Part shown: piece after piece, positions 1 to 64,000 of the stretch
How positions within the stretch are numbered: the stretch's first letter is position 1
How the letters are laid out: every line of letters begins with the position of its first letter
Assembly (NCBI GenBank): GCA_015709675.1
Contig: CP054182.1
Location: forward strand, 1,529,448 to 1,593,447
Direction of reading: 5' to 3'
Source: Ignavibacteriales bacterium
GTDB lineage: Bacteria > Bacteroidota > Ignavibacteria > Ignavibacteriales > Ignavibacteriaceae
DNA length: 64,000 nt
Translations under genes and position numbers: made by a program
The notes under the pieces: model-generated
What the model saw: only the letters and a program-made list of their open reading frames with translations
Database searches by the model: none
What the model was told of the DNA's origin: nothing

Positions 1-53
1 ATAAAATAAGAAGGGCGCATTCATTTTAGGGCAAATTTGATTATTTTCCGGTT

Positions 54-701
54 ATGATTCATAATAGTTCAAACCAAACCGGCAGCCACCCCGGCATTGT
101 TTCAGGTAATTTTTTTCTCTGGCCAACATTCGTGAGAATTTTTCGATTTTTATTGTTTTTCGCACTTTTTTCCATACTGCAAGGGAGTGCTCTAGCCCAG
201 TTCCGCGGATCCATGCAGCTGGCGGCAGCGATTCCGGCAGGGTATTTTGAGGATGTTGCCGAAGTAGGCGGCGGCTCAACCCTTAACCTGGTTTATTACC
301 CCCTGAATGTTGATCTTGAGTTTTCTCTGACCACAGGTTATTACACCCTTGGTTTTAAGGATAACCTGCCCGGATATACGTTCAGATATACGGGTATTCC
401 GGTTCTTGCCGGCGTTAAATTTAACTTTTCCTCTTTTGATTTTATCCCTTATGCCGGGCTTGAAGCAGGGGTTTATTTTGACCGCTACTTAGTGACCATT
501 GATTACGGCCTGCTGGGCAAATTCACTACAGAGACTACTGATATCAACCCGGGAATTTCCCCCTATGCAGGTTTCAGGATGAATCTTTCCCCTTCGCTTG
601 ATCTGGATGTGAATGCACGTTATAACAGAATTAACACGAAATACTATGCACGGGCATATATAGTCATACAGACCGGTCTTGCGTACAGGTTCGGAGAATA
701 A
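54..701 (+). CDS. Outer-membrane beta-barrel family protein
   Basis: Predicted secreted protein of 215 residues. A hydrophobic segment (about residues 32-48) ends at an SALAQ-type signal peptidase I site. The rest alternates aromatic and polar residues in strands with recurrent YAG and GLEAG turns and ends in an aromatic-rich strand, as in small porin-like outer-membrane barrels. The longest frame starts at ATG 54, but a GTG at 132 would give a textbook signal peptide (MRIF followed by the hydrophobic core), so the N-terminus is uncertain. The stop lies 6 bases before the next gene, so the two are probably co-transcribed. The specific role is unknown. Confidence 0.7.
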   Translation: MIHNSSNQTGSHPGIVSGNFFLWPTFVRIFRFLLFFALFSILQGSALAQFRGSMQLAAAIPAGYFEDVAEVGGGSTLNLVYYPLNVDLEFSLTTGYYTLGFKDNLPGYTFRYTGIPVLAGVKFNFSSFDFIPYAGLEAGVYFDRYLVTIDYGLLGKFTTETTDINPGISPYAGFRMNLSPSLDLDVNARYNRINTKYYARAYIVIQTGLAYRFGE

Positions 702-707
702 GAAAAC

Positions 708-2822
708 ATGAAAATGATGAGATTATCAGCTGTTCAGTTGTTAGTAATTCTGCTGCAGTGCGGCATAACGGCACAGCCGGCCTGGGAGTGGGTGAATCCC
801 GCACCAAACGGAAAATCCGTGAACGATGCCGTATATACGGATAGCGTAATGCTTGCGGCAGGAACCGAGGGTCTTTTTATGCTGAGCTCAGACCGGGGCG
901 CAACCTGGCTGCTTCGTGATATTGAGAATATATATAACCTTAACTCCCTTCATTTTTTTGACCGCGGCAACGGCTGGGTTGCCGGAGACGGCGGGGCGCT
1001 CTTCAAAACCACAGATGGCGGACAATCCTTCAGTGCGGTTTTATCAGGCACGCAGGATGATATTTATTGCATCAGATTCAGAGATACGCAGAATGGCGCG
1101 GCAGTCGGTGCCGATGGCCTGCTTCTTCTTACCAATGACGGGGGAGCAAACTGGTCACTCAGCCGTGTGACCGGCAGCCCTTCGTTAAGAAGTCTGACTT
1201 TTCTTTCGAACGGAGATCTGCTTGCCGCGGGGGAAAACGGCCTGATACTGAAATCAACCAACCTGGGGCAGCAATGGAAAACCGTGAACAGCAGTCCCGG
1301 CTCTGTAATTTCAGATATACGCACCTCCGGCAGCAGTATATATGCAGCCGGATTTCAGGGAAAGGTGTACCGCTCTGATGACGCCGGTGAAACATGGCAG
1401 AATCTGCAGACTCCATCAGCCACAATGCTAAAATATATAAGGCCGGTTTCAGCTTCCGTTATATATGCAGGAGGGCTTAACGGTCTTGTGATGGTTTCCA
1501 GGGATGCCGGGCTGAACTGGACTGAGACTTCTGTAAACAGCCGCAGTGCGGTTCAGTCTGCTGTGGCGCTTGAAAATGAAGAGGTTTTCTTTTTTGGCGA
1601 ACGCGGTCTTGTTTTTTCAACTACGGATACAGCAGCTACGTTTACCATGCGATCATCAACTATTACAGAAAATCTGAACTCCGTAAAATTCACCAGTCCT
1701 GATACCGGCTGGATTGTTGGTGACCGCGGGCTTATCCTCAGAACTACTGACGGCGGTCTAAACTGGAGCAGGCAGGATGCAGGCACCGTGCAGAATATCA
1801 ATGAGATTTTTTCATTAGACGGCATTAATGCATGGATTATCGGAAATTACGGTCTCTATAAATACACAAAGGATGGCGGAGCTACCTGGACAACCGGGCA
1901 TCTTTCCACGCTTACCACCAATAATCTGTATGCAATTCATATAGAAAAGTTTTTCAGCAGAATCGGCGGTCAGGGGGGAGTAATGTTTGAGTCACTGAAC
2001 AATTACGGATATAACCCGTGGGTGAATATTTCATTTGGTGTGGTGCAAACGCTTCGCACGTTTGGTTTTTCTACCTCGCAGACCGGTTTTCTTGCCGGTG
2101 ACGGAGGCAAACTTTTCAGAGTGTACCGCTACTGGCAAAGAACGATATTTGAGGATATATCACTGCCGGCGGTATTTGACTTACGCAGTATTTATTTTTC
2201 TGACCTTAAATACGGATGGATAGTCGGCAAATTCGGCGTGGTATTCAAGACTGTGGATGGCGGGCATTTTTCGCAGGTTGCTTTGCTGAATATACCCTAC
2301 CTTAATTCAGTTCAGTTTATTGACAGAAATGTGGGATACACAGCCGGAAGCAACGGAAAAGTATTTAAGACATTTGACGGAGGCACTACCTGGAAAACTC
2401 TGCCGACCAACGTGAATAACTCTTTTACCCGTGTATATTTCAGAGATGCCAATGATGGCTGGGTGCTGGGCTCCTATGGCGCCATCCTCAGAACAAGAAC
2501 CGGAGGAGAACCTTCAACAGGAATTGAGCAGGAAGAAATTACAACTGACCCGGAATCGTTTGTACTGAACAGCAATTATCCCAATCCTTTTAATTCTTCT
2601 ACTATGCTGAGTTTCTCACTTCCGACGAGCGGTCATGCGCAGCTTGTTGTGTATAATCAGCTTGGCCGGCAGGTTGCGGAGCTTGCTTCCGGAGAATTTG
2701 AAGCAGGGCATCACTCGGTGCTGTTTGATGCAGGTATATATAATCTCACCTCGGGAATTTATTTTTACTCCCTCAGATTTAACGGAAGAACTTCAACCAG
2801 GAAGATGATATACCTGAAATAA
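708..2822 (+). CDS. YCF48-repeat secreted protein with T9SS type A sorting domain
   Basis: Secreted beta-propeller-like protein of 704 residues. Residues 1-22 form a signal peptide ending at TAQ. Residues about 25-600 are a series of propeller blades with the YCF48/Asp-box pattern (TTDGGQSF, RSDDAGETW, TTDGGLNW, KDGGATW, TFDGGTTW). The C-terminal 82 residues from NYPNPFN (residue 623) to RKMIYLK are a T9SS type A sorting domain, so the protein is likely exported through the Sec and T9SS pathways and anchored or released at the cell surface. No catalytic residues are recognisable; the role may be binding or adhesion. A strong terminator follows. Confidence 0.9.
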   Translation: MKMMRLSAVQLLVILLQCGITAQPAWEWVNPAPNGKSVNDAVYTDSVMLAAGTEGLFMLSSDRGATWLLRDIENIYNLNSLHFFDRGNGWVAGDGGALFKTTDGGQSFSAVLSGTQDDIYCIRFRDTQNGAAVGADGLLLLTNDGGANWSLSRVTGSPSLRSLTFLSNGDLLAAGENGLILKSTNLGQQWKTVNSSPGSVISDIRTSGSSIYAAGFQGKVYRSDDAGETWQNLQTPSATMLKYIRPVSASVIYAGGLNGLVMVSRDAGLNWTETSVNSRSAVQSAVALENEEVFFFGERGLVFSTTDTAATFTMRSSTITENLNSVKFTSPDTGWIVGDRGLILRTTDGGLNWSRQDAGTVQNINEIFSLDGINAWIIGNYGLYKYTKDGGATWTTGHLSTLTTNNLYAIHIEKFFSRIGGQGGVMFESLNNYGYNPWVNISFGVVQTLRTFGFSTSQTGFLAGDGGKLFRVYRYWQRTIFEDISLPAVFDLRSIYFSDLKYGWIVGKFGVVFKTVDGGHFSQVALLNIPYLNSVQFIDRNVGYTAGSNGKVFKTFDGGTTWKTLPTNVNNSFTRVYFRDANDGWVLGSYGAILRTRTGGEPSTGIEQEEITTDPESFVLNSNYPNPFNSSTMLSFSLPTSGHAQLVVYNQLGRQVAELASGEFEAGHHSVLFDAGIYNLTSGIYFYSLRFNGRTSTRKMIYLK

Positions 2823-2886
2823 TTATGAAGTATGAAGTATGAAGTGTGAATTTTTACTTTTAACTTTCAACTCTTAACTTTTAACT

Positions 2887-2923
2887 AAAAAAGCCCTGGT
2901 TTGCAGCCGGGGCTTTTTGTTTT
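2887..2923 (+). terminator. Rho-independent terminator
   Basis: The arms AAGCCCTGG (2891-2899) and CCGGGGCTT (2907-2915) form a 9-bp stem with one G-U pair, followed by a T-rich tract. Nearly the same hairpin follows two other T9SS genes, at 9295 and 34008. Confidence 0.85.
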
Positions 2924-3350
2924 AAAACATAGGTGTCCTTTTGCCAACAATCCCGGCGGGATTGCAAGTTGGTAGAATTTCTATAAGACGCACCGCACCT
3001 CCCGACCCCGGCGGGTCGCATATATCCGGTCTCTGTAAATTCACAAACAAGAAATACTCTGATGTGTATTACTCTTGAACAAATCTGTTGGCAGCCAATT
3101 TATTTCTTCGTAAGTTTAATCAGGCAGTAAGGAAAATCCTTGCCGGTTTCATTTTTCTGGGTAAATGAAATACCTTTTGGGAAGTGATGGGTGGGGATGC
3201 TGGGAACAGGTTAAATCCTTTTTTCTTTTTAAGCCAGGAGTTTTAAGAATATTGCAAAAACTTTTTTTTTAGCGGTTTTTGTTGTATTCAGGAAGCTCAA
3301 ACTATCTGTTTTAGCGCAAAGAGATTAAACAACTATAAGAAGAGCAGTCA
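2924..3350. other. Intergenic stretch with a possible gene remnant
   Basis: About 430 bases without a supported gene. It contains a GATTGCAAGTTGG stretch and a CCCGACCCCGGCGGGTCG palindrome near 3001-3018. On the minus strand, from about 3210 down to a stop at 3100, a 36-codon open stretch without a start ends in DFPYCLIKLTKK. It reads like the tail of a decayed protein, but I cannot name a family. A run of T (about 3262-3272) and AT-rich sequence precede the next start. Confidence 0.4.
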
Positions 3351-3518
3351 ATGCCGGTTAGAGTTCCACATATCAATCTGCACTTTTGTGCGGCACTCCC
3401 TCTAATTGCCCTCATTTCATTCTCATGCTCTGAACCCGCAAGCCGGTATGGGAAGCGGGAATCTGCCTTGGTTGCCCGGCCTACTCCAATCGAATATTTG
3501 CAAAACTTTTGCTCCTAA
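3351..3518 (+). pseudogene. Orphan lipoprotein leader (55 codons), probable gene remnant
   Basis: A 55-codon frame starts at ATG 3351 with the purine-rich AGAAGAGCA upstream. It encodes a complete lipoprotein signal peptide with the lipobox cysteine at residue 26, in ISFSCSEPAS. This matches the N-terminus of the lipoprotein at 28022 (AYSCSEPASPFG), also at DNA level around the cysteine. The frame stops at TAA 3516, four bases before the start of the next lipoprotein, which has its own signal peptide. The simplest reading is the truncated 5' end of a paralogue. A translated leader peptide coupled to the next gene is an alternative. Confidence 0.55.
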
Positions 3519-3522
3519 CAGA

Positions 3523-4866
3523 ATGTTACGCCAAATGTTACCAATAAGTAATTTCCGGTTTTATTTAGCAGCCGTTTTATTTCTTACTTTTTCCGGCTGC
3601 CAGAAGCCAACCGAGCCGGTTATAACAGATCCTCCTCACATTACTGCTAATACCATGAAATTAGAATATTTATGGGCTGATTTTGAGCGGATTGCCCTTG
3701 GTCTTAAGAAAAGCCGGCTTGACAGCAGCAATACCTTTACCTACGAACTGCACCGGAAAGATGAAAACGGCGCAAACCAGATTATTTATAAAGGAAGGTT
3801 ACTGAACGATACCACCATTACCGACAGCGGCGGGCTCAGCCAGGAAAAAAGCTACCGCTACCGGTTTCTGGGCTATACCGACAGCACCAAAATTTTGGAC
3901 ACCGCCGTTACCTTAACAGCAAAAGTATTAAGCCCCACAGGTCACAGTTTTATTTGGGAGGTTGACACTATTGGGACGGAAGGTTGGATAAATGATCTTT
4001 GGGGATTTAATGAAAATAATGTTTGGGGTGTTGGAGCAGTTCAATTACCCGGCGGAGCATCCAATGTAATATATTGGAATGGGAGTGGATGGGAGATAGT
4101 TCCCAGCAACCTGCAATTTTATTTATACGGTATTTATGGATTTTCCGCTAATCAAATATGGGTTGTTGGGAATGGCAATTATAACTGGGGAGGTGTTGCT
4201 TTCTGGAACGGTACAAGTTTCACGGAATACAAATTTGATGCAGATAAACCGGAGTATGCCGATACGATTTATGCCCTAAACGCTGTCTGGGGCAGTGCCC
4301 CCGATGATGTGTGGGCAGTGGGACAAAGAGGGACAATCATACATTGGGATGGAAACAAATGGAAAAAGGTGCCTGGAATAGCCAAAAATTTTACTTTTTT
4401 TGAGGTAACTGGAAGGAGTAAGGATGAAGCATATACTGCCGGAAAGGACCCAGATAGCGGCGAGTGGGTACTGTATATGTATGATGGGATCAAATGGAAA
4501 ACACGCGCATTAGGTTATAGTCATCTAACAAGGGCGGGAGTATGGCAGGCAAAGTCCGGAGAGCTTTTTTTATTGGGAAGTTCGAACATAATGATTAAAA
4601 ACGGAGTAATGCAAACCTTTGTTCTTGGAAACACCTATATACAGAATTCCGTACGAGGAACAGCGGTCAATAATATATTTACCGTAGGGCATGGTGGGGA
4701 GATTTTTCATTTTGATGGAGTCAGTTGGAAAAAACAGATCCCCCTGCCTGTCAGAGTTGGCGTTACTATATTAACAAAACCATTTGTAACGGGGAATCAT
4801 ATTTTTGTCGGATCAATAACGGATTTTAAACCTCTGATCATCAGGGGAACTAGAAAAACAAACTAA
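3523..4866 (+). CDS. Surface lipoprotein with W-x-G propeller repeats
   Basis: Predicted lipoprotein of 447 residues. I chose ATG 3523 (MLRQML; ATG 3535 is also possible) because the signal peptide LAAVLFLTFSGC follows directly with the lipobox cysteine at residue 26. The longer frame from 3406 adds an unrelated segment overlapping the leader remnant. Residues about 35-135 look like a fibronectin III-type domain (KSYRYRF; TLTAKV). From about residue 140, repeats of the type VWAVGQRGTIIHWDGNKW indicate a beta-propeller. It is a distant paralogue of the lipoprotein at 28022. It lies 19 bases upstream of the next gene. Function unknown. Confidence 0.8.
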   Translation: MLRQMLPISNFRFYLAAVLFLTFSGCQKPTEPVITDPPHITANTMKLEYLWADFERIALGLKKSRLDSSNTFTYELHRKDENGANQIIYKGRLLNDTTITDSGGLSQEKSYRYRFLGYTDSTKILDTAVTLTAKVLSPTGHSFIWEVDTIGTEGWINDLWGFNENNVWGVGAVQLPGGASNVIYWNGSGWEIVPSNLQFYLYGIYGFSANQIWVVGNGNYNWGGVAFWNGTSFTEYKFDADKPEYADTIYALNAVWGSAPDDVWAVGQRGTIIHWDGNKWKKVPGIAKNFTFFEVTGRSKDEAYTAGKDPDSGEWVLYMYDGIKWKTRALGYSHLTRAGVWQAKSGELFLLGSSNIMIKNGVMQTFVLGNTYIQNSVRGTAVNNIFTVGHGGEIFHFDGVSWKKQIPLPVRVGVTILTKPFVTGNHIFVGSITDFKPLIIRGTRKTN

Positions 4867-4885
4867 AACTAAATAAGGTGAAATC

Positions 4886-6229
4886 ATGAAAAATGTGATT
4901 CTTATCATAATTTGTGGGATGATAATAATTCAGGCGCAAATAGTTGATCTTCAGTTAAGTAATGCACAGCACGAAACAGCTGTTGAAAGTTCTATAGGTA
5001 TTAATCAATACAACGGGGATATTGCCTGCGCATATAAAGTCCATAACAGTAGTAACGGTGCAGTTGATGTGAATGTAGATATTATCCGGAATAATCAGGT
5101 TATATTTAATCATAGAATACTTAATGCAACCGACCCAGTGATTGATTATGATGGTAACGGTAACGTAATTCTTTGTTATTTGCATCGAGGTACATACGAC
5201 ATATATATCATGCAATCAACAAACAACGGTGAAACCTTTCTTACGCCGGTGCTGGCGTTTGATGCTCAAAACGGCTGGGAAGCCGATAAACAAATGATGT
5301 ATATAGATAAAAACCCAAATAGCAGTTATTACAACACAATATATATTGCCTTTACATTCCTAAAAGCTGATCAACCTTCTGAAATAAATATTGTGCGCAG
5401 TACAAATGGAGGGGAAAGTTTTACAGGGGCATTGCGAGTATCTCAGCAATCTCCACTCGGCTATTTTGTATCTGGGGTGTCACTTGCCAGTGATCTGGAT
5501 GGCAGTGTCTATCTTTTTTGGTACAGGGAACTTCCAATTTCCGAAAATGATCACACACCATCCAAGGAGTTTAATTTATATTTTACCAAGAGTACAAATG
5601 GGGGCAGTTCGTTCAGTGCCGAAACGGTTATAGAGGATGAGTTTATCCGACCTGGGGTCGAGGTGAATAATTATTATCTTATTAAGGAATTTCATAATCA
5701 AAGCGGATTCAGGAACGCACCGTTTCCATATGCAGTTTTTGACCCATATGATGAAAGTATTTATGTGGTGATGAATGCCTGGGGTGAAAATGTACCACAA
5801 TTCCAAAGTAATAACTATGAAGGAACGGAAAATGCAAACAACATCGTGATATTGAGAAGTACGGACGGAGGCGGGACATGGAGTGAAAAGGACCACAACT
5901 TTGCTTGTGATGTTTATATGCCTGCCATTATGATTGACGGCGAAGGAAATATTTATTTGACAAGCTATGACAGTAATATCCTTTCATACGATAATTACGA
6001 GAACATGACCGCGTTACTCAGATCAACTGACCATGGAAATACCTTTACAAAATTTAATTACGGATCGAATTTTGTTTTTAATGCTTTTGTAGTTTATATA
6101 GGAGATTATTTTGGTAGTTGTTACTACAATGGAAAGATATACAGTGCATATACAAGACAATTGAACGGAAAACCCCTTTGCCGAAAGTTCCTGCCAGAAT
6201 TAGCCCCTCTTCCGCAAGCAGTGACATAA
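4886..6229 (+). CDS. Asp-box (sialidase-like) propeller protein, 3' end replaced
   Basis: 447 residues with a signal peptide (IIICGMIIIQAQ) and at least five Asp boxes (STNNGETF, STNGGESF, STNGGSSF, STDGGGTW, STDHGNTF), the hallmark of the sialidase/BNR propeller fold. No sialidase arginine triad could be confirmed, so an enzymatic role is not claimed. After about residue 425 (IYSAYTRQLNG) the sequence is no longer native: the last 20 or so codons are the antisense of an Asp-box pseudogene on the other strand. The original C-terminus, probably a sorting domain, is missing. AAGGTG precedes the ATG. Confidence 0.75.
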   Translation: MKNVILIIICGMIIIQAQIVDLQLSNAQHETAVESSIGINQYNGDIACAYKVHNSSNGAVDVNVDIIRNNQVIFNHRILNATDPVIDYDGNGNVILCYLHRGTYDIYIMQSTNNGETFLTPVLAFDAQNGWEADKQMMYIDKNPNSSYYNTIYIAFTFLKADQPSEINIVRSTNGGESFTGALRVSQQSPLGYFVSGVSLASDLDGSVYLFWYRELPISENDHTPSKEFNLYFTKSTNGGSSFSAETVIEDEFIRPGVEVNNYYLIKEFHNQSGFRNAPFPYAVFDPYDESIYVVMNAWGENVPQFQSNNYEGTENANNIVILRSTDGGGTWSEKDHNFACDVYMPAIMIDGEGNIYLTSYDSNILSYDNYENMTALLRSTDHGNTFTKFNYGSNFVFNAFVVYIGDYFGSCYYNGKIYSAYTRQLNGKPLCRKFLPELAPLPQAVT

Positions 6230-6941
6230 AGGTTGCGACAGGCAGACCGTTCGTAAGGTTGTGCCAGCTTACACCTGCGTCAGTGCTTCTGATGAGCCCG
6301 AGATTAGATTGTCTTCCGGCAAAAAAATATTCATCCCAGCCCGCCACGGTAAAAGTATAACCTTCAGAGCCCGGATAAAAAAGCCAGTTACGGGCTGTAT
6401 CAGCCGAATAGGATACACCGCCTGCGTGCCCTGCTGCAATGGAATTGCTCTCTGAGTGATAATATAATTTGTGTACTCTGTTGGCAACATTAAGGGTATT
6501 ACTTTTAGATCAGGTAAATCCTCTGTCGGTGCTGCGCCAGATATGTTCTTCATGCGAGGCGGCTATGAGAATGCCACCGGGAATCATTAAAAGCTGGTTA
6601 ATGGCATATTGATTTTGAAGACCGGAAAGGTGCCAGCTCATTCCATAATCAGATGATCTGAGAACTCCGTAGTTTGAATACGATGAGGCAAGAAGTTCAG
6701 CATCATTAAGTATGATCAGTGACGTAATATCAAGACTATCCAGTGCAAATTTCTTAAATGTTACTCCCTGGTCGGCAGATATATATATACCTTTGGTTGA
6801 GGCTGCAAAAACCGTGTCGGAACCTTTTGCGGTAAAATTCTGAAACTCAATGGTTGTCTGGGCAAACGGCAGTGTCTGAAGCAAAAACAGGAGAAGTATA
6901 TATTGTCCGGTAAAAGTTATATATGCAGATTTTATATTCAT
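6165..6941 (-). pseudogene. Decayed Asp-box/YCF48-type secreted protein
   Basis: Reading from ATG 6941 there is a signal peptide (ILLLFLLQTLPFAQ) and propeller blades (ISADQGVTFK, RSSDYGMSW, RSTDRGFT). The frame is broken by one TGA at 6512-6510, precisely where the Asp box RSTDRGFT should have its Trp. Reading on in the same frame continues the fold without a shift (SYSADTARNW, RSTDAGVSW, ILAGTFGKGVFRS) to about 6165. There it runs into the antisense of the convergent gene. It therefore carries one nonsense mutation (TGG to TGA) and has lost its 3' end. Confidence 0.8.
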
Positions 6942-6963
6942 AGTTATAGTTCCCTTTCAGTTT

Positions 6964-7122
6964 TCAGGATTCCAGACTGAAAACAGGCTGTTTGGTGAAC
7001 CGTGATTTTTTTTTTAGTATAGTGATGTTGCCGTTGTTACCCCAAAGCACTCTGTAATCAAAATCATTTTTTGAACTGCAATTCCAGTCCCATGAATTAT
7101 CGCTAAGATAATTTTGGCTCAT
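6964..7122 (-). CDS. Small uncharacterised ORF, possibly a fragment
   Basis: A 52-codon frame starting at ATG 7122 behind AGGAG; a longer frame starts at 7152. The product begins MSQNYLSDNSWDWN and contains DYRVLWGNNGNI, faintly reminiscent of the C-terminal part of formylglycine-generating-enzyme-like domains, but too short to assign. It sits just upstream of the Asp-box pseudogene on the same strand and may be debris. Confidence 0.25.
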   Translation of the reverse strand: MSQNYLSDNSWDWNCSSKNDFDYRVLWGNNGNITILKKKSRFTKQPVFSLES

Positions 7123-7249
7123 AACTCCTACTTTTTTATGGCTATTATACAAAATAGAAGACGATTTAAGGGGGGGGTAAAATTATTACCCCGTTTCCAA
7201 TGAATTTGCTGCGCATGGTTCGATTTATTCAGATAAAACCAACGAAAGT

Positions 7250-7465
7250 TTAATAATGAAAATGTATTACTGAAGTTGGGTATTGTGGGGGTAAGGTTTG
7301 CTCCGGCTGAATTCCACTGTTTTCACTCCATGCCCAGACCTGGCGATAAAGTAAACTGAAAAGTGCAAACCCCAAAAAGGACAGTACAGCCAGCTCAATT
7401 CGCCACCAAAAAAAAATTTTCAGGGGCTTGACTTTAATTTTGGGAATTATTACTTTGTCCGTCAA
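7250..7465 (-). CDS. Small hypothetical membrane protein
   Basis: A 71-codon frame with a TTG start and one hydrophobic segment (about residues 18-42, FFWWRIELAVLSFLGFALF). It diverges from the gene at 7489 with only about 20 bases between them, and no ribosome-binding site is evident. No family recognised; it may not be expressed. Confidence 0.25.
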   Translation of the reverse strand: MTDKVIIPKIKVKPLKIFFWWRIELAVLSFLGFALFSLLYRQVWAWSENSGIQPEQTLPPQYPTSVIHFHY

Positions 7466-7488
7466 ATATAAAATTAGAGGAGGTTTCG

Positions 7489-7731
7489 ATGTTTTTGCGC
7501 TTTTTCATTCTTCTGTGCTTGTTTTGTTCGTCCCTCATTTTTTCCCAAAGCGAGGAAAATGGTCCTGATTTCACTACTGCCGAACTTGCCCTGTATGTGG
7601 TAAATGCCGGTTCTAATGACCAGACCAGATTTACCCTCTCAAGTTTAGATGCCCCTATTTATTGCAATAATTCCTCCGGTTGTATGATTTCAGTTGCCTC
7701 GCAATCACATTTTATTTTACTAAGAAACTAA
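7489..7731 (+). CDS. Small secreted protein
   Basis: 80 residues with a clear signal peptide (FFILLCLFCSSLIFSQ) and a strong ribosome-binding site (AGAGGAGG, 7 bases before ATG). The mature part of about 60 residues carries two cysteines (YCNNSSGC) that could form a disulfide. It precedes the FG-GAP-like T9SS gene by 15 bases and probably shares its transcript. It could be an intact small exported protein or the start of a truncated larger one. No family recognised. Confidence 0.5.
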   Translation: MFLRFFILLCLFCSSLIFSQSEENGPDFTTAELALYVVNAGSNDQTRFTLSSLDAPIYCNNSSGCMISVASQSHFILLRN

Positions 7732-7746
7732 TGTTGGTGAAGTAGG

Positions 7747-9255
7747 ATGAAACACTTAATAATTTTTATGCTATTGATTCAGGCGGCAGTTTTCACTCAG
7801 GAATTGCACATCACCAAAATAATTCCGCCTGACAGAAAAATGAACACTAATTTTGGCGAAGCAATCGGATACGAGAATGGTTTATTAGTGGTCGGTTGTC
7901 CGTATGATAATAAATATGGGACACAATCCGGCTCTGTATATTTGTATGAAATAGATAACATTTCGGTTAACTATAAAAGAAAATTTTTTACATGGAATAT
8001 TCAACAAAAAGATATGCTTGGCCGGTTTATTAATTTTGAAAAAGGGAAACTTTTTTTTCGGGTTGCCGGCGATCCATTTGCCTGGTTTCCTTCCGGCGAT
8101 GTTCATTATTTTGATGTATTAGATAATCAGTTAGATTATCAACATATAATCAGATGTCCTTTTCCTTTTAACAATGAGTGGTTTGGCAAAACAATTCATA
8201 ATTTAAAGGACAGGTATATTGTAAGTGCGGAAGGCAGCAGAGATACTTCATCATCTTATTATTCAGTTACGGGCTCCTTTTACATTTATTCATTTAATCA
8301 GGACTCATTGCAATTACCGCAAAGATATATGGGTGAAGCAAGAGGTGAATTGCAGACAGGATTAGGTTCAGGGTTTGTCTCAAATGATAGTTTACTGTTT
8401 GTAGCTGCCAGCGGTGAAAGTGATGAACAATATCGCTTTCGGGGTTGTGTATATGTTTACAACATACTTCATGACACACTGATTTTCAGAGAAAAAGTAT
8501 GTTCGCCAATGGAGCAGAGCGGGCAGCGGTTTGGCCGGAGTATGGCACTCTCAGGAAACCGGTTGTTTATTGCAGCACCGCAGGGTGATTTTGCTTATGA
8601 CCAGGGGCGGGTTTACGTTTATGATATTAGCGGTGACAGTCTTAAATTAACCCATACTATAACAGCGCCAAACAGCAGCAACATAAATTTCTTCGGGCTT
8701 CATTTGGCAGCACTTGGCGATACTCTTCTTGTGGGAGCTCCCCAGGATAGTTCCTTTGGCTGGAACCGAGGCGGAATCTATCTTTTTCAGTTTGACGAAA
8801 GCAATAACTACCGGCTTGAACGCAGAATTTCTTTACCGGACAGTGCGGATGTACTGCAGTTCCCTTCGTCGGTAATTCTTACCAAGGATTTCATACTTGC
8901 GGGGGCCTCATACGATGATCAGATGCGCGGGGCAGTATATATGTTCAGTATGGATAAACCGGTTGGCGTTGAAGAGACTTCCCCCCAAAAAATGAACTGG
9001 GAACTGGGTGATAATTACCCAAATCCGTTTAACAACCAGACCAAAATCCGGTATCAAACCGTCCTTCCGGGGAGGGTCAGACTGCTTATCTATGACATAC
9101 TCGGGAGAGAACTGAAAGTACTGAAAGATGAATACCATCAAGCTGGCATATATGAAATGGAATTCACCGGTGATGATATGCCATCGGGTATATACTTTTA
9201 TACCCTTGAAACCTCTGGTACAAGGATTGTAAAAAAGATGGTTCTCATGAAATAA
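7747..9255 (+). CDS. FG-GAP-like repeat protein with T9SS type A sorting domain
   Basis: Secreted protein of 502 residues. The signal peptide is FMLLIQAAVFTQ. The body has repeats of about 50 residues of the form FGEAIGYENGLLVVGCPYD, FGRSMALSGNRLFIAAP and LAALGDTLLVGAPQD, each followed by a GxVYLYEI-type strand, as in integrin-like FG-GAP propellers. The C-terminal sorting domain begins at NYPNPFN (residue 423) and ends VKKMVLMK. Export by T9SS to the cell surface is expected; ligand unknown. Its terminator is shared in sequence with two other T9SS genes. Confidence 0.85.
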   Translation: MKHLIIFMLLIQAAVFTQELHITKIIPPDRKMNTNFGEAIGYENGLLVVGCPYDNKYGTQSGSVYLYEIDNISVNYKRKFFTWNIQQKDMLGRFINFEKGKLFFRVAGDPFAWFPSGDVHYFDVLDNQLDYQHIIRCPFPFNNEWFGKTIHNLKDRYIVSAEGSRDTSSSYYSVTGSFYIYSFNQDSLQLPQRYMGEARGELQTGLGSGFVSNDSLLFVAASGESDEQYRFRGCVYVYNILHDTLIFREKVCSPMEQSGQRFGRSMALSGNRLFIAAPQGDFAYDQGRVYVYDISGDSLKLTHTITAPNSSNINFFGLHLAALGDTLLVGAPQDSSFGWNRGGIYLFQFDESNNYRLERRISLPDSADVLQFPSSVILTKDFILAGASYDDQMRGAVYMFSMDKPVGVEETSPQKMNWELGDNYPNPFNNQTKIRYQTVLPGRVRLLIYDILGRELKVLKDEYHQAGIYEMEFTGDDMPSGIYFYTLETSGTRIVKKMVLMK

Positions 9256-9294
9256 TTTTGAAGTGTGATTTGAGAATAATTCTTAATTTTAAAT

Positions 9295-9335
9295 TAAAAA
9301 GCCCTGGTCAAAAGCTGGGGCTTTTTGTTTTTTTT
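9295..9335 (+). terminator. Rho-independent terminator
   Basis: A GCCCTGG..CTGGGGC hairpin inside AAAAAGCCC..GGGCTTTTTG, followed by a long T tract. Same family as the hairpins at 2887 and 34008. Confidence 0.85.
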
Positions 9336-9420
9336 ATGCTCTTCAGCTTCCATTTTTTTAACGCAAAGGTTAGCAAAGTTTAACGCGGAGTAACGCAGAG
9401 TTTAAATCCGTTACTTGCAG

Positions 9421-9481
9421 AGACGATGCAATCATATGAAATCAGTAGTTATATATATTCCGTTTAGTGATTGCATCGTCT
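9421..9481. repeat. GACGATGCAATCA inverted repeat
   Basis: Perfect 14-bp inverted repeat: AGACGATGCAATCA at 9421-9434 and TGATTGCATCGTCT at 9468-9481, with an AT-rich loop. Related palindromes occur at 16470 and, degenerate, at about 27616. It follows an ACGCGGAGTAACGCAGAG element (about 9395-9412) that recurs near 34080. Confidence 0.7.
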
Positions 9482-9526
9482 TTACAAAATTTATACAACA
9501 CTTCACACCTCACCCTTCACAATTCG

Positions 9527-9918
9527 TTAGTGCATACAAAAACACTGCCGCGGCTGAAGCCACATTAAGTGATTCTGCTTTTCCGTAACCGGGAATAACT
9601 ACTGTTTCATGTGCCAGGGATTTTACTTCGTCTGAAGGGCCGTTCGCTTCATTACCCAGAAGAAGGAGCACTTTTTCATTCTCAAGATGAAGCCGGTTCA
9701 GCGGGGTTCCCTGCATATCAGCACAAATCATTTTTCGTCCGCTGTTTCTCAGGTACGAGCGTATATCATCACCGGTTTCAAGCCGGATAATATCTGACCG
9801 GAACACCGAACCCATTGAAGCGCGCACTACTTTAGGATTCAGGTAATCAGCGCAGTTCCCGGTTGTAAATATACATTTCACGCCGAACCAGTCGGCGGTT
9901 CTTATGATAGTTCCAAAA
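9527..9918 (-). pseudogene. Partial second copy of the SpoU RNA methyltransferase gene (3' part)
   Basis: This segment matches 12428-12819 over 392 bases without a gap; I counted about 29 differences by eye (roughly 93% identity). It encodes the last ~120 residues of the SpoU methyltransferase, including the GNEANGPSDE and GKAESLNVA motifs, and lacks the N-terminal substrate-binding domain and the first part of the SpoU fold. There are no stops or shifts in the frame, and only about 8 of the base changes alter the protein. An ATG at 9881 could start a 123-residue product, but half the fold is missing, so a working enzyme is unlikely. Confidence 0.85.
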
Positions 9919-10257
9919 GAGTATGTATTTTCGGGGAGCGACTGCGGGTTTTTACGTATTTAAGAGAAATTCTACGTGTTTTCACGTAGTTTTGATGCAA
10001 TTTTACGTGTTTTTACGTATTGCCATTGATAAAAGAATTGTTTATGTTTACTCAGAAGAAAGTGAGAAAAGAGGGCTGATTTTTCTCGTGGTGAAGGATA
10101 CTTAATGAATTTGGAAGAAGCATAGAGTATTTAATTCGGACAGGCCTTGTTGGCGGAAAAGGACTGTGGGAGAATGGCGGAGAATAGTTTAGCTAATCTT
10201 TATCATTTTCTTATTAAAATTCATTCTGCCAGAATGAACAAAATGAAAGAACTCATT
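9919..10257. other. Non-coding stretch with ACGT-rich inverted repeats
   Basis: About 340 bases with no supported gene, beginning exactly where the methyltransferase duplication ends. Five ACGT motifs fall within about 70 bases (9955-10020), including the perfect hairpin CTACGTG-TTTT-CACGTAG at 9972-9989 and a TTTTACGTGTTTTTACGTAT pair. The rest holds short open stretches without recognisable protein character. Confidence 0.5.
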
Positions 10258-10446
10258 ATGAGTAAGTTAACAATTTCTTGCATATGCACACGGTTTCCCA
10301 TGGCTCTGAGTGTGCTTTTTCTAATAATAGCAGCCGCAACTAATCTTCACGCTCAGCAGAAGTTCCCTTATGGAGTGGTTACGGCAAATCACCCTGACTC
10401 TAGCATCTTCCTTATGAATAATTTCGGGAACTTACCGCTCACATAA
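10258..10446 (+). CDS. Short secreted peptide or truncated gene start
   Basis: 62 codons from ATG 10258 give a good signal peptide (MALSVLFLIIAAATNLHAQ) followed by only about 28 residues (QKFPYGVVTANHPDS...). An upstream ATG at 10147 extends the frame, but the extension would bury the signal peptide. It is probably the surviving 5' end of a larger exported protein, as it sits directly before the beta-helix gene, which has its own signal peptide. Confidence 0.35.
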   Translation: MSKLTISCICTRFPMALSVLFLIIAAATNLHAQQKFPYGVVTANHPDSSIFLMNNFGNLPLT

Positions 10447-10481
10447 AAAATCCATATATATAAAGTGAGGAGCTAAGTAAA

Positions 10482-12197
10482 ATGAGAATGTGTATTTTAA
10501 TTTTGTGGATTGTGATAAGCATTTCGTCGTTATCCGAAATCCGTTATGTGAGCAAAACCGGAACAAGTATGCCTCCATATACCAGTTGGGAAACAGCATG
10601 CGACTCAATACAAAAGTGTGTTGATTTTGCTAATCCTGGCGATACAATCTTTGTTGAGAAAGGGGAATATCTTGAATCAGTTGTCAGTTATAAAAGAATC
10701 CATTTAATGGGCGCTGGAGCTGACAGCACTATAGTAAAAAAGGATGTTCCCGGAGGTGGTGTCATTGAAATAAGAGGGGGGGGTACAATTGATGGGTTTT
10801 TTATCCAGAATACAACTAGTGCACAATACGTTGGCATATGGGTTATTTCCCCATTAACGGACACAGTATTTATACGCAATTGTATAGTTGTTTCAAATTC
10901 AGCTAATATTATGCTTCATAAGGGAATTGTCATCGCTGAAGGTAATTATGGGAATGGTGGAAGTTTTTTTAATGGTCAGGCCGTAGGGTCAGGATCAGAA
11001 TTACACATTCTAAATAATATTAGCAATTCTACAGATGATGCTGCACCTTGGGGAATTAAACTTACGATGCATGGCAATATTATTAATTGTGAAGAGGATG
11101 CACTTTATTTAGTAAACGGTGGACCTCACTTGATAACTAATAATATTTTTGTTACTACGACGAACCGTTTTGGCAACGACAATAGCATAGCAGGACATAA
11201 AATAATATCCCGAAATAATCTTATGACTGCAATTTATTTCAGAGGGGCAGCCATCTGGTGTAATTATGATAATGACCACCGTAATAATATTGTTCTTAAT
11301 GCAAAATATGGCATCAGACCCAGCCCGGATGCTCCCTCGGTTCTTAGTTATAATGCATTCTGGAAGGTTGGTCAGATATTTGAAAACCCTCATGTTGACA
11401 GCACGAATAAATTTCTCTTCCCGATGTTTGTTGATGAGGAAGCGGGGGATTTCCGACTGCAGAAATACTCTCCTCTGATCGATGCCGGAGACCCTGATAT
11501 TCTTGATGTTGATGGTACCCGCAGTGATATCGGCCCTCTTGGTGGTCCCTACGGCAGGAGTTATGAGTATCTTGATCTTGCCCCGAGAGCACCGTTTATC
11601 GCTCTACCCGTTATGACTGCCGACAGTTTAACGCTGCGCTGGCAAAAAAACTATGAAACCGACCTGACTGGCTACCGCCTGTATCAGGATACGGTTGAGC
11701 AGTTCGTACCATTTCCTGATAAGCTTATATATACGGGCAAAGAAAACAATTACACTCTTGCCCGCCCTGATTCAGGCAGAAATTATTATTGCATTGTTAC
11801 CGCCATTGACAGTATTGTTAACGAGTCAAAACCGAGCCAGGCCATCCAGTTGCTTCTTACATCAGCAGACGAAAACGAATCTGAGTTGACAACACCTGAG
11901 AAAACCCAACTGCTTGGCAATTATCCAAACCCCTTTAACCCCAGCACTACCATACGGTATTCACTGCAGGAGCGGAGCTATGTTAAGTTATATATCTATA
12001 CGCTGCGCGGCGAGCTTCTGGAAGTAAGAGTAAATGAGGAGCAGTCGCCGGGTGAGTATAACTATCAGTTTTCCCCAGAGATAACCGGCACCATAGACGA
12101 CCTTGCAAGCGGAGTCTATTTTTATATGCTAGAAACCAAAGGCAGGGAAACCGGTAAAATTAGCCGTGAGACGGGCAAGATGTTGTTAATGAAATAA
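10482..12197 (+). CDS. Right-handed beta-helix protein with FN3-like and T9SS sorting domains
   Basis: 571-residue exported protein. After a short signal peptide it reads RYVSKTGTSMPPYTSWETA and then GDTIFVEKGEY, the entry motif of DUF1565/pectate-lyase-like parallel beta-helices. Asn-rich coils (NNISNSTDD, GNIINCEEDALYLVNGG) follow to about residue 340. Residues about 365-460 are an FN3-like domain (SLTLRWQKNYETDLTGYRLYQ). NYPNPFN at residue 480 starts the T9SS sorting domain, whose end carries a short internal duplication (RETGKISRETGK). A catalytic polysaccharide role is possible but not shown. GAGGAG precedes the ATG. The gene sits between two 392-bp direct repeats. Confidence 0.85.
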   Translation: MRMCILILWIVISISSLSEIRYVSKTGTSMPPYTSWETACDSIQKCVDFANPGDTIFVEKGEYLESVVSYKRIHLMGAGADSTIVKKDVPGGGVIEIRGGGTIDGFFIQNTTSAQYVGIWVISPLTDTVFIRNCIVVSNSANIMLHKGIVIAEGNYGNGGSFFNGQAVGSGSELHILNNISNSTDDAAPWGIKLTMHGNIINCEEDALYLVNGGPHLITNNIFVTTTNRFGNDNSIAGHKIISRNNLMTAIYFRGAAIWCNYDNDHRNNIVLNAKYGIRPSPDAPSVLSYNAFWKVGQIFENPHVDSTNKFLFPMFVDEEAGDFRLQKYSPLIDAGDPDILDVDGTRSDIGPLGGPYGRSYEYLDLAPRAPFIALPVMTADSLTLRWQKNYETDLTGYRLYQDTVEQFVPFPDKLIYTGKENNYTLARPDSGRNYYCIVTAIDSIVNESKPSQAIQLLLTSADENESELTTPEKTQLLGNYPNPFNPSTTIRYSLQERSYVKLYIYTLRGELLEVRVNEEQSPGEYNYQFSPEITGTIDDLASGVYFYMLETKGRETGKISRETGKMLLMK

Positions 12198-12416
12198 CGA
12201 CAAATGTCGTAATTGTAAATTTTGATATATAAAATATAAATCGGATGTTGTCTTAACGGCTTTTTTATAGCTAAATAAACTTTGTGTCAAAACTGAGTTC
12301 CGCAGGATGGAGACAGATTGTAATCTGTCTGTACAATTGATGCAGGGGGCATCCAATTCATACTTCAAATTTTATACGTCAGTCAGATTGTAAATTGTCT
12401 GTACGAAGTTTGTGAA
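12198..12416. repeat. Intergenic region with CAGATTGTAATCTG hairpins
   Basis: Two copies of a CAGATTGTA(A)TCTGTCTGTAC element (about 12314-12337 and 12384-12404). The first is the perfect palindrome ACAGATTGTAATCTGT. No gene seen. It resembles the CGCCAGATGACAATCTGGCG hairpins of the array at 25.5-26.2 kb. Confidence 0.45.
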
Positions 12417-13175
12417 TTATTTTGTCATTAGTGCATACAAAAACACTGCCGCGGCGGAAGCCACATTAAGGGATTCTGCTTTTCCGTAACCGGGGATGAC
12501 TGCTGTTTCATGTGCCAGGGATTTTACTTCGTCTGAGGGACCATTCGCTTCATTGCCAAGGAGAAGGAGTACTTTTTCACTCTCAGAATGCAGCCGGTTC
12601 AGCGGAGTTCCGTGCATATCAGCACAAATCATTCTCCTCCCGCTGTTTCTCAGGTACGAGCGTATATCATCACTGGTTTCAAGCCGGATAATAACTGACC
12701 GGAACACCGAACCCATTGAGGCGCGTACTACTTTTGGATTCAGGTAATCAGCGCAGTTCCCGGTTGTATATATACATTTCACGCCGAACCAGTCGGCGGT
12801 TCTTATGATAGTGCCAAAATTACCCGGGTCGGAGACCGAATCAAGCAGAAGTGCAACACGCCCATCTTCTTTGCTTTTCTTCACCGGTGGTACTCTGAAA
12901 ACCGCTATGATATGCTGGGGGGTAACGGTATCAGAAAGCCGTTTAAGTTCTTTTACGGAAACAGTGTTTATTAAGGACTGCACCGGCCGGTATATATCAT
13001 CATAGTTCCCGCTGAAGGAAAAGTCATTGCTGTGCAGTATCAGTTCACACTCCCAGCCGGAGGAGAGCGCTTCGGCAATCATTTTTTCCCCCTCGACCAG
13101 GATTTTGTTCTCCTGATCGCGGAATTTTTTCTGATGCAGCCGCGCAAGTTCCTTAATTTCCGCTTTGCTTATCAT
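12417..13175 (-). CDS. TrmH/SpoU-family RNA 2'-O-methyltransferase
   Basis: 252 residues. The N-terminal 75 residues are the L30-like substrate-binding domain (KILVEGEKMIAEAL). The SpoU SPOUT domain follows with motif 1 (DPGNFGTIIRTADWFG), motif 2 (LLLGNEANGPSDE) and motif 3 (IPGYGKAESLNVASAAAV). It transfers a methyl group from S-adenosylmethionine to a ribose 2'-OH in rRNA or tRNA; the target cannot be read from sequence. The start overlaps the stop of the upstream DUF971 gene by 4 bases (ATGA), so translation is likely coupled. Its last 392 bases are duplicated at 9527. Confidence 0.9.
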   Translation of the reverse strand: MISKAEIKELARLHQKKFRDQENKILVEGEKMIAEALSSGWECELILHSNDFSFSGNYDDIYRPVQSLINTVSVKELKRLSDTVTPQHIIAVFRVPPVKKSKEDGRVALLLDSVSDPGNFGTIIRTADWFGVKCIYTTGNCADYLNPKVVRASMGSVFRSVIIRLETSDDIRSYLRNSGRRMICADMHGTPLNRLHSESEKVLLLLGNEANGPSDEVKSLAHETAVIPGYGKAESLNVASAAAVFLYALMTK

Positions 13176-13510
13176 AAGAGTGTATCGTAATTCTGTTTCG
13201 CGCCGGTCTCTTCACTTTCCCAGAGCGTCTTTAAGTACTCCCAGGTATAAAGCCCGGTGGTGTGCCCGTCCTTATACGAAATCTGCAATGCGTAACTGCC
13301 GACCGGCTGGATACCTGTAATTTTGTACATCTCAGGGGTTTCCGGACCTTTTGCCGCCGGACGGTAGGTGCGGAGAAGTATGGTTTCCCCTTTGCATCCG
13401 GCGCAGGGGCACTCATCCCTGAGGTATTTAATTGAAATTGACCGGGAGGGACCTTCAGGAAAATCAAAATTGATTCTCCCCTCTTTTATGTAAATTTTTG
13501 TCGGATTCAT
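13172..13510 (-). CDS. DUF971 family protein
   Basis: 112 residues covering a complete DUF971 (gamma-butyrobetaine hydroxylase N-terminal-like) domain. Features are LRDECPCAGCKGE with three cysteines resembling a metal or iron-sulfur site, and the terminal HTTGLYTWEYLKTL motif. Stand-alone members are common in bacteria; some are linked to iron-sulfur protein maturation or Mrp-like proteins, but the role is not settled. First gene of a two-gene unit with the SpoU methyltransferase. Confidence 0.85.
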   Translation of the reverse strand: MNPTKIYIKEGRINFDFPEGPSRSISIKYLRDECPCAGCKGETILLRTYRPAAKGPETPEMYKITGIQPVGSYALQISYKDGHTTGLYTWEYLKTLWESEETGAKQNYDTLL

Positions 13511-13608
13511 CAGATTTTTAACTAAATTGGGGAAAAAAGGGCAAAATTCATCAGAATTTTCGTAAAAACCGGTATTTTTTTAATATCGCCCGGTTCTTCG
13601 GAATTCTC

Positions 13609-14967
13609 ATGCCCAGTGTTTATTTTTACGATTCTAAATTTAACAATTACGCAACTTATTTAATGCCCGAGAGTGACCTGGTGATCTTGTTCGCCGTGGC
13701 AGCTTTAATAACTTTATTTGAAGCCGCGGTTATCACCTTTGACAAAGAACAATATGAAGAGCAGGAGGATTCTCCCGAGCTCAAAATAAAAAAAATTACC
13801 CGCCTTCAGGAAAATCCGACAGAACTGTTTGCATTTACAGAGTATTGGCGTCTGCTGCTGCTGCTTTCCGCAACGGTGCTTACTATAGTTGATTTTATCA
13901 GAGCGGGCTATTCTGACGGTCCGTTTACCTGGCTGCAGGTGCTTCACGCATTCGGGCTGCTTATTCTCTTTTTAACCGGGTGGCAATTACTGGTACTGAT
14001 GCTGCCAAAAGGGTTTGGGAAAAGATATTCCGGTCCGGTTAGTCTGGTTCTCATTACCCCGATGTATCTGCTTATCCGCGCAACTAATGCACCGCTCAAA
14101 ATATTGCTGGATTTTGCCAACCTTCTGCTTAAACCGTTTAAAACCTCAACCACACTTTCACAGGGGAAAGCATCAGAGGAGGAAATACGCTCGCTGCTGA
14201 ATGAAAGCGTAAAAACCGGCGAGATTGATAAAACCGAGCACGAGATTATTCAGAATGTGTTTGAACTGAATGATGTGAGCGCGAATGAGGTGATGATACC
14301 CCGCACTGAAATGATTGCGGTGGAACTGACCGATGATGAGGCGGAGATTTTTAACTTTATTGTTAAGACCGGGCATAGTCTTTTGCCTGTATATAAAGAC
14401 TCAACCGATAACATCATGGGCATACTGCACATCAAAGACCTGATGCGCAACTTTATTGAGAAGGGGAAATATGAGATACGCTCGCTTATACGCCCGGCGT
14501 ATTTTGTGCCGGAAACAAAGCGGGTCTCTGAGATACTTAAAGAAATGCAGATGCGCGGAGAGCGTATTGCAATTGTCACCGATGAGTGGGGCGGCACTGA
14601 AGGAGTGATAACGCTTGAGGATATATTAAGCGAAATAGTCGGTAAAATTACCGGTGATACACCTCCTCAGCCGGTTGAGTTCTCGCAATTGCCCGACGGC
14701 AAGTATAACATCCTCGGCTCAATGCACATTGAAACCTTTAATGAAACATTTAACCATGACCTGCCGGAGTCTGATGAGTATAATACGGTGGCGGGATTTA
14801 TTTCTTATAAGACCGGCAAAATACTCGGGCTTAACGAGCGATATACATACGAATTGTTGACATTTGAACTGGTAAAAAAGCTGCGGCAGAAGATGGTGCA
14901 GTTTAACGTCTGGTCTGCTGAGAATGACCTGCGGGAAAAATTACCGGACGAAGAGAACCAGCAGTAA
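13609..14967 (+). CDS. HlyC/CorC (GldE-like) CBS-domain membrane protein
   Basis: 452 residues; ATG 13609, or ATG 13663, which would start right before the first membrane segment. Hydrophobic segments lie at about 24-42, 80-100, 112-130 and 140-155 (the DUF21 region). A cytosolic CBS pair follows (NEVMIPRTEMIAVEL; ERIAIVTDEWGGTEGVITLEDILSEIVG), then a CorC/HlyC C-terminal domain. Bacteroidota relatives include the gliding protein GldE and magnesium or cobalt exporters. No other gld gene is in view, so a transport role is equally likely. It is 31 bases upstream of gltX and may be co-transcribed with it. Confidence 0.85.
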   Translation: MPSVYFYDSKFNNYATYLMPESDLVILFAVAALITLFEAAVITFDKEQYEEQEDSPELKIKKITRLQENPTELFAFTEYWRLLLLLSATVLTIVDFIRAGYSDGPFTWLQVLHAFGLLILFLTGWQLLVLMLPKGFGKRYSGPVSLVLITPMYLLIRATNAPLKILLDFANLLLKPFKTSTTLSQGKASEEEIRSLLNESVKTGEIDKTEHEIIQNVFELNDVSANEVMIPRTEMIAVELTDDEAEIFNFIVKTGHSLLPVYKDSTDNIMGILHIKDLMRNFIEKGKYEIRSLIRPAYFVPETKRVSEILKEMQMRGERIAIVTDEWGGTEGVITLEDILSEIVGKITGDTPPQPVEFSQLPDGKYNILGSMHIETFNETFNHDLPESDEYNTVAGFISYKTGKILGLNERYTYELLTFELVKKLRQKMVQFNVWSAENDLREKLPDEENQQ

Positions 14968-14998
14968 TATAATTGACTGACAGAATGAGGAGTTTAGT

Positions 14999-16456
14999 TT
15001 GATAAGTGAAAAACCACGCGTCCGTTTTGCCCCAAGCCCCACAGGATATCTTCATGTGGGAGGGCTGCGCACCGCACTCTATAATTATCTTTACGCAAAG
15101 AAAAACGGCGGAACCTTTGTGCTTCGCATTGAAGACACTGATCGCAACCGCTATGTTGAAGGCGCGGTCGAAAACCTGATTGAAACCCTTAACTGGTGCG
15201 GACTGACCTACGATGAGGGTCCGGTAACCGGGGGTGACTGCGGGCCTTATATACAGTCTGAACGCCTGGATATATACAAAAGAGAGGTTGAAAGGCTGAT
15301 TGAAAGCGGCAAAGCATATCACTGTTTCTGCACGGCGGAGCGTTTAACACAGCTTCGTGAAGAACAGCAGAAACAGAATCAGCAGACCAAATATGACAAA
15401 CACTGCCTTTCACTGACCAGAGAAGAACGCGAAACAAAGATATCAAAAGGAGAGCAGTTTGTCATCCGCCTGAATGTTGAACCGGGTGCTAAAGTAGCGT
15501 TTGATGATATTGTCCGCGGTCATGTTGAGTTTGACCGCGAAACCATTGATGATCAGGTGCTGCTTAAAAGTGACGGCTACCCGACCTATCATCTTGCAAA
15601 TGTGATTGATGATCATTTTATGAAAATCACCCATGTTATCCGGGGCGAGGAGTGGCTTTCGTCAACTCCCAAGCATGTTCTTCTGTACGATGCATTCGGC
15701 TGGGAGCGTCCGGTATTTGCGCATCTGCCGCTGCTGCTGAATCCGGATAAATCAAAACTCAGCAAACGCCAGGGGGATGTAGCGGTTGAAGACTATAAGA
15801 AAAAAGGATTCCTTAAAGAAGCATTGGTCAACTTTGTTGCATTGCTTGGCTGGAATGCAGGGGATGACCGGGAGCTTTTCTCCCTGAAAGAAATGGAAGA
15901 ACTTTTTACTCTTGAGCGGGTGAATAAGTCAGGCGCGGTATTTAATCTCGAAAAGCTCAACTGGATGAACTTTGAGCATCTGCGTATGAAATCTGATGCT
16001 GAAATACTCGCCATGATCAGAGAAGAACTGGCAAAGAGTGAATTCAGCAGCGGAGTATATAGTGATGAGTATCTTGTGAATATAATCCATGCCATGAAAG
16101 AGCGGGTAAACTTTGCCGCGGAATTTGTGAGCAAATGCCCTTACTTTTACGCTGCACCCAGAGAATATGAACAGCAATCCATTGACAAAAACTGGAAGCC
16201 GGAAACACCTGAGCAGTTAAAGGCACTTTCTGAAAATTTTGCAAAACTGGAAAACCCTGATACTCATGCGTTTGAACAGGCGCTGGCAGATACCGCAGCA
16301 GCGCTGAATGCCGGCAAAGGAAAATTGATACACCCGCTACGGCTCGCTGTTTCCGGAGTCAGCAGCGGTCCTGGAATGTTTGACCTGTTATATATATTGG
16401 GCAGGGATGAAGTTATCCGCCGGATTGATACCGCGGTACAAAAAATAAAAAAATAA
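14999..16456 (+). CDS. gltX: Glutamate--tRNA ligase
   Basis: 485 residues, normal length for bacterial GluRS, which charges tRNA(Glu) with glutamate. The class I signatures are present: PSPTGYLHVGGLRTALYNY (HIGH-type) near the N-terminus and DKSKLSKRQGDVAVEDYKKKG (KMSKS-type) in the middle. The C-terminal anticodon-binding helical cage ends DEVIRRIDTAVQKIKK. The start is TTG 14999 after GAGGAG; this gives the usual KPRVRFAPSPTGY N-terminus and no upstream ATG fits. A strong palindrome follows. Confidence 0.97.
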   Translation: MISEKPRVRFAPSPTGYLHVGGLRTALYNYLYAKKNGGTFVLRIEDTDRNRYVEGAVENLIETLNWCGLTYDEGPVTGGDCGPYIQSERLDIYKREVERLIESGKAYHCFCTAERLTQLREEQQKQNQQTKYDKHCLSLTREERETKISKGEQFVIRLNVEPGAKVAFDDIVRGHVEFDRETIDDQVLLKSDGYPTYHLANVIDDHFMKITHVIRGEEWLSSTPKHVLLYDAFGWERPVFAHLPLLLNPDKSKLSKRQGDVAVEDYKKKGFLKEALVNFVALLGWNAGDDRELFSLKEMEELFTLERVNKSGAVFNLEKLNWMNFEHLRMKSDAEILAMIREELAKSEFSSGVYSDEYLVNIIHAMKERVNFAAEFVSKCPYFYAAPREYEQQSIDKNWKPETPEQLKALSENFAKLENPDTHAFEQALADTAAALNAGKGKLIHPLRLAVSGVSSGPGMFDLLYILGRDEVIRRIDTAVQKIKK

Positions 16457-16469
16457 AACCGTATGTCTT

Positions 16470-16514
16470 AGAGACGATGCACTTGTCCCGATGCAATCGG
16501 GATGCATCGTCTCT
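16470..16514. repeat. Composite GACGATGCA palindrome behind gltX
   Basis: A 12-bp perfect inverted repeat AGAGACGATGCA (16470-16481) and TGCATCGTCTCT (16503-16514) encloses a second one, TCCCGAT/ATCGGGA. The whole can fold into one long hairpin. It may end gltX transcription, although no clear T tract follows. Same family as 9421-9481. Confidence 0.65.
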
Positions 16515-16540
16515 ACCCGGTATCGTCTCTGCAATTCACA

Positions 16541-16600
16541 ATTCATACTTCATAATTCATCCTTCATACTTCATAATTCACCCTTCATACTTCATAATTC
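16541..16600. repeat. TTCATACTTCATAATTCA tandem repeat
   Basis: About three copies of a roughly 20-bp unit, (CC)TTCATACTTCATAATTCA. The last copy supplies the final codons and TGA stop of the saccharopine dehydrogenase gene. Related ATGAAGTATGAA runs occur at 2825, 33950 and 51437. Confidence 0.7.
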
Positions 16601-17931
16601 TCATCCGTGTATTTGATCCCGTTTTCCACCAATGCCGGCAGTACCCGTTCATATATAGCCGGGTGCGTGGGAATTTGTACCCCGATAAGCTGCACTTTAT
16701 TTTGCAATATCAAATCAGCCGCCACAGCAACCGGCAGTCCGACGGTTCTTGAGATTGCTGTTGCTGAAGCACCGCTGCCGTAATCAATCATCAGGCGGGT
16801 GATCTTTTCTTTCCTGTTATTCTCTGCGGGATATTCTGCCTCAACTTCAATCAGCAGAATAACCATATCAGTCATCCCTTCAGGCAGAGTGAATTTCTTC
16901 ATAATAAGCTGAATCATTGCCTGCGCGGCAGTCACTGCTTTACCGCCAATCTTTTCCCTCGAGAATAAACCGAGCCAGTGCAGTTTGGACATAATGTTGC
17001 CGGTGGGACTTATGCCGAGATAGTTGGCAGCTTCCTGTTCCACATTTGCATCGTTTGTTGAAGCAGGCAGAAACATTGCCGTGAATTGCCGGTAAGTCAT
17101 TTCGGGTAAATCAGGAATCAGAATAAGTTCATTGGTCATACCAAGCTGAATAATCTGCTTCCAGGCTTCGCTCCAGCCGGGGTAGCGGAGCGTTCCTCTT
17201 ATCACGGTGTGGCTTTCATTGATGCCCAGCAGTGAGCCGTATGAGAGGGAGTCGCGGTTCGGATATGCTTCAAAGTACCCAAGCCCATTGACGGAGACTC
17301 CCCATGTCCGGTCAAAGATTCGGTGGAAGGGGAGGATTTTGATTTTGCCGTCTTCTTTATATATAGCGCCGTCTTCCCCCGCGAGCAGAACATTACGCGG
17401 GTTCCAGGTGATTGCGTAGTCAAAGGGATTAGTGTCTATCTTTGCTTCGGGGAGGCCGCTGCCGTATGAGCGGAAGCTTTTTATTACTGCACCCTTTGCT
17501 TTCAGATCACTCAGCAGAGACATTGCCAGCATGTGGTCAATGCCGGGGTCAAGCCCCATTTCATTGAGGATGATAATGTTTTTCTGTACTGCATCCCGGT
17601 GGAGCGTTTTTACCTTCGGATCTTCGTAAGAAGCTGAGATCATGGATATACCGGCATTCAGACAGTCAAGCGCAACCTGAAACTGATAGGGGCGGGTCAG
17701 CATATTGATAACAATATCTGACGAGCCGATCAGACTGATTCTGGTGGCGCTGTCATTGATGTCCATACCGATTGCCTGTCCCTGTGAATGATGATTAACC
17801 GCATCCTGTGCCATCTTCTCATCTCTGTCGCAGACGGTGATGAAATAGTCCCGCTCCTTTGCAATACCGAGCAGATAACTTATGAGATATACAGAACTTT
17901 TTCCGGCTCCGAGAATAAGAATGCGTTTCAT
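16585..17931 (-). CDS. Saccharopine dehydrogenase (SDH half of split LKR/SDH)
   Basis: 448 residues. An N-terminal Rossmann fold (MKRILILGAGKSSVYLISYLL) is followed by the saccharopine dehydrogenase core (NEMGLDPGIDHMLAM) and the C-terminal domain typical of LYS9/AASS-type enzymes (GTLRYPGWSEAWKQIIQLG). It would oxidise saccharopine to glutamate and 2-aminoadipate semialdehyde. Its start overlaps the stop of the upstream reductase gene by 4 bases, so the two halves that are fused in animal and plant AASS are separate, translationally coupled genes here. The last residues (ENYEV) are encoded by a dispersed repeat and may not be original. Confidence 0.88.
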   Translation of the reverse strand: MKRILILGAGKSSVYLISYLLGIAKERDYFITVCDRDEKMAQDAVNHHSQGQAIGMDINDSATRISLIGSSDIVINMLTRPYQFQVALDCLNAGISMISASYEDPKVKTLHRDAVQKNIIILNEMGLDPGIDHMLAMSLLSDLKAKGAVIKSFRSYGSGLPEAKIDTNPFDYAITWNPRNVLLAGEDGAIYKEDGKIKILPFHRIFDRTWGVSVNGLGYFEAYPNRDSLSYGSLLGINESHTVIRGTLRYPGWSEAWKQIIQLGMTNELILIPDLPEMTYRQFTAMFLPASTNDANVEQEAANYLGISPTGNIMSKLHWLGLFSREKIGGKAVTAAQAMIQLIMKKFTLPEGMTDMVILLIEVEAEYPAENNRKEKITRLMIDYGSGASATAISRTVGLPVAVAADLILQNKVQLIGVQIPTHPAIYERVLPALVENGIKYTDENYEV

Positions 17932-19256
17932 TTCTTTAATGCACTTTTAATATGTTTATCAAGGTATTTGAAGTTTTTAACCAGCTTTCCGCTTTGCACG
18001 ATCAGGGCATTGGTAAACTCCTGAGGCAGAGCGGGCATCCCCCGCTTTGAGCGGAAATCGGCGCGCGCAAGCATAGGCACAAAGGGAAGCAGTGCAGCTC
18101 CGAATGAGGTTGATGCTTCATAGGCAAGTTCATTTGGCAGCTTATCCACAGCCAGCACAACCGGACCTTTGCCTTCGACGCCGTAATGAATTTTTCCGTC
18201 ACGCACATCATAAACATAAACGGGGTTGGTCATGTTGGTTTCTTCAAGATTAATCTCAATCGAACCCTCTATATCGCAGGTGATATCACCGATGACCCGC
18301 AGGCGGGGCTGTTTTCTTCCGCTGAAAAGCTTTTTCGTGAACTTCTTTGTTACCAGCTTAGGGAATCGGGGGTCCCAGTATATACCATTTATCAGAACCG
18401 TGAGATAAGGCAGATAGCGTTCAAGCCCGGATGTATATTCAGAGGGATGAGCGTTAAAATGTTTCAGATTAAACGGTTCGTTTCCTTTTTTTCTCTTGTA
18501 TAAATGCTGTTTCTGGAAGAGAACCTCATAGACCACCCGGTTGGAAAATTTTCCTTTCTTAAAGAAAGACTCAAGTTCCTCCGGATTAAGCGTTACGGTT
18601 GGAAGTATATCAAAGAGAGAAAGCGCCCCTTTGGTAACATGGCCTGTACCCGTAACTCCCACAACCAGAGGAGTGAGATGCCGGGGGAGTCCTTTCTCCG
18701 CAATCTGATAACTGGCTTCAAGAAATGCGTCCCGGGCTTCATAAAGGCGGAGATATTCCGTCGCGTATTTTATATGGGAAAAGGGATTCTTTGTACCTTC
18801 ATGCAGCAGTCGTTTTCCCAATGCCCACATCGTGTCAATGGTTCCGGCAAGACCGGCATACTCGCCAAAGAAAATCAGCCGCTTTCCCTGATGGTCCTTA
18901 ACCAGTTCATAATCAAGCAGTGAGATATTCTTGTCCAGAATATCTTTCAGCATCCCCATATTGTATGACTGCCCTTTTATCACATGAGAAAAAAAGCAGT
19001 AGGCTGTATCGGGCTGAAGGTATTGCGGGGCTATTTCCTTAACTCCGAAAATGATATTGGCTTCGGAAAGGTCTCGTGTGATGATTGCGCCGGCTTTCTT
19101 ATATTCCGCATCAGAAAAAATTCTCTGTTCCCAGGGTTCAACCAGAACTTTAATCCGGTGATTGCGGACCAGGCGGCGGACATGCTCAGGAACCAGAGGA
19201 GCCCTGCGCTGTGTTTTATCTTTTGTCTCCTTACGGATGGCGATAACATTTTTCAT
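17928..19256 (-). CDS. Lysine-ketoglutarate reductase-like protein (LKR half)
   Basis: 442 residues with an alanine dehydrogenase/transhydrogenase-like N-terminal domain (IAIRKETKDKTQRRAPLVPEH, INPUT-type Arg/Lys residues) and ISLLDYELVKD, FFGEYAGLAGTIDTMWALG and GVTGTGHVTKGA as in the LKR half of animal AASS. With its partner it should run the saccharopine route of lysine breakdown: lysine plus 2-oxoglutarate to saccharopine. A strong AAGGAG precedes the ATG. It is first gene of the pair, and nothing else from lysine degradation lies nearby. Confidence 0.85.
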   Translation of the reverse strand: MKNVIAIRKETKDKTQRRAPLVPEHVRRLVRNHRIKVLVEPWEQRIFSDAEYKKAGAIITRDLSEANIIFGVKEIAPQYLQPDTAYCFFSHVIKGQSYNMGMLKDILDKNISLLDYELVKDHQGKRLIFFGEYAGLAGTIDTMWALGKRLLHEGTKNPFSHIKYATEYLRLYEARDAFLEASYQIAEKGLPRHLTPLVVGVTGTGHVTKGALSLFDILPTVTLNPEELESFFKKGKFSNRVVYEVLFQKQHLYKRKKGNEPFNLKHFNAHPSEYTSGLERYLPYLTVLINGIYWDPRFPKLVTKKFTKKLFSGRKQPRLRVIGDITCDIEGSIEINLEETNMTNPVYVYDVRDGKIHYGVEGKGPVVLAVDKLPNELAYEASTSFGAALLPFVPMLARADFRSKRGMPALPQEFTNALIVQSGKLVKNFKYLDKHIKSALKK

Positions 19257-19436
19257 GTTACTCCTTTCTTATCAGGTGGCAGAAAGATTCTCCGCCCTTA
19301 TTTCAGAATGGCAGAGAAAATGCTTAGTAAAAACTAAAGTACAAAAAAATTCAATCAGAATCAATGGATCCGGCAATGACTCTCTTCTGAGGATCCTGCC
19401 GGAAGAGAACAAACTATATACAAACAGAGGACTGTG

Positions 19437-20294
19437 ATGCTCAGAGAAATTACAAATATATATACTGCAAAACCGGCACACATGGAGGGGCTGCTTACCT
19501 GGCGGGCGATTCCGGTTGGTGATATATCAGCGGTTGATCCGTTTATTTTCCTTAATCACCACGGCCCGCAGGTGTTTCCTCCTGATAATAACGGGCTTCC
19601 GTTTGGGCCGCATCCGCACCGCGGATTTGAGACGGTGACTTTCATCATTGATGGCGATGTCATGCATACCGACTCATCCGGCGGAAAAAGCATCATCACA
19701 TCAGGCGGAGTGCAGTGGATGACAGCGGGGAGCGGTTTGATTCATGCGGAAGTTTCTTCTGAAGATTTTATGAAGAACGGCGGAAAAGAAGAAGTGCTGC
19801 AGCTCTGGGTGAATCTTCCGGCGAAGCACAAAATGGCTCCTCCCGCCTATTACGGTTTTCAGAAGCATGAGATGCCTTCGTATATATCTCCGGACGGAAA
19901 AGTGTCCGGGAGTATCATCTCCGGCTCTCTTGGAGGTATCCGGGGAGCAGTGCAGACTTTTCATGATGTGAATCTTTCATTGCTATCGTTTAATGAGAAC
20001 GGGGAGTTTTCTGCTGCAGTACCGCCTGCTATGAACATTCTTTTATATATTGTCAGCGGAAGGGTGGCGGTAAACGGTGCTGAGGCGGTAACACGGAATC
20101 TTGTTTCCTTCGGCAATGAAGGAGATGAAGTGAAAATTACAGCTCTTGAAAAGAGTGAAGTCATTTTTGGTTTTGCTCCTCCGCTTAATGAACCGGTGGT
20201 ATCTTACGGCCCGTTTGTGATGAACACCGAGGATGAGATTCGTGAGGCAATGCGGGACTATCAGTCCGGTAAAATGGGAGTGTGGGAAGAGTAA
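19437..20294 (+). CDS. Pirin family protein
   Basis: 285 residues from ATG 19437 (a GTG at 19434 is in frame just before it). The N-terminal cupin carries the pirin metal motif FGPHPHRGFETVTFI, plus GGVQWMTAGSGLIHAE; the C-terminal pirin domain follows (LYIVSGRVAVNG). Pirins bind Fe(II) through these His/Glu residues; some act as quercetinases or redox sensors. The promoter region between this gene and the divergent LKR gene is about 180 bases. Substrate not predictable. Confidence 0.93.
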   Translation: MLREITNIYTAKPAHMEGLLTWRAIPVGDISAVDPFIFLNHHGPQVFPPDNNGLPFGPHPHRGFETVTFIIDGDVMHTDSSGGKSIITSGGVQWMTAGSGLIHAEVSSEDFMKNGGKEEVLQLWVNLPAKHKMAPPAYYGFQKHEMPSYISPDGKVSGSIISGSLGGIRGAVQTFHDVNLSLLSFNENGEFSAAVPPAMNILLYIVSGRVAVNGAEAVTRNLVSFGNEGDEVKITALEKSEVIFGFAPPLNEPVVSYGPFVMNTEDEIREAMRDYQSGKMGVWEE

Positions 20295-20840
20295 TTAGTA
20301 ATGAGGAATTAGCAATTAGTAATCCGGGGGATTAATTTTGTGAGCAGCTTAACCCCTCAATAGCCAGAGGATTTTAATGGATGCTTCGCAGTACAGATTT
20401 TTAGGAATCGGAACTTAAGCTGCTAAACTATACTGCGATGATGGGACGCTGATTAAACGGATGCTAAGCAGCGCGGATGAGCATTGATCGGAAATCCATT
20501 GTACAATTTACAATGAACAATGTACAGACCGGCCACCGTTAGCTCTAAAGACGGCACGCTGATTAAACGGATGCTTCGCAGCGCGGATCGAAAAGGTTTC
20601 CCGCAGATTTCGCAGATTCTCGCGGGTCAGAGAAATTCTTCATTATCCGTTTTCCATTCTCCTCTATCCATTAGAAATTTCCTTTTCAATTCTGAGAAAA
20701 TCTTCTACAAAAAGCATACCTAAAAATTGAGAGCAGTCGTAAGAGGATAAAATCTTCGATTTTGAGCTGAAATCGGGCTTTTTTCCGGATCTCTTTTGGT
20801 ATTATAATTGCAGAGCGGGGGTATTAGAAACAGGAACACC
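20295..20840. repeat. Intergenic region with ACGCTGATTAAACGGATGC repeats
   Basis: About 545 bases with no gene. Two close copies of a 33-bp element (20446-20478 and 20556-20588, ACGCTGATTAAACGGATGCT followed by (A/T)(A/C)GCAGCGCGGA) and a partial one at 20375-20397. A related copy lies at 61411-61446. Short AT-rich runs (TTAGTAATGAGGAATTAGC) flank the pirin stop. The last part should hold the nfnAB promoter, but I cannot place it. Confidence 0.6.
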
Positions 20841-21722
20841 ATGTACCAAATCGTAAAAGCAGAATTTATTGCACCGGATGTAAAGCGTTTCACCATCCAG
20901 GCACCAAAAATTGCAAAGAAACGCAAAGCCGGACAGTTTGTCATTCTCCGGCTGGATGAAACCGGAGAGAGAATACCCATCACCATAGCTGACTCCGACT
21001 CTGAAAAGGGTACAATTACCATAATTGTTCAGGGAGTAGGTAAGACTACAAAAAAGCTTAACACCCTCAGCTCAGGGGATGAAATACACGATGTGGTCGG
21101 TCCGCTCGGCAAACCCTCCCATATTGAAAATTTCGGAACCGCGGTGAGTATTGGCGGCGGCGTGGGCACTGCAATTGCTTACCCGATTGCAGTTGCGCTT
21201 AAGCAGGCGGGCAATCATACCATAGCTATTTCAGGAGCGCGGAATAAAGAACTGGTTCTTCTTGAGAAAGAACTTCAGGAAGTTTCCGATGAAGTATATA
21301 TCACCACTGATGACGGCAGCTACGGCTATCATGGCTTTGTAACCCAGAAGTTAAAAGAGCTGATTGACTCAGGCAGAAAAATAGATTTTGTTTTAGCCAT
21401 CGGCCCTATTCCCATGATGCGCGCGGTTGCTGAGACCACAAGACCTTACGGTATTAAAACAGTGGTCAGCTTAAACCCTGTTATGGTTGACGGCACGGGA
21501 ATGTGCGGAGGATGCCGCGCAACGGTTGATAACAAAACCGTTTTCGTATGCGTTGACGGTCCTGAGTTTGATGCACATCAGGTGGATTTTGAACTGCTGA
21601 TGAAGAGGAATAAAACCTACGGTGACTGGGAAAAAATTTCACTGCATGATCATCTCTGCAACTATGACCGTATATATGATGAATTTAAGAACACACAGAA
21701 AGAGGAGCCGGCAGTAGTATGA
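20841..21722 (+). CDS. nfnA: Ferredoxin-NADP+ reductase subunit NfnA
   Basis: 293 residues from ATG 20841 (MYQIVKAEFIAPDVKRFTI). An FAD-binding ferredoxin-reductase-like domain (KAGQFVILRLDE, GERIPITIADSD), an NAD-binding domain (VSIGGGVGTAIAYPIA) and a C-terminal [2Fe-2S] site (GTGMCGGCRATV...VCVDGPEF) match the small subunit of NADH-dependent reduced ferredoxin:NADP+ oxidoreductase. With NfnB it couples NADPH, NADH and ferredoxin by flavin-based electron bifurcation. Its stop overlaps the nfnB start (ATGA), as expected for a stoichiometric complex. Confidence 0.92.
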   Translation: MYQIVKAEFIAPDVKRFTIQAPKIAKKRKAGQFVILRLDETGERIPITIADSDSEKGTITIIVQGVGKTTKKLNTLSSGDEIHDVVGPLGKPSHIENFGTAVSIGGGVGTAIAYPIAVALKQAGNHTIAISGARNKELVLLEKELQEVSDEVYITTDDGSYGYHGFVTQKLKELIDSGRKIDFVLAIGPIPMMRAVAETTRPYGIKTVVSLNPVMVDGTGMCGGCRATVDNKTVFVCVDGPEFDAHQVDFELLMKRNKTYGDWEKISLHDHLCNYDRIYDEFKNTQKEEPAVV

Positions 21723-23155
21723 CAACACCATTAACAAAAAAAGAGAGAATGAAAATTCCCAGACAGCCGATGCCTGAACAGAATCCTCTGGAAAGAAGCG
21801 GCAACTTCAAAGAAGTAAATCTTGGTTTTACTGAAGAATTAGCAAGAATGGAAGCAGAACGCTGCCTTCAGTGCCCGAAGCCGGTCTGCGTTGAGGGATG
21901 TCCTGTTGGTGTAAAGATTAAAGATTTTATCGGTCTGGTTGCTGTTGGTGATTTCGCCGGAGCGGCCGCAAAACTTAAAGAAGATAATGCTTTGCCTGCT
22001 GTATGCGGAAGAGTCTGCCCGCAGGAAGAACAGTGTGAAGCAAAATGTGTAACCGGAGTAAAAGGTGAGCCGGTTGCTATTGGTCGTCTTGAGCGGTTTG
22101 TTGCTGATTATGAGAGGGAAAAACTCGGTATCCGTCCCGCCGTGGTTCAGCCGAAAAAAGGAAAAAGAGTTGCGGTAATAGGAAGCGGTCCGGCTGGTTT
22201 AAGCTGCGCTGGTGATCTGGTGCAGCGGGGATATGATGTAACCGTGTTTGAAGCGCTGCATGAAATCGGCGGAGTGCTTATATACGGCATACCTGAGTTC
22301 CGTTTACCAAAAGAAATTGTAAAAGCTGAAGTAAACGGATTGAAAGAACTTGGTGTTGAGTTCAGAACCAATGCGGTAATCGGTTTTACTGATACCATAG
22401 ATGAACTCTTTGAAGAAGGATATGATGCAGTTTTTGTTGGTGTGGGCGCAGGACTTCCTTACTTTATGAATATTCCCGGTGAAAACTATAACGGTGTATA
22501 TTCGGCAAATGAATTCCTTACCAGAGTTAATCTGATGAAGGCATACCGGTTCCCAGAGTATGATACTCCGGTGTTCGACTGCAAGGATAAAACCGTTGCG
22601 GTCTTCGGCGGAGGCAATACAGCTATGGATGCAGTGCGCACGTCAAAACGTCTCGGTGCTAAGAGAGCAATGATTATCTACCGCCGTTCTGAAAAAGAAA
22701 TGCCTGCAAGAATTGAAGAAGTTCATCACGCTAAGGAGGAGGGGATTGAGTTCCTTATGCTGACCAATCCGCTTGAATTTACCGGAGATGAAGCCGGCTG
22801 GCTCCGTGGTGTAAAACTCCAGAAGATGGAACTCGGCGAGCCGGATGCATCCGGAAGAAGAAAGCCGATACCGGTAGAAGGTTCTGAATATATACTGCCG
22901 ATAGATATGGCAGTTGTGGCAATCGGAAATGGCTCAAATCCGATCATTAAAAACACTACGCCTGATCTTGAACATAACAGACGGGGCAATATTGTGGTTG
23001 ATCCGGAGACGATGAAGACAACTAAGGAGGGTGTTTTTGCAGGAGGTGATATCGTGACCGGCGGAGCAACAGTAATCCTCGCAATGGGAGCCGGAAGAAA
23101 AGCCGCCGCTGCCATAGATGAATATCTGATGGGTAATGAATTAAATAAAAATTAA
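21719..23155 (+). CDS. nfnB: NfnB, large subunit (glutamate synthase beta-like flavoprotein)
   Basis: 478 residues. The N-terminal region carries two [4Fe-4S] Cys sets (ERCLQCPKPVCVEGCPVG; PAVCGRVCPQEEQCEAKCV). A GltD-type double-dinucleotide fold follows: FAD site GKRVAVIGSGPAGLSCAGDL, NAD(P) site VAVFGGGNTAMDAVRTSKRLG and the C-terminal GVFAGGDIVTGGATVILAMGAG. Alone it could be mistaken for glutamate synthase small chain, but pairing with NfnA and the absence of gltB support NfnB. Cytoplasmic; balances ferredoxin and NADPH pools in an organism with an anaerobic side. Confidence 0.92.
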   Translation: MTTPLTKKERMKIPRQPMPEQNPLERSGNFKEVNLGFTEELARMEAERCLQCPKPVCVEGCPVGVKIKDFIGLVAVGDFAGAAAKLKEDNALPAVCGRVCPQEEQCEAKCVTGVKGEPVAIGRLERFVADYEREKLGIRPAVVQPKKGKRVAVIGSGPAGLSCAGDLVQRGYDVTVFEALHEIGGVLIYGIPEFRLPKEIVKAEVNGLKELGVEFRTNAVIGFTDTIDELFEEGYDAVFVGVGAGLPYFMNIPGENYNGVYSANEFLTRVNLMKAYRFPEYDTPVFDCKDKTVAVFGGGNTAMDAVRTSKRLGAKRAMIIYRRSEKEMPARIEEVHHAKEEGIEFLMLTNPLEFTGDEAGWLRGVKLQKMELGEPDASGRRKPIPVEGSEYILPIDMAVVAIGNGSNPIIKNTTPDLEHNRRGNIVVDPETMKTTKEGVFAGGDIVTGGATVILAMGAGRKAAAAIDEYLMGNELNKN

Positions 23156-23176
23156 TAAAGAAGAATTAAGTAAAGC

Positions 23177-23234
23177 CGCTGCAATCGCAATGTAAATTTT
23201 TATTTTCAGAATAAAAGTGCAATTGCAGCGTTTT
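23177..23234 (+). terminator. Possible terminator of nfnAB
   Basis: CGCTGCAATCGCA (23177-23189) and TGCAATTGCAGCG (23218-23230) form a 13-bp stem with one mismatch, followed by TTTT. The loop of about 28 bases is long, so termination efficiency is uncertain. Confidence 0.5.
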
Positions 23235-23254
23235 GTGGGATTGGCTGGCGGCGG

Positions 23255-23630
23255 GGTGTGCAATTCGTTTTCTACCAATATATGATCCCTCCGGGATCAG
23301 GCGGGGGCTTCTTTGGATATCTATTCTTCCAATATATGATCCCTCCGGGATCAGGCGGGGTGGCGCTTTGTATATGTATTCTGGCGGCGGGGTATGCAAT
23401 TCGTTTTCTTCCAATATATGATCCCACCGGGATCAGGGGACGTGATTCTTTGTATGTGTATTCTACCAACATATGATCCCTCCGGGATCAGGCGGGGCTT
23501 CTTTGTATGTTTATTCTACAAATATGTGATCCCTCCGGGATCAGGCGGGGTAGCGTTTTGTATATGTATTCTGGCGTTGGGGTATGCAATTCGTTTACAA
23601 TCAATATGTGATCCTTCCGGGTTCAGGCAT
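23255..23630. repeat. Array of six GATCCCTCCGGGATC hairpin repeats
   Basis: Six copies of TATGATCCCTCCGGGATCAGGCGGGG (hairpins starting at 23284, 23338, 23420, 23475, 23528 and 23610), with spacings of 54, 82, 55, 53 and 82 bases. The 82-base periods contain an extra GGTATGCAATTCGTTT block. Each copy is a GATCCC/GGGATC stem. Spacers also share TTTGTATATGTATTCT, so the array arose by tandem duplication. No Cas-like genes are near and spacers are not unique, so it is not a CRISPR. Confidence 0.85.
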
Positions 23631-23639
23631 AGGGGCTCG

Positions 23640-24110
23640 TTAATTTATATATATTATTTCATGTTATCGAAACATCAGTATAATGCCAGGAAATAAGATT
23701 ATTCCGGAAGCAAGAATCAGGGCTACAGTTTGGCCGGCGTTATCCAAAGGGTTTTCAGGCCCGTTAAAAAGCACTTGTACAGCCATTATCCGGGTATTAT
23801 ATTTGATCATTGTCTGAAATCTAATGTCCGGCCCTCCGTTCACCCTGCAGGGGAAACTGTGCAAAAGGATTTTGCATATTTTCCTGCACCCTTTTAGTAA
23901 TTACCGGAAACCCTGGTTTTTATTCTCCCGATCGCAGTTCTGTTGTAAAACAGTTGCTTTATTCAGCAGGCTGGCTGATTACTCAATGATTCAGGCAATA
24001 TGAAACTCACCGTCAGGTGATAGTTATCCGGCAGACGAAGAGTTTCACAACATATATTTTATACTGCAAAACTGAGTCGCAGGGATCTACCCTGTCTGAC
24101 TAAGGAGAAT
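23640..24110. other. Intergenic region upstream of the nitronate monooxygenase gene
   Basis: About 470 bases without a supported gene. It contains GC-rich and AT-rich patches and ends with the strong ribosome-binding site TAAGGAGA before ATG 24111. Short open stretches here show no protein-like character. Confidence 0.4.
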
Positions 24111-25514
24111 ATGATGAACTGGAAAGTAATATCCGGCGGAATGGGTGTCGGAGTTTCAAGCCCAAGACTGGCTAATGTTGTTTCAAAGATGGGCGGGCTC
24201 GGCACTCTTTCCGGAGTTGCGGCAGACCGCTGGCTTGCCCGTATGCTTCAGCATGGTGATCCGGATGGTAAAATACGGGCTGCCCTCAGCCACTTCCCTT
24301 TTAAGGAAACAGCAAAGCGCATTATTGATACCTTTTTTGTTGAAGGCGGTATTTCACCGAACCAGTCATTTAAAACCGTTCCCGTGTTTACCTTTAAAAC
24401 ACCAAAAAGTCTCATTGACCTGACTGTCTGCGCAAATTTTGTTCTGGTGATGCTCGCTAAAGAAGCTTGCGCCTCACCGGTCAATATCAATTATCTTGAA
24501 AAAATTCAAACACCCCATGTTTACAGCTTTGCCGGAGCTATGCTTGCGGGAGTTGACTTTATTACCATGGGTGCCGGTATCCCATTACAGGTGCCGGGAG
24601 TTCTCGACTCCCTGGCTGAGGGTAAACCTGCATGTTACCGCATAAATGTTGAGGGACGATCTGAGCCTGCTGTGCAGAAGTTTGACCTTGCAGAGCATTT
24701 TAAAGAAGAGATTCCGAAATTAAAGCGGCCGGGTTTTTTTCCGATAATCTCCTCCAATCTTCTGGCAGATCTATTTATGACAAAGTCATCCGGCAGCATT
24801 GAGGGTTTTATTGTTGAACTCCCTACTGCGGGGGGACATAATGCAGCTCCAAGAGGCAAGTTTCCGCTTAATGAAAAAGGGGAGCCGGTTTATGGGGTAA
24901 AGGACGCAATTGATTTTAATAAAATTGTTAAGCATAACAAACCATTCTGGATTGGCGGCTCTTATGCTTCTCCTGATCTGATAAAGTATGCTCAAGGGCT
25001 TGGGGCAAAAGGTGTACAGGTGGGTACTATCTTTGCACTTTCAGAGGAGTCAGGTATGAATAAAGAATACAAGGATAAAATTAGAAAGCTGGCATTTAAT
25101 AATCAGCTTGTTGTTAAAACAGATCTTCTTGCTTCACCTACTGGTTTTCCTTTTAAAGTAATTCAGTTACCGGGCACGCTTTCAGATGCTAATGTATATG
25201 AAGCGCGTTCAAGGATATGCAATCAGGGTTATCTGACCACACCGTTTGCACGCCCTGACGGCATAATCGGGTTCAGATGCGCCTCTGAACGTCTTGACCA
25301 ATACATACGCAAAGGGGGTAAAATTGAAGATAGCGAAGAGCGCCGCTGTTTGTGCAACGGACTTATTGCTGCGTCTGAACTTACCAATCCGGGTGAGCCA
25401 CCCATCTTTACCCTTGGTGATGATACCAGCTTCCTGAAGCACCTGATGAAACATGAGGATGACACCTACACTGCTGCCGATGCGATGAATTATCTGCTAA
25501 GTGAGGAAGTTTAA
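24111..25514 (+). CDS. Nitronate monooxygenase family FMN protein
   Basis: 467 residues, TIM-barrel of the 2-nitropropane dioxygenase/NMO superfamily: SGGMGVGVSSPRLANVVSKMGGLGTLSG near the start, GVDFITMGAGIP, PTAGGHNAAPRG, WIGGSYASPDLIKYAQGLGAKGVQVGTIFALSEESG (FMN phosphate loop). The C-terminal extension has a cysteine cluster (RRCLCNGLIAASELTNPGEPP) seen in the long NMO-like subgroup. It may detoxify nitronates, but that subgroup is not characterised well enough to fix the substrate. A second in-frame ATG follows the first directly. Confidence 0.85.
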   Translation: MMNWKVISGGMGVGVSSPRLANVVSKMGGLGTLSGVAADRWLARMLQHGDPDGKIRAALSHFPFKETAKRIIDTFFVEGGISPNQSFKTVPVFTFKTPKSLIDLTVCANFVLVMLAKEACASPVNINYLEKIQTPHVYSFAGAMLAGVDFITMGAGIPLQVPGVLDSLAEGKPACYRINVEGRSEPAVQKFDLAEHFKEEIPKLKRPGFFPIISSNLLADLFMTKSSGSIEGFIVELPTAGGHNAAPRGKFPLNEKGEPVYGVKDAIDFNKIVKHNKPFWIGGSYASPDLIKYAQGLGAKGVQVGTIFALSEESGMNKEYKDKIRKLAFNNQLVVKTDLLASPTGFPFKVIQLPGTLSDANVYEARSRICNQGYLTTPFARPDGIIGFRCASERLDQYIRKGGKIEDSEERRCLCNGLIAASELTNPGEPPIFTLGDDTSFLKHLMKHEDDTYTAADAMNYLLSEEV

Positions 25515-25539
25515 TGGTATATATTAAAATGTCATGCCC

Positions 25540-26290
25540 CCGGCGTTTTATTTTACCGCTTGTTGCAAATTAATTTGTACCGCCAGATGACAATCTGGTG
25601 TTAGCCAACGAAATACCACACCTTCGGCGTTGGGGGCAAATTAATCTTGTTGTTTTCTACAATAATGCCACGCCTTCGGCGTTTATTTTTTCGCTTGTGT
25701 GAATAAATTTCGTACCGCCAGATGACAATCCGGCGTTAACCAACGAAATACCACACCTTCGGCGTTTTACGATTGGGTTTGACGGGTTTAAACAATAATG
25801 CCACGCCTTCGGCGTTGGGGGCAAATTAATCTTGTTGTTTTCTACAATAATGCCACGCCTTCGGCGTTTATTTTTCGCTTGCGTGATTAAATTTCGTAAC
25901 GCCAGATGACAATCTGGCGCATACCAACAATATGTCGCGTCTCTGGTGTATTATGAATCGTTTGTAATGTATTTCCACAATAATACCACACCTTCGGCGT
26001 TGGGGGCAAATTAATCTTGTTGTTTTCTACAATAATGCCACGCCTTCGGCGTTTTTTTTTCGCTCGTGTGAATAAATTTCGTACCGCCAGATGACAATCT
26101 GGCGCATACCACCAATATGTCGCGTCTCCGGTGTATTATGAATCGTTTGTAATGTGTTTCCGCAAAAATACCATGCCTCCGGCGTTGTGAATATATAGAG
26201 GTAAATCCCGAAGGGATGAAATTCTTGTAGAAGTACCATGAAAAAAACACCAGAATCCCGAAGGGATGATATTAATCAGACCCGTATGAT
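25540..26290. repeat. About 185-bp tandem repeat rich in small hairpins, between convergent genes
   Basis: Three units start near 25612, 25797 and 25981 (period about 185 bases), with partial units at either side. Each unit carries ACGCC-TTC-GGCGT hairpins (nine such or near copies in total), a shared GGGGGCAAATTAATCTTGTTG block, and the CGCCAGAT-GACA-ATCTGGCG hairpin (four copies, two with a base change). Near 26207-26275 two AATCCCGAAGGGATGA hairpins follow. The array lies between the 3' ends of two convergent genes, where it may act as a bidirectional terminator or RNA-stabilising element. Confidence 0.85.
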
Positions 26291-26323
26291 ATATATTCCC
26301 TGTATTGAAACACAACCCTGAAT

Positions 26324-27448
26324 CTACATAACCAATTCAAACTTCTTCTGTAAATACTTCTTTCCGTTTATTTGAATTTCAACTATGTGTTCGCCGGGAT
26401 AATATTTTCTGGTTGAAATTTCCCTGATGGGGTGGTTCTTTTGCAGGAGTATTTCTCCGTGTGCGGGTATTTTCTTTTTGGCGAGCTTAAATACTTTTGG
26501 CATTGTCCCGCCGTTTGCTTTGCGGTGATGGATGATGTAGTCTATCATCAGATTTACGGCTGACTTAGAATTGTTTTTAACTGAAAAGCTAAAGGTAAGC
26601 GTTTCTCCAAAATGAACGGCGGGTTTGTTCAGTTTTAACTTATCAACTGAAATTTCAACATCGTTATCAAAACCAAGCGCGCTTAATATATCTGTGTGCC
26701 CTGCTTTAACCAGCGTTCTTGATGCATGCTGCACGATCCATTTTGTCCCTGCATTTTTTGATTTGTTCCACTTTATTAACAAAGCCGCCGCCCTGTCCGG
26801 GTGATCTTTTGCTATATCGTTAACATTATTTGCCACTGACCTTCTTACATAAAGTTCGGGATCTTCTTTGAGTTTTTCAAGCAGGCGGATTACCGGCGCG
26901 GGGTCTTTTACGAACTGCTGAAGACGAACAGCCCATGGGAGGCGGGGACGCGAGCCCTCTGAAACAAGCCGGCGAATGTGAGGATTTGAATCGCTTGCCC
27001 ATTTCTCCAGCACTTTTAAGGTTTTCTCAGGATAACGGATGAGAAAATAGCGGATGGCGGACTCAGCCGAGAACCTCTTGGTCATCTCATATAATGCATT
27101 CATTGATATATCAAAATACTCAAGACCGTAACGGCTGATATAGATAGTCATTGGCCAGACAATAAATCCGCCGAATCCTTTCAGATCGTTTTGCGGGATT
27201 GCCGGACCAAGTGAATCAAGAAGAATAGCAGCAGAACGGGGGAAATCATCGGGAAGATATTTCCTGAGCATCTCAGTAATATGATCAGAGCGCTGTATAA
27301 AACTCAGTTCGGGGAATTTTCCGGCGGTTTCTTTTACAAATTTATTAGACTTAAACTCAGGGTAACTCTTTTTAATTGCGGAAGCCATACGTTTAATGCC
27401 CGCTTCGTTAAATACATCACGAACTAAAAATTTTTCTTTTTCCGACAT
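26324..27448 (-). CDS. AlkC-like DNA alkylation repair protein with Ig-like C-terminal domain
   Basis: 374 residues. Residues about 90-255 are HEAT-like helical repeats of the AlkC/AlkD DNA glycosylase superfamily (YFLIRYPEKTLKVLEKWASDSNPHIRRLVSEGSRPRLPW; YVRRSVANNVNDIAKDHPD). Residues about 268-374 are beta-rich and Ig-like (GETLTFSFSVKNNSKSAVNLMIDY), as in the AlkC branch. Such enzymes remove cationic alkylated bases such as 3-methyladenine or 3-methylcytosine by base excision. It is transcribed alone towards the repeat array. Confidence 0.88.
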   Translation of the reverse strand: MSEKEKFLVRDVFNEAGIKRMASAIKKSYPEFKSNKFVKETAGKFPELSFIQRSDHITEMLRKYLPDDFPRSAAILLDSLGPAIPQNDLKGFGGFIVWPMTIYISRYGLEYFDISMNALYEMTKRFSAESAIRYFLIRYPEKTLKVLEKWASDSNPHIRRLVSEGSRPRLPWAVRLQQFVKDPAPVIRLLEKLKEDPELYVRRSVANNVNDIAKDHPDRAAALLIKWNKSKNAGTKWIVQHASRTLVKAGHTDILSALGFDNDVEISVDKLKLNKPAVHFGETLTFSFSVKNNSKSAVNLMIDYIIHHRKANGGTMPKVFKLAKKKIPAHGEILLQKNHPIREISTRKYYPGEHIVEIQINGKKYLQKKFELVM

Positions 27449-28021
27449 AATTATTCAATGTACAATTAGTTTTGTTAAAAGGATTTACCAAAATTGCTTA
27501 ACGCAGGTAATCGAAGTTAAACCCAAAGAAACGCAAAGTTTCAAATCCGATTATACCTGGCATCATTTAGCACAAAGCCACATAAATGCAATTACAACCT
27601 TAGTAAATGTAAACAAACCAGACGATGCAATCACATAAAACCCGGATTAATAAAAACTCTGCTATGTGATTTTAGTGATTTTACTTCGTAATTCTTTGTT
27701 TTTGATTCAAATTACAAACATTTTGGTGAAAATAAATATTTTCTAAAGAATTGCATTTTTCCCTTGCATCGTATATCTTTTTTTTTATTATTTTTACCTG
27801 AGACCTTAAAGAAATTAATCGGCTCACCAGGTGAGAAAACATTTGGGAAGCAAAGGGTTTGGGTTCTACGGGAAAAAAGGTTTTCATACATTGTACTCGT
27901 AAGATTTTTGAAAATTTGATGTAATAACTGTTTTTATACTCATACCAGAAGAATTCGGTGTGGCAAGGAACTGGTAATTACTGTCCGGGAAAGAAATACC
28001 AATAACATAAGGGAGGCGGAA
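27449..28021. other. Intergenic region between divergent genes
   Basis: About 570 bases with no gene. It contains an AACGCAAAGTTTCAAATCCG element (about 27530), a degenerate GACGATGCAATCACAT/ATGTGATT inverted repeat (about 27618-27672) and AT-rich sequence. It ends with the strong ribosome-binding site GGGAGG before the TTG start at 28022. Promoters for both flanking genes should lie here. Confidence 0.45.
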
Positions 28022-29308
28022 TTGTCCGCTAAAACACCACTTCACAAACTTCAACTTTGGGCAGCACTCTCGCTTTTTGCCCTCTCCGCCTATTCATGCT
28101 CAGAACCAGCCAGCCCCTTCGGGCAGACGGCAATTACCGTTGAAGCACTTGATGCCTCCTGCACCGAGGTATGGCTTGAGCTTAAGTTCAGCAATCTTAC
28201 TCAGCCAGCGGATGTGGCAATCCAGAAAGATGGCAAAGATTACCACCGGATACTCTCACTCAACCGTGACACCCTCTTGGTATTTGAAGACCTTGTACCC
28301 TCCACCAATTACTCATACCGTGCAATAATCCGCCACGAGGGGAAGGATGATAAAATAAGCAATACTGTGCAGGTCAGAACAATGGATACCACCTCCCACA
28401 ATTTTACCTGGCAGACCTTTACTTTCGGAGAAGTCGGGAGCAGTTCCCTTTACGATGTTGCTATAATAGATGAAAATAATATTTGGGCAGTTGGTGAAAT
28501 TTACATGAAAGACTCACTGGGGAATCCTGACCCGAATGCGTATAATGCTGTTCATTGGGATGGGACAAATTGGGAATTGAAAAAAATTTATACGGGAAGT
28601 AGCTGTAATCCAGTTGATTATTCTCCATTAAAAGCAATCTTCGCATTTTCTGATAGTAACATAGCAATAACAAGCGGAGGGAGTATTGGTTGGTTTAATG
28701 GGAAAATTAATAGAGCCGATTGTGGTATTAGACCATTATTATCCGGAGCAATCAACAAAATGTGGGGCACATCAAGCAGTGATTTATATGTGGTTGGCAA
28801 CGGCGGTAATATAGCCCATTACAACGGTACAAGTTGGCAGAAAATTGAGAGTGGTATAACAAATGATATTACTGATATTTGGGGAATCAGCGATGGTAAT
28901 GATGGTTTTACTAAATACTTCGCTGCTGAGAATTATCTTATTAAATTGGACAACTTTAACAATTTGACATCTCATAGCATAGAGGAGAGCGGTTATATCC
29001 GTTCGATTTGGGCAAAGCAGGATTTCCGTATCTATGCAGCGGGTGATGGTATGACAATATTTAATGGTTATTTCTGGAATCGTGCAGATAACCCTGAATT
29101 ACGTTTTGTTTATAGAATAAAAGGAGAAGATAATAATTCGATTGCCGGCTTAAGTGCTAATCGTCAAGTCTATTATTTTAACGGAATTAGCTGGGTTGGA
29201 GTTGCGTCTGAAGCAAGAAATTCGTTTCTGAAGTTAGATATAAGAAATCACTTGATAGCCAGTGTTGGTAGGCAAGGTGATAAAGCAATGATTACGATCT
29301 TTAAATAA
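28022..29308 (+). CDS. Surface lipoprotein with FN3-like and propeller repeats
   Basis: 428-residue predicted lipoprotein starting at TTG 28022 behind GGGAGG. The lipobox cysteine is residue 26 (LSAYSC). Residues about 35-120 form an FN3-like sandwich (VWLELKFSNLTQPADVAIQK; STNYSYRAIIRHEG). The remainder shows DENNIWAVGE, AVHWDGTNW, NIAHYNGTSW and TIFNGYFW repeats as in the lipoprotein at 3523, its paralogue. A truncated copy of this type of leader is found at 3351. Function unknown; probably displayed at the surface. Confidence 0.82.
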   Translation: MSAKTPLHKLQLWAALSLFALSAYSCSEPASPFGQTAITVEALDASCTEVWLELKFSNLTQPADVAIQKDGKDYHRILSLNRDTLLVFEDLVPSTNYSYRAIIRHEGKDDKISNTVQVRTMDTTSHNFTWQTFTFGEVGSSSLYDVAIIDENNIWAVGEIYMKDSLGNPDPNAYNAVHWDGTNWELKKIYTGSSCNPVDYSPLKAIFAFSDSNIAITSGGSIGWFNGKINRADCGIRPLLSGAINKMWGTSSSDLYVVGNGGNIAHYNGTSWQKIESGITNDITDIWGISDGNDGFTKYFAAENYLIKLDNFNNLTSHSIEESGYIRSIWAKQDFRIYAAGDGMTIFNGYFWNRADNPELRFVYRIKGEDNNSIAGLSANRQVYYFNGISWVGVASEARNSFLKLDIRNHLIASVGRQGDKAMITIFK

Positions 29309-29456
29309 GAGAAAACGGAGTGGAAGTGGAACCACCAATAATTCCTGATGCCAATTCAATAACATAGAGTTGGTAAAATTGTTCATGAAGAGAAAACTTC
29401 ACGACCTGATTTAGATAGCGGGTAGAATCTTTTTAAAATAAAACAAGGAAATTAAA

Positions 29457-31406
29457 ATGAAAAATCTGATAATCCTCATATTAGTTGCCGTACTTGGGAT
29501 CCAATCCAAATATGTGGCGCAAAATAACATCAATGCAGAGCAAACAAAACAGATTTTGAGCAAAACAGATACAAGTGCACTAATCAATATTTTTACAGAC
29601 AATTTGCTACAGTTAAAGCAGAGTAAAGAGGCTGCTGTTAGATATATGGAGAGCAAAGGATATGTAATCAAAAAATCATTCCCTGATGGCTCAGGAATTG
29701 AATTTAAGGAATTTCGGGATGGACTGCCTAGATATATCAGTACGCGGAACCGAATTGCTGCAAATACAATTTCGAGCAACAAAGTGTGGGGTGAAAGTAA
29801 TTTGGGGTATAATTTAACTGGTGCTGGCATAAATCTTGGGATTTGGGATGAAGGTAGTCCATACACGGGGCATACTTCATTCTGGGAAACTGTCTTGGGA
29901 CCTCGACATTCTTATTATATTGATACAACCGGTTCTGAAGACCCGGGTTTAGGATTAATTAGTGACCATGCAACTCATGTTACGGGTACGATAGTTTCTG
30001 ACGGCGGATACGAAGCGAAAGGAATGGCTGAAAAGGCAGTGGTTCATTCCCGTGATTGGATTTGGGATGTGAATGAGATGGCATCAGCAGCGGGTGGCTT
30101 GGATAACAACCTGCCAGAACCGCTGATATTGTCGAACCATTCTTATGGTGAACCTCTCGGTTGGCATTTTACAGATTTAAAAAATCTGGGTTCTCAAGCA
30201 TGGTACTGGATGGCTGCAGCATCGGCATACACAGACAATCGGTTCTCTAGCTATGAAGAAATAACAAAAACTTATGATAATATTGCCTATTTGGCTCCTT
30301 TTTATACAATAGTTTGGGCTGCTGGCAACGATCGAGGAGAAGGAGCTGAACAAGGGGCCACTCACTATCATTATGCAAATGGTGAATGGATTTCAGCAAA
30401 TGATAACCATAGTAAGGATAACGGAATTAATGGTTACTGGACTATGTCGGTTGAAGGCGGTGCAAAAAATATTATTACAGTTGGAGCTGTGGATGACATT
30501 CCAAATGGTTACTCACATGCAAATGATGTTAAACAGGTAAACACATCTTTCAGCAACTGGGGTCCAACAACAGACGGTAGGATTAAACCAGATATAGTCG
30601 CAAATGGTGCTTCAGTATATTCAACCTTATACAGAGATGGGAGTGGTTCAGGTAATAAATTTGGATATTTGAGTGGTACCTCTATGGCAGCTCCTTGTGT
30701 TACCGGCTCAATTGCCCAGCTTTTGCAGCATTATAAAGCAACTCACAATAACAGTCTTCCTGTCTCAGCAACCGTAAAAGCAATCATTATTCATACAGCA
30801 GATGAAGCAGGGCAGTATCCGGGTCCTGATTATCAATTCGGTTGGGGACTGATGAATACATATAAAGCTGCCCAACTGATTTCATTAGACCAGCAAAATC
30901 CTTCGGTTATTCAGGAGTTGACTTTGTCAAATGGTCAATCCTATACAATAAATAATTTATATAGTGATGGAACTCAGCCAATAAGGATAACATTAGTTTG
31001 GAATGATCCTACACCTCAAAGTTTACCGAGCAGCCCTGTACTTGTTAATGACCTGGATGTTCGCTTAATCAAGAATGGCTCAACAACGTATACACCATGG
31101 ATATTGAATCCAAATATTCCCGAAAGTGCAGCGACAACCGGAGATAATACGAGGGATAATGTTGAGCAAATCTTCCTTCAAACACCTGGGGCTGGTTATT
31201 ATACGGTAACAATTTCTCCGAAGAAGAACTTTACACAAAATTTTTCTTTAATTATGACAGGATTTGTTGAGCCATATAAAACAATCATATTAAAACAGAT
31301 AGGTTCAGACGACCAGCCATTTGGTCAGGCAGCATATTGGGAGAATATGATGTGGAACTATGTTGGCCCTTCTCAGCCAGTCACACTTCCATTATTAAAT
31401 AAATAA
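29457..31406 (+). CDS. Secreted subtilase (S8 peptidase), lacks its own sorting domain
   Basis: 649 residues with a signal peptide (MKNLIILILVAVLGI...). The catalytic triad is complete: Asp131 (GAGINLGIWDEGS), His171 (SDHATHVTGTIVSDGG) and Ser409 (YLSGTSMAAPCVTGS), with oxyanion Asn291 (VWAAGND). A beta-sandwich (about 480-600, SDGTQPIRITLVWNDPTP) follows. The frame ends at TAA 31404 without a T9SS sorting domain. The next frame, which has a sorting domain but no signal peptide, continues in exactly the same reading frame 6 bases later. The two may therefore be one gene broken by a stop. Confidence 0.85.
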   Translation: MKNLIILILVAVLGIQSKYVAQNNINAEQTKQILSKTDTSALINIFTDNLLQLKQSKEAAVRYMESKGYVIKKSFPDGSGIEFKEFRDGLPRYISTRNRIAANTISSNKVWGESNLGYNLTGAGINLGIWDEGSPYTGHTSFWETVLGPRHSYYIDTTGSEDPGLGLISDHATHVTGTIVSDGGYEAKGMAEKAVVHSRDWIWDVNEMASAAGGLDNNLPEPLILSNHSYGEPLGWHFTDLKNLGSQAWYWMAAASAYTDNRFSSYEEITKTYDNIAYLAPFYTIVWAAGNDRGEGAEQGATHYHYANGEWISANDNHSKDNGINGYWTMSVEGGAKNIITVGAVDDIPNGYSHANDVKQVNTSFSNWGPTTDGRIKPDIVANGASVYSTLYRDGSGSGNKFGYLSGTSMAAPCVTGSIAQLLQHYKATHNNSLPVSATVKAIIIHTADEAGQYPGPDYQFGWGLMNTYKAAQLISLDQQNPSVIQELTLSNGQSYTINNLYSDGTQPIRITLVWNDPTPQSLPSSPVLVNDLDVRLIKNGSTTYTPWILNPNIPESAATTGDNTRDNVEQIFLQTPGAGYYTVTISPKKNFTQNFSLIMTGFVEPYKTIILKQIGSDDQPFGQAAYWENMMWNYVGPSQPVTLPLLNK

Positions 31407-31412
31407 TATTTT

Positions 31413-33947
31413 TTGTCAACCCAGAATTTTAAGCCCGAAACTGCTGAAAAATTCTGGTTTTGGACAGATAATCAAGATCGAATCAGCTATAGAAACTGGG
31501 ACACCATGACTATTTTATCTTCAACAGATGAAGTACTAAGTCAATTTCAGCCAGCAGTGAATGCATATATAAAAAACAATTGGGAAAACTTCCTTTCTGT
31601 GACTGAGAACGTCGATGACTTCCTCCAATTTAAGGACCCGTGGTTTGTTGATCACGAAGAGCAGCCGTATGGATTAAGAAGCAGAGGTTTGGATGCGCTT
31701 TTGGTTACAGTTCAATCACCATTAGATATTTCACTCTCTTCTGGGCATAAAGGCGTATTCTTGAATCAAGGGGCTGACTGGCAACCACCTTACTACTCCG
31801 TTAAAGCTACAGGCAACCAATATCTCTCCGTTCCGTCTTCCGGTAGAAGCCACTACTTCTATTTTTCGGGTTGGCAGGCAAATCCATCCGTTGGTGCGGA
31901 GTTCCAGTACCCAACACAAACAGAAACTCCGGTTGTATTTAAGCAGGACAATACTACTGTTAGTGCACTATATAAAGGCATACAGCTTTCGAATAACCCC
32001 GAAACCTATACCAACAACGGACAGCAGCACTTTGTAAGGGTTAAGAATAGTTACCTCTATTCTGCTTATGAGTCAATGGGTAAACTTTTCATTGAAGAAA
32101 AGATGCCAAACGGTGCGTGGACCCTTATGAACAATGGAAAACCGATTATTCAGGAACAGGTGTTTTCTTCTTCATTGGATTTTCTTAATAACGGAGCCAA
32201 CGAAGATGATAAACTGCTGCTTGCCTACACAGCTCAGAACTCAGGATACCCTGTTCTTGGCACACTACTGCTCAATGGTTACACAGATGCAGTTATTCTG
32301 AATGATTTTGCTATCTGGCAGAGTGACAATATGCACACACCTTCTGAGTTACAACCAATTGTAGCAGTTAACGGAAGCACAAAGTTTATGATAGTCTTCA
32401 GAAGAGTGGACTCTGATAAAAAAGGTCTCTTCTTCTTCCCAGGCACCATAAATGGAAATGCTGTTACCTATGCTGACAGTTCGGGCTATCCTTGGTATAT
32501 ACACGGAACCAATCAGTATTCCGTGAATCCCACAATTAGTGTTTCCAAATCAGCTTCTAATACACCAGTTTACTGGATCGCCTGGCAGCAAAACTCCCCG
32601 TCCGGCAGTTCCTCTGATATATATTATAAGCAGATTACCGTTCACTCAAATGGCTCATTCACTCAGTATGGAGGTATGATGTCAGGAGGAAGCGGCTACC
32701 CCTGGAACCGTTACCCCACCATCACCTCAATTGGCAACTCCGCCCGTGTTGCCTGGCAGGGTTATGTCGGCTTTATTGAGGATGGTATGAATAAAACCGG
32801 GGCTGATGAGATGGAAGAGTCCAGAATAATATTCAAAAGTACAGACTGGTGGCAGTACTGGCAGTTTGGTTATAATGTTCACAAACCAAATATCAACCGT
32901 CACGATGCAGAGAACGGCTACATTTTTGGCTGGAGCCAGAATGGTGGTCAAGGCATTTATTTTGCAAATAACACAACCCTGAGCACTATTTCAACTGTGA
33001 CAGGCCTTCAAGGGTATGATGTTCAGATTTCAAACGGCACAGACAAGAGCACAATGGTTGCAAACAGCTATAAAACCACACAGCAGCCATATTTCTTTAC
33101 TTCCTCAAACGGGCTTTCATCATTTATGAAGGAACAGAATCTAAGAATCGGTTCAGGCAGAGAGGGAATTATCAGAAAGGGAGATGTTATCTTCAAATAT
33201 CTGGTTGGTGATATCAGCCGTAACGGGCAGGAGATTTCATTTAAGGAGATACCAGACACCATTAATCTAAATTCCCTTGGCATAATTAATTCATATCTTG
33301 AAACAGAGCCGTTTACAGTCAATAGCAATACAGAGTTGTTATACTCAGTCGGCTTTATGGTCTCCGATTCTGTGCTTGGGGCTGAAGAACTGAATGGAGG
33401 TGACGAAATAAATTTCACCCTCACGATAAATGATGCAACAAGCGGTCAGCAGATTGCACTTCTGGATGAGGTTACCTATACCAAAAACGCACTGGGCAAT
33501 TATGGAAATATTGCCTTCCGGGCAACTATGGAAGGAATGCCTGAGACACCGGTTAAGCTAAAACTGACAGTCCAGAGTAATTTTGAACACATCAGTTCAC
33601 TTGCAAGAAGAATTAACATTGGAGATGTGGTCGAGAAGAGCAGCACAAAAACCATAGCAGTTGCCAGCCCATTGATAGTAACCGAATATTCGCTTTCACA
33701 AAACTACCCAAACCCCTTCAATCCGGTGACTGAGATAGAATTCGCGCTCCCTGAGCAGAGTGATGTCACCCTAAAAGTCTATGACATACTCGGTAAAGAG
33801 ATTGCAACACTTGCCTCAGGCAATTATTCAGCCGGCAGATATACAGTTCCCTTTGACGGCACCAGCCACGCAAGCGGAGTATATATCTATAAACTCAGTT
33901 ACGGTAAGGGGCAGAGTATTACCAGAAAGATGACCCTCTTGAAATAA
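31413..33947 (+). CDS. T9SS-sorted protein lacking signal peptide; possible continuation of the subtilase
   Basis: 844 codons from TTG 31413, in frame with the subtilase and separated from it only by TAA and two codons. There is no ATG, signal peptide or ribosome-binding site at the junction. The body is beta-rich (repeats such as NTPVYWIAWQQNSPSGSSSDIYY; SARVAWQGYVG) and ends in a T9SS sorting domain from NYPNPFN (residue 764) to RKMTLLK. As a separate protein it could not reach T9SS without Sec export. Its natural form is probably the C-terminal half of a protein of about 1,500 residues. Confidence 0.75.
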   Translation: MSTQNFKPETAEKFWFWTDNQDRISYRNWDTMTILSSTDEVLSQFQPAVNAYIKNNWENFLSVTENVDDFLQFKDPWFVDHEEQPYGLRSRGLDALLVTVQSPLDISLSSGHKGVFLNQGADWQPPYYSVKATGNQYLSVPSSGRSHYFYFSGWQANPSVGAEFQYPTQTETPVVFKQDNTTVSALYKGIQLSNNPETYTNNGQQHFVRVKNSYLYSAYESMGKLFIEEKMPNGAWTLMNNGKPIIQEQVFSSSLDFLNNGANEDDKLLLAYTAQNSGYPVLGTLLLNGYTDAVILNDFAIWQSDNMHTPSELQPIVAVNGSTKFMIVFRRVDSDKKGLFFFPGTINGNAVTYADSSGYPWYIHGTNQYSVNPTISVSKSASNTPVYWIAWQQNSPSGSSSDIYYKQITVHSNGSFTQYGGMMSGGSGYPWNRYPTITSIGNSARVAWQGYVGFIEDGMNKTGADEMEESRIIFKSTDWWQYWQFGYNVHKPNINRHDAENGYIFGWSQNGGQGIYFANNTTLSTISTVTGLQGYDVQISNGTDKSTMVANSYKTTQQPYFFTSSNGLSSFMKEQNLRIGSGREGIIRKGDVIFKYLVGDISRNGQEISFKEIPDTINLNSLGIINSYLETEPFTVNSNTELLYSVGFMVSDSVLGAEELNGGDEINFTLTINDATSGQQIALLDEVTYTKNALGNYGNIAFRATMEGMPETPVKLKLTVQSNFEHISSLARRINIGDVVEKSSTKTIAVASPLIVTEYSLSQNYPNPFNPVTEIEFALPEQSDVTLKVYDILGKEIATLASGNYSAGRYTVPFDGTSHASGVYIYKLSYGKGQSITRKMTLLK

Positions 33948-34007
33948 TTATGAAGTATGAAAATTGAATTATGAATTGGTTATAATTTGTAATTCTTAAT
34001 ATTTAAT

Positions 34008-34048
34008 TAAAAAAAGCCCTGGTTTGCAGCCGGGGCTTTTTTGTTTTT
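34008..34048 (+). terminator. Rho-independent terminator
   Basis: The same AAGCCCTGG/CCGGGGCTT hairpin as at 2887, followed by a T tract. It closes the subtilase/T9SS unit. An ACGCGGAGTAACGCGGAG element lies just downstream (about 34082-34099). Confidence 0.85.
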
Positions 34049-34195
34049 CCATTTTTTTAACGCAAAGGGAAGCTAAGTTTAGCGCGGAGTAACGCGGAGT
34101 TTTAAACCCAGTCTCGCGCAAAGACGCTAAGATGCAAAGAAATACTTAAAAGTAAATTAAGCATGGCCTTTCAGTTCATACTTAAACTTCATTTT

Positions 34196-34750
34196 TCATA
34201 TCATCTCGTTTAAAAGTTCCTGCCGGGGCTGTGCTATGATGACTTTATTAACAAGCAATCCCTTTTCAGAAACCAATGCCGCGCCTGCTTCAACTGCGGC
34301 TGTTACGGCTGCTACTTCACCTGTCATGGTTACAAATGCTTTCCCTCCGAGCGCCATTGCCAGACGCACTTCAATCAGTTTAACCGATGCAGCTTTTACT
34401 GCAGCGTCTGCCGCTTCAATGAGTGAAGCAACGGAGAAAGATTCAATAATGCCAAGCGACTCAAGCAGTTGCACTCCGGTATGTCCGGCAATTGCAGGGA
34501 ATATATCCGGGTGAACATTGGGAATTACGAAATGGTCAATAACCCCAAAGTTAATGGTTTCAACCGCTGCATCCACCGCGGTTTGCACTGCTGCCACTTC
34601 TCCGCCTATCAGGGTCATATATTTTCCGGAGCAGATAGTGCGGGAAAGTACCATTTCAACATTGGAGGTTTTGAGCATAATATCCGCTGCCTGCATTCCG
34701 GCGGCGATGCTGGTCATTTCAATAAGTCCGAGTGAGTTCATTTGTATCAT
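34196..34750 (-). CDS. pduT: Tandem-BMC-domain shell protein, PduT-like
   Basis: 184 residues made of two BMC domains (MNSLGLIEMTSIAAGMQAAD; ESLGIIESFSVASLIEAADA), the BMC-T single-stacked trimer type. Cys40 in SRTICSGKYMTLIGGEV lies where PduT places the cysteine that ligates a [4Fe-4S] cluster in the trimer pore, and the whole protein follows the PduT pattern (VHPDIFPAIAG; VRLAMALGGKAFV). It would let electrons cross a microcompartment shell. It is 12 bases downstream of pduS. No other shell protein or enzyme of a microcompartment is in the window. Confidence 0.9.
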   Translation of the reverse strand: MIQMNSLGLIEMTSIAAGMQAADIMLKTSNVEMVLSRTICSGKYMTLIGGEVAAVQTAVDAAVETINFGVIDHFVIPNVHPDIFPAIAGHTGVQLLESLGIIESFSVASLIEAADAAVKAASVKLIEVRLAMALGGKAFVTMTGEVAAVTAAVEAGAALVSEKGLLVNKVIIAQPRQELLNEMI

Positions 34751-34762
34751 AGTAATATCTTT

Positions 34763-36076
34763 TTAAGCTTTTATGGATATATAATTCTGTGTCACCTCAG
34801 TAATCCTGCCGCTAATTGAAGCGTGAATTTCACTGCCGAGTTTGCCTCCTGAGATGTGTGCAATTTTTGCTCCGCGCGAAACGGTTTCTCCTTCTGAAAC
34901 AAGCGGCACTGCTATTTCACCTACATGCTGTTTTAAGGGAATTTTAACTTTTACCGGAGCAGGTGATTTATCAGTAAAGGGGGTGTGCCCGTCATACTGC
35001 TCAAGCCGCAGTTTTTTAACAAGCTGCTTTAGGGGAACTCTGCGTCCCTCTTTCATCGGGTGAACTTTAACAGGTTTTTCCTGTATATACTTCATTCCGG
35101 CAGAACGCATTTCTTTTTTACTTTTGTCACATGCTTCTTTGGGGAACAGATCTTCCGGACAGGCGTAGAGTGTGCAGAGTCCGCAGGCACAGCAAAGCTC
35201 AGCCATCTGATTCCACACGTCTGAGCCGGTTTTTGAAAAGCCGAGTGAGCGCATTACCAGATGCGGCTGCACGTTATATCCAAGCAGGTAACGCGGGCAA
35301 AATTCCGTGCAATAGCTGCATTGGTCGCAGGCAGATTTACCGATGCGGTGCCAGTTTTTCTCCGGCTGATTTTTCCGCTGAATGATGTAGTGATTCATTG
35401 GCAGGACAATAATACCCGAAGAAGTTTTTGTTACTACTTCATCAAGATCCATGGTAAGCTGCCCCATCATCACGCCTCCGTTATATATAGCAAAGTCAGA
35501 GACGGTGGTTCCTCCTGCAAACTCAATCAGTTCGCGGAAAGTTGTGCCGACCGGAGTCCAGAATGTGGAGGGTTTCTTCACCGCGCCGGCTACACAGACA
35601 AATTTATCTGTCACCCCTTGCCCCTGATGCGCAAGCCATATATTATAAAACGATTCAACATTATTCACCACGCAACCAACCTGAAGGGGAATTCCGGCGG
35701 GGGGTATCAGCCGTTTGGTGGCAGCGTAAACAAGCTCATATTCATCACCGGCGGGATAAAAATCACCCAGAAAGGTAAATTCAATATTGGTATCCTTCAG
35801 ATACGGTTCAATTGCTTCAATGGCTTTTACATTTTTGGATTTAAGACCGAAGAATCCTTTTTTTGCTCCGGTGCTCTCAATCATCAGTTTCATCCCCTCA
35901 ACAATTTCGCGGGGATGGGCTTTCATCAATTCGTAATCTTTATGAATTAACGGCTCACATTCGGCGCCGTTTGCCAGGACAAATTCAACCTGCGACTGTG
36001 CTTTGATGTGAGTGGGGAATCCTGCTCCGCCGGCCCCTACCACTCCGGCTTCCTGTATCTGTTGTGCTAATGACAT
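34763..36076 (-). CDS. pduS: PduS-like cobalamin reductase / RnfC-related flavoprotein
   Basis: 437 residues. Like PduS and RnfC it opens with GVVGAGGAGFPTHIK and an NADH/FMN-binding fold (ANGAECEPLIHKDYELM; GVVNNVESFYNIW-type). Two [4Fe-4S] motifs follow (SACDQCSYCTEFCPRYLLG; ELCCACGLCTLYACPEDL), and a C-terminal SLBB/biotinyl-like domain (VPLVSEGETVSRGAKIAHISGG) ends it. In the Pdu system it reduces cob(III)/cob(II)alamin for diol dehydratase and contacts PduT. AGGA precedes the ATG. Here the pair stands alone, so its catabolic partner must be elsewhere. Confidence 0.9.
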   Translation of the reverse strand: MSLAQQIQEAGVVGAGGAGFPTHIKAQSQVEFVLANGAECEPLIHKDYELMKAHPREIVEGMKLMIESTGAKKGFFGLKSKNVKAIEAIEPYLKDTNIEFTFLGDFYPAGDEYELVYAATKRLIPPAGIPLQVGCVVNNVESFYNIWLAHQGQGVTDKFVCVAGAVKKPSTFWTPVGTTFRELIEFAGGTTVSDFAIYNGGVMMGQLTMDLDEVVTKTSSGIIVLPMNHYIIQRKNQPEKNWHRIGKSACDQCSYCTEFCPRYLLGYNVQPHLVMRSLGFSKTGSDVWNQMAELCCACGLCTLYACPEDLFPKEACDKSKKEMRSAGMKYIQEKPVKVHPMKEGRRVPLKQLVKKLRLEQYDGHTPFTDKSPAPVKVKIPLKQHVGEIAVPLVSEGETVSRGAKIAHISGGKLGSEIHASISGRITEVTQNYISIKA

Positions 36077-36235
36077 ATATCCTTTAAAAAGTAGTTACGA
36101 TCCGTTTTCTGCAAAATTAGGCAGAGCCGGCGGACAAAAAAAGCGATTATTGCGGACATGGGAAGATAATCAGAGGGTACAGCACATTTCACTATAATTG
36201 CGGAAGCATTTTACAGAATTTTTAGCCGGTGCCAT

Positions 36236-37237
36236 TTGAGCGATATTGAAAAAAAGCGTTCGAAATTGAACAAAACAATCAGTCTCACCGATGACGAGAG
36301 AGCATACCTGAAGCGGGAGCTGATTTCTGAAGAACAGATTACCGAAGGATTTTCTCCCTCGGGCAAGATTATCTGCGGTGATGCATCACGGGTTTCAGCC
36401 AAATTGCCTCCTCAGTGTGCCGGCCTGCTGATACTTGATCCCCCTTATAATTTACGGAAGGATTTTCACGGGGTCAGCTTCAAAAAGAGCACGATATCTT
36501 CCTATACGGAATATCTGGACTCCTGGCTCCCCTCACTGATACCGCTGCTTAAGCCTGGCGCCACTATATATATATGCTCTGATTATCATTCCTCCACTTC
36601 AGTTCATCTGCTGGCCGAAAAGTATTTTACCGTGAGAAACCGGATCACCTGGCAGCGCGAAAAGGGGAGAGGCGCCAAAACCAACTGGAAGAATAGTTCG
36701 GAGGATATCTGGTTTTGCACTCTGGGAAATGATTATCAGTTTCATGTTGACCGTGTAAAGGAAAAAAGGGTTGTAATTGCGCCCTACAAGCTGGATGGAA
36801 AACCAAAGGACTGGGAAGAAACTCCGGATGGAAATTTCCGGCTTACACATCCCTCCAACTTCTGGAATGATATCAGTGTGCCTTACTGGTCTATGCCCGA
36901 GAATACTGATCACCCTACTCAAAAACCGGAAAAACTGCTGGCAAAACTGATTCTTGCCTCGAGCAATCCCGGTGATCTGGTACTCGACCCCTTTTGCGGC
37001 TCCGGAACTACACCGGTTACCGCGAAAAAACTGGGGAGGAATTTCTGCGCTTATGACAGCAGCGAAGAATACTGTCTTCTCACCCTTAAGAGACTGAAGA
37101 TGGCTGATTCTGATTCCTCAATTCAGGGATACCAGGACGGGGTATTCTGGGAAAGAAATAGTCTGAAATTCAGAAAGGGAAATTCTGCAATAAAGGGTAA
37201 AACTGGTAATACGCTTTTTGATGATGAACAGGATTAA
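36236..37237 (+). CDS. Orphan beta-class DNA methyltransferase (N4-cytosine or N6-adenine)
   Basis: 333 residues from TTG 36236. Motif IV (LLILDPPYNL, residues 68-71) precedes the SAM motif I region (LVLDPFCGSGTTP, 251-259), the beta-class order. HPTQKPEKLLAKLI (motif X) lies between them. The DPPY tetrapeptide favours amino-methylation (N6-adenine more often than N4-cytosine). The central target-recognition part (KGRGAKTNWKNSSEDIWFC) does not reveal the site. No restriction enzyme or specificity gene is adjacent, so it may be an orphan regulatory methyltransferase. Divergent from pduS. Confidence 0.88.
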   Translation: MSDIEKKRSKLNKTISLTDDERAYLKRELISEEQITEGFSPSGKIICGDASRVSAKLPPQCAGLLILDPPYNLRKDFHGVSFKKSTISSYTEYLDSWLPSLIPLLKPGATIYICSDYHSSTSVHLLAEKYFTVRNRITWQREKGRGAKTNWKNSSEDIWFCTLGNDYQFHVDRVKEKRVVIAPYKLDGKPKDWEETPDGNFRLTHPSNFWNDISVPYWSMPENTDHPTQKPEKLLAKLILASSNPGDLVLDPFCGSGTTPVTAKKLGRNFCAYDSSEEYCLLTLKRLKMADSDSSIQGYQDGVFWERNSLKFRKGNSAIKGKTGNTLFDDEQD

Positions 37238-37323
37238 TCCCTCCGAACTGCCCTGGCAGGTACTCCCCTCTCAGCCGTCTAATCCGTATATTTGCACTGA
37301 ATTTTTATAAAAAGAGGAACACC

Positions 37324-38055
37324 ATGGCTTCAAATCCGATGCTAAACCGTGCTTTTAATGAGACAGCAGTCCGCGGAGAAGGTCTGATGACTTTTAACGG
37401 ATTTCTGAATAAAACATTTTTTCTACTCCTGTTGGTAATTGTGCCCGGAGGGCTGGTATGGAATCAGTTTTATCTTACCGGCAATCTGAGCAATATCTCC
37501 GGATGGATGATAGGCGGGGCAATTGCGGGGCTTATCCTGGCGATCGTTACTGCTTTTTTTAAGAGGATTGCATTTATTACTGCCCCTCTTTATGCAATAG
37601 CGCAGGGGCTGTTTCTCGGAGGCATTTCAGCATTCTTTGAACTCATGTATCCCGGAATCGTAATGCAGGCGGTCATGCTCACCGGCACTATTCTGCTGAT
37701 GATGCTTTTCCTCTACCGGACCGGCATTATTAAACCAACCGCAAAATTTATGATGGGTGTGGCAGCCGCAACCGGCGCAGTCGGGCTGGTATATCTGGCT
37801 TCTTTTGTTCTCGGATTTTTCAGTATCAACATTCCCTATATTCACGGCAACGGATGGATTGGCATTGGTTTCAGCGCTGTGGTTATTGTGATTGCGGCCC
37901 TTAATCTGATCGTTGATTTCGCTCTTGTTGAAGAAGGGGTAAGAAACGGAGCCCCGAAATATATTGAGTGGTATGCTGCATTCGCGCTGATGGTCACACT
38001 CATCTGGCTTTATCTTGAGATACTCCGCCTGATGAGCAAACTCCGCAGCCGCTAA
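37324..38055 (+). CDS. Bax inhibitor-1/YccA family membrane protein
   Basis: 243 residues with about seven hydrophobic segments and the BaxI_1/YccA N-terminal pattern (NPMLNRAFNE...MTFNGFLNKTFFLLLL). The C-terminal half has ALNLIVDFALVEEGVRNGAPKYIEWYAAFALMVTLIWLYLEILRL, including the acidic residues that in the BI-1 family form a pH-sensitive di-Asp calcium leak site. Likely an inner-membrane ion leak or protease modulator; substrate unproven. RAGGAACACC precedes the ATG. Confidence 0.9.
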   Translation: MASNPMLNRAFNETAVRGEGLMTFNGFLNKTFFLLLLVIVPGGLVWNQFYLTGNLSNISGWMIGGAIAGLILAIVTAFFKRIAFITAPLYAIAQGLFLGGISAFFELMYPGIVMQAVMLTGTILLMMLFLYRTGIIKPTAKFMMGVAAATGAVGLVYLASFVLGFFSINIPYIHGNGWIGIGFSAVVIVIAALNLIVDFALVEEGVRNGAPKYIEWYAAFALMVTLIWLYLEILRLMSKLRSR

Positions 38056-38069
38056 CGGAAGAGCCCTTA

Positions 38070-38678
38070 TTGTCATATTCAGTTATTTTTACAGGAAGCA
38101 TCGAACCGGAAAAAAGAATCCGCACACTTGATGATATCCGCAGCTATTACCGCGGGGGTGAGTATATATCTGAAGTGAGTTTACTCCTTGAGGGGCTGAA
38201 AGAAAAACTGCTTCTTTATCCTCCGGCGGAACAGGCGATCATCCTGATGGATGTGGATGAAACCGCTCTGAACAGTTTTGAATTTATTTCGGGCACTGAT
38301 TTTGATTTTTACCCGCACCTGTGGGAGGAGTGGATGCTTGAGGGGAGAATCCCAGCCAATGAGCCTGTTCTTCAGTTTTATAAGGAAATGACAGGCATGG
38401 GATACCGGTTCATCTTTCTCACCGGCCGGATGCATGTCTTCCGTGATGCAACCGAGCGAAATCTCCTGGCGGCCGGCTATGGATCCTATGTGCGCCTGAT
38501 TACCCGTGAAACTGAGGATGACGGTCTTGAACCGGCTGTTTTTAAGACCAGAATAAGAAAAACTTTGTCAGACGAGGGATTTCGCATACTTGCCAATATC
38601 GGAGATCAGGAGAGCGATATTGAGGGCGGACTGGCCGAACACCCCCTCCGGCTGCCTAATTTTCTGTATCAAATCTGA
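38070..38678 (+). CDS. HAD-superfamily phosphatase (acid-phosphatase-like)
   Basis: 202 residues from TTG 38070, 14 bases after the previous stop. HAD motif I is IILMDVDETALNS (nucleophile Asp61, acid Asp63), motif II FIFLTGRMHVFRDAT, a motif III lysine in KTRIRKTL, and motif IV IANIGDQESDIEGG. The layout resembles class B/IIIB acid phosphatases and plant vegetative storage proteins, but there is no signal peptide, so it should be cytoplasmic. Substrate unknown. Confidence 0.82.
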   Translation: MSYSVIFTGSIEPEKRIRTLDDIRSYYRGGEYISEVSLLLEGLKEKLLLYPPAEQAIILMDVDETALNSFEFISGTDFDFYPHLWEEWMLEGRIPANEPVLQFYKEMTGMGYRFIFLTGRMHVFRDATERNLLAAGYGSYVRLITRETEDDGLEPAVFKTRIRKTLSDEGFRILANIGDQESDIEGGLAEHPLRLPNFLYQI

Positions 38679-38936
38679 GTTTTTCAGAAATTTCAGGCCA
38701 TTTAACATATTTTTTTGTTCGTCCTGCTCTTTAATAATTGCCCGAAAAGCACGGTTTAATTAGATTTCAATTGTCTTATATTAGTAATTCTGAAAAAATT
38801 ATTTTACGTAAATAAAAAGTTTGCCGGTCCGGGCACCCCTGAGGATGCCGGAACATCAAGTAGAAATCAGATAATTATTTAATAAATTGCAGAAATTTCA
38901 GCTTCCCCGTAAATATTACAGAAAGGCGCTCAAGAA
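38679..38936. other. Leader region of the actin-like gene
   Basis: 258 bases without a gene, AT-rich except for an imperfect hairpin TCCGGGCA/TGCCGGA (about 38827-38852). No terminator T tract follows it. It may be a 5' leader structure of the actin-like gene; the stop codon at 38910 in that gene's frame excludes an upstream extension. Confidence 0.4.
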
Positions 38937-39965
38937 ATGAAGTCCGTCTTGTTTCCAAGTGTGATTGAAAATCACGATAACGCATTGCAGAGTGCAATTA
39001 ATAATCTTGTTGACGGCATCAAGATTCATCAGAATGGCAGTCAGTATATTGTCGGCAATCTTGCACTTGAGGAGGGTGTTTCCCCCCATAAAATCGTAAA
39101 TGCAAATCCGCAGGATACTGATTATCAGGTACTTGCTGGTTCAGGCCTTCTTCTCCTTTCTCAGTATATGAAAGCTCCCGTAACACTCACCGTTGGATTC
39201 CCCTATGCTACCTATAAAGCAAATCAGGATGCAGCGGTTCAGTATTTCAAAGGGAAGCATGACATAATGTTTGATACCTTCTCTTTTGGTAAAACCAGAA
39301 CCAACAAAGTTGCTGTAGAAGTTGACCGGGTAGAAGTAATACCTGAGATTCTGGGATGCAGCCTGGCCATCAGAAACGAAAGAAAGGGCTCTCCTGAGTT
39401 CTTTGTTGTTTCCATCGGTTACGGAACATTTGAAGCGTGCCTTACCAATAAGAATGGTATCACCGAAAGAACGCTTATCAGCGGCCCCGGTATCCGCTAC
39501 GCAATCAATCAGGCTATGCGCGAACTCAAAAAACAGTATTATCTTGATCTTCGCACCGAGCATCAGTTTGATAAAAATTTCCAGATGGGCAAAATCATCA
39601 TCAACAGAAGGCCGCATGATATTACTGAAATCAGAGCCAAGGCCATTCAGAGTTATTATGATGAGATAATCTCTCCTTCACTCAGAAACGTCTGGAAGGA
39701 TGACGATTTTATGCACACCAATCTTCTGTTCCTGACAGGCGGCGGTTCGCTATATCCCGAACTTCTTGAGTGTTTCAGGAAGGAGTTTGACGGAATTCTT
39801 GAAACCAGTCTGGTTGATGACCCGACCACAAGCGCCAGCCGCGGTTATGCTATCTGGTCAAACAGAATTAATGATGATAAATCTGCCGCAGCCGGGATGG
39901 ACATCGGCAACGCGCAGACAGTTGTAACATTCTTCGAAAACAAATCAGAAAACGAAGAGTTTTAG
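38937..39965 (+). CDS. Actin-like ATPase (ParM/Alp-type) with relocated phosphate-1 motif
   Basis: 342 residues. The N-terminus starts at MKSVLFPSVIENHD, a segment that in archaeal Ta0583 and other Alp/ParM proteins follows the phosphate-1 strand. A degenerate phosphate-2 loop is FFVVSIGYGTFEACL (157-169, Ser159 where Asp is usual), and the adenosine loop is LLFLTGGGSLYPELL (264-276). The canonical phosphate-1 motif DxG is absent from the N-terminus but present at the very C-terminus as AGMDIGNAQTVVTFFENK (319-336), after a linker. A TAA in frame at 38910 rules out an N-terminal extension. The order of elements suggests a circular permutation. Possible cytoskeletal filament; a bactofilin follows. 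Confidence 0.75.
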   Translation: MKSVLFPSVIENHDNALQSAINNLVDGIKIHQNGSQYIVGNLALEEGVSPHKIVNANPQDTDYQVLAGSGLLLLSQYMKAPVTLTVGFPYATYKANQDAAVQYFKGKHDIMFDTFSFGKTRTNKVAVEVDRVEVIPEILGCSLAIRNERKGSPEFFVVSIGYGTFEACLTNKNGITERTLISGPGIRYAINQAMRELKKQYYLDLRTEHQFDKNFQMGKIIINRRPHDITEIRAKAIQSYYDEIISPSLRNVWKDDDFMHTNLLFLTGGGSLYPELLECFRKEFDGILETSLVDDPTTSASRGYAIWSNRINDDKSAAAGMDIGNAQTVVTFFENKSENEEF

Positions 39966-39974
39966 TTTTTCATT

Positions 39975-40025
39975 CCTCTCCTGTAACAGGCCCTGTCAGG
40001 TCAACTTTACGGGAGAGGATTTTTT
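39975..40025 (+). terminator. Rho-independent terminator after the actin-like gene
   Basis: CCTCTCCTGTAA (39975-39986) pairs with TTACGGGAGAGG (40007-40018) over 12 bp with one mismatch, followed by a T tract. The loop contains a further ACAGGCCCTGT palindrome. It separates the actin-like gene from the bactofilin gene, so these may be independent transcripts or linked by read-through. Confidence 0.8.
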
Positions 40026-40056
40026 ATCCTGCGGGGAAACAGAAAAGTAAGGATTC

Positions 40057-40710
40057 ATGAGCTTATTTAGTATTTTTAAAGACAATAGCGCCGCACCATC
40101 TTCAGGCAGTATCACACATATTGCCGCGGGTACGGTATTGTCAGGTGACCTTAACAGCGAATCGCCAGTCTATTTCTTCGGAACCATTACCGGTAGTATT
40201 ATCTCAGGAGGTGATGTATATATTGGGGAGGAAGCAGAAGTTTTTGGCAATGTTAAATCCCCGAATGTATATATGGCAGGGAAGGTGCTGGGAAATTTAC
40301 ACTGCGCCCGTACGATTTATCTGAAAAGTACAGCAGCGGTTCTGGGAAATCTCACCTGCGCGGAAGTTACCATTGAAAAAGGCGCTTTAGTAGCAGGATA
40401 TCTGACCGTTGAATCAGAAAAACTGAATGAACTGAGGGCTAAATCAATCCGCTATCTTGCGGAGAAAAAAGTTGCATCTCTTATCAGTGAAATACCTGAA
40501 ACCGTAGTATCAGACGCAGAAGTAATTTCTTCGGAAGAGATTCCGGAAAACCTTGCCACTGATGCACACCGCGAAACACGTATTCCGGATAACGGACATA
40601 AGCCGAATCGCAGAGTAAGATTATCCAAAGTCACAAAGGAAGAATCAGCCAGAGAAAAACAGAATCCCTCGGCAGAGGATTCTTATGATTACCCGAAGAA
40701 TATCTGGTAA
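40057..40710 (+). CDS. Bactofilin family cytoskeletal protein
   Basis: 217 residues. Residues about 18-125 are the bactofilin (DUF583) beta-helix, with hexad repeats GDLNSESPVYFFGTITGSI, GDVYIGEEAEVFGNV and GNLTCAEVTIEKGALVAGYL. A charged C-terminal tail of about 90 residues has no predicted structure. Bactofilins polymerise without nucleotide into filaments that organise cell-wall or polarity factors. It lies 91 bases after the actin-like gene. Its TAA (40708-40710) directly abuts the stop of the convergent beta-CASP gene with no base between. Confidence 0.92.
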   Translation: MSLFSIFKDNSAAPSSGSITHIAAGTVLSGDLNSESPVYFFGTITGSIISGGDVYIGEEAEVFGNVKSPNVYMAGKVLGNLHCARTIYLKSTAAVLGNLTCAEVTIEKGALVAGYLTVESEKLNELRAKSIRYLAEKKVASLISEIPETVVSDAEVISSEEIPENLATDAHRETRIPDNGHKPNRRVRLSKVTKEESAREKQNPSAEDSYDYPKNIW

Positions 40711-42075
40711 TCAGAACTCTAAAAGTTTCCCCTGTTCTGCCGCATGAATTTTTACATGCGGCATTTTTTTTATCAGCATACTCCCCATCGCCAGAACAGC
40801 CCCTTCATCACCATGTACCAGGATAATTCGTTCAGGATTGATTCCCGCGGCTATCTTTATCAGCCCTTCTGCTGAAGAGTGGGCGCTGAACCTGAACCGC
40901 CTGATGCTGCATTTAACCGGAAGCGCTTTTGTGTGACCAGGGTAATATATATGATCCCCTTTTTTCGCGTTTGCTACCGCGTGCCCAGGCGACTCCGGGT
41001 CCATATATCCCGCGGTAAATATGGCGGAGTCTTTCTGCTGCAGGAAAAGAGGAGCAAGAGTGTAAGAGAGCGTTCCCTCATTCATCATGCCGCTTGATGC
41101 CATAACAATGCATGGCTCCTTAAAAAGATCCTCTTTTTTGTCGAGCGTGGTTATGTTCCTGTAACCGGTAGCTGTCACCTGGAAGTTCGGGTCAACCATA
41201 TTCACCAGATAGCGGTGACGATCATAAAGCCGGTTAATCTTCATCCCGATTCCGTTAATGTATATATCAGTAAATGGCACTTTCCGTTTGTGCATCAGCT
41301 GCCAGATAGTGGTCAGGAGTTCCTGCAGTTTGCCGAGGGAGAAAACCGGCATCAGAACGGACCCCCCCTTATTAAACACTTTGTTCAGTTCAGCACCGAG
41401 CCGTTCCTTTTCTTTCTGCCATGGCTTATAATCTGTATCCGGAGTAAGGCCGTAGGTTGATTCCATAATCAGCAAATCAGCACGGAACCCCTTCCAGGAA
41501 GCGCCCTTAATTACTGCCTGGTCAAAAGGATTGATATCGCCCGTATAGCATATACTTCTGCCTGCGCATTCCAGGAAAACCATTGCCGAGCCGAGTATAT
41601 GCCCTGCATCCCGGAAGGTAAGGGTAATTTCTTCATTCAGCTTATGTTTATGTCCGGCAATCTCCAGCGGTTTATCATAGGGGAGTACGATAATACTTCC
41701 GGTGAGCATCTCTATTTCATCATGGGAGAAAAGCTTTTTTGCTTCAATAGGGTCAAGCTCTTCCCTCATGATGTTGAGTGCGTTATGAAGTGTCAGTTCC
41801 GCAATATCTCTTGTCGCGGGTGTGGCAATAACCTGAATGTATGGATGCAGCTTTACCAGAAAGGGGAGGGAATTAAGATGATCCTGATGAGCGTGGGTAA
41901 TTATGACATAATCTACCGGGTCATTTTCGATCAGACTGAAATCAGGGAGGGAATCATAGCCCTCTTTGCGGGGATGCTGACCGCAGTCGAGGATGATGCC
42001 TGTTCCAAAGAAGTTAATATAGTAGCTGTTAGCCCCGATTTCCATTGCTCCCCCGAGCGCTTTAAATTGTATCAT
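40711..42075 (-). CDS. Metallo-beta-lactamase/beta-CASP family RNase-like hydrolase
   Basis: 454 residues from ATG 42075 (MIQFKALGGAMEIGANSYY). The longer frame to 42348 adds 91 residues that are the antisense of the divergent gene and is rejected. The MBL zinc motif is HAHQDH (61-66), with further ligands in RDAGHILGSAM and YTGDINPFDQ. The beta-CASP insert follows (DLLIMESTYGLTPD; MASSGMMNEGTLSY), ending in RFRFSAHSSAEGLIK. It resembles archaeal/bacterial CPSF-like RNA-processing nucleases (YSH group) more than RNase J. Likely acts on RNA in the cytoplasm. Confidence 0.85.
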   Translation of the reverse strand: MIQFKALGGAMEIGANSYYINFFGTGIILDCGQHPRKEGYDSLPDFSLIENDPVDYVIITHAHQDHLNSLPFLVKLHPYIQVIATPATRDIAELTLHNALNIMREELDPIEAKKLFSHDEIEMLTGSIIVLPYDKPLEIAGHKHKLNEEITLTFRDAGHILGSAMVFLECAGRSICYTGDINPFDQAVIKGASWKGFRADLLIMESTYGLTPDTDYKPWQKEKERLGAELNKVFNKGGSVLMPVFSLGKLQELLTTIWQLMHKRKVPFTDIYINGIGMKINRLYDRHRYLVNMVDPNFQVTATGYRNITTLDKKEDLFKEPCIVMASSGMMNEGTLSYTLAPLFLQQKDSAIFTAGYMDPESPGHAVANAKKGDHIYYPGHTKALPVKCSIRRFRFSAHSSAEGLIKIAAGINPERIILVHGDEGAVLAMGSMLIKKMPHVKIHAAEQGKLLEF

Positions 42076-42148
42076 GCAGAAGTATTGGTAAAAAAGTTTA
42101 TCAGTTCGCCGGAATTCTTTAGATTGAAGCAATAAAAATAATGAAAGT

Positions 42149-43000
42149 ATGATGAAGATAGGAAAATATGAGATTGTTTCGGTTGAAACCGGAAGATTTT
42201 CGCTGGACGGAGGGGCAATGTTTGGCATTATCCCCCGGCCGCTGTGGGAAAAATCCAATCCGCCCGATGAAAAGAACCGTATTGCCATGGCTGCAAGGGT
42301 GCTTCTGCTGCGTTCATCATCCAGAACCATTCTGATTGATACCGGCATGGGGGTGAAATGGGAGGAAAAATCCAGAGTAATATATAACTATCATTTTGAA
42401 GAGAATCCTCTTTTCAGCGGACTGAAGCAGTATGGGGCAGCACCTGAGGATATAACCGATGTGATTCTTACTCATCTCCATTTTGACCATACGGGAGGTT
42501 CAACTCTCAGAAGAGGTGAGCAGCTTCTGCCTGCATTTCCGAACGCAGTATATCATGTGAGAAAAACCAATTTTGAATGGGGGATGAATCCTTCTGACAG
42601 GGACCGCGGCAGTTACATAAAAGAAAATTTTGAACCGCTCATGAAGGAAGGTGTTTTAAGACTGATTGATCAGGAAGAGTACCGGTTTGATGAAGAAATT
42701 TCACTCCCTGAATTTAACGGACACACTTTCGGACAGCAGCTTCCGCTGATATCGGACGGGAACACAACACTTTTCTTCTGCGGAGATCTTTTTCCTACCT
42801 CATCACATCTGCCGCTCCCGTATATCATGGGCTATGACCTTCAGCCGCTTGTGACTCTCGCCGAGAAAAAGGAGATTCTCAGGCGTGCAGCTGATGAAAA
42901 CTGGATTCTTGTCTATCAGCATGATCCCTTTTTTGCCGGCTCAAATGCCGTACTCTCAGGCAAAGGATTCCATGCCGCAGAGATGCTGAAGGAGCTGTAG
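42149..43000 (+). CDS. MBL-fold metallo-hydrolase (lactonase-like)
   Basis: 283 residues; ATG 42149 is followed by another in-frame ATG. The zinc motif is VILTHLHFDHTGGS, with further ligands in FNGHTFGQQLP and FFCGDLFPTSSH. The overall layout (MAARVLLLRSSSRTILIDTGMG) matches the AHL-lactonase/YtnP-like group, whose members hydrolyse lactones or other esters. First of a tight run with the Rieske and queG genes (3-base and 0-base gaps). Confidence 0.85.
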   Translation: MMKIGKYEIVSVETGRFSLDGGAMFGIIPRPLWEKSNPPDEKNRIAMAARVLLLRSSSRTILIDTGMGVKWEEKSRVIYNYHFEENPLFSGLKQYGAAPEDITDVILTHLHFDHTGGSTLRRGEQLLPAFPNAVYHVRKTNFEWGMNPSDRDRGSYIKENFEPLMKEGVLRLIDQEEYRFDEEISLPEFNGHTFGQQLPLISDGNTTLFFCGDLFPTSSHLPLPYIMGYDLQPLVTLAEKKEILRRAADENWILVYQHDPFFAGSNAVLSGKGFHAAEMLKEL

Positions 43001-43003
43001 GAG

Positions 43004-43333
43004 GTGGAAGAAGGGTATATTAAAATCTGCCTACTTTCTGAACTGCAGGAGGGCAGGGGAAAACGGATATATATGGATGAACATCCTCTGGCGGTGTTTC
43101 TGGTGAAGGGCAGGGTCTATGTGACGGACAATATCTGTCCGCATCAGCATTCAAATATTTTGCATGAGGGATTTCTTGAACAGGGATTTGTCGTCTGTCC
43201 ATCACACGGGTGGTCATTTTCTCTGGAAACCGGAATGCAGCCGGATGGCAGAAGGGGGATTACTTCGTATCCAGTCCATGTCAGGCAGGGGGTGATCTAT
43301 GCAAAGTTTATCCCTAAAAAGTATTCCTGGTAA
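43004..43333 (+). CDS. Rieske [2Fe-2S] ferredoxin-like protein
   Basis: 109 residues from GTG 43004, preceded by GTAGGAGG. The two Rieske motifs are CPHQHS (Cys45, His47) and CPSHGW (Cys65, His68), the correct spacing for a [2Fe-2S] cluster with two Cys and two His ligands. There is no signal peptide or membrane anchor, so it is a soluble cytoplasmic ferredoxin of the NirD/dioxygenase type. It may donate electrons to a neighbouring enzyme. QueG, which follows directly, needs external electrons, but this link is only inferred. Confidence 0.9.
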   Translation: MEEGYIKICLLSELQEGRGKRIYMDEHPLAVFLVKGRVYVTDNICPHQHSNILHEGFLEQGFVVCPSHGWSFSLETGMQPDGRRGITSYPVHVRQGVIYAKFIPKKYSW

Positions 43334-44290
43334 GTGATGGAACTCAGCCGGGAAGATATTATCCGAAGACTTGCCGCGGAATTCGGTTTTGAGTTGTGCG
43401 GTTTCGCGAATGCTGAAGAACTTGAGAAAGAATCCGTTCATCTTGGTGCATGGCTTGAGCGCGGATATCATGCCGGAATGGCGTATATGGAACGGAATCA
43501 GGACAAACGGAAAAATCCCGCGCTTGTGCATGAAGGTGTCCGTTCGGTTATCTCCCTAGGGATGATATATAACACACCCGATCAGCATGAACACAGGGAA
43601 GGGGAAGGCAAGATTTCACGGTATGCGTGGGGGGATGATTATCACTATATCATGTGGGAGCGGCTGGAAAAAATGTGTGCCGCAATCCGCGGGATATATC
43701 CGGAGTTTACCTTCCGTTATTATGTGGATACAGGTCCTGTCATGGATAAAGTATGGGCAGTGAGAGCAGGTTTAGGGTGGATGGGAAAGCATACCAACAT
43801 TATCAGCCGGGAAAAAGGAAGCTGGTTTTTTATCGCGAATATTTTTACGAATCTTGTTTTAGCTCCGGACACACCTCTTGAAGATTTCTGCGGGAGCTGC
43901 ACCGCCTGCATTGATGCCTGCCCCACCGGTGCTATAGTGCAGCCCTGGCAGGTAGATGCGGGCAAATGTATATCCTATCTCACCATTGAAAATAAAGGGG
44001 AAATTAGTTCGGAATTTGACGGAAAGTTTGACGGCTGGATTTTTGGCTGTGATGTCTGCCAGGATGTCTGTCCGTGGAATAATAAATTCGGGGCGCTCAG
44101 CTCAGAAAAAGGATTTCTTCCCAGACATGGTGAAACAAGTCTTTCTCTTCAATATATTTCTGATCTTGATAACGGAAAATTCCGTGACCGGTTTAGCGGC
44201 AGTCCCGTGCTGAGAACAAAACTGAAAGGTCTGAAGCGGAACGCGGATTTTCTGAGCAGGAAGGACACAAATGAAGGGGGAAGGAAGTGA
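43334..44290 (+). CDS. queG: Epoxyqueuosine reductase
   Basis: 318 residues; GTG 43334 follows the previous stop directly and ATG 43337 is the second codon. QueG removes the epoxide oxygen in the last step of queuosine synthesis in tRNA, using cobalamin and two [4Fe-4S] clusters. The features fit: YYVDTGPVMDKVWAVRAGLGWMGKH, a first cluster CGSCTACIDACPTGAI and a second CDVCQDVCPWN. The family is cytoplasmic. The gene is last in the MBL-Rieske-queG run. Confidence 0.95.
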   Translation: MMELSREDIIRRLAAEFGFELCGFANAEELEKESVHLGAWLERGYHAGMAYMERNQDKRKNPALVHEGVRSVISLGMIYNTPDQHEHREGEGKISRYAWGDDYHYIMWERLEKMCAAIRGIYPEFTFRYYVDTGPVMDKVWAVRAGLGWMGKHTNIISREKGSWFFIANIFTNLVLAPDTPLEDFCGSCTACIDACPTGAIVQPWQVDAGKCISYLTIENKGEISSEFDGKFDGWIFGCDVCQDVCPWNNKFGALSSEKGFLPRHGETSLSLQYISDLDNGKFRDRFSGSPVLRTKLKGLKRNADFLSRKDTNEGGRK

Positions 44291-44350
44291 ATCCTTGAAA
44301 CGGGTTGGGTATCATATTATCATTATATTTAATTTTTTTGAAAGATCATA

Positions 44351-45304
44351 ATGAGCGAAAATCATCACAAAGTACTTATTATCGGTTCCGGCCCTGCCGG
44401 ACTTACCGCAGCACTCTATAATGGCCGTGCTAACCTGAGTCCTGTAATCTTTGAAGGACTTCAGCCAGGCGGACAGCTTACCATTACCACTGAGGTGGAA
44501 AATTATCCCGGATTTGAGCATGGCATTCAGGGGCCCCAGTTAATGGATATTATGCGAGCCCAGGCAGCACGCTTCGGGGCAAAGTCATTTTATAAAGAAG
44601 TAACAAAAGTTGACTTCAGCAGACATCCGTTCGTGATTGAATCTTATGATGAAGTGCATACTGCTGACGCGGTTATTATCTCCACCGGGGCTTCAGCAAA
44701 ACTTCTGGGACTGGAGAGCGAAAAGAAATTTATGGGTTACGGTGTTTCTGCCTGTGCTACCTGCGACGGCTTCTTTTTTAAAAACCAGAAGGTGCTTATT
44801 ATTGGCGGCGGGGATACTGCAATGGAAGAAGCATCATACCTGACAAAGCATGCCGCGGAGGTTGTTCTGGTTCACCGCCGGGATGAGTTCAGAGCTTCCA
44901 AGGTTATGGTTGACAGAGTGAAGAAAAATCCGAAGATCAGAATTGTGACCAGCAAAGTTCCCGTTGAAGTTCTCGGAAGCGAAGAAAACGGACGCAAGGT
45001 TATGACCGGTGTAAAATTGAAGGATACCAAAACAGGTGAGATAACTGTTGAGGAAGCAAACGGCCTTTTTATCGCTATCGGACATCAGCCCAATACTTCG
45101 CTCTTTAAGGGTGTCCTTGATATGGATGAAAACGGCTACCTGATCGTAAAACCCGGCTCAACCGCCACCAACATTCCGGGCGTTTTTGCGGCCGGAGATG
45201 TGGCTGACAGCAAATACCGGCAGGCAATAACCGCAGCTGGTACCGGATGTATGGCTGCTCTGGATGCAGAGCGCTGGCTGGAAGCAAACGGCCTCGGCCA
45301 CTAA
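44351..45304 (+). CDS. trxB: Thioredoxin-disulfide reductase
   Basis: 317 residues, typical length. FAD motif GSGPAGLTAALYNGRANL, redox-active CATC (Cys135, Cys138) in SACATCDGFFF, NADPH motif IIGGGDTAMEEASYL and HRRDEFRAS, and C-terminal FAD motif GVFAAGDVADSKYRQAITAAG. It transfers electrons from NADPH to thioredoxin. A terminator follows. Confidence 0.97.
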   Translation: MSENHHKVLIIGSGPAGLTAALYNGRANLSPVIFEGLQPGGQLTITTEVENYPGFEHGIQGPQLMDIMRAQAARFGAKSFYKEVTKVDFSRHPFVIESYDEVHTADAVIISTGASAKLLGLESEKKFMGYGVSACATCDGFFFKNQKVLIIGGGDTAMEEASYLTKHAAEVVLVHRRDEFRASKVMVDRVKKNPKIRIVTSKVPVEVLGSEENGRKVMTGVKLKDTKTGEITVEEANGLFIAIGHQPNTSLFKGVLDMDENGYLIVKPGSTATNIPGVFAAGDVADSKYRQAITAAGTGCMAALDAERWLEANGLGH

Positions 45305-45330
45305 TTTTTCCCGTTTTACCTTAAAAAATG

Positions 45331-45367
45331 ATCCCCCGCCTTGTTCAAAGAGGCAGGGGATTTTTTT
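45331..45367 (+). terminator. Rho-independent terminator of trxB
   Basis: ATCCCCCGCCT pairs with AGGCAGGGGAT (one mismatch) and seven Ts follow. Confidence 0.85.
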
Positions 45368-45596
45368 ATTATCCCTTATGATCTAATCATGAAGATTTTT
45401 GAGGCGGGGGAATGGTACTTGAGAAAATGTGATCTGTGAGGTACGCATCAGCTCTCTTCCGGTTTATCACTTCATTATCAAAAAAAATTATTTATATTCA
45501 ATCAGTGTCTCTTTTAATTTTCTTTCAGATGGTTCATGGCGGCAGAATACACGAAACCGTTTCAGAAAGGAACTTCACCATGCAGCAGGATAAAAA

Positions 45597-46091
45597 ATGG
45601 GTACACAGCAGAGTCTTCTGACCATACTTGCAATGATGCTGCTGACCATGCTATCAGTACGGATGAATTCAAACATCCTCCGCACGCAGGATATTACGCA
45701 GAATTCCAAATTCGGACTTACTGCCATTTCACTTGCTACATCACGGATTGAACTTGCCACGCGTCTCTCATTTGATGAAAACACCTATAATAATCCGCTG
45801 ACCAGCACCGCGCTGCTTACTTTTCCGGTTTCTTTTGGCGCTGATTCGGGTGAGACGGATCACACATTGTTTGATGATATTGACGATTATCATAATTATT
45901 CCGAAACAGATTCCACGCTCCCATCTGCTGTATATACTATCATCTCCAAAGTACGCTATCTTGAGCCGGTGAATCTTACCGCTTCATCCACGCCAACCTG
46001 GCACAAGCAGTTTTCCGTTTATGTAAGCAGCCCGAGCATGCAGGATACCGTGATGATGTCAACCGTTCTCAGTTACTGGTACTTCAGGTAG
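45597..46091 (+). CDS. Pseudopilin-like membrane protein 1
   Basis: 164 residues starting MGTQQSLLTILAMMLLTMLSVRMN: one N-terminal hydrophobic helix right after a Gly, then a soluble domain with SLATSRIELATRLSFDE, as in type II secretion or type IV minor pilins. If processed after Gly2 the leader would be only two residues. The usual Glu5 is absent. First of three such genes 4 and 12 bases apart, so they are almost certainly one operon and one assembly. AGGA precedes the start. No peptidase, ATPase or secretin gene is nearby. Confidence 0.65.
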   Translation: MGTQQSLLTILAMMLLTMLSVRMNSNILRTQDITQNSKFGLTAISLATSRIELATRLSFDENTYNNPLTSTALLTFPVSFGADSGETDHTLFDDIDDYHNYSETDSTLPSAVYTIISKVRYLEPVNLTASSTPTWHKQFSVYVSSPSMQDTVMMSTVLSYWYFR

Positions 46092-46095
46092 CAGT

Positions 46096-46701
46096 ATGGG
46101 TACTACAACGATTCTTGATATTATCGGCGCACTGGTGATCGGGGGAATTATGATGGCATCACTTCATTCTGTCAATCAGAATGTGCTGACCAATATGTAT
46201 TATTATAACTCTGATATCATCAATCAGTCTAATCTGGTGAGTGTGGTTGATTTTCTTGAAAGAGATATAAAACGGCTTGGATACAGTTCAGATCCTGCTC
46301 TGCTGCCCACCCCCGCTAAGTCAATCCTTGTGGCAGATACCTCGCGCATAAAGTTCGCGGGCGATATAGATAACAACGGGGTGATTGATACAGTAACCTA
46401 TTATATAGGGCCGCTCTCTGATCTGGCCTCAACGCCCAATCCCCGGGACAGAATTCTCTACCGCCGTATTGATCCGGGAGCCAGGGTCACACCAAATCCG
46501 GGTGTTACTGAATTTTCACTGCTGTTCTTTGATGCACTTTCAGATACGCTTCCTCTGCCCCTGCCGGCTTCAGAGACAGGAAGAATTGCCGCAATTCAGA
46601 TATCGGTTCGGGTAGAGAGCGCTAATTCAGTAGATGAGCAGTATGCGCTTGCGTTCTGGAGGCAGATACGTGTATCAGCAAGAAATCTGAAGAACAGATA
46701 G
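46096..46701 (+). CDS. Pseudopilin-like membrane protein 2 (PilW-like)
   Basis: 201 residues starting MGTTTILDIIGALVIGGIMMASLHS: Gly2 followed by a hydrophobic helix, then NQSNLVSVVDFLERDIKRLGYSS, a pattern typical of PilW/GspJ minor pilins (helix, then an N-terminal amphipathic stretch ending R-xxGY). The C-terminal domain has beta strands (TVTYYIGPL; AIQISVRVES) and ends FWRQIRVSARNLKNR, also PilW-like. Middle gene of the three-gene unit. Confidence 0.7.
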   Translation: MGTTTILDIIGALVIGGIMMASLHSVNQNVLTNMYYYNSDIINQSNLVSVVDFLERDIKRLGYSSDPALLPTPAKSILVADTSRIKFAGDIDNNGVIDTVTYYIGPLSDLASTPNPRDRILYRRIDPGARVTPNPGVTEFSLLFFDALSDTLPLPLPASETGRIAAIQISVRVESANSVDEQYALAFWRQIRVSARNLKNR

Positions 46702-46713
46702 GAGTATATATCT

Positions 46714-47931
46714 ATGTTTGGCAAAGCATCCATAATCCTGGTTATTGGTTTTTCGATGATCTTCATGCTCTATCAGCAAAATCTGATTACATCGCAGTCA
46801 GGCTCAGTCATCACCTATTCAGACTATTATTCAAAAATTGCAGCAAGAGACCTTGCCGTGGCGGCGGCTAACCTTGCCTGCAATCAGATATTTATTGATC
46901 CCGAATGGGAGTCAAACTATTCAGGAACATCATTTATGGGGGGTAAAATATCCATAACGGTTAAAGATTTAAGTTCAACCAAAAAAGAAATAACAGCAAT
47001 CTCACAGACCAGTGCGTATAAGGATACAATCGTAATTGTTCTAAGTACAAGTAATTTCGGAAGATTTGCCTACTATGCTGCAATTGCACCCGGTAATATC
47101 TTTTATGTAACTGGTGATACCGTGTGGGGACCAATGCATGTGCAGGGATTTCTTAACGTGAACGGTTCACCGGTATTTATGGGTAAAGTTACTGCAAGCA
47201 AAGGAATAAAATATGGTTCGCCGGGCAGTACGCCTATTTTTAACGGCGGTTATGAAGGCGGGGTGAACCTGACCATCCCGGAAGATCTTAATGATGTATA
47301 TGCGGCTGCAACGGCTTCGGGCAAAGTGTTTTCCGGTTACAATGATGTGTGGCTGGAATTCCTCAGTAATGGAACTGTAAACTATAAAACTTCGCTTGCC
47401 GCGGCCTGGACAAATACTTCACTCAGCAATTTAACTGCAAACGGTGTAATTGCTGTTGATAAAGGGAATTTGCATATAAAAGGCAAGGTAAAGGGAAGAG
47501 TTACTGTTTATGCGGGAGCGAGTTCAGGAGGCGGGAGCGGTAATATATTTATTGATGATGATATCACGTATGTGGGCAACCCCCTTGATCCTTCATGCAC
47601 GGATATGCTTGGAATAGTTGCATCGAACAATGTGCTTATTGCTGATAAACCGGAAACAAAAGGTGATGTAACCATTCACGGCAGCATTTTTAATTTTGGC
47701 GGGGGCATTACCGTTGAAAATTTAAACAGTATCGGCAAGCAGGGAGTAATACGGCTGGTTGGCGGGCTTATTCAAAGACAGGGTCAGGTGGTAAATATAT
47801 ATAACGAGAATGATAACGTTATCTTAAAGGGTTACAGTCTGAATATCAGATATGATAGCCGGTTGCTGCTCAATACGCCGCCGGAGTTCCCCGCAACGGG
47901 GAGTTATGAAATTCTCTCCTGGCGGGAATAG
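46714..47931 (+). CDS. DUF4900/PilX-like pseudopilin-associated protein
   Basis: 405 residues starting MFGKASIILVIGFSMIFMLYQQN, again a Gly within the first three residues followed by a membrane helix. Residues about 30-110 resemble PilX-like N-terminal regions (DYYSKIAARDLAVAAANLACNQIF). The large C-terminal part is a repetitive beta-helix-like domain (GNIFYVTGDTVWGPMHVQGFLNVNG; SIFNFGGGITVENLNS) seen in DUF4900 proteins of this phylum. It may be the tip or cargo of the pseudopilus. Last gene of the unit. Confidence 0.7.
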   Translation: MFGKASIILVIGFSMIFMLYQQNLITSQSGSVITYSDYYSKIAARDLAVAAANLACNQIFIDPEWESNYSGTSFMGGKISITVKDLSSTKKEITAISQTSAYKDTIVIVLSTSNFGRFAYYAAIAPGNIFYVTGDTVWGPMHVQGFLNVNGSPVFMGKVTASKGIKYGSPGSTPIFNGGYEGGVNLTIPEDLNDVYAAATASGKVFSGYNDVWLEFLSNGTVNYKTSLAAAWTNTSLSNLTANGVIAVDKGNLHIKGKVKGRVTVYAGASSGGGSGNIFIDDDITYVGNPLDPSCTDMLGIVASNNVLIADKPETKGDVTIHGSIFNFGGGITVENLNSIGKQGVIRLVGGLIQRQGQVVNIYNENDNVILKGYSLNIRYDSRLLLNTPPEFPATGSYEILSWRE

Positions 47932-47955
47932 TCTTTAACCCGCTCTGATGCCGGG

Positions 47956-48807
47956 TTATTTCAGTCTGACGATTCCATTTTTTACCGTCAGAAAATTTTC
48001 CTCCTCAAGCTGCGCGAGTATATCTTCTTTTTCCGGATGCTGAATTCCCGAGAGGAGAGACTTCTTTTCTGCTGTTTTTTCTTTAAGCAGTGTTTTTAGT
48101 ATATATCCCCGCGCCTCGCGTCTCGAACCCTTAAAGCTGCTTTGTTTGGTTAATGGAGGGTAGAGTTTTTTTACTCCGGCGGAAAGGGATGCACCGTAAT
48201 CCATCAGTGCATTATGCCAAAGGGCTGACTTACCGCGGGGTATAAGCTGTTTCGCGATTACTCTCAGCTCATCATTACTTACGCTGTTATCCAGTCCAAG
48301 TTCGTGCAGCAAAACCCGCCGTATATTAATATCAACAACCGGAACGGGTTTATTAAACGCAAACGCAAGAATTGCAGCGGAGGTATATTCGCCTATTCCG
48401 GGGAGCTTCTGTAGCAATTTTTCCTCCTGCGGAAATTTTCCGTCATAGATTCTGAGTAATTCCTGAGCTGCCGTACGGAGCCGGAGCGCCCGTGAGTTGT
48501 ATCCCAGTCCTGACCAGAGTTTCAGGAGAACAGGTGTTTTTACCCGGGCTAATGACTGAAGATCAGGGAGTTTTGAAATAAACCGTTCATAATATTCACG
48601 TACCCTGCCCGCCTGAGTCTGCTGAAGCATAAACTCTGATACCAGAATATGGTATGGGTTGTTTGTGTTCCTCCAGGGCAGATCACGCCCCTCCTTTGCG
48701 TAAAAGGAGAGGATTTTCTTCCTCAACTTCATCAGTGATGTTTTGTCTCTGACAGCGCCCTTAATTCTATGTGCGGATTTAAATTCTTTTGTGATTTTTT
48801 GCTTCAT
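47956..48807 (-). CDS. mutY: MutY-like adenine DNA glycosylase lacking the Fe-S cluster
   Basis: 283 residues. The HhH-GPD core is complete: catalytic Glu in HILVSEFMLQQTQAGRVREYY, helix-hairpin-helix LQKLPGIGEYTSAAILAFAF and Asp in VPVVDINIRRVLLHELG. The usual C-terminal cluster ligands of MutY are not there: the region DYGASLSAGVKKLYPPLTKQ has no cysteine. The NUDIX-like C-terminal domain that recognises 8-oxoguanine is missing or replaced by about 60 residues. It probably removes adenine opposite 8-oxoguanine, though A/G specificity is not certain. A later ATG (residue 26) is also possible as start. Confidence 0.8.
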   Translation of the reverse strand: MKQKITKEFKSAHRIKGAVRDKTSLMKLRKKILSFYAKEGRDLPWRNTNNPYHILVSEFMLQQTQAGRVREYYERFISKLPDLQSLARVKTPVLLKLWSGLGYNSRALRLRTAAQELLRIYDGKFPQEEKLLQKLPGIGEYTSAAILAFAFNKPVPVVDINIRRVLLHELGLDNSVSNDELRVIAKQLIPRGKSALWHNALMDYGASLSAGVKKLYPPLTKQSSFKGSRREARGYILKTLLKEKTAEKKSLLSGIQHPEKEDILAQLEEENFLTVKNGIVRLK

Positions 48808-49009
48808 TTGGTCTTCATCACACGGGTTTTTTTATCTGAACAAATTTAAGTAACATTCCGTTGTGAAAATCTGATTTCACTGTCAGGAATTCTATCAGAC
48901 TTCATGGTTAATCAGCAAAGGGGCTGACTCTCGGGTTATTTTCGTCAGTATAAATCAATCCCTTTGCCGGTACACTGCTTTCTTTCACTTGATTAAATAG
49001 GTTTTTTTC

Positions 49010-49468
49010 ATGCAGGAACAGAAAAGCCCCGGTAAGGAGGCTTTGAAATCCGCGTATTCATATACGCTTAATTTTATGGGTTATATCACGGAAGATGAGA
49101 TTCATAATCTTCCGGATAGTTCCGGTGTATTCTGTGTTTATGAGGCCTCACGGCCCGATCACAGCCCTGGTATGGTTATGGAACGGCTGCTTTATATCGG
49201 CGAGGCGGGCAATTTAAGGAACCGTTTACTTAACTGTGAACATATGAGTGTCTGGCAGTTTTCCGTTAAAGCGAAAAACCGGCTGGCTTTCTCATATGCC
49301 CTAATTGACTCTTTCAACCGGCTGCGCGTTAATGCAGCACTGGTCTTTTATCATAAACCCCCTTTTAATAAAGAATATCTGGAGAATTTTCCGTTTCATC
49401 CGACCATTGTGAGAAGCAGAGGAGAAACTTCCCTGCTTGATACGATGTTTTCGGTGGCGAGAAAGTAA
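49010..49468 (+). CDS. Small GIY-YIG-like domain protein
   Basis: 152 residues. SSGVFCVYEAS followed by RLLYIGEAGNLRNRLLNCEHM is the GIY..YIG pattern with the conserved Arg, and HKPPFNKEYLENFPF later resembles the tail of the domain with its acidic metal ligand. No second domain is present. It could be a stand-alone nuclease or a degenerate one that binds nucleic acid. Its target is unknown. ATG 49010 is preceded by AT-rich sequence without a clear ribosome-binding site. Confidence 0.6.
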   Translation: MQEQKSPGKEALKSAYSYTLNFMGYITEDEIHNLPDSSGVFCVYEASRPDHSPGMVMERLLYIGEAGNLRNRLLNCEHMSVWQFSVKAKNRLAFSYALIDSFNRLRVNAALVFYHKPPFNKEYLENFPFHPTIVRSRGETSLLDTMFSVARK

Positions 49469-49742
49469 GACCCCTCGACTCCGCTCGGGGACCGCCCCTC
49501 CTCCGACAAGTCGGAGCGGGGACCGGTTGAGTACGCTCGGGGACCGGTTGAGTGCACTCGGGGACCAGTTGAGTACGATTGGGGACCGGTCTTTTGACAA
49601 GCCGGGGATGTCCCTTCTTACTTATTGTGAGGGCTTTGTGTCCTGAATAAGTCTCAAACCAGATCAGAATTCCCCTTTAAGAACTCTCCGGATATTCGGA
49701 TATTTACGGTTCAATTTTTTTTCATTTCAGGAAACCCACACT
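49469..49742. repeat. 21-bp tandem repeat GGGGACCGGTTGAGTACGCTC
   Basis: 274 bases without a gene. Three and a half copies of a 21-bp unit run from 49518 to 49589, preceded by a CCCTCGACTCCGCTCGGGG palindrome (49473-49491) and a CTCCGACAAGTCGGAG hairpin. Downstream is the leader of ettA. Confidence 0.8.
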
Positions 49743-51428
49743 TTGGCAGTTGAAGTCAATAAAATAATTTACTCCATGATAGGGGTAAGCAAATATTATA
49801 ACAAAAAAGCAGTCCTTAAGGATATTTACCTCTCCTACTTTTACGGGGCAAAAATCGGTGTTCTCGGTCTTAACGGCTCGGGGAAAAGCAGTCTCTTAAA
49901 AATCCTTGCCGGAGTTGATAAAGAGTTTAACGGCGAAACTACGGTTTCCCCCGGTTACACAATCGGCTATCTTGAACAGGAACCGCAGCTTGATGAAACC
50001 AAGACCGTAAAGGAAATCGTCCAGCAGAGTGTGCAGAACATTGTTGACCTGCTAAGGGAGTTTGATGAAATTAACGCAAAGTTTGCCGAGCCGATGGATG
50101 ATGACGAGATGACTAGGCTCCTCGAAAAACAGGGAGAGGTTCAGGAAAAACTTGATGCAAATAACGCATGGGATCTTGATGCACGCCTTGAAATGGCGAT
50201 GGATGCACTCCGCTGTCCGGACGGAGATACTCCGGTAAAAGTTTTATCAGGCGGAGAAAAGCGCCGTGTTGCACTCTGCCGTCTGCTGCTCACCAAGCCG
50301 GATATATTGCTGCTTGATGAACCAACAAACCATCTTGATGCTGAAACTGTTGCATGGCTTGAGCGCCATCTGCAGGAATATGCAGGAACAGTTATTGCAG
50401 TAACCCACGACCGTTACTTTCTTGATAATGTAGCTGGATGGATTCTTGAGCTTGATAACGGTGAGGGAATTCCATACAAAGGAAATTACTCCTCCTGGCT
50501 TGAGCAGAAGCAGCAGCGTCTTGCTCTTGAAGAGAAACGGGAGTCTGAACGCCAGCGGACGCTTGCCAGAGAGTTGGAATGGATTCGCATGGCACCAAAA
50601 GCACGTCATGCAAAATCAAAAGCAAGAATTACCGCTTATGAAAACCTGCTCGCGCAGAAAAACGAACAGCGTGAAAAAGAACTTCAGTTATATATACCGC
50701 CCGGGCCGCGCCTCGGCAATACCGTAATCAATGCCGAAGGTGTGATGAAAGCGTATGGAGATAATATCCTGGTTGAGGATATGAATTTCTCCATTCCGGC
50801 AGGAGCCATCGTTGGAATCATCGGACCTAACGGAGCAGGTAAAACAACTCTCTTTAAAATGATTAACGGTGTTGAGAAACCTGATGCAGGAAATCTTATA
50901 GTAGGTGAAACAGTAAAACTCGCTTATGCAGATCAGAACCGCGAAGCGCTTAAAGCTGATAAGTCAATCTGGGAACTGGTTTCAGGCGGTGAGGATATCA
51001 TAACACTGGGAAACCGTCAGGTGAACTCTCGTGCTTATGTGGCACAGTTTAACTTTTCCGGAGCAGACCAGCAGAAAAAAGTTTCTGTGCTCTCTGGCGG
51101 AGAAAGAAACCGTGTGCAGCTTGCGCTTATGCTCAAAGAAGAAGCAAATGTACTTTTACTTGATGAGCCGACCAATGATCTGGATGTGAACACCATGCGT
51201 GCCCTTGAAGAAGGCATCGAAAACTTCGCCGGCTGCGCACTGATTATCTCTCACGACCGGTGGTTCCTTGACCGCATTGTTACTCATATTCTGGCTTTTG
51301 AAGGGGAAAGTAAAGTAGTCTTTTTTGAAGGCAGCTACTCTGAGTATGAAGCTAAGCGCAAAGAGCGGCTCGGCATTGATGCAGACCAGCCCCACAGAAT
51401 AAAATACCGCCACCTCACGAGACAATAG
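49743..51428 (+). CDS. ettA: Energy-dependent translational throttle protein EttA (ABC-F)
   Basis: 561 residues from TTG 49743. Two ABC cassettes: Walker A GVLGLNGSGKSSLLKIL with signature LSGGEKRRVALC and Walker B LLLLDEPTNHLDAE, and second Walker A GIIGPNGAGKTTLFKM with LSGGERNRVQLA and VLLLDEPTNDLD. The P-site tRNA-interacting linker carries AREREW-like ARELEWIRMAPKARHAKSKARI. EttA binds the ribosomal E site and adjusts initiation to ATP/ADP ratio. The length fits EttA (about 555). Confidence 0.95.
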   Translation: MAVEVNKIIYSMIGVSKYYNKKAVLKDIYLSYFYGAKIGVLGLNGSGKSSLLKILAGVDKEFNGETTVSPGYTIGYLEQEPQLDETKTVKEIVQQSVQNIVDLLREFDEINAKFAEPMDDDEMTRLLEKQGEVQEKLDANNAWDLDARLEMAMDALRCPDGDTPVKVLSGGEKRRVALCRLLLTKPDILLLDEPTNHLDAETVAWLERHLQEYAGTVIAVTHDRYFLDNVAGWILELDNGEGIPYKGNYSSWLEQKQQRLALEEKRESERQRTLARELEWIRMAPKARHAKSKARITAYENLLAQKNEQREKELQLYIPPGPRLGNTVINAEGVMKAYGDNILVEDMNFSIPAGAIVGIIGPNGAGKTTLFKMINGVEKPDAGNLIVGETVKLAYADQNREALKADKSIWELVSGGEDIITLGNRQVNSRAYVAQFNFSGADQQKKVSVLSGGERNRVQLALMLKEEANVLLLDEPTNDLDVNTMRALEEGIENFAGCALIISHDRWFLDRIVTHILAFEGESKVVFFEGSYSEYEAKRKERLGIDADQPHRIKYRHLTRQ

Positions 51429-51548
51429 GTCAATGAATTATGAAGTATGAAGTATGAATAGGTGAGCACAATTCACCAGATTGTCGCTAATGTCTTCGGA
51501 GTCCTTTAAGTCCTTCATTTTTAGAGCCAAGTATAAATAACAAATAAT

Positions 51549-51583
51549 AACCCCCGGCAGCCACAGCAGTCGGGGGTTTTTAT
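51549..51583 (+). terminator. Rho-independent terminator of ettA
   Basis: AACCCCCG/CGGGGGTT hairpin followed by TTTATTTT. An ATGAAGTATGAAGTATGAA run lies upstream at about 51437. Confidence 0.85.
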
Positions 51584-51699
51584 TTTGATATAAAATTTAG
51601 TGCATCCTGAACCGGCTGCGGTCAGCCCAAAACACCCCCTAATTCCATTTCCCCCTCCCTGCAAATTGAGTATATTTGCAATTCACTTTTTACGAGTTT

Positions 51700-53493
51700 A
51701 TGGAAAATATTCGGAATTTCTGCATAATTGCCCACATTGACCATGGTAAATCCACCATTGCGGACTGTCTTCTTGAGCATACCGGCACTATAACCGCCCG
51801 GGAAGCCAAGAACCAGATTCTTGATGATATGGACCTGGAAAGGGAACGGGGGATTACCATTAAATCCCACGCTATTCAGATGCAGTACAAAGCGCGGGAC
51901 GGTAAAAACTATACCCTTAACCTGATTGATACTCCGGGACACGTTGACTTCGCCTATGAGGTCTCCCGTTCTCTGGCTGCCTGTGAAGGGGCAGTTCTGA
52001 TTGTGGATGCCTCTCAGGGGGTGGAAGCTCAGACCATCAGTAACCTTTATATGGCCATAAACTCCGGTCTGGAAATTGTGCCGGTTCTGAACAAAATTGA
52101 CCTCCCCAGCGCTGAGCCGGAAAGAATTAAGCATCAGGTGATTGACCTGATCGGCTGTAAGGATGAGGATATCGTGCTTGCCAGCGCAAAAGCAAAGCTC
52201 GGCATTGAAGATATTCTTGAAGCAGTGGTTAAAAAAATACCCGCACCTAAGGGCGACCCGGCCGCACCGCTTCAGGCGCTGATATTTGATTCCATATTCG
52301 ACTCCTACCGCGGAGCAATTGCATATATACGGATCATGAACGGTACTCTGCGCGAAAAAGACAAACTCCGTTTCTTTGCGCATGATATACAGCATGAAGC
52401 TGAAGAGGTTGGCGTACTTGGTCTTAAAAAAATCCGTACGAATGAACTGAGCGCGGGCAATGTGGGCTATCTTATTTCCGGCATTAAAGATGTTCATGAT
52501 ACCAAAGTGGGTGACACCATAACAACGCAAAAAGACGGTGCGCCTGCTCCTCTGCCTGGTTATCAGGAAGTAAAGCCGATGGTATATAGCGGGCTTTTCC
52601 CCACGAACTCAGAAGATTTTGAAGATTTACGTGATGCTCTCGAAAAGTTTAAACTGAATGATTCCGCTCTGGTCTCACAGCCGGAGTCATCAGCAGCACT
52701 CGGGTTTGGTTTCCGGTGCGGATTCCTTGGTCTGCTTCACATGGAAATTGTGCAGGAGCGGCTTTACCGTGAGTTTAATCAGTCCATTATCACAACACTT
52801 CCTAACGTTGAGTATATCGCGTACAAAAAAAGCGGGGAACAGGTCATAGTTGATAACCCTGCTGATATGCCCGCCGTTGGAGATCTTGAAATAATTGAAG
52901 AGCCGTATGTAAAGGCACAGATTGTGTGCCCGAGTGAATATGTGGGCAATATCATGAAGCTTGCGATGGACAAGCGGGGGCAGTATAAAAACACTTCATA
53001 TCTTGATCCGACCCGTGCTGATCTGACATTTGAATTTCCGCTGGCTGAAATCATTTTTGATTTTTATGACAAACTGAAATCCACAACACGCGGTTATGCA
53101 TCGTTCGATTACGAACTGATTGGCTATAAAGAATCTGATCTGGTGCGTCTTGATATACTGCTCAATGGCGAGGCGGTTGACTCCCTCTCCATGATTGTGC
53201 ACCGCTCCAAAGCGTATGACTGGGGCAGGAAAGTCTGCGACAAACTGAAAGATTTGATACCCAAACAGATGTTTGAAATTTCCATTCAGGCGGCTATTGG
53301 AACTAAAGTAATATCAAAATCCACCGTTAAAGCGCTCCGTAAAAACGTTCTTGCCAAATGTTACGGCGGTGATATATCCCGTAAGCGCAAACTGCTTGAA
53401 AAACAGAAAGAAGGAAAGAAGCGGATGAAACAGGTGGGCAACGTTGAGATACCGCAGGAGGCATTCCTGGCGGTTCTGCAGATAGAGGACTGA
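51700..53493 (+). CDS. lepA: Elongation factor 4 (LepA)
   Basis: 597 residues from ATG 51700 ([25 protein letters not shown]). A TTG 24 bases upstream gives a longer frame that lacks family support. GTPase motifs: [34 protein letters not shown]. Domains II, III and V and the LepA-specific CTD ([22 protein letters not shown]) are complete. LepA back-translocates or remodels stalled ribosomes. The stop overlaps the lepB start by one base (TGATG), the classic lepA-lepB order. Confidence 0.97.
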
Positions 53494-54380
53494 TGGAAGA
53501 CCGGGCTGACCTTCCTGAAGAAAAGCCCGTCAGGAGCAGGCACTTTGGTCTGAGCGTGAGGGAATATATACGCGTGACCATTATTGCAATTATTCTGGTT
53601 ATTTTCCTCAGAACATTTGTGCTTGAGGCATACCGCATTCCCACCTCTTCCATGGAAAACACACTGCTTCCCGGTGACCTTATACTTGTTGAGAAACTTT
53701 CATACGGGCATCTTAACGAATTCGAAATTCCTTTTACCAGTATTAAATTCCCCGTTTTTAACCTGCCCGATTTTTCACAGCCGGAGCGGAATGATGTGCT
53801 TGTGTTTCAGTATCCCGGTGACAGGGATGAATACATTCCCTCCCGTCAGGAAAATTATATAAAGAGAATCGCAGCACTACCGGGAGATATTGTTGTTATC
53901 CGCAAAGACACGGTTTATATTAACGGCCGGCCTCTGGAAACCCCCGAAGGTGTATTTTATAAAAGAGAAAAAAAGGAATGGCGGGATGACAGGATTTTCC
54001 CTCCGGGCAAGGAGTGGAGCAGTCTTTCCTACGGTCCTTTGTTTGTCCCAAAGTCAGGGGATACCCTTCATTTGAATCCTTTTACCATTGATGAGTGGCG
54101 TGTGTTTATTAACCGTGAACTGCGCAGACCGGCGGTCTCAGTCGAAGGGGGCAAAGTACACATTGACGGGTATGAAACAGAAGAGTATATTGTAAAGAAA
54201 AATTATTACTTTGTTCTTGGTGATAACCGTGATGACAGTATGGACAGCCGGTACTGGGGATTCGTGCCTGAAGACCATATCATTGGCAGGGCATTCATGA
54301 TTTACTGGTCGCTTGACCCTTCTGCATTTTCAATTATGGATGCACTCCGGTCAGACCGGATACTAAAAAAAGTTCATTGA
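53493..54380 (+). CDS. lepB: Signal peptidase I
   Basis: 295 residues with one N-terminal membrane helix (TIIAIILVIFLRTFVLEAY). Catalytic Ser53 in IPTSSMENTLLPGD and Lys124 in NYIKRIAALPGDIV; box E is GDNRDDSMDSRYWGFV. It removes Sec signal peptides from exported proteins, including the T9SS substrates encoded here. Compared with short Gram-positive forms it has an extra insertion between boxes D and E. It is followed 20 bases later by a T9SS subtilase. Confidence 0.96.
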   Translation: MEDRADLPEEKPVRSRHFGLSVREYIRVTIIAIILVIFLRTFVLEAYRIPTSSMENTLLPGDLILVEKLSYGHLNEFEIPFTSIKFPVFNLPDFSQPERNDVLVFQYPGDRDEYIPSRQENYIKRIAALPGDIVVIRKDTVYINGRPLETPEGVFYKREKKEWRDDRIFPPGKEWSSLSYGPLFVPKSGDTLHLNPFTIDEWRVFINRELRRPAVSVEGGKVHIDGYETEEYIVKKNYYFVLGDNRDDSMDSRYWGFVPEDHIIGRAFMIYWSLDPSAFSIMDALRSDRILKKVH

Positions 54381-54400
54381 ACGATTAAAGCAAAACAACA

Positions 54401-56389
54401 ATGAAATCACTATTGTATTCAACTCTGCTCCTGATTCTTATATTGAGCAGCGCTGCAGAGGCGCAGAGACCGGGCGAAAAATATTTTATCTTCTTCCGTG
54501 ATAAAGGGGTTGCTGAGAATACCCTTATGAAAGGTTCGGATATTTTTAATGAGGCGCTCAGCCGACTCTCCCCTGAGGCCATCGAAAGAAGGAAATTAGT
54601 TCTGGGTGAGGAAAATATCATCAGTTATGAAGACCTGCCCCTGCGATCAGAATATATACAGCAGCTTGAATCAGAAGGAATCAACATCCATCACCGGCTC
54701 AGGTGGTTTAATGCGGTGAGTGCGTATCTTACCCCTCAGCAGAGAGCCAGGGTGAGCGGTTTTTCTTTTGTTGAAAAACTTGAAAAGGTGAAATCCTTTA
54801 CCTCAGTCCGGATGCCAGATACTCAGGAAGATAATGTATATCAGCCGGGATTGAATAAAAATTTTATTGAGTACGGAGAATCGTATGTGCAGCTTCAGAT
54901 GAATGAAATTCCGGCAGTGCACAGAAAAGGAATTACCGGGCAGGGTGTAATGCTGGGGCTCCTTGACACCGGCTTTGACTGGCAGCTTCATAACTCGCTT
55001 AAAACCCGGAATGTTGTGAGCGAATATGACTTTGTATTTAATGATAACGTAACAGCAAATCAGGAAGGGGATGTGGCCTCGCAGCATAATCACGGCACGT
55101 ATGTTTTTTCAATTGCCGGTGGTTATCAGGATAGCGTTATGATAGGAGCTGCATATAACGCATCATTCCTGTTAGCCAAGACTGAAGATGTCCGTTCAGA
55201 AAGAAATGTTGAAGAAGACAACTATGCAGCAGCACTTGAGTGGATGGAAAACCGCGGTGTAAGAATTACCTCCTCTTCACTCGGTTATAACACTTTTGAT
55301 ACAAACCAGGTTTCATATACATATTCTCAGATGGACGGCAAGACAACCATCGTAACCCGTGCTGCAGAACTTGCATTCAGCAAGGGAGTGCTCACTATAA
55401 CTGCTGCCGGCAATGAAGGTAACGGATTATGGAAGTATATAGTTGCCCCGGCGGACGGATTTAACACGATTGCCATTGGAGCAGTTACCTCGCTCGACTC
55501 AGTTGCCTCCTTCAGCGGTATTGGTCCGACCCCGGACGGCAGAATGAAACCTGAACTTGTTGCTGTGGGGGTAAATACGTATGGTGCAAGGGCCTCTACT
55601 CCGAATCAATATCAGTCAAACAGCGGCACTTCGGCGGCTACTCCTATTGCTTCAGGAGCCGCTGCACTGGTCTGGTCAGCGTTCCCGCATCTGACTAATA
55701 AGCAGGTAAGAAATTTACTGATCAGCACGGCAGGCAGTTTTAAGCGGCCAAACTTTTACCGGGGTTACGGACTTATCAATGTAAAAAAAGCACTTGAACT
55801 TCCTGCAGTAAAAAATACACCTGGCGGCATTGTAGCCGAGAAAATATTTTTTGATTCAGTTTATGCCAATTACGGAGCATATATATTTATTTCAAAGAAT
55901 AACCGAGATTTTGATTCAGTTCAAATGATTTTTGACGGAGGTTTTAAGTATCAGGCGGCACTTCCTGCGGTTGGAATTAATGATCCCCTCTATTTTTATA
56001 TAAAGTATGAGTCAGCAGCAGGTGAGTTGACCACACTTCCCGCGGGCGGTACCTGGTATTCACCTGATCCGGCCGTATCTGATGTCGCTTTTGAACCCGC
56101 AGCACGGATTCAGGATTTCTCTCTTGAGCAGAATTATCCGAATCCCTTTAACGGTTCTACGGCATTTCAGTTTTATACTGCATCACCAGTCGAAGGAGAG
56201 GTTGTTGTGTATAATATCCTTGGCCAGAAAATTAAGACGATCTACTCAGGGCAAATCAGATCAGGTTATAGCACCTTCTTATGGAGCGGGCTGAATGATC
56301 ATAATGTCCCTGTTTCTTCCGGAGCATATATCTATGCTGTCAGGTCAGCAAAAGCCAATGCGTATAAGAAATTAATGCTTCTTAAATGA
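54401..56389 (+). CDS. Subtilase (S8) with T9SS type A sorting domain
   Basis: 662 residues with a signal peptide (LLILILSSAAEAQ). The triad is Asp189 (VMLGLLDTGFDW), His231 (HNHGTYVFSIAGG) and Ser411 (NSGTSAATPIASGAAAL), with oxyanion Asn338 (TAAGNEG). A propeptide-like domain spans about 25-160. NYPNPFN at residue 578 starts the sorting domain ending YKKLMLLK. Likely a cell-surface or released protease. Its position in the lepA-lepB run, overlapping the next gene by 4 bases, is unusual for a surface cargo protein. Confidence 0.92.
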   Translation: MKSLLYSTLLLILILSSAAEAQRPGEKYFIFFRDKGVAENTLMKGSDIFNEALSRLSPEAIERRKLVLGEENIISYEDLPLRSEYIQQLESEGINIHHRLRWFNAVSAYLTPQQRARVSGFSFVEKLEKVKSFTSVRMPDTQEDNVYQPGLNKNFIEYGESYVQLQMNEIPAVHRKGITGQGVMLGLLDTGFDWQLHNSLKTRNVVSEYDFVFNDNVTANQEGDVASQHNHGTYVFSIAGGYQDSVMIGAAYNASFLLAKTEDVRSERNVEEDNYAAALEWMENRGVRITSSSLGYNTFDTNQVSYTYSQMDGKTTIVTRAAELAFSKGVLTITAAGNEGNGLWKYIVAPADGFNTIAIGAVTSLDSVASFSGIGPTPDGRMKPELVAVGVNTYGARASTPNQYQSNSGTSAATPIASGAAALVWSAFPHLTNKQVRNLLISTAGSFKRPNFYRGYGLINVKKALELPAVKNTPGGIVAEKIFFDSVYANYGAYIFISKNNRDFDSVQMIFDGGFKYQAALPAVGINDPLYFYIKYESAAGELTTLPAGGTWYSPDPAVSDVAFEPAARIQDFSLEQNYPNPFNGSTAFQFYTASPVEGEVVVYNILGQKIKTIYSGQIRSGYSTFLWSGLNDHNVPVSSGAYIYAVRSAKANAYKKLMLLK

Positions 56390-57039
56390 GCGGCTTTCTT
56401 ACAAAGGAAACAGAACACTATTTAGAGGAGCTTTTCAGGCAAACCGACCCTCTGCTTAAGGAGATGGAGCAGTTTGCGCATGAGAAGCGCATCCCTATTA
56501 TTGAACCTGGCGGGGCTGCTTTTCTTGACATATATCTCCGCTCCCTTAAACCAAAAAACTATCTCGAACTTGGCACTGCCATTGGTTATTCAGCGATCAT
56601 AGCTGCCAATGCACTGCCCGATGATGCTCAGATTGTAACAATCGAAAAGAGTGCTGATAATCTCGTTCTGGCACGCAAATATATAAACAGGTCGGGTTTT
56701 CAAAACAAAATTACCATTGCTGAAGGGGAAGCAAAAGAACTGCTGAGGGGTTATCTGGCTGAGTGGGACTGCATCTTTATTGATGCTGACAAGGAAGACT
56801 ATGATGAACTCTTTGAACTTTCACTTCCGCTGCTGCGTAATGGAGGAGTGATTTTAATTGATAATCTCCTCTGGCACGGATATACAGCTTCATCTGAAGT
56901 TCCGGCTTATTATTTCAGGAGCACAGAAATCATAAGAGCATTTAATAAAAAGCTTGCCTCGGGGGACGCATATCATTTTACCATCGTTCCTGCGGGGGAT
57001 GGAATTGGCGTTGTTATTAAAAAAAGCGGACAGAAATAA
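56386..57039 (+). CDS. SAM-dependent O-methyltransferase (family 3, COMT-like)
   Basis: 217 residues with KNYLELGTAIGYSAIIAANAL (SAM motif I), VTIEKSADNLVLARKYI, CIFIDADKEDYDELF (metal-binding Asp) and GGVILIDNLLWHG. This is the catechol O-methyltransferase-like family that methylates small phenols or related hydroxyls with a divalent metal. ATG overlaps the subtilase stop by 4 bases, so translation is coupled. Substrate unknown. Confidence 0.9.
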   Translation: MSGFLTKETEHYLEELFRQTDPLLKEMEQFAHEKRIPIIEPGGAAFLDIYLRSLKPKNYLELGTAIGYSAIIAANALPDDAQIVTIEKSADNLVLARKYINRSGFQNKITIAEGEAKELLRGYLAEWDCIFIDADKEDYDELFELSLPLLRNGGVILIDNLLWHGYTASSEVPAYYFRSTEIIRAFNKKLASGDAYHFTIVPAGDGIGVVIKKSGQK

Positions 57040-57041
57040 GC

Positions 57042-57473
57042 ATGAGTTATACGATTACAGACAGTAAATCTTTTATGGACGGGCTTGAAACTTTTTCCGG
57101 AGGAAAGCTGAAGGAAAAAGAAATGGTTAAGTCCATGCTTCACTATTCGCTCAGTTCTGACTCACTTAAGCTCTTTGAGGATTGCTGCTTTACTACTAAA
57201 TATATCAGCGGACTTATGCGTGTGTTAAAGAGTGCAGCCACCATGAGTGATGTAAAAAACACTGACAGCATTAAAAGTGATTTATCAAAAAACTTTGAAC
57301 AGTTTACTTTGCAGGTAAAAGAGATTATAGGTCTGATGCCGGAGGAGACCCGGGATACAGTAACGCAAACATATCTTGAAATGACTACGGAATCATTTAC
57401 AAGATTGAACAACCTGATAGCTGATCTTAACTGGGCTAAAATGTATCTTAATGACCTGAAGAGAAGCGTGTAA
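57042..57473 (+). CDS. Uncharacterised helical protein
   Basis: 143 residues, soluble, almost entirely predicted helix with charged and hydrophobic heptads (MKD-free; LKLFEDCCFTTKYISGLMRVL; NLIADLNWAKMYLNDLKRS). No signal peptide, membrane segment or recognised domain. It starts 2 bases after the methyltransferase stop and is the last gene of the lepA-lepB-subtilase-methyltransferase run. I cannot assign a function; co-transcription is the only clue. Confidence 0.75.
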   Translation: MSYTITDSKSFMDGLETFSGGKLKEKEMVKSMLHYSLSSDSLKLFEDCCFTTKYISGLMRVLKSAATMSDVKNTDSIKSDLSKNFEQFTLQVKEIIGLMPEETRDTVTQTYLEMTTESFTRLNNLIADLNWAKMYLNDLKRSV

Positions 57474-57573
57474 AATCAGGTTTGGCTGCTTAGTGAGCAG
57501 TGTGTAATCATCTTCACGACTCTTGTCATTGCTGTCCTTACTGTCCTTAAAGTTCTTCAAGGCATGAAGTTTT

Positions 57574-58218
57574 TTAATAATACCCAAACTCTTCCATATC
57601 TTTGAACTTTACCCGTCCGGAAAAACTTTCTGTTAGCTCAGTTCTTAAAGAATCTGTCTGGTCAGATCTTATCCAAAAAATCTGTTCTACTTCTTCAAGA
57701 TATATCTCATCTTCTTTCCGGACGGAATATCTGCCCGAAATCCGGTAAAAGTTACTGATGAACTCATGCGGAAAAGTGATCCTCATTTTCGCATATAAAT
57801 GATACTCCTTGGTGCCGATGGTGGAAAGGGCATCAAGTGCGGACTGGTAATATGCTTTACCGAGCGGACCGACTCCAAGTTTCGTGCCTCCGTAATACCG
57901 GGTTACCACAACCAGTACTTCAGTAAGGTCAAAATGATCAATCGCCTGAAGAATCCGGACACCTGCTGTACCGCCTGGTTCACCGTCATCCGAATATTTC
58001 ACCCCCTCTTTAAGGGTTTTTACCGCAAAACAGTGGTGGGTGGCATCATAATACTTCTTCCGCAGAGCGGTAAGATGAGTCGGATAACTTTCCCCGCCGA
58101 AGAGGGGAAACACCCTTGCGATGAATTCTGACCCCTTTTCTTTCAGCGCCAGCTCAGCGAAACGATCAGCGGTGCGAAATTGTTGAGGTTGTAACGGATT
58201 TTGTAAATACTCAGACAT
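57574..58218 (-). CDS. YigZ/IMPACT family protein (UPF0029)
   Basis: 214 residues. The N-terminal IMPACT domain shows KEKGSEFIARVFPLF, RKKYYDATHHCFAVKTL and the family signature DDGEPGGTAGVRILQAI; VVTRYYGGTKLGVGPLGKAYY follows, and the C-terminal ferredoxin-like DUF1949 domain closes it. The family is linked to translation regulation (YIH1/IMPACT bind GCN1 in eukaryotes), but the bacterial role is unclear. Convergent with the gene at 57042 and divergent from uvrA. Confidence 0.9.
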   Translation of the reverse strand: MSEYLQNPLQPQQFRTADRFAELALKEKGSEFIARVFPLFGGESYPTHLTALRKKYYDATHHCFAVKTLKEGVKYSDDGEPGGTAGVRILQAIDHFDLTEVLVVVTRYYGGTKLGVGPLGKAYYQSALDALSTIGTKEYHLYAKMRITFPHEFISNFYRISGRYSVRKEDEIYLEEVEQIFWIRSDQTDSLRTELTESFSGRVKFKDMEEFGYY

Positions 58219-58302
58219 AGAATGAAAAATTACAGAATTATTTGTTTGATTTTGATAGAATGTCTGAGTAACATATAAGTTTAAATTTTATCGCATTGAG
58301 CA

Positions 58303-61131
58303 TTGGAACAGGAAAAAATTATAATTAAGGGGGCGCGTCAGCACAACCTGAAAAACATTGACGTGGAAATACCCCGTAACACTCTGACGGTTATCACCGG
58401 GCTTTCAGGGTCAGGCAAGTCATCGCTGGCCTTTGACACCATTTATGCCGAGGGACAGAGGCGCTATCTTGAATCACTCTCCCCTTATGCCCGGCAGTTT
58501 CTTGACATGCTTGAAAAACCCGATGTTGACCAGATTGAGGGACTAAGTCCAGCTATCTCAATCGAGCAAAAGGTGACCGGCGGAAACCCCCGCTCAACCG
58601 TAGGAACCGTCACAGAAATTTATGATTACCTCCGTCTGCTTTATGCCCGCGTGGGAACAGCCACTTGCTACAACTGCGGCAAACCGGTAAAAAAGCAGTC
58701 TGCTGCACAGATTCTCGAAAGCATACAGGATACCATGAACGGAAGCAAAGTTGCCATTCTTGCTCCGGTTATCCGAGGAAGAAAAGGACATTACCGTGAA
58801 TTGTTTGAAGAGATAATGAGCGATGGCTTTACCAAAGTCCGGGTTGACGGTGAGTTCCATGAGATACACAAGGGATTTCAGGTTGACCGATATAAAGTGC
58901 ACAACATTGAAATAGTGGTTGACCGCATTAAAGTGGGTAAAGAAAGTACGACCCGTCTGACTGAATCAGTTGAGGTTGCGCTCAGTCAGGGGAACGGCGT
59001 GATGATGCTTAATGACGGAAATGAAGACCGGGTGTTCAGCAGATTTCTTGCCTGCATGGAGTGCGGCATAAACTATCAGGAACTTGCTCCTAATTCATTT
59101 TCATTCAACTCTCCTTACGGTGCATGTCCGGAGTGTGACGGATTAGGTGAAAAGAAAGAGTTTGACCTAGAGCTTATCATCCCAGATTACGCAAAATCAA
59201 TTGAAGAAGAAGGTATTGCTCCTTTAGGGAAGCCAAGACCAGTCTGGATATATTCGCAGCTTCAGGCGGTGGCGGATGTTTTTGGATTCGACTTTAAAAC
59301 ACCTCTCAAAAAGATGAGGAAAGATCAGCTTGAAGTAATTCTTCATGGCACAAAAGAAAAAATTGCATTTAAATATAAATTCGGGAGCGGCAGAGCGGTA
59401 ACGTATAATCACAAGTTTAACGGCGTTATCGGTTATCTGCAGAATCATTTTAATTCAACCTCATCAAATAACATCCGCGAGTGGGTTGAGTCGTTTATGA
59501 ATACCGTGCCGTGCAGGGAGTGCAAGGGCGGGCGGCTCAAGAAAGAATCTCTTTCAGTAAAGTTCAACAAACTGAATATTGGTGAGGTCTCATCACTCTC
59601 AATAACCAGATGCAGAGAATTTTTCAGCAAAATAAAACTGTACGGCAATGACAATATTATCGCCGCACCGATTCTCAAAGAAATTAATACACGGCTGGAC
59701 TTTTTACTCAATGTCGGCCTTGACTATCTCACCTTGGACCGGAGTGCTCGGACGCTTTCCGGCGGGGAGTCGCAGAGGATACGGCTTGCAACACAGATTG
59801 GCACGCAGCTTTCAGGTGTGTTATATATACTTGATGAGCCGAGCATTGGTCTGCATCAGAGCGATAATATCAAACTGATAAACTCACTCAAGCGGCTGCG
59901 CGATCTGGATAACACGGTTATCGTGGTTGAACATGATAAAGAGACGATTGAGAATGCAGATTACCTGGTAGATTTGGGTCCCGCCGCAGGTGAGCATGGC
60001 GGTGAGATTTGCGCTCAGGGGACAGTACCGCAGCTGATGAAAATAAAACAAAACCGATCAATAACGCTTGATTACATGAAAAATCAGCGGCGCATTGAGC
60101 TAAAGAGCCATCAGCGGAAAGGGAGCGGAAAATTCCTTACCCTTAAAGGTGCAAGGGGAAATAATTTAAAAAATATTGAACTGAATATCCCGCTTGGCAC
60201 GTTAACGTTAATCACCGGACTGAGCGGTTCAGGTAAGTCATCACTCATCAATGAGACGCTCGTTAAGATTCTGATGCGGGAGCATTATGATTCCAAGACG
60301 GTGCCGCTTCCTTATAAAAAAGTGGAAGGTCTTGAAAACATAGATAAAGTGATTGAAATTGACCAGTCACCAATTGGCAGGACTCCTCGTTCGAATCCTG
60401 CAACTTATACGGGATTATTTACACATATACGCGACCTATTTGCTCAGCTTCCTGAATCAAAAATGCGCGGATATGCTACCGGACGCTTTAGCTTTAACGT
60501 TTCCGGCGGAAGATGCGAGGCATGCGGCGGTGACGGACTTAAAAAAATTGAGATGAATTTTCTTCCCGATGTATATGTCACCTGCGACGTCTGTGCCGGC
60601 AAGCGATATAACAGGGAAACACTCGATGTTCTCTATAAACTTAAGTCAATATCCGATGTTTTGGAAATGACTGTTGAAGAAGCACTCCACTTTTTTGAAG
60701 ACCTGCCGCGCATAAAAAGGAAGATTCAGGCAATAGCTGACGTCGGGCTCGGATATATACGGCTTGGTCAGCAGGCAACCACCCTTTCCGGAGGAGAGGC
60801 ACAGCGGGTTAAACTGGCTACCGAACTGAGCAAAGTAAGTACAGGTAAGACGATTTATTTTCTTGATGAGCCGACAACGGGGCTGCATTTTGAAGATGTG
60901 CGTGTTCTGCTTGAAGTGTTAAACAAATTAGTGGAAAAGGGAAACACGGTTGTAATTGTAGAACATAATCTTGACGTGATTAAAACAGCGGACTGGATTA
61001 TTGATATGGGGCCCGGCGGCGGTGAAGCCGGCGGAGAGATTATTGCAGAGGGAACTCCCGCACAGATTGCAAAGAATAAAAAGAGCATAACGGGAAAATA
61101 CCTGGTAAAAGAATTAGTAATTAGCAGTTAG
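58303..61131 (+). CDS. uvrA: Excinuclease ABC subunit A
   Basis: 942 residues from TTG 58303 ([20 protein letters not shown]). Two ABC cassettes with Walker [25 protein letters not shown] and [16 protein letters not shown], signatures [12 protein letters not shown] and [12 protein letters not shown], and zinc-finger cysteine pairs (CMECG...[14 protein letters not shown]...CDVCAG). It scans DNA for bulky lesions with UvrB in nucleotide excision repair. UvrB and UvrC are not in the window. Confidence 0.97.
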
Positions 61132-61590
61132 TAATTAGTAATTTTTTTTAATTTGTCATTGAATATATTGTCACTAATATAAGTGTAGTTTGGTGTCGCC
61201 CCTCTGGGGCTTGGGCTGGTTTTATCTGACTTTTCTATTGATATTTCGCCCCTGACGGGGCTGCACTTAGCGCCGTAGGTGCGTACAGTTAATAGAAACC
61301 GATATATAACAAACAATCTGAGCTCCGTTGGTGCGTTATATTAATAACAAACGCAAGTCTAAAAATATAAAGCACCATAGGTGCGACATCGCTTGCGGCT
61401 CACTATTGGCACGCAGATCTTAAACGGATGCAAAGCAGCGTGGAATATAAACGGATCAGAAGATAATTAACAATCATTAGGCAATTTGTAAAGGATTTAT
61501 TTGATGACTTTTAATTTTTAATTTTTCATTTTAAATTTAACCCAGTGTCCCCAGAGTCCCCAAAAGTTAGCAAGGTAGCCAATTAAACAA
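61132..61590. repeat. Intergenic region with several short palindromic repeats
   Basis: About 460 bases with no gene. It contains two GCCCCT(CT/GA)(G/C)GGGGC hairpins (about 61198-61215 and 61248-61263), three GC(G/A)CC(G/A)TAGGTGCG-like elements (about 61271, 61325 and 61371) and a TAAACGGATGCAAAGCAGCG element (61421-61440) related to the repeats at 20446 and 20556. These are dispersed repeats typical of this phylum's intergenic DNA. Confidence 0.6.
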
Positions 61591-61626
61591 AAAAGCTGCA
61601 ACTAAGCTTTTTTAGTTGCAGCTTTT
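61591..61626. terminator. Bidirectional terminator between uvrA and pta
   Basis: Perfect 15-bp inverted repeat AAAAGCTGCAACTAA (61591-61605) and TTAGTTGCAGCTTTT (61612-61626) with a 6-base loop and T/A tracts on both sides. It sits between two convergent genes. Confidence 0.88.
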
Positions 61627-61685
61627 AATGTTTATATAAACTGTATCAATTCACACTTCATATTTCATAATTTATAATTATGAAA

Positions 61686-62669
61686 TTACTTTGCCATCAT
61701 TGCAGCAATGGCTGAGGTGTTTACGATATCTTCAACGCTGCATCCGCGGCTGAGATCGAAGCAGGGTTTTTTAAGGCCCTGCACAACCGGCCCTACCGCT
61801 TCAGCTTTTCCAAGACGCTGGGCAATTTTATATCCGATGTTTCCTGCCTGAAGATCAGGGAACACAAGCACATTTGCGTGGCCTGCAACTTCACTGCCCG
61901 GGGCTTTTTTCTTTCCGATTGATCCAACAATTGCAGCATCAAACTGCAGCTCACCGTCAACTTTAATTTCCGGCGCTTTTTGTTTAACAATATCTGTTGC
62001 TTTACGGACTTTATCAATCAGTTCATGCTCGGCGCTGCCTTTGGTGCTGAATGAGAGCATGGCAACAAACGGTTCTTCACCGGTAAGTATCTGATGATTG
62101 CGTGCAGTGGAAATGGCAATATCGGCAAGCTGCTCTGCATCCGGATTGGGGACAACCGCGCAGTCTGCAAAACTGTAGGTAATCTCAGGATAGACCATAA
62201 GGAAAAAGCTGGAGACAATCGAAATGCCGGGAGCCATTCCCACGCACTGAATAGCTGCGCGAAGCACATCACCGGTTGAGGCGAATGATCCGGCTACGGA
62301 GGCATCAGCCATTCCTTCGGAGACCATCATTGCCCCAAAGAAAAGATCCCTCTTCATTGTCTCTTTTGCCTGCTCAAAGGTAACCCCTTTTGCTTTTCTT
62401 TTATTATAGAAGATGTTGGCAAAATCGGTCAGCTTGTCGGACTTTTCATGATCTATGATTCTTACCCCCTGAAGGTTTATTCCTTTTGCTGAGGCATCAT
62501 CCCTGATTTTATTCTCATTTCCAAGAATGATAACCTGCACGGTTCCGTTTTTTGTCAGGATCTCAGCGGCTCTGAGCACCCGTTCATCGTGGGACTCGGG
62601 GAGCACGACAGTTTTTTTTACTTTTGAAGCTTTTTCTCGTATTTCGGTTAATAATTTCAGTTCTTCCAT
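61686..62669 (-). CDS. pta: Phosphate acetyltransferase (short, Pta/EutD type)
   Basis: 327 residues, just the PTA_PTB catalytic domain without the DRTGG N-terminal extension of E. coli Pta. Motifs: KKTVVLPESHDERVLRAAEIL, GMADASVAGSFASTGDVLRAA, FADCAVVPNPDAEQLADIA, and the C-terminal PCFDLSRGCSVEDIVNTSAIAA. It interconverts acetyl-CoA and acetyl phosphate for energy conservation or acetate use. No ackA gene is adjacent. A short EutD-type protein could also serve a microcompartment, but it is far from pduST here. Confidence 0.93.
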   Translation of the reverse strand: MEELKLLTEIREKASKVKKTVVLPESHDERVLRAAEILTKNGTVQVIILGNENKIRDDASAKGINLQGVRIIDHEKSDKLTDFANIFYNKRKAKGVTFEQAKETMKRDLFFGAMMVSEGMADASVAGSFASTGDVLRAAIQCVGMAPGISIVSSFFLMVYPEITYSFADCAVVPNPDAEQLADIAISTARNHQILTGEEPFVAMLSFSTKGSAEHELIDKVRKATDIVKQKAPEIKVDGELQFDAAIVGSIGKKKAPGSEVAGHANVLVFPDLQAGNIGYKIAQRLGKAEAVGPVVQGLKKPCFDLSRGCSVEDIVNTSAIAAMMAK

Positions 62670-62813
62670 GGTATTTGTCTATTAGTCTGTTAAAAATCGT
62701 TACAAATGTAGTCAATTTCACTCATTTTTTGTGCCAATAACCAGTTTACATTCATCCTCTTTTTTAGACCTTTCATCAAATCGTTATTGAAATAAAAAAT
62801 CCGGCTGCTTATT

Positions 62814-62831
62814 TTACCTACCGGTAAGTAA
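62814..62831. promoter_or_regulatory. Probable TetR-family operator
   Basis: Imperfect 18-bp palindrome TTACCTACCGGTAAGTAA with a perfect TACCGGTA core, eight bases before the TetR start codon. This position and symmetry suit autorepression of the regulator-efflux operon. Confidence 0.65.
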
Positions 62832-62839
62832 GAAATTTT

Positions 62840-63433
62840 ATGGAAAATTTAGATACGAGGCAAAAAATCCTCCAGGCAGCCGTGGATCTCATCTCTGAAA
62901 AGGGATACCACGATGTTTCTGTACGGGAAATTTGTGCCAGAGCCGGAGTCACCAAGCCGGTGCTCTACTACTATTTCAAGGATAAGGAAGATGTTCTTGC
63001 GGAACTCATACAGGAGGGAAACAGACGCTTTCATCATCTGATTGACAAACACATCCTTCCTGATTCCCCGTTTATAAAGCAACTTGAAGGATTGTTTGAG
63101 GTATATATACGCTATACCGAGGAAAATTTCTCTCATATAGCCATTGCCATTAATGTTGAACTTTCTCCCCTGCCGGAGCGGATTAAAACCCTCAGCCGTG
63201 AAAAAACCATAGAAGTTACTGAGCGTATTTTACCTGTGTTCCAGCAGGGAGTAAAAGAAGGGGTATTCAGTCCGTCCGATGATCTTAAAATGCTTGCCGT
63301 CAGCTTTACATCTCCGCTGAGTGTGTTTATCCTTCAGAGTGTCCTGCATCATGATCCAATAGCGCGGATGAAGGAAGACCTCACCGGATATTTTCAATTC
63401 TGGAAAAAACGCTTTCTCCGGGAGAAAGTGTAA
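62840..63433 (+). CDS. TetR/AcrR-family transcriptional regulator
   Basis: 197 residues. The N-terminal helix-turn-helix is typical (TRQKILQAAVDLISEKGYHDVSVREICARAGVTKPVLYYYFKDKEDVLAELI). The C-terminal ligand domain spans about 60-190. It probably represses itself and the following TolC-family gene (14-base gap) by binding the palindrome just upstream. The ligand is unknown; efflux-linked members usually sense toxic organics. Confidence 0.92.
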   Translation: MENLDTRQKILQAAVDLISEKGYHDVSVREICARAGVTKPVLYYYFKDKEDVLAELIQEGNRRFHHLIDKHILPDSPFIKQLEGLFEVYIRYTEENFSHIAIAINVELSPLPERIKTLSREKTIEVTERILPVFQQGVKEGVFSPSDDLKMLAVSFTSPLSVFILQSVLHHDPIARMKEDLTGYFQFWKKRFLREKV

Positions 63434-63447
63434 CAGGAGAAATATAT

Positions 63448-64000
63448 ATGCTAAAAATAACCGCCCTTCTGCTCATGCTGGCTGCCGCACTTCCGGCACA
63501 GGAGGGAAAAATAATCACGCTCACCTGGGATGCGGTGGTGAACCAGTCCCGGCAGGAAAATCTTTCACTAAGAATTAAAAAACTGCAGTATGAACAGCAG
63601 GAATATAAACTGTGGGATGCTTACGCCCTGTTTCTCCCCACGGTGAGGTATCAGGCCGCAGGTGTTTCAAATCTTGAACTGCCGACAATCGTCTTTATGG
63701 GGCAGCAGTTTACCATGGGAACCAAATATACCTTCCAGCACTCGCTTGATTTCACTCTTCCGCTTTTTACCGGCGGCTCACGGTATATAAATCTGCAGCT
63801 GCAAAAAACCCTCAGAAAATCCATGCTCGAAGAACTTAAGGGAAAAGAAGAGGAAGTTGTTCTTCAGGCTCTTCAGGCCTACTTCGGGGTAATGCTTTCG
63901 GAGGGGATATACAACGCTTCGGCTGAAGCGGTAATTACCGCGGAAGAAAATCTCAGGCAGGTTCAGATGTTTTATGATGAGGGATCAGCAACAGAGCTGG
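63448..64000 (+). CDS. TolC-family outer-membrane efflux protein (partial, cut by window end)
   Basis: Open frame from ATG 63448 (after AGGAGA) to the window edge, 184 codons. Signal peptide MLKITALLLMLAAALPAQ, then LTWDAVVNQSRQENLSLRIKK, the OEP/TolC start pattern, and long amphipathic helices (LQALQAYFGVMLSEG; AEENLRQVQMFYDEGSATEL). It would form the outer-membrane channel of an RND or ABC export system whose other genes should follow outside the window. Same operon as the TetR gene. Confidence 0.88.
   Translation, partial: MLKITALLLMLAAALPAQEGKIITLTWDAVVNQSRQENLSLRIKKLQYEQQEYKLWDAYALFLPTVRYQAAGVSNLELPTIVFMGQQFTMGTKYTFQHSLDFTLPLFTGGSRYINLQLQKTLRKSMLEELKGKEEEVVLQALQAYFGVMLSEGIYNASAEAVITAEENLRQVQMFYDEGSATEL

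Follow-up and report, generated by a model that had tools for sequence, protein, structure and literature searches.

A putative natural circular permutation of an actin-like protein encoded beside bactofilin in Bacteroidota and related bacteria

A 64,000-nucleotide stretch of DNA from an Ignavibacteriales bacterium (the whole stretch is called the window below) encodes an actin-like protein which, with a probability of about 95% in our estimate, is a natural circular permutation. By kinship of fold and sequence the protein belongs among known actin-like proteins; what is new is the order of its first hairpin relative to ten normal-order proteins and to the solved structures compared. From the sequence and the predicted model, the chain would start with strand 3 of subdomain IA, run through an otherwise normal actin fold to the last helix and then, after a linker of 5 residues, enter the strand 1-strand 2 hairpin, which carries the phosphate-1 loop GxDxGN and would pair with the N-terminal strand. 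In addition, a cytoskeletal link of some kind between this protein and bactofilin is likely. The actin fold is ancient, and to our knowledge no natural rotated form of it has been known. In the open literature searched (titles, starts of abstracts and term counts), no relevant paper on a permuted actin was found, and the string “permut” is absent from the main text of two recent papers on new actins, one of them PMC12645912.

Gene and sequence features

The features of the gene and of its neighbour are collected in Table 1. The sequence-only reading, made without database searches, had started the protein directly at MKSVLFPSVI, placed the phosphate-1 motif at the C-terminus, found Ser in the phosphate-2 loop beside a normal adenosine loop, and taken a stop in the leader to rule out a longer N-terminus; all of these points were borne out. 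The C-terminal end of the protein is AAAGMDIGNAQTVVTFFENKSENEEF, with DIGN at residues 322–325, and the DxG phosphate-1 element (GMDIGNAQT) occurs at the C-terminus only, at residues 320–328. The phosphate-2-like loop is VVSIGYGTFE with S159, and the adenosine loop LTGGGS is present at residues 266–271. An in-frame stop lies 8 codons 5′ of the ATG, which excludes a longer N-terminus in the same frame, and the remaining two frames are full of stops from 38661 to the start. What goes beyond that reading is the family-wide nature of the Asp-to-Ser change and the linkage to bactofilin.

Table 1. Positions of the permuted actin-like gene, its sequence elements and the adjoining bactofilin gene in the window
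Feature	Position	Strand	Basis
Gene of the permuted actin-like ATPase, 342 aa and stop codon	38937..39965	+	ORF, 72 related loci, AlphaFold actin fold
New N-terminus MKSVLFPSVIE, residues 1–11	38937..38969	+	equivalent of actin strand 3
E137, invariant acidic residue	39345..39347	+	48/48 members
Phosphate-2-like loop VSIGYGTFE, residues 158–166; S159 vs Asp in gp506	39408..39434	+	aligned to VDIGYRTSD
Adenosine-binding loop GGGS, residues 268–271	39738..39749	+	sequence
Linker, residues 313–317, from last helix (296–312) to moved hairpin	39873..39887	+	AlphaFold elements
Moved phosphate-1 hairpin AAGMDIGNAQTVVTF, residues 318–332; strands 318–323 and 327–332	39888..39932	+	model, rotation tests, truncation
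Bactofilin gene adjoining actin gene	40057..40710	+	PF04519, 77.1 bits vs cut-off 27.9, E 1.2e-21
Terminator-like hairpin and T run directly after bactofilin gene	40738..40763	+	consensus scan, pattern match only

Elsewhere in the window, a double BMC shell-domain protein is encoded at 34196–36076 (−) beside a Complex1_51K/SLBB/RnfC-type protein, and this region resembles a piece of a microcompartment locus. At 31413–33947 (+) lies the gene of a large protein whose C-terminal part holds a secretion-system sorting domain (PF18962). Linkage of the actin gene to the BMC shell gene, at a distance of 4 kb, was considered and rejected: a relative turned up only in the window stretch, one of the 73 loci, within the flanks covered, mostly about 6 kb on each side.

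Relatives and conserved order

The gene was found in seven of 59 whole genomes searched, its own included (six of the 58 others), and the six relatives are full length with an order identical to that of the window protein. A scan of genome_contigs with a seven-row alignment as query, which relies on two short conserved peptides and is not exhaustive, gave 72 loci with 34–95% identity, all of them in Bacteroidota, Ignavibacteriota or Balneolota according to record titles and lineages. Three loci were left out: L058 and L078, whose reading frames are broken, and L008, which is nearly identical to the window gene and sits on a contig equal in length to that of L002. The remaining 69 with the window protein form 70 intact members with 65 different sequences. 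All 70 carry G-x-D-x-G-N in the C-terminal part, so the same order in orthologues, proposed as a check by the sequence-only reading, is found in all of these groups. At none of the 72 loci does the in-frame sequence upstream of the match contain a DxG; its median length is 10 codons, with 22 or fewer at 66 loci, and at L005 the in-frame stop stands one codon upstream. In a 48-row alignment, G320, D322, G324, N325 and E137 are invariant (48/48); E137 is presumably the equivalent of ParM E148.

Furthermore, when 395 genomes of the phylum were searched with a profile, 25 matches in 23 genomes were obtained: 24 cover practically the full length of the permuted model, including one that contains an internal stop, and the last is a fragment lying at the edge of a contig. 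PF17989 (ALP_N), searched in 296 genomes, gave 11 matches in 10 genomes, starting at profile positions 16–21, and by coordinates all 11 fall on genes of the permuted family. No normal-order ALP_N protein was thus found in the phylum sample, which is weak evidence since this search was not exhaustive and missed known members, the window's gene among them.

Some members have peculiarities of their own. The protein of L055:5992-7380 has a charged extension of ~117 residues beyond the C-terminal hairpin, indicating that the new C-terminus tolerates additions. Dysgonomonas mossii DSM 22836 harbors three copies (L019, L024 and L077), each flanked on either side by a bactofilin frame; these copies branch among Sphingobacteriaceae rows, which suggests transfer.

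Rotation tests

When the tail was moved to the front, the score against a normal-order HMM made from ten proteins (seven phage and three plasmid actins) rose by 1.4–10.4 bits in all 70 intact members, with a mean of 4.85. In 56 members the rotated sequence outscored the native one, the reversed-tail one and every one of the 20 shuffles, while in the other 14 it was not above every control; for example, L031 reached 50.5 bits with the reversed tail and 48.8 when rotated. With Pfam ALP_N, nine of ten diverse whole native members gave a match, from profile position 16–18; eight of these exceeded the cut-off and L076 scored 24.9 bits. Constructs consisting of the tail and the first 150 residues matched from position 1 with 39.1–65.7 bits in the same nine, those with the reversed tail from position 14–17 with 27.9–56.8 bits, and rotated was above reversed in each of the nine detectable members. 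The tenth, L031, had no match to ALP_N as native, rotated or reversed sequence.

A scan of cut positions with hhalign gave 154.0 for the native order, aligned from target position 41, and 164.8–166.0 for cuts at 305–318, aligned from position 20–23, where the phosphate-1 strand lies; cuts at 290 or below gave 151.2 or less. The plateau is thus formed by cuts just before the hairpin, as predicted. Against PHROG 691, the window protein scored 100.4 bits from position 25 in the native order, 108.1 from position 7 when rotated and 101.8 with the reversed tail, and L041 went from 77.0 native to 90.5 rotated, while L014, with 80.1 bits native, had no match once rotated. Searches of PDB sequences gave no overall gain by rotation (best 19.3 rotated vs 22.2 native). 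The native profile found weak pieces out of order there, its positions 316–340 falling on BiP residues 18–42, ahead of the other pieces, with only 3.8 bits; likewise, positions 1–18 of the FtsA profile fell on residues 340–357 of native L041, below the cut-off. The score gain that the sequence-only reading had expected of the rotated order was therefore obtained with the normal-order HMM, ALP_N and hhalign, but not with PDB sequences.

Predicted structure

AlphaFold2 with 48 alignment rows predicted a two-domain actin fold with a pLDDT of 91.4 and a pTM of 0.90. Strands 318–323 and 327–332 are in well-predicted blocks, and the blocks at 301–330 have a pLDDT of 94–98. The best Foldseek matches in the PDB were Ta0583 and ParM proteins. 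In VIA-align 2, model residue 1 was placed on chain residue 18–60 in all 50 rows listed (normal actins and Hsp70s), and the alignment was over by model residue 316, a pattern expected of a sequential aligner if the first hairpin is out of order at the C-terminus.

As a truncation control, residues 1–314 were predicted with the alignment rows cut likewise. The truncated model lost strand 2–7, and confidence dropped mainly in domain I: from 93 to 78 at residues 1–10, from 83 to 57 at 11–20, from 87 to 68 at 41–50 and from 82 to 68 at 111–120, whereas the blocks from 151 to 290 changed by 3 at most. On the basis of strand assignment and of these truncation effects, without measured contacts to the nucleotide, the C-terminal hairpin is most likely the partner of the N-terminal strand in domain I of the predicted fold. 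The proposal that the first hairpin of subdomain IA has shifted from the N- to the C-terminus is accordingly supported by order, rotation and model, the last being a confident actin fold that needs the hairpin for strand 2–7.

Active site

At phosphate-2, the normal-order gp506 has VVDIGYRTSD where the window protein has VVSIGYGTFE. The first residue is S in 65, N in three and G in one of the 69 other members, and Asp in none, while the adenosine motif, GG followed by G or A, is kept in 48/48. The equivalence of S159 to the phosphate-2 residues of known actins is our assumption, made from our own alignment to gp506 and from residue numbering. ATP may be bound in the usual cleft and the protein may polymerise, both being inferences. 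With Ser, or more rarely N or G, in place of the phosphate-2 Asp, hydrolysis may be slow and the filaments, if formed, may be rather static; slow hydrolysis, inferred from the Asp loss without turnover data, is held tentatively, at somewhat less than even odds. Or the replacement may have abolished polymerisation.

Bactofilin neighbourhood and function

Clustering of neighbours and HMM search placed a bactofilin frame within 400 nt downstream on the same strand in 47 of the 73 loci, within about 1.2 kb in three more and in convergent orientation in another three. No bactofilin is near in the other 20, three of which have less than 1 kb of downstream DNA. By record titles, 19 of these 20 are Bacteroidales, with the genera Odoribacter and Azobacteroides counted as such, and one is an unresolved Bacteroidetes; absence in 19 rows amounts to two changes on the family tree. 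Twelve genomes examined have 1–4 bactofilin matches each, and since one of these stands beside the permuted actin in ten of the genomes (none beside it in the other two), the adjacency is not due to chance. The terminator scan found 5 sites vs 2.3 expected. It placed one just after the bactofilin gene and reported no site in the gap that separates this gene from the actin gene, so a joint transcript is possible.

An M23 peptidase gene, forming one cluster of which one representative was checked by Pfam (PF01551), is present in 13 of the 73 loci, and stands directly before the actin in three Melioribacteraceae-like ones. These three (L027, L028 and L030) share a conserved block of a GWxTD-domain protein, one further gene, M23, permuted actin, a TPR protein and bactofilin; for the GWxTD and TPR genes, the check was limited to L027.

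Judging from this gene order, the actin and the neighbouring bactofilin filament, with the M23 peptidase in some lineages, might shape the cell envelope locally, and an envelope role together with bactofilin, inferred from gene context, has an even chance in our estimate. A separate MreB match was found in all 12 permuted-actin genomes (in one genome the match is split over two contigs), which makes the permuted actin an addition. We favour the envelope role over DNA segregation, with the interaction itself only inferred, because of the bactofilin adjacency, the known bactofilin-M23 shape modules, the FcmB precedent and the separate MreB.

The strongest competing explanation is that the permuted actin segregates DNA in the manner of ParM and of partition proteins of phages, in which case bactofilin or some other neighbour would be the anchor. 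Among sequence families PHROG 691, a “partition protein” (E 2.2e-28), is indeed the closest to it, as are Ta0583 and ParM proteins among solved structures; however, tblastn of 72,556 plasmid records gave no match, the matches in 50,697 phage records were confined to two phage G records with the distant normal-order gp506, and the recurrent neighbour is bactofilin, with only frames of at least 60 aa clustered. Moreover, with FcmB a ParM-derived actin that has turned to cell shape is already on record (PMC12645912). DNA segregation is thus unlikely, though it cannot be set aside.

A phage, viral or plasmid home of the gene was rejected, with no plasmid relative and only the distant normal-order gp506 in phages in the collections searched; no relative was found in viral_contigs with patterns from one protein. 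The phage gene, gp506 of phage G (L114:2617-3732), encodes a normal-order actin of a giant Bacillus phage and is the sole tblastn relative in the phage collection.

Origin and other explanations of the order

As for the chain order itself, the C-terminal hairpin could complete a neighbouring subunit, giving filaments held together by swapped phosphate-1 hairpins. A monomer prediction cannot separate an own from a swapped hairpin, and some members, such as the Odoribacter and Azobacteroides rows, have longer linkers; the 5-residue linker of the window protein (from 312 to 318) and the pLDDT of 94–98 at 301–330 nevertheless favour packing within a single chain, and strand exchange is very improbable. 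The gene could also be degenerate or an artefact (a frameshift, a faulty assembly or an overlooked N-terminal start), for which only the broken frames at two of the 72 loci could speak. This is rejected as next to impossible, given that order and similar length are common to 70 intact members, which come from both isolates and MAGs, that a stop is usually met a few codons upstream and that active-site residues are strongly conserved.

The circular permutation is inferred to go back to a tandem duplication whose outer parts were lost, or to some equivalent rearrangement, and the ancestor in which this happened would have belonged to the ParM/phage-partition (ALP_N) group. Inheritance, loss and occasional transfer within the Bacteroidota-Ignavibacteriota group may have followed. 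The family implies that the nucleotide-binding hairpin of an actin can be supplied from the opposite end of the chain, and can serve as nature's own experiment on the order of folding and on the chain ends that an actin must keep free. The linkage to bactofilin suggests that, in a large bacterial group, a filament that depends on nucleotide and one that does not may act as partners. The widest reading, a first noticed natural permutation of the actin fold in an old conserved family that forms with bactofilin a composite cytoskeleton steering envelope growth separately from MreB, is more speculative, and we give it little more than one chance in three.

Comparison with known systems

The closest known group is ParM/ALP_N (PF17989), including Ta0583, Dh-cParM1, gp506 and PHROG 691, whose fold is like that of the permuted actin: Ta0583 (2fsj) aligns with Z 25.1 over 286 residues (rmsd 2.7) and Dh-cParM1 (8x1i) with Z 27.5 over 302 residues (rmsd 3.1), and ALP_N matches the window protein with 52.6 bits against a cut-off of 26.3. 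The permuted actin differs from this group in its C-terminal first hairpin, in having mostly Ser for the phosphate-2 Asp, in its bactofilin neighbour and in the absence of a match in the plasmid collection. No NCBIfam model was over its cut-off with four members (best PRTRC_D, 28.5 vs 214.8 bits), and phmmer of the window protein against the PDB gave four matches with E 0.69–1, none useful. MreB shares the actin fold (T. maritima 1jcf, Z 21.4, 268 residues, rmsd 3.1) but has the normal order, and MreB PF06723 gave the window protein 15.3 bits, below the cut-off of 27.

The CorM structure (9rmi) aligns with the permuted actin with Z 24.6 over 290 residues (rmsd 3.1). FcmB and CorM are, we presume, one family. 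In filamentous cyanobacteria, FcmB is a ParM-derived chromosomal actin that acts as a shape factor; its partner gene is fcmC, unlike the case of the permuted actin, and a term look-up found no “bactofilin” in its main text (PMC12645912).

Bactofilin-M23 pairs (BacA-LmdC) have been described as shape modules in 226 species of many phyla, with the FCB group named in a figure legend on these pairs, and “ParM” is absent from its main text (PMC10945521). The permuted-actin loci resemble BacA-LmdC in having bactofilin and, in some lineages, a nearby M23 gene, but differ in that their own recurrent neighbour is an actin-like gene.
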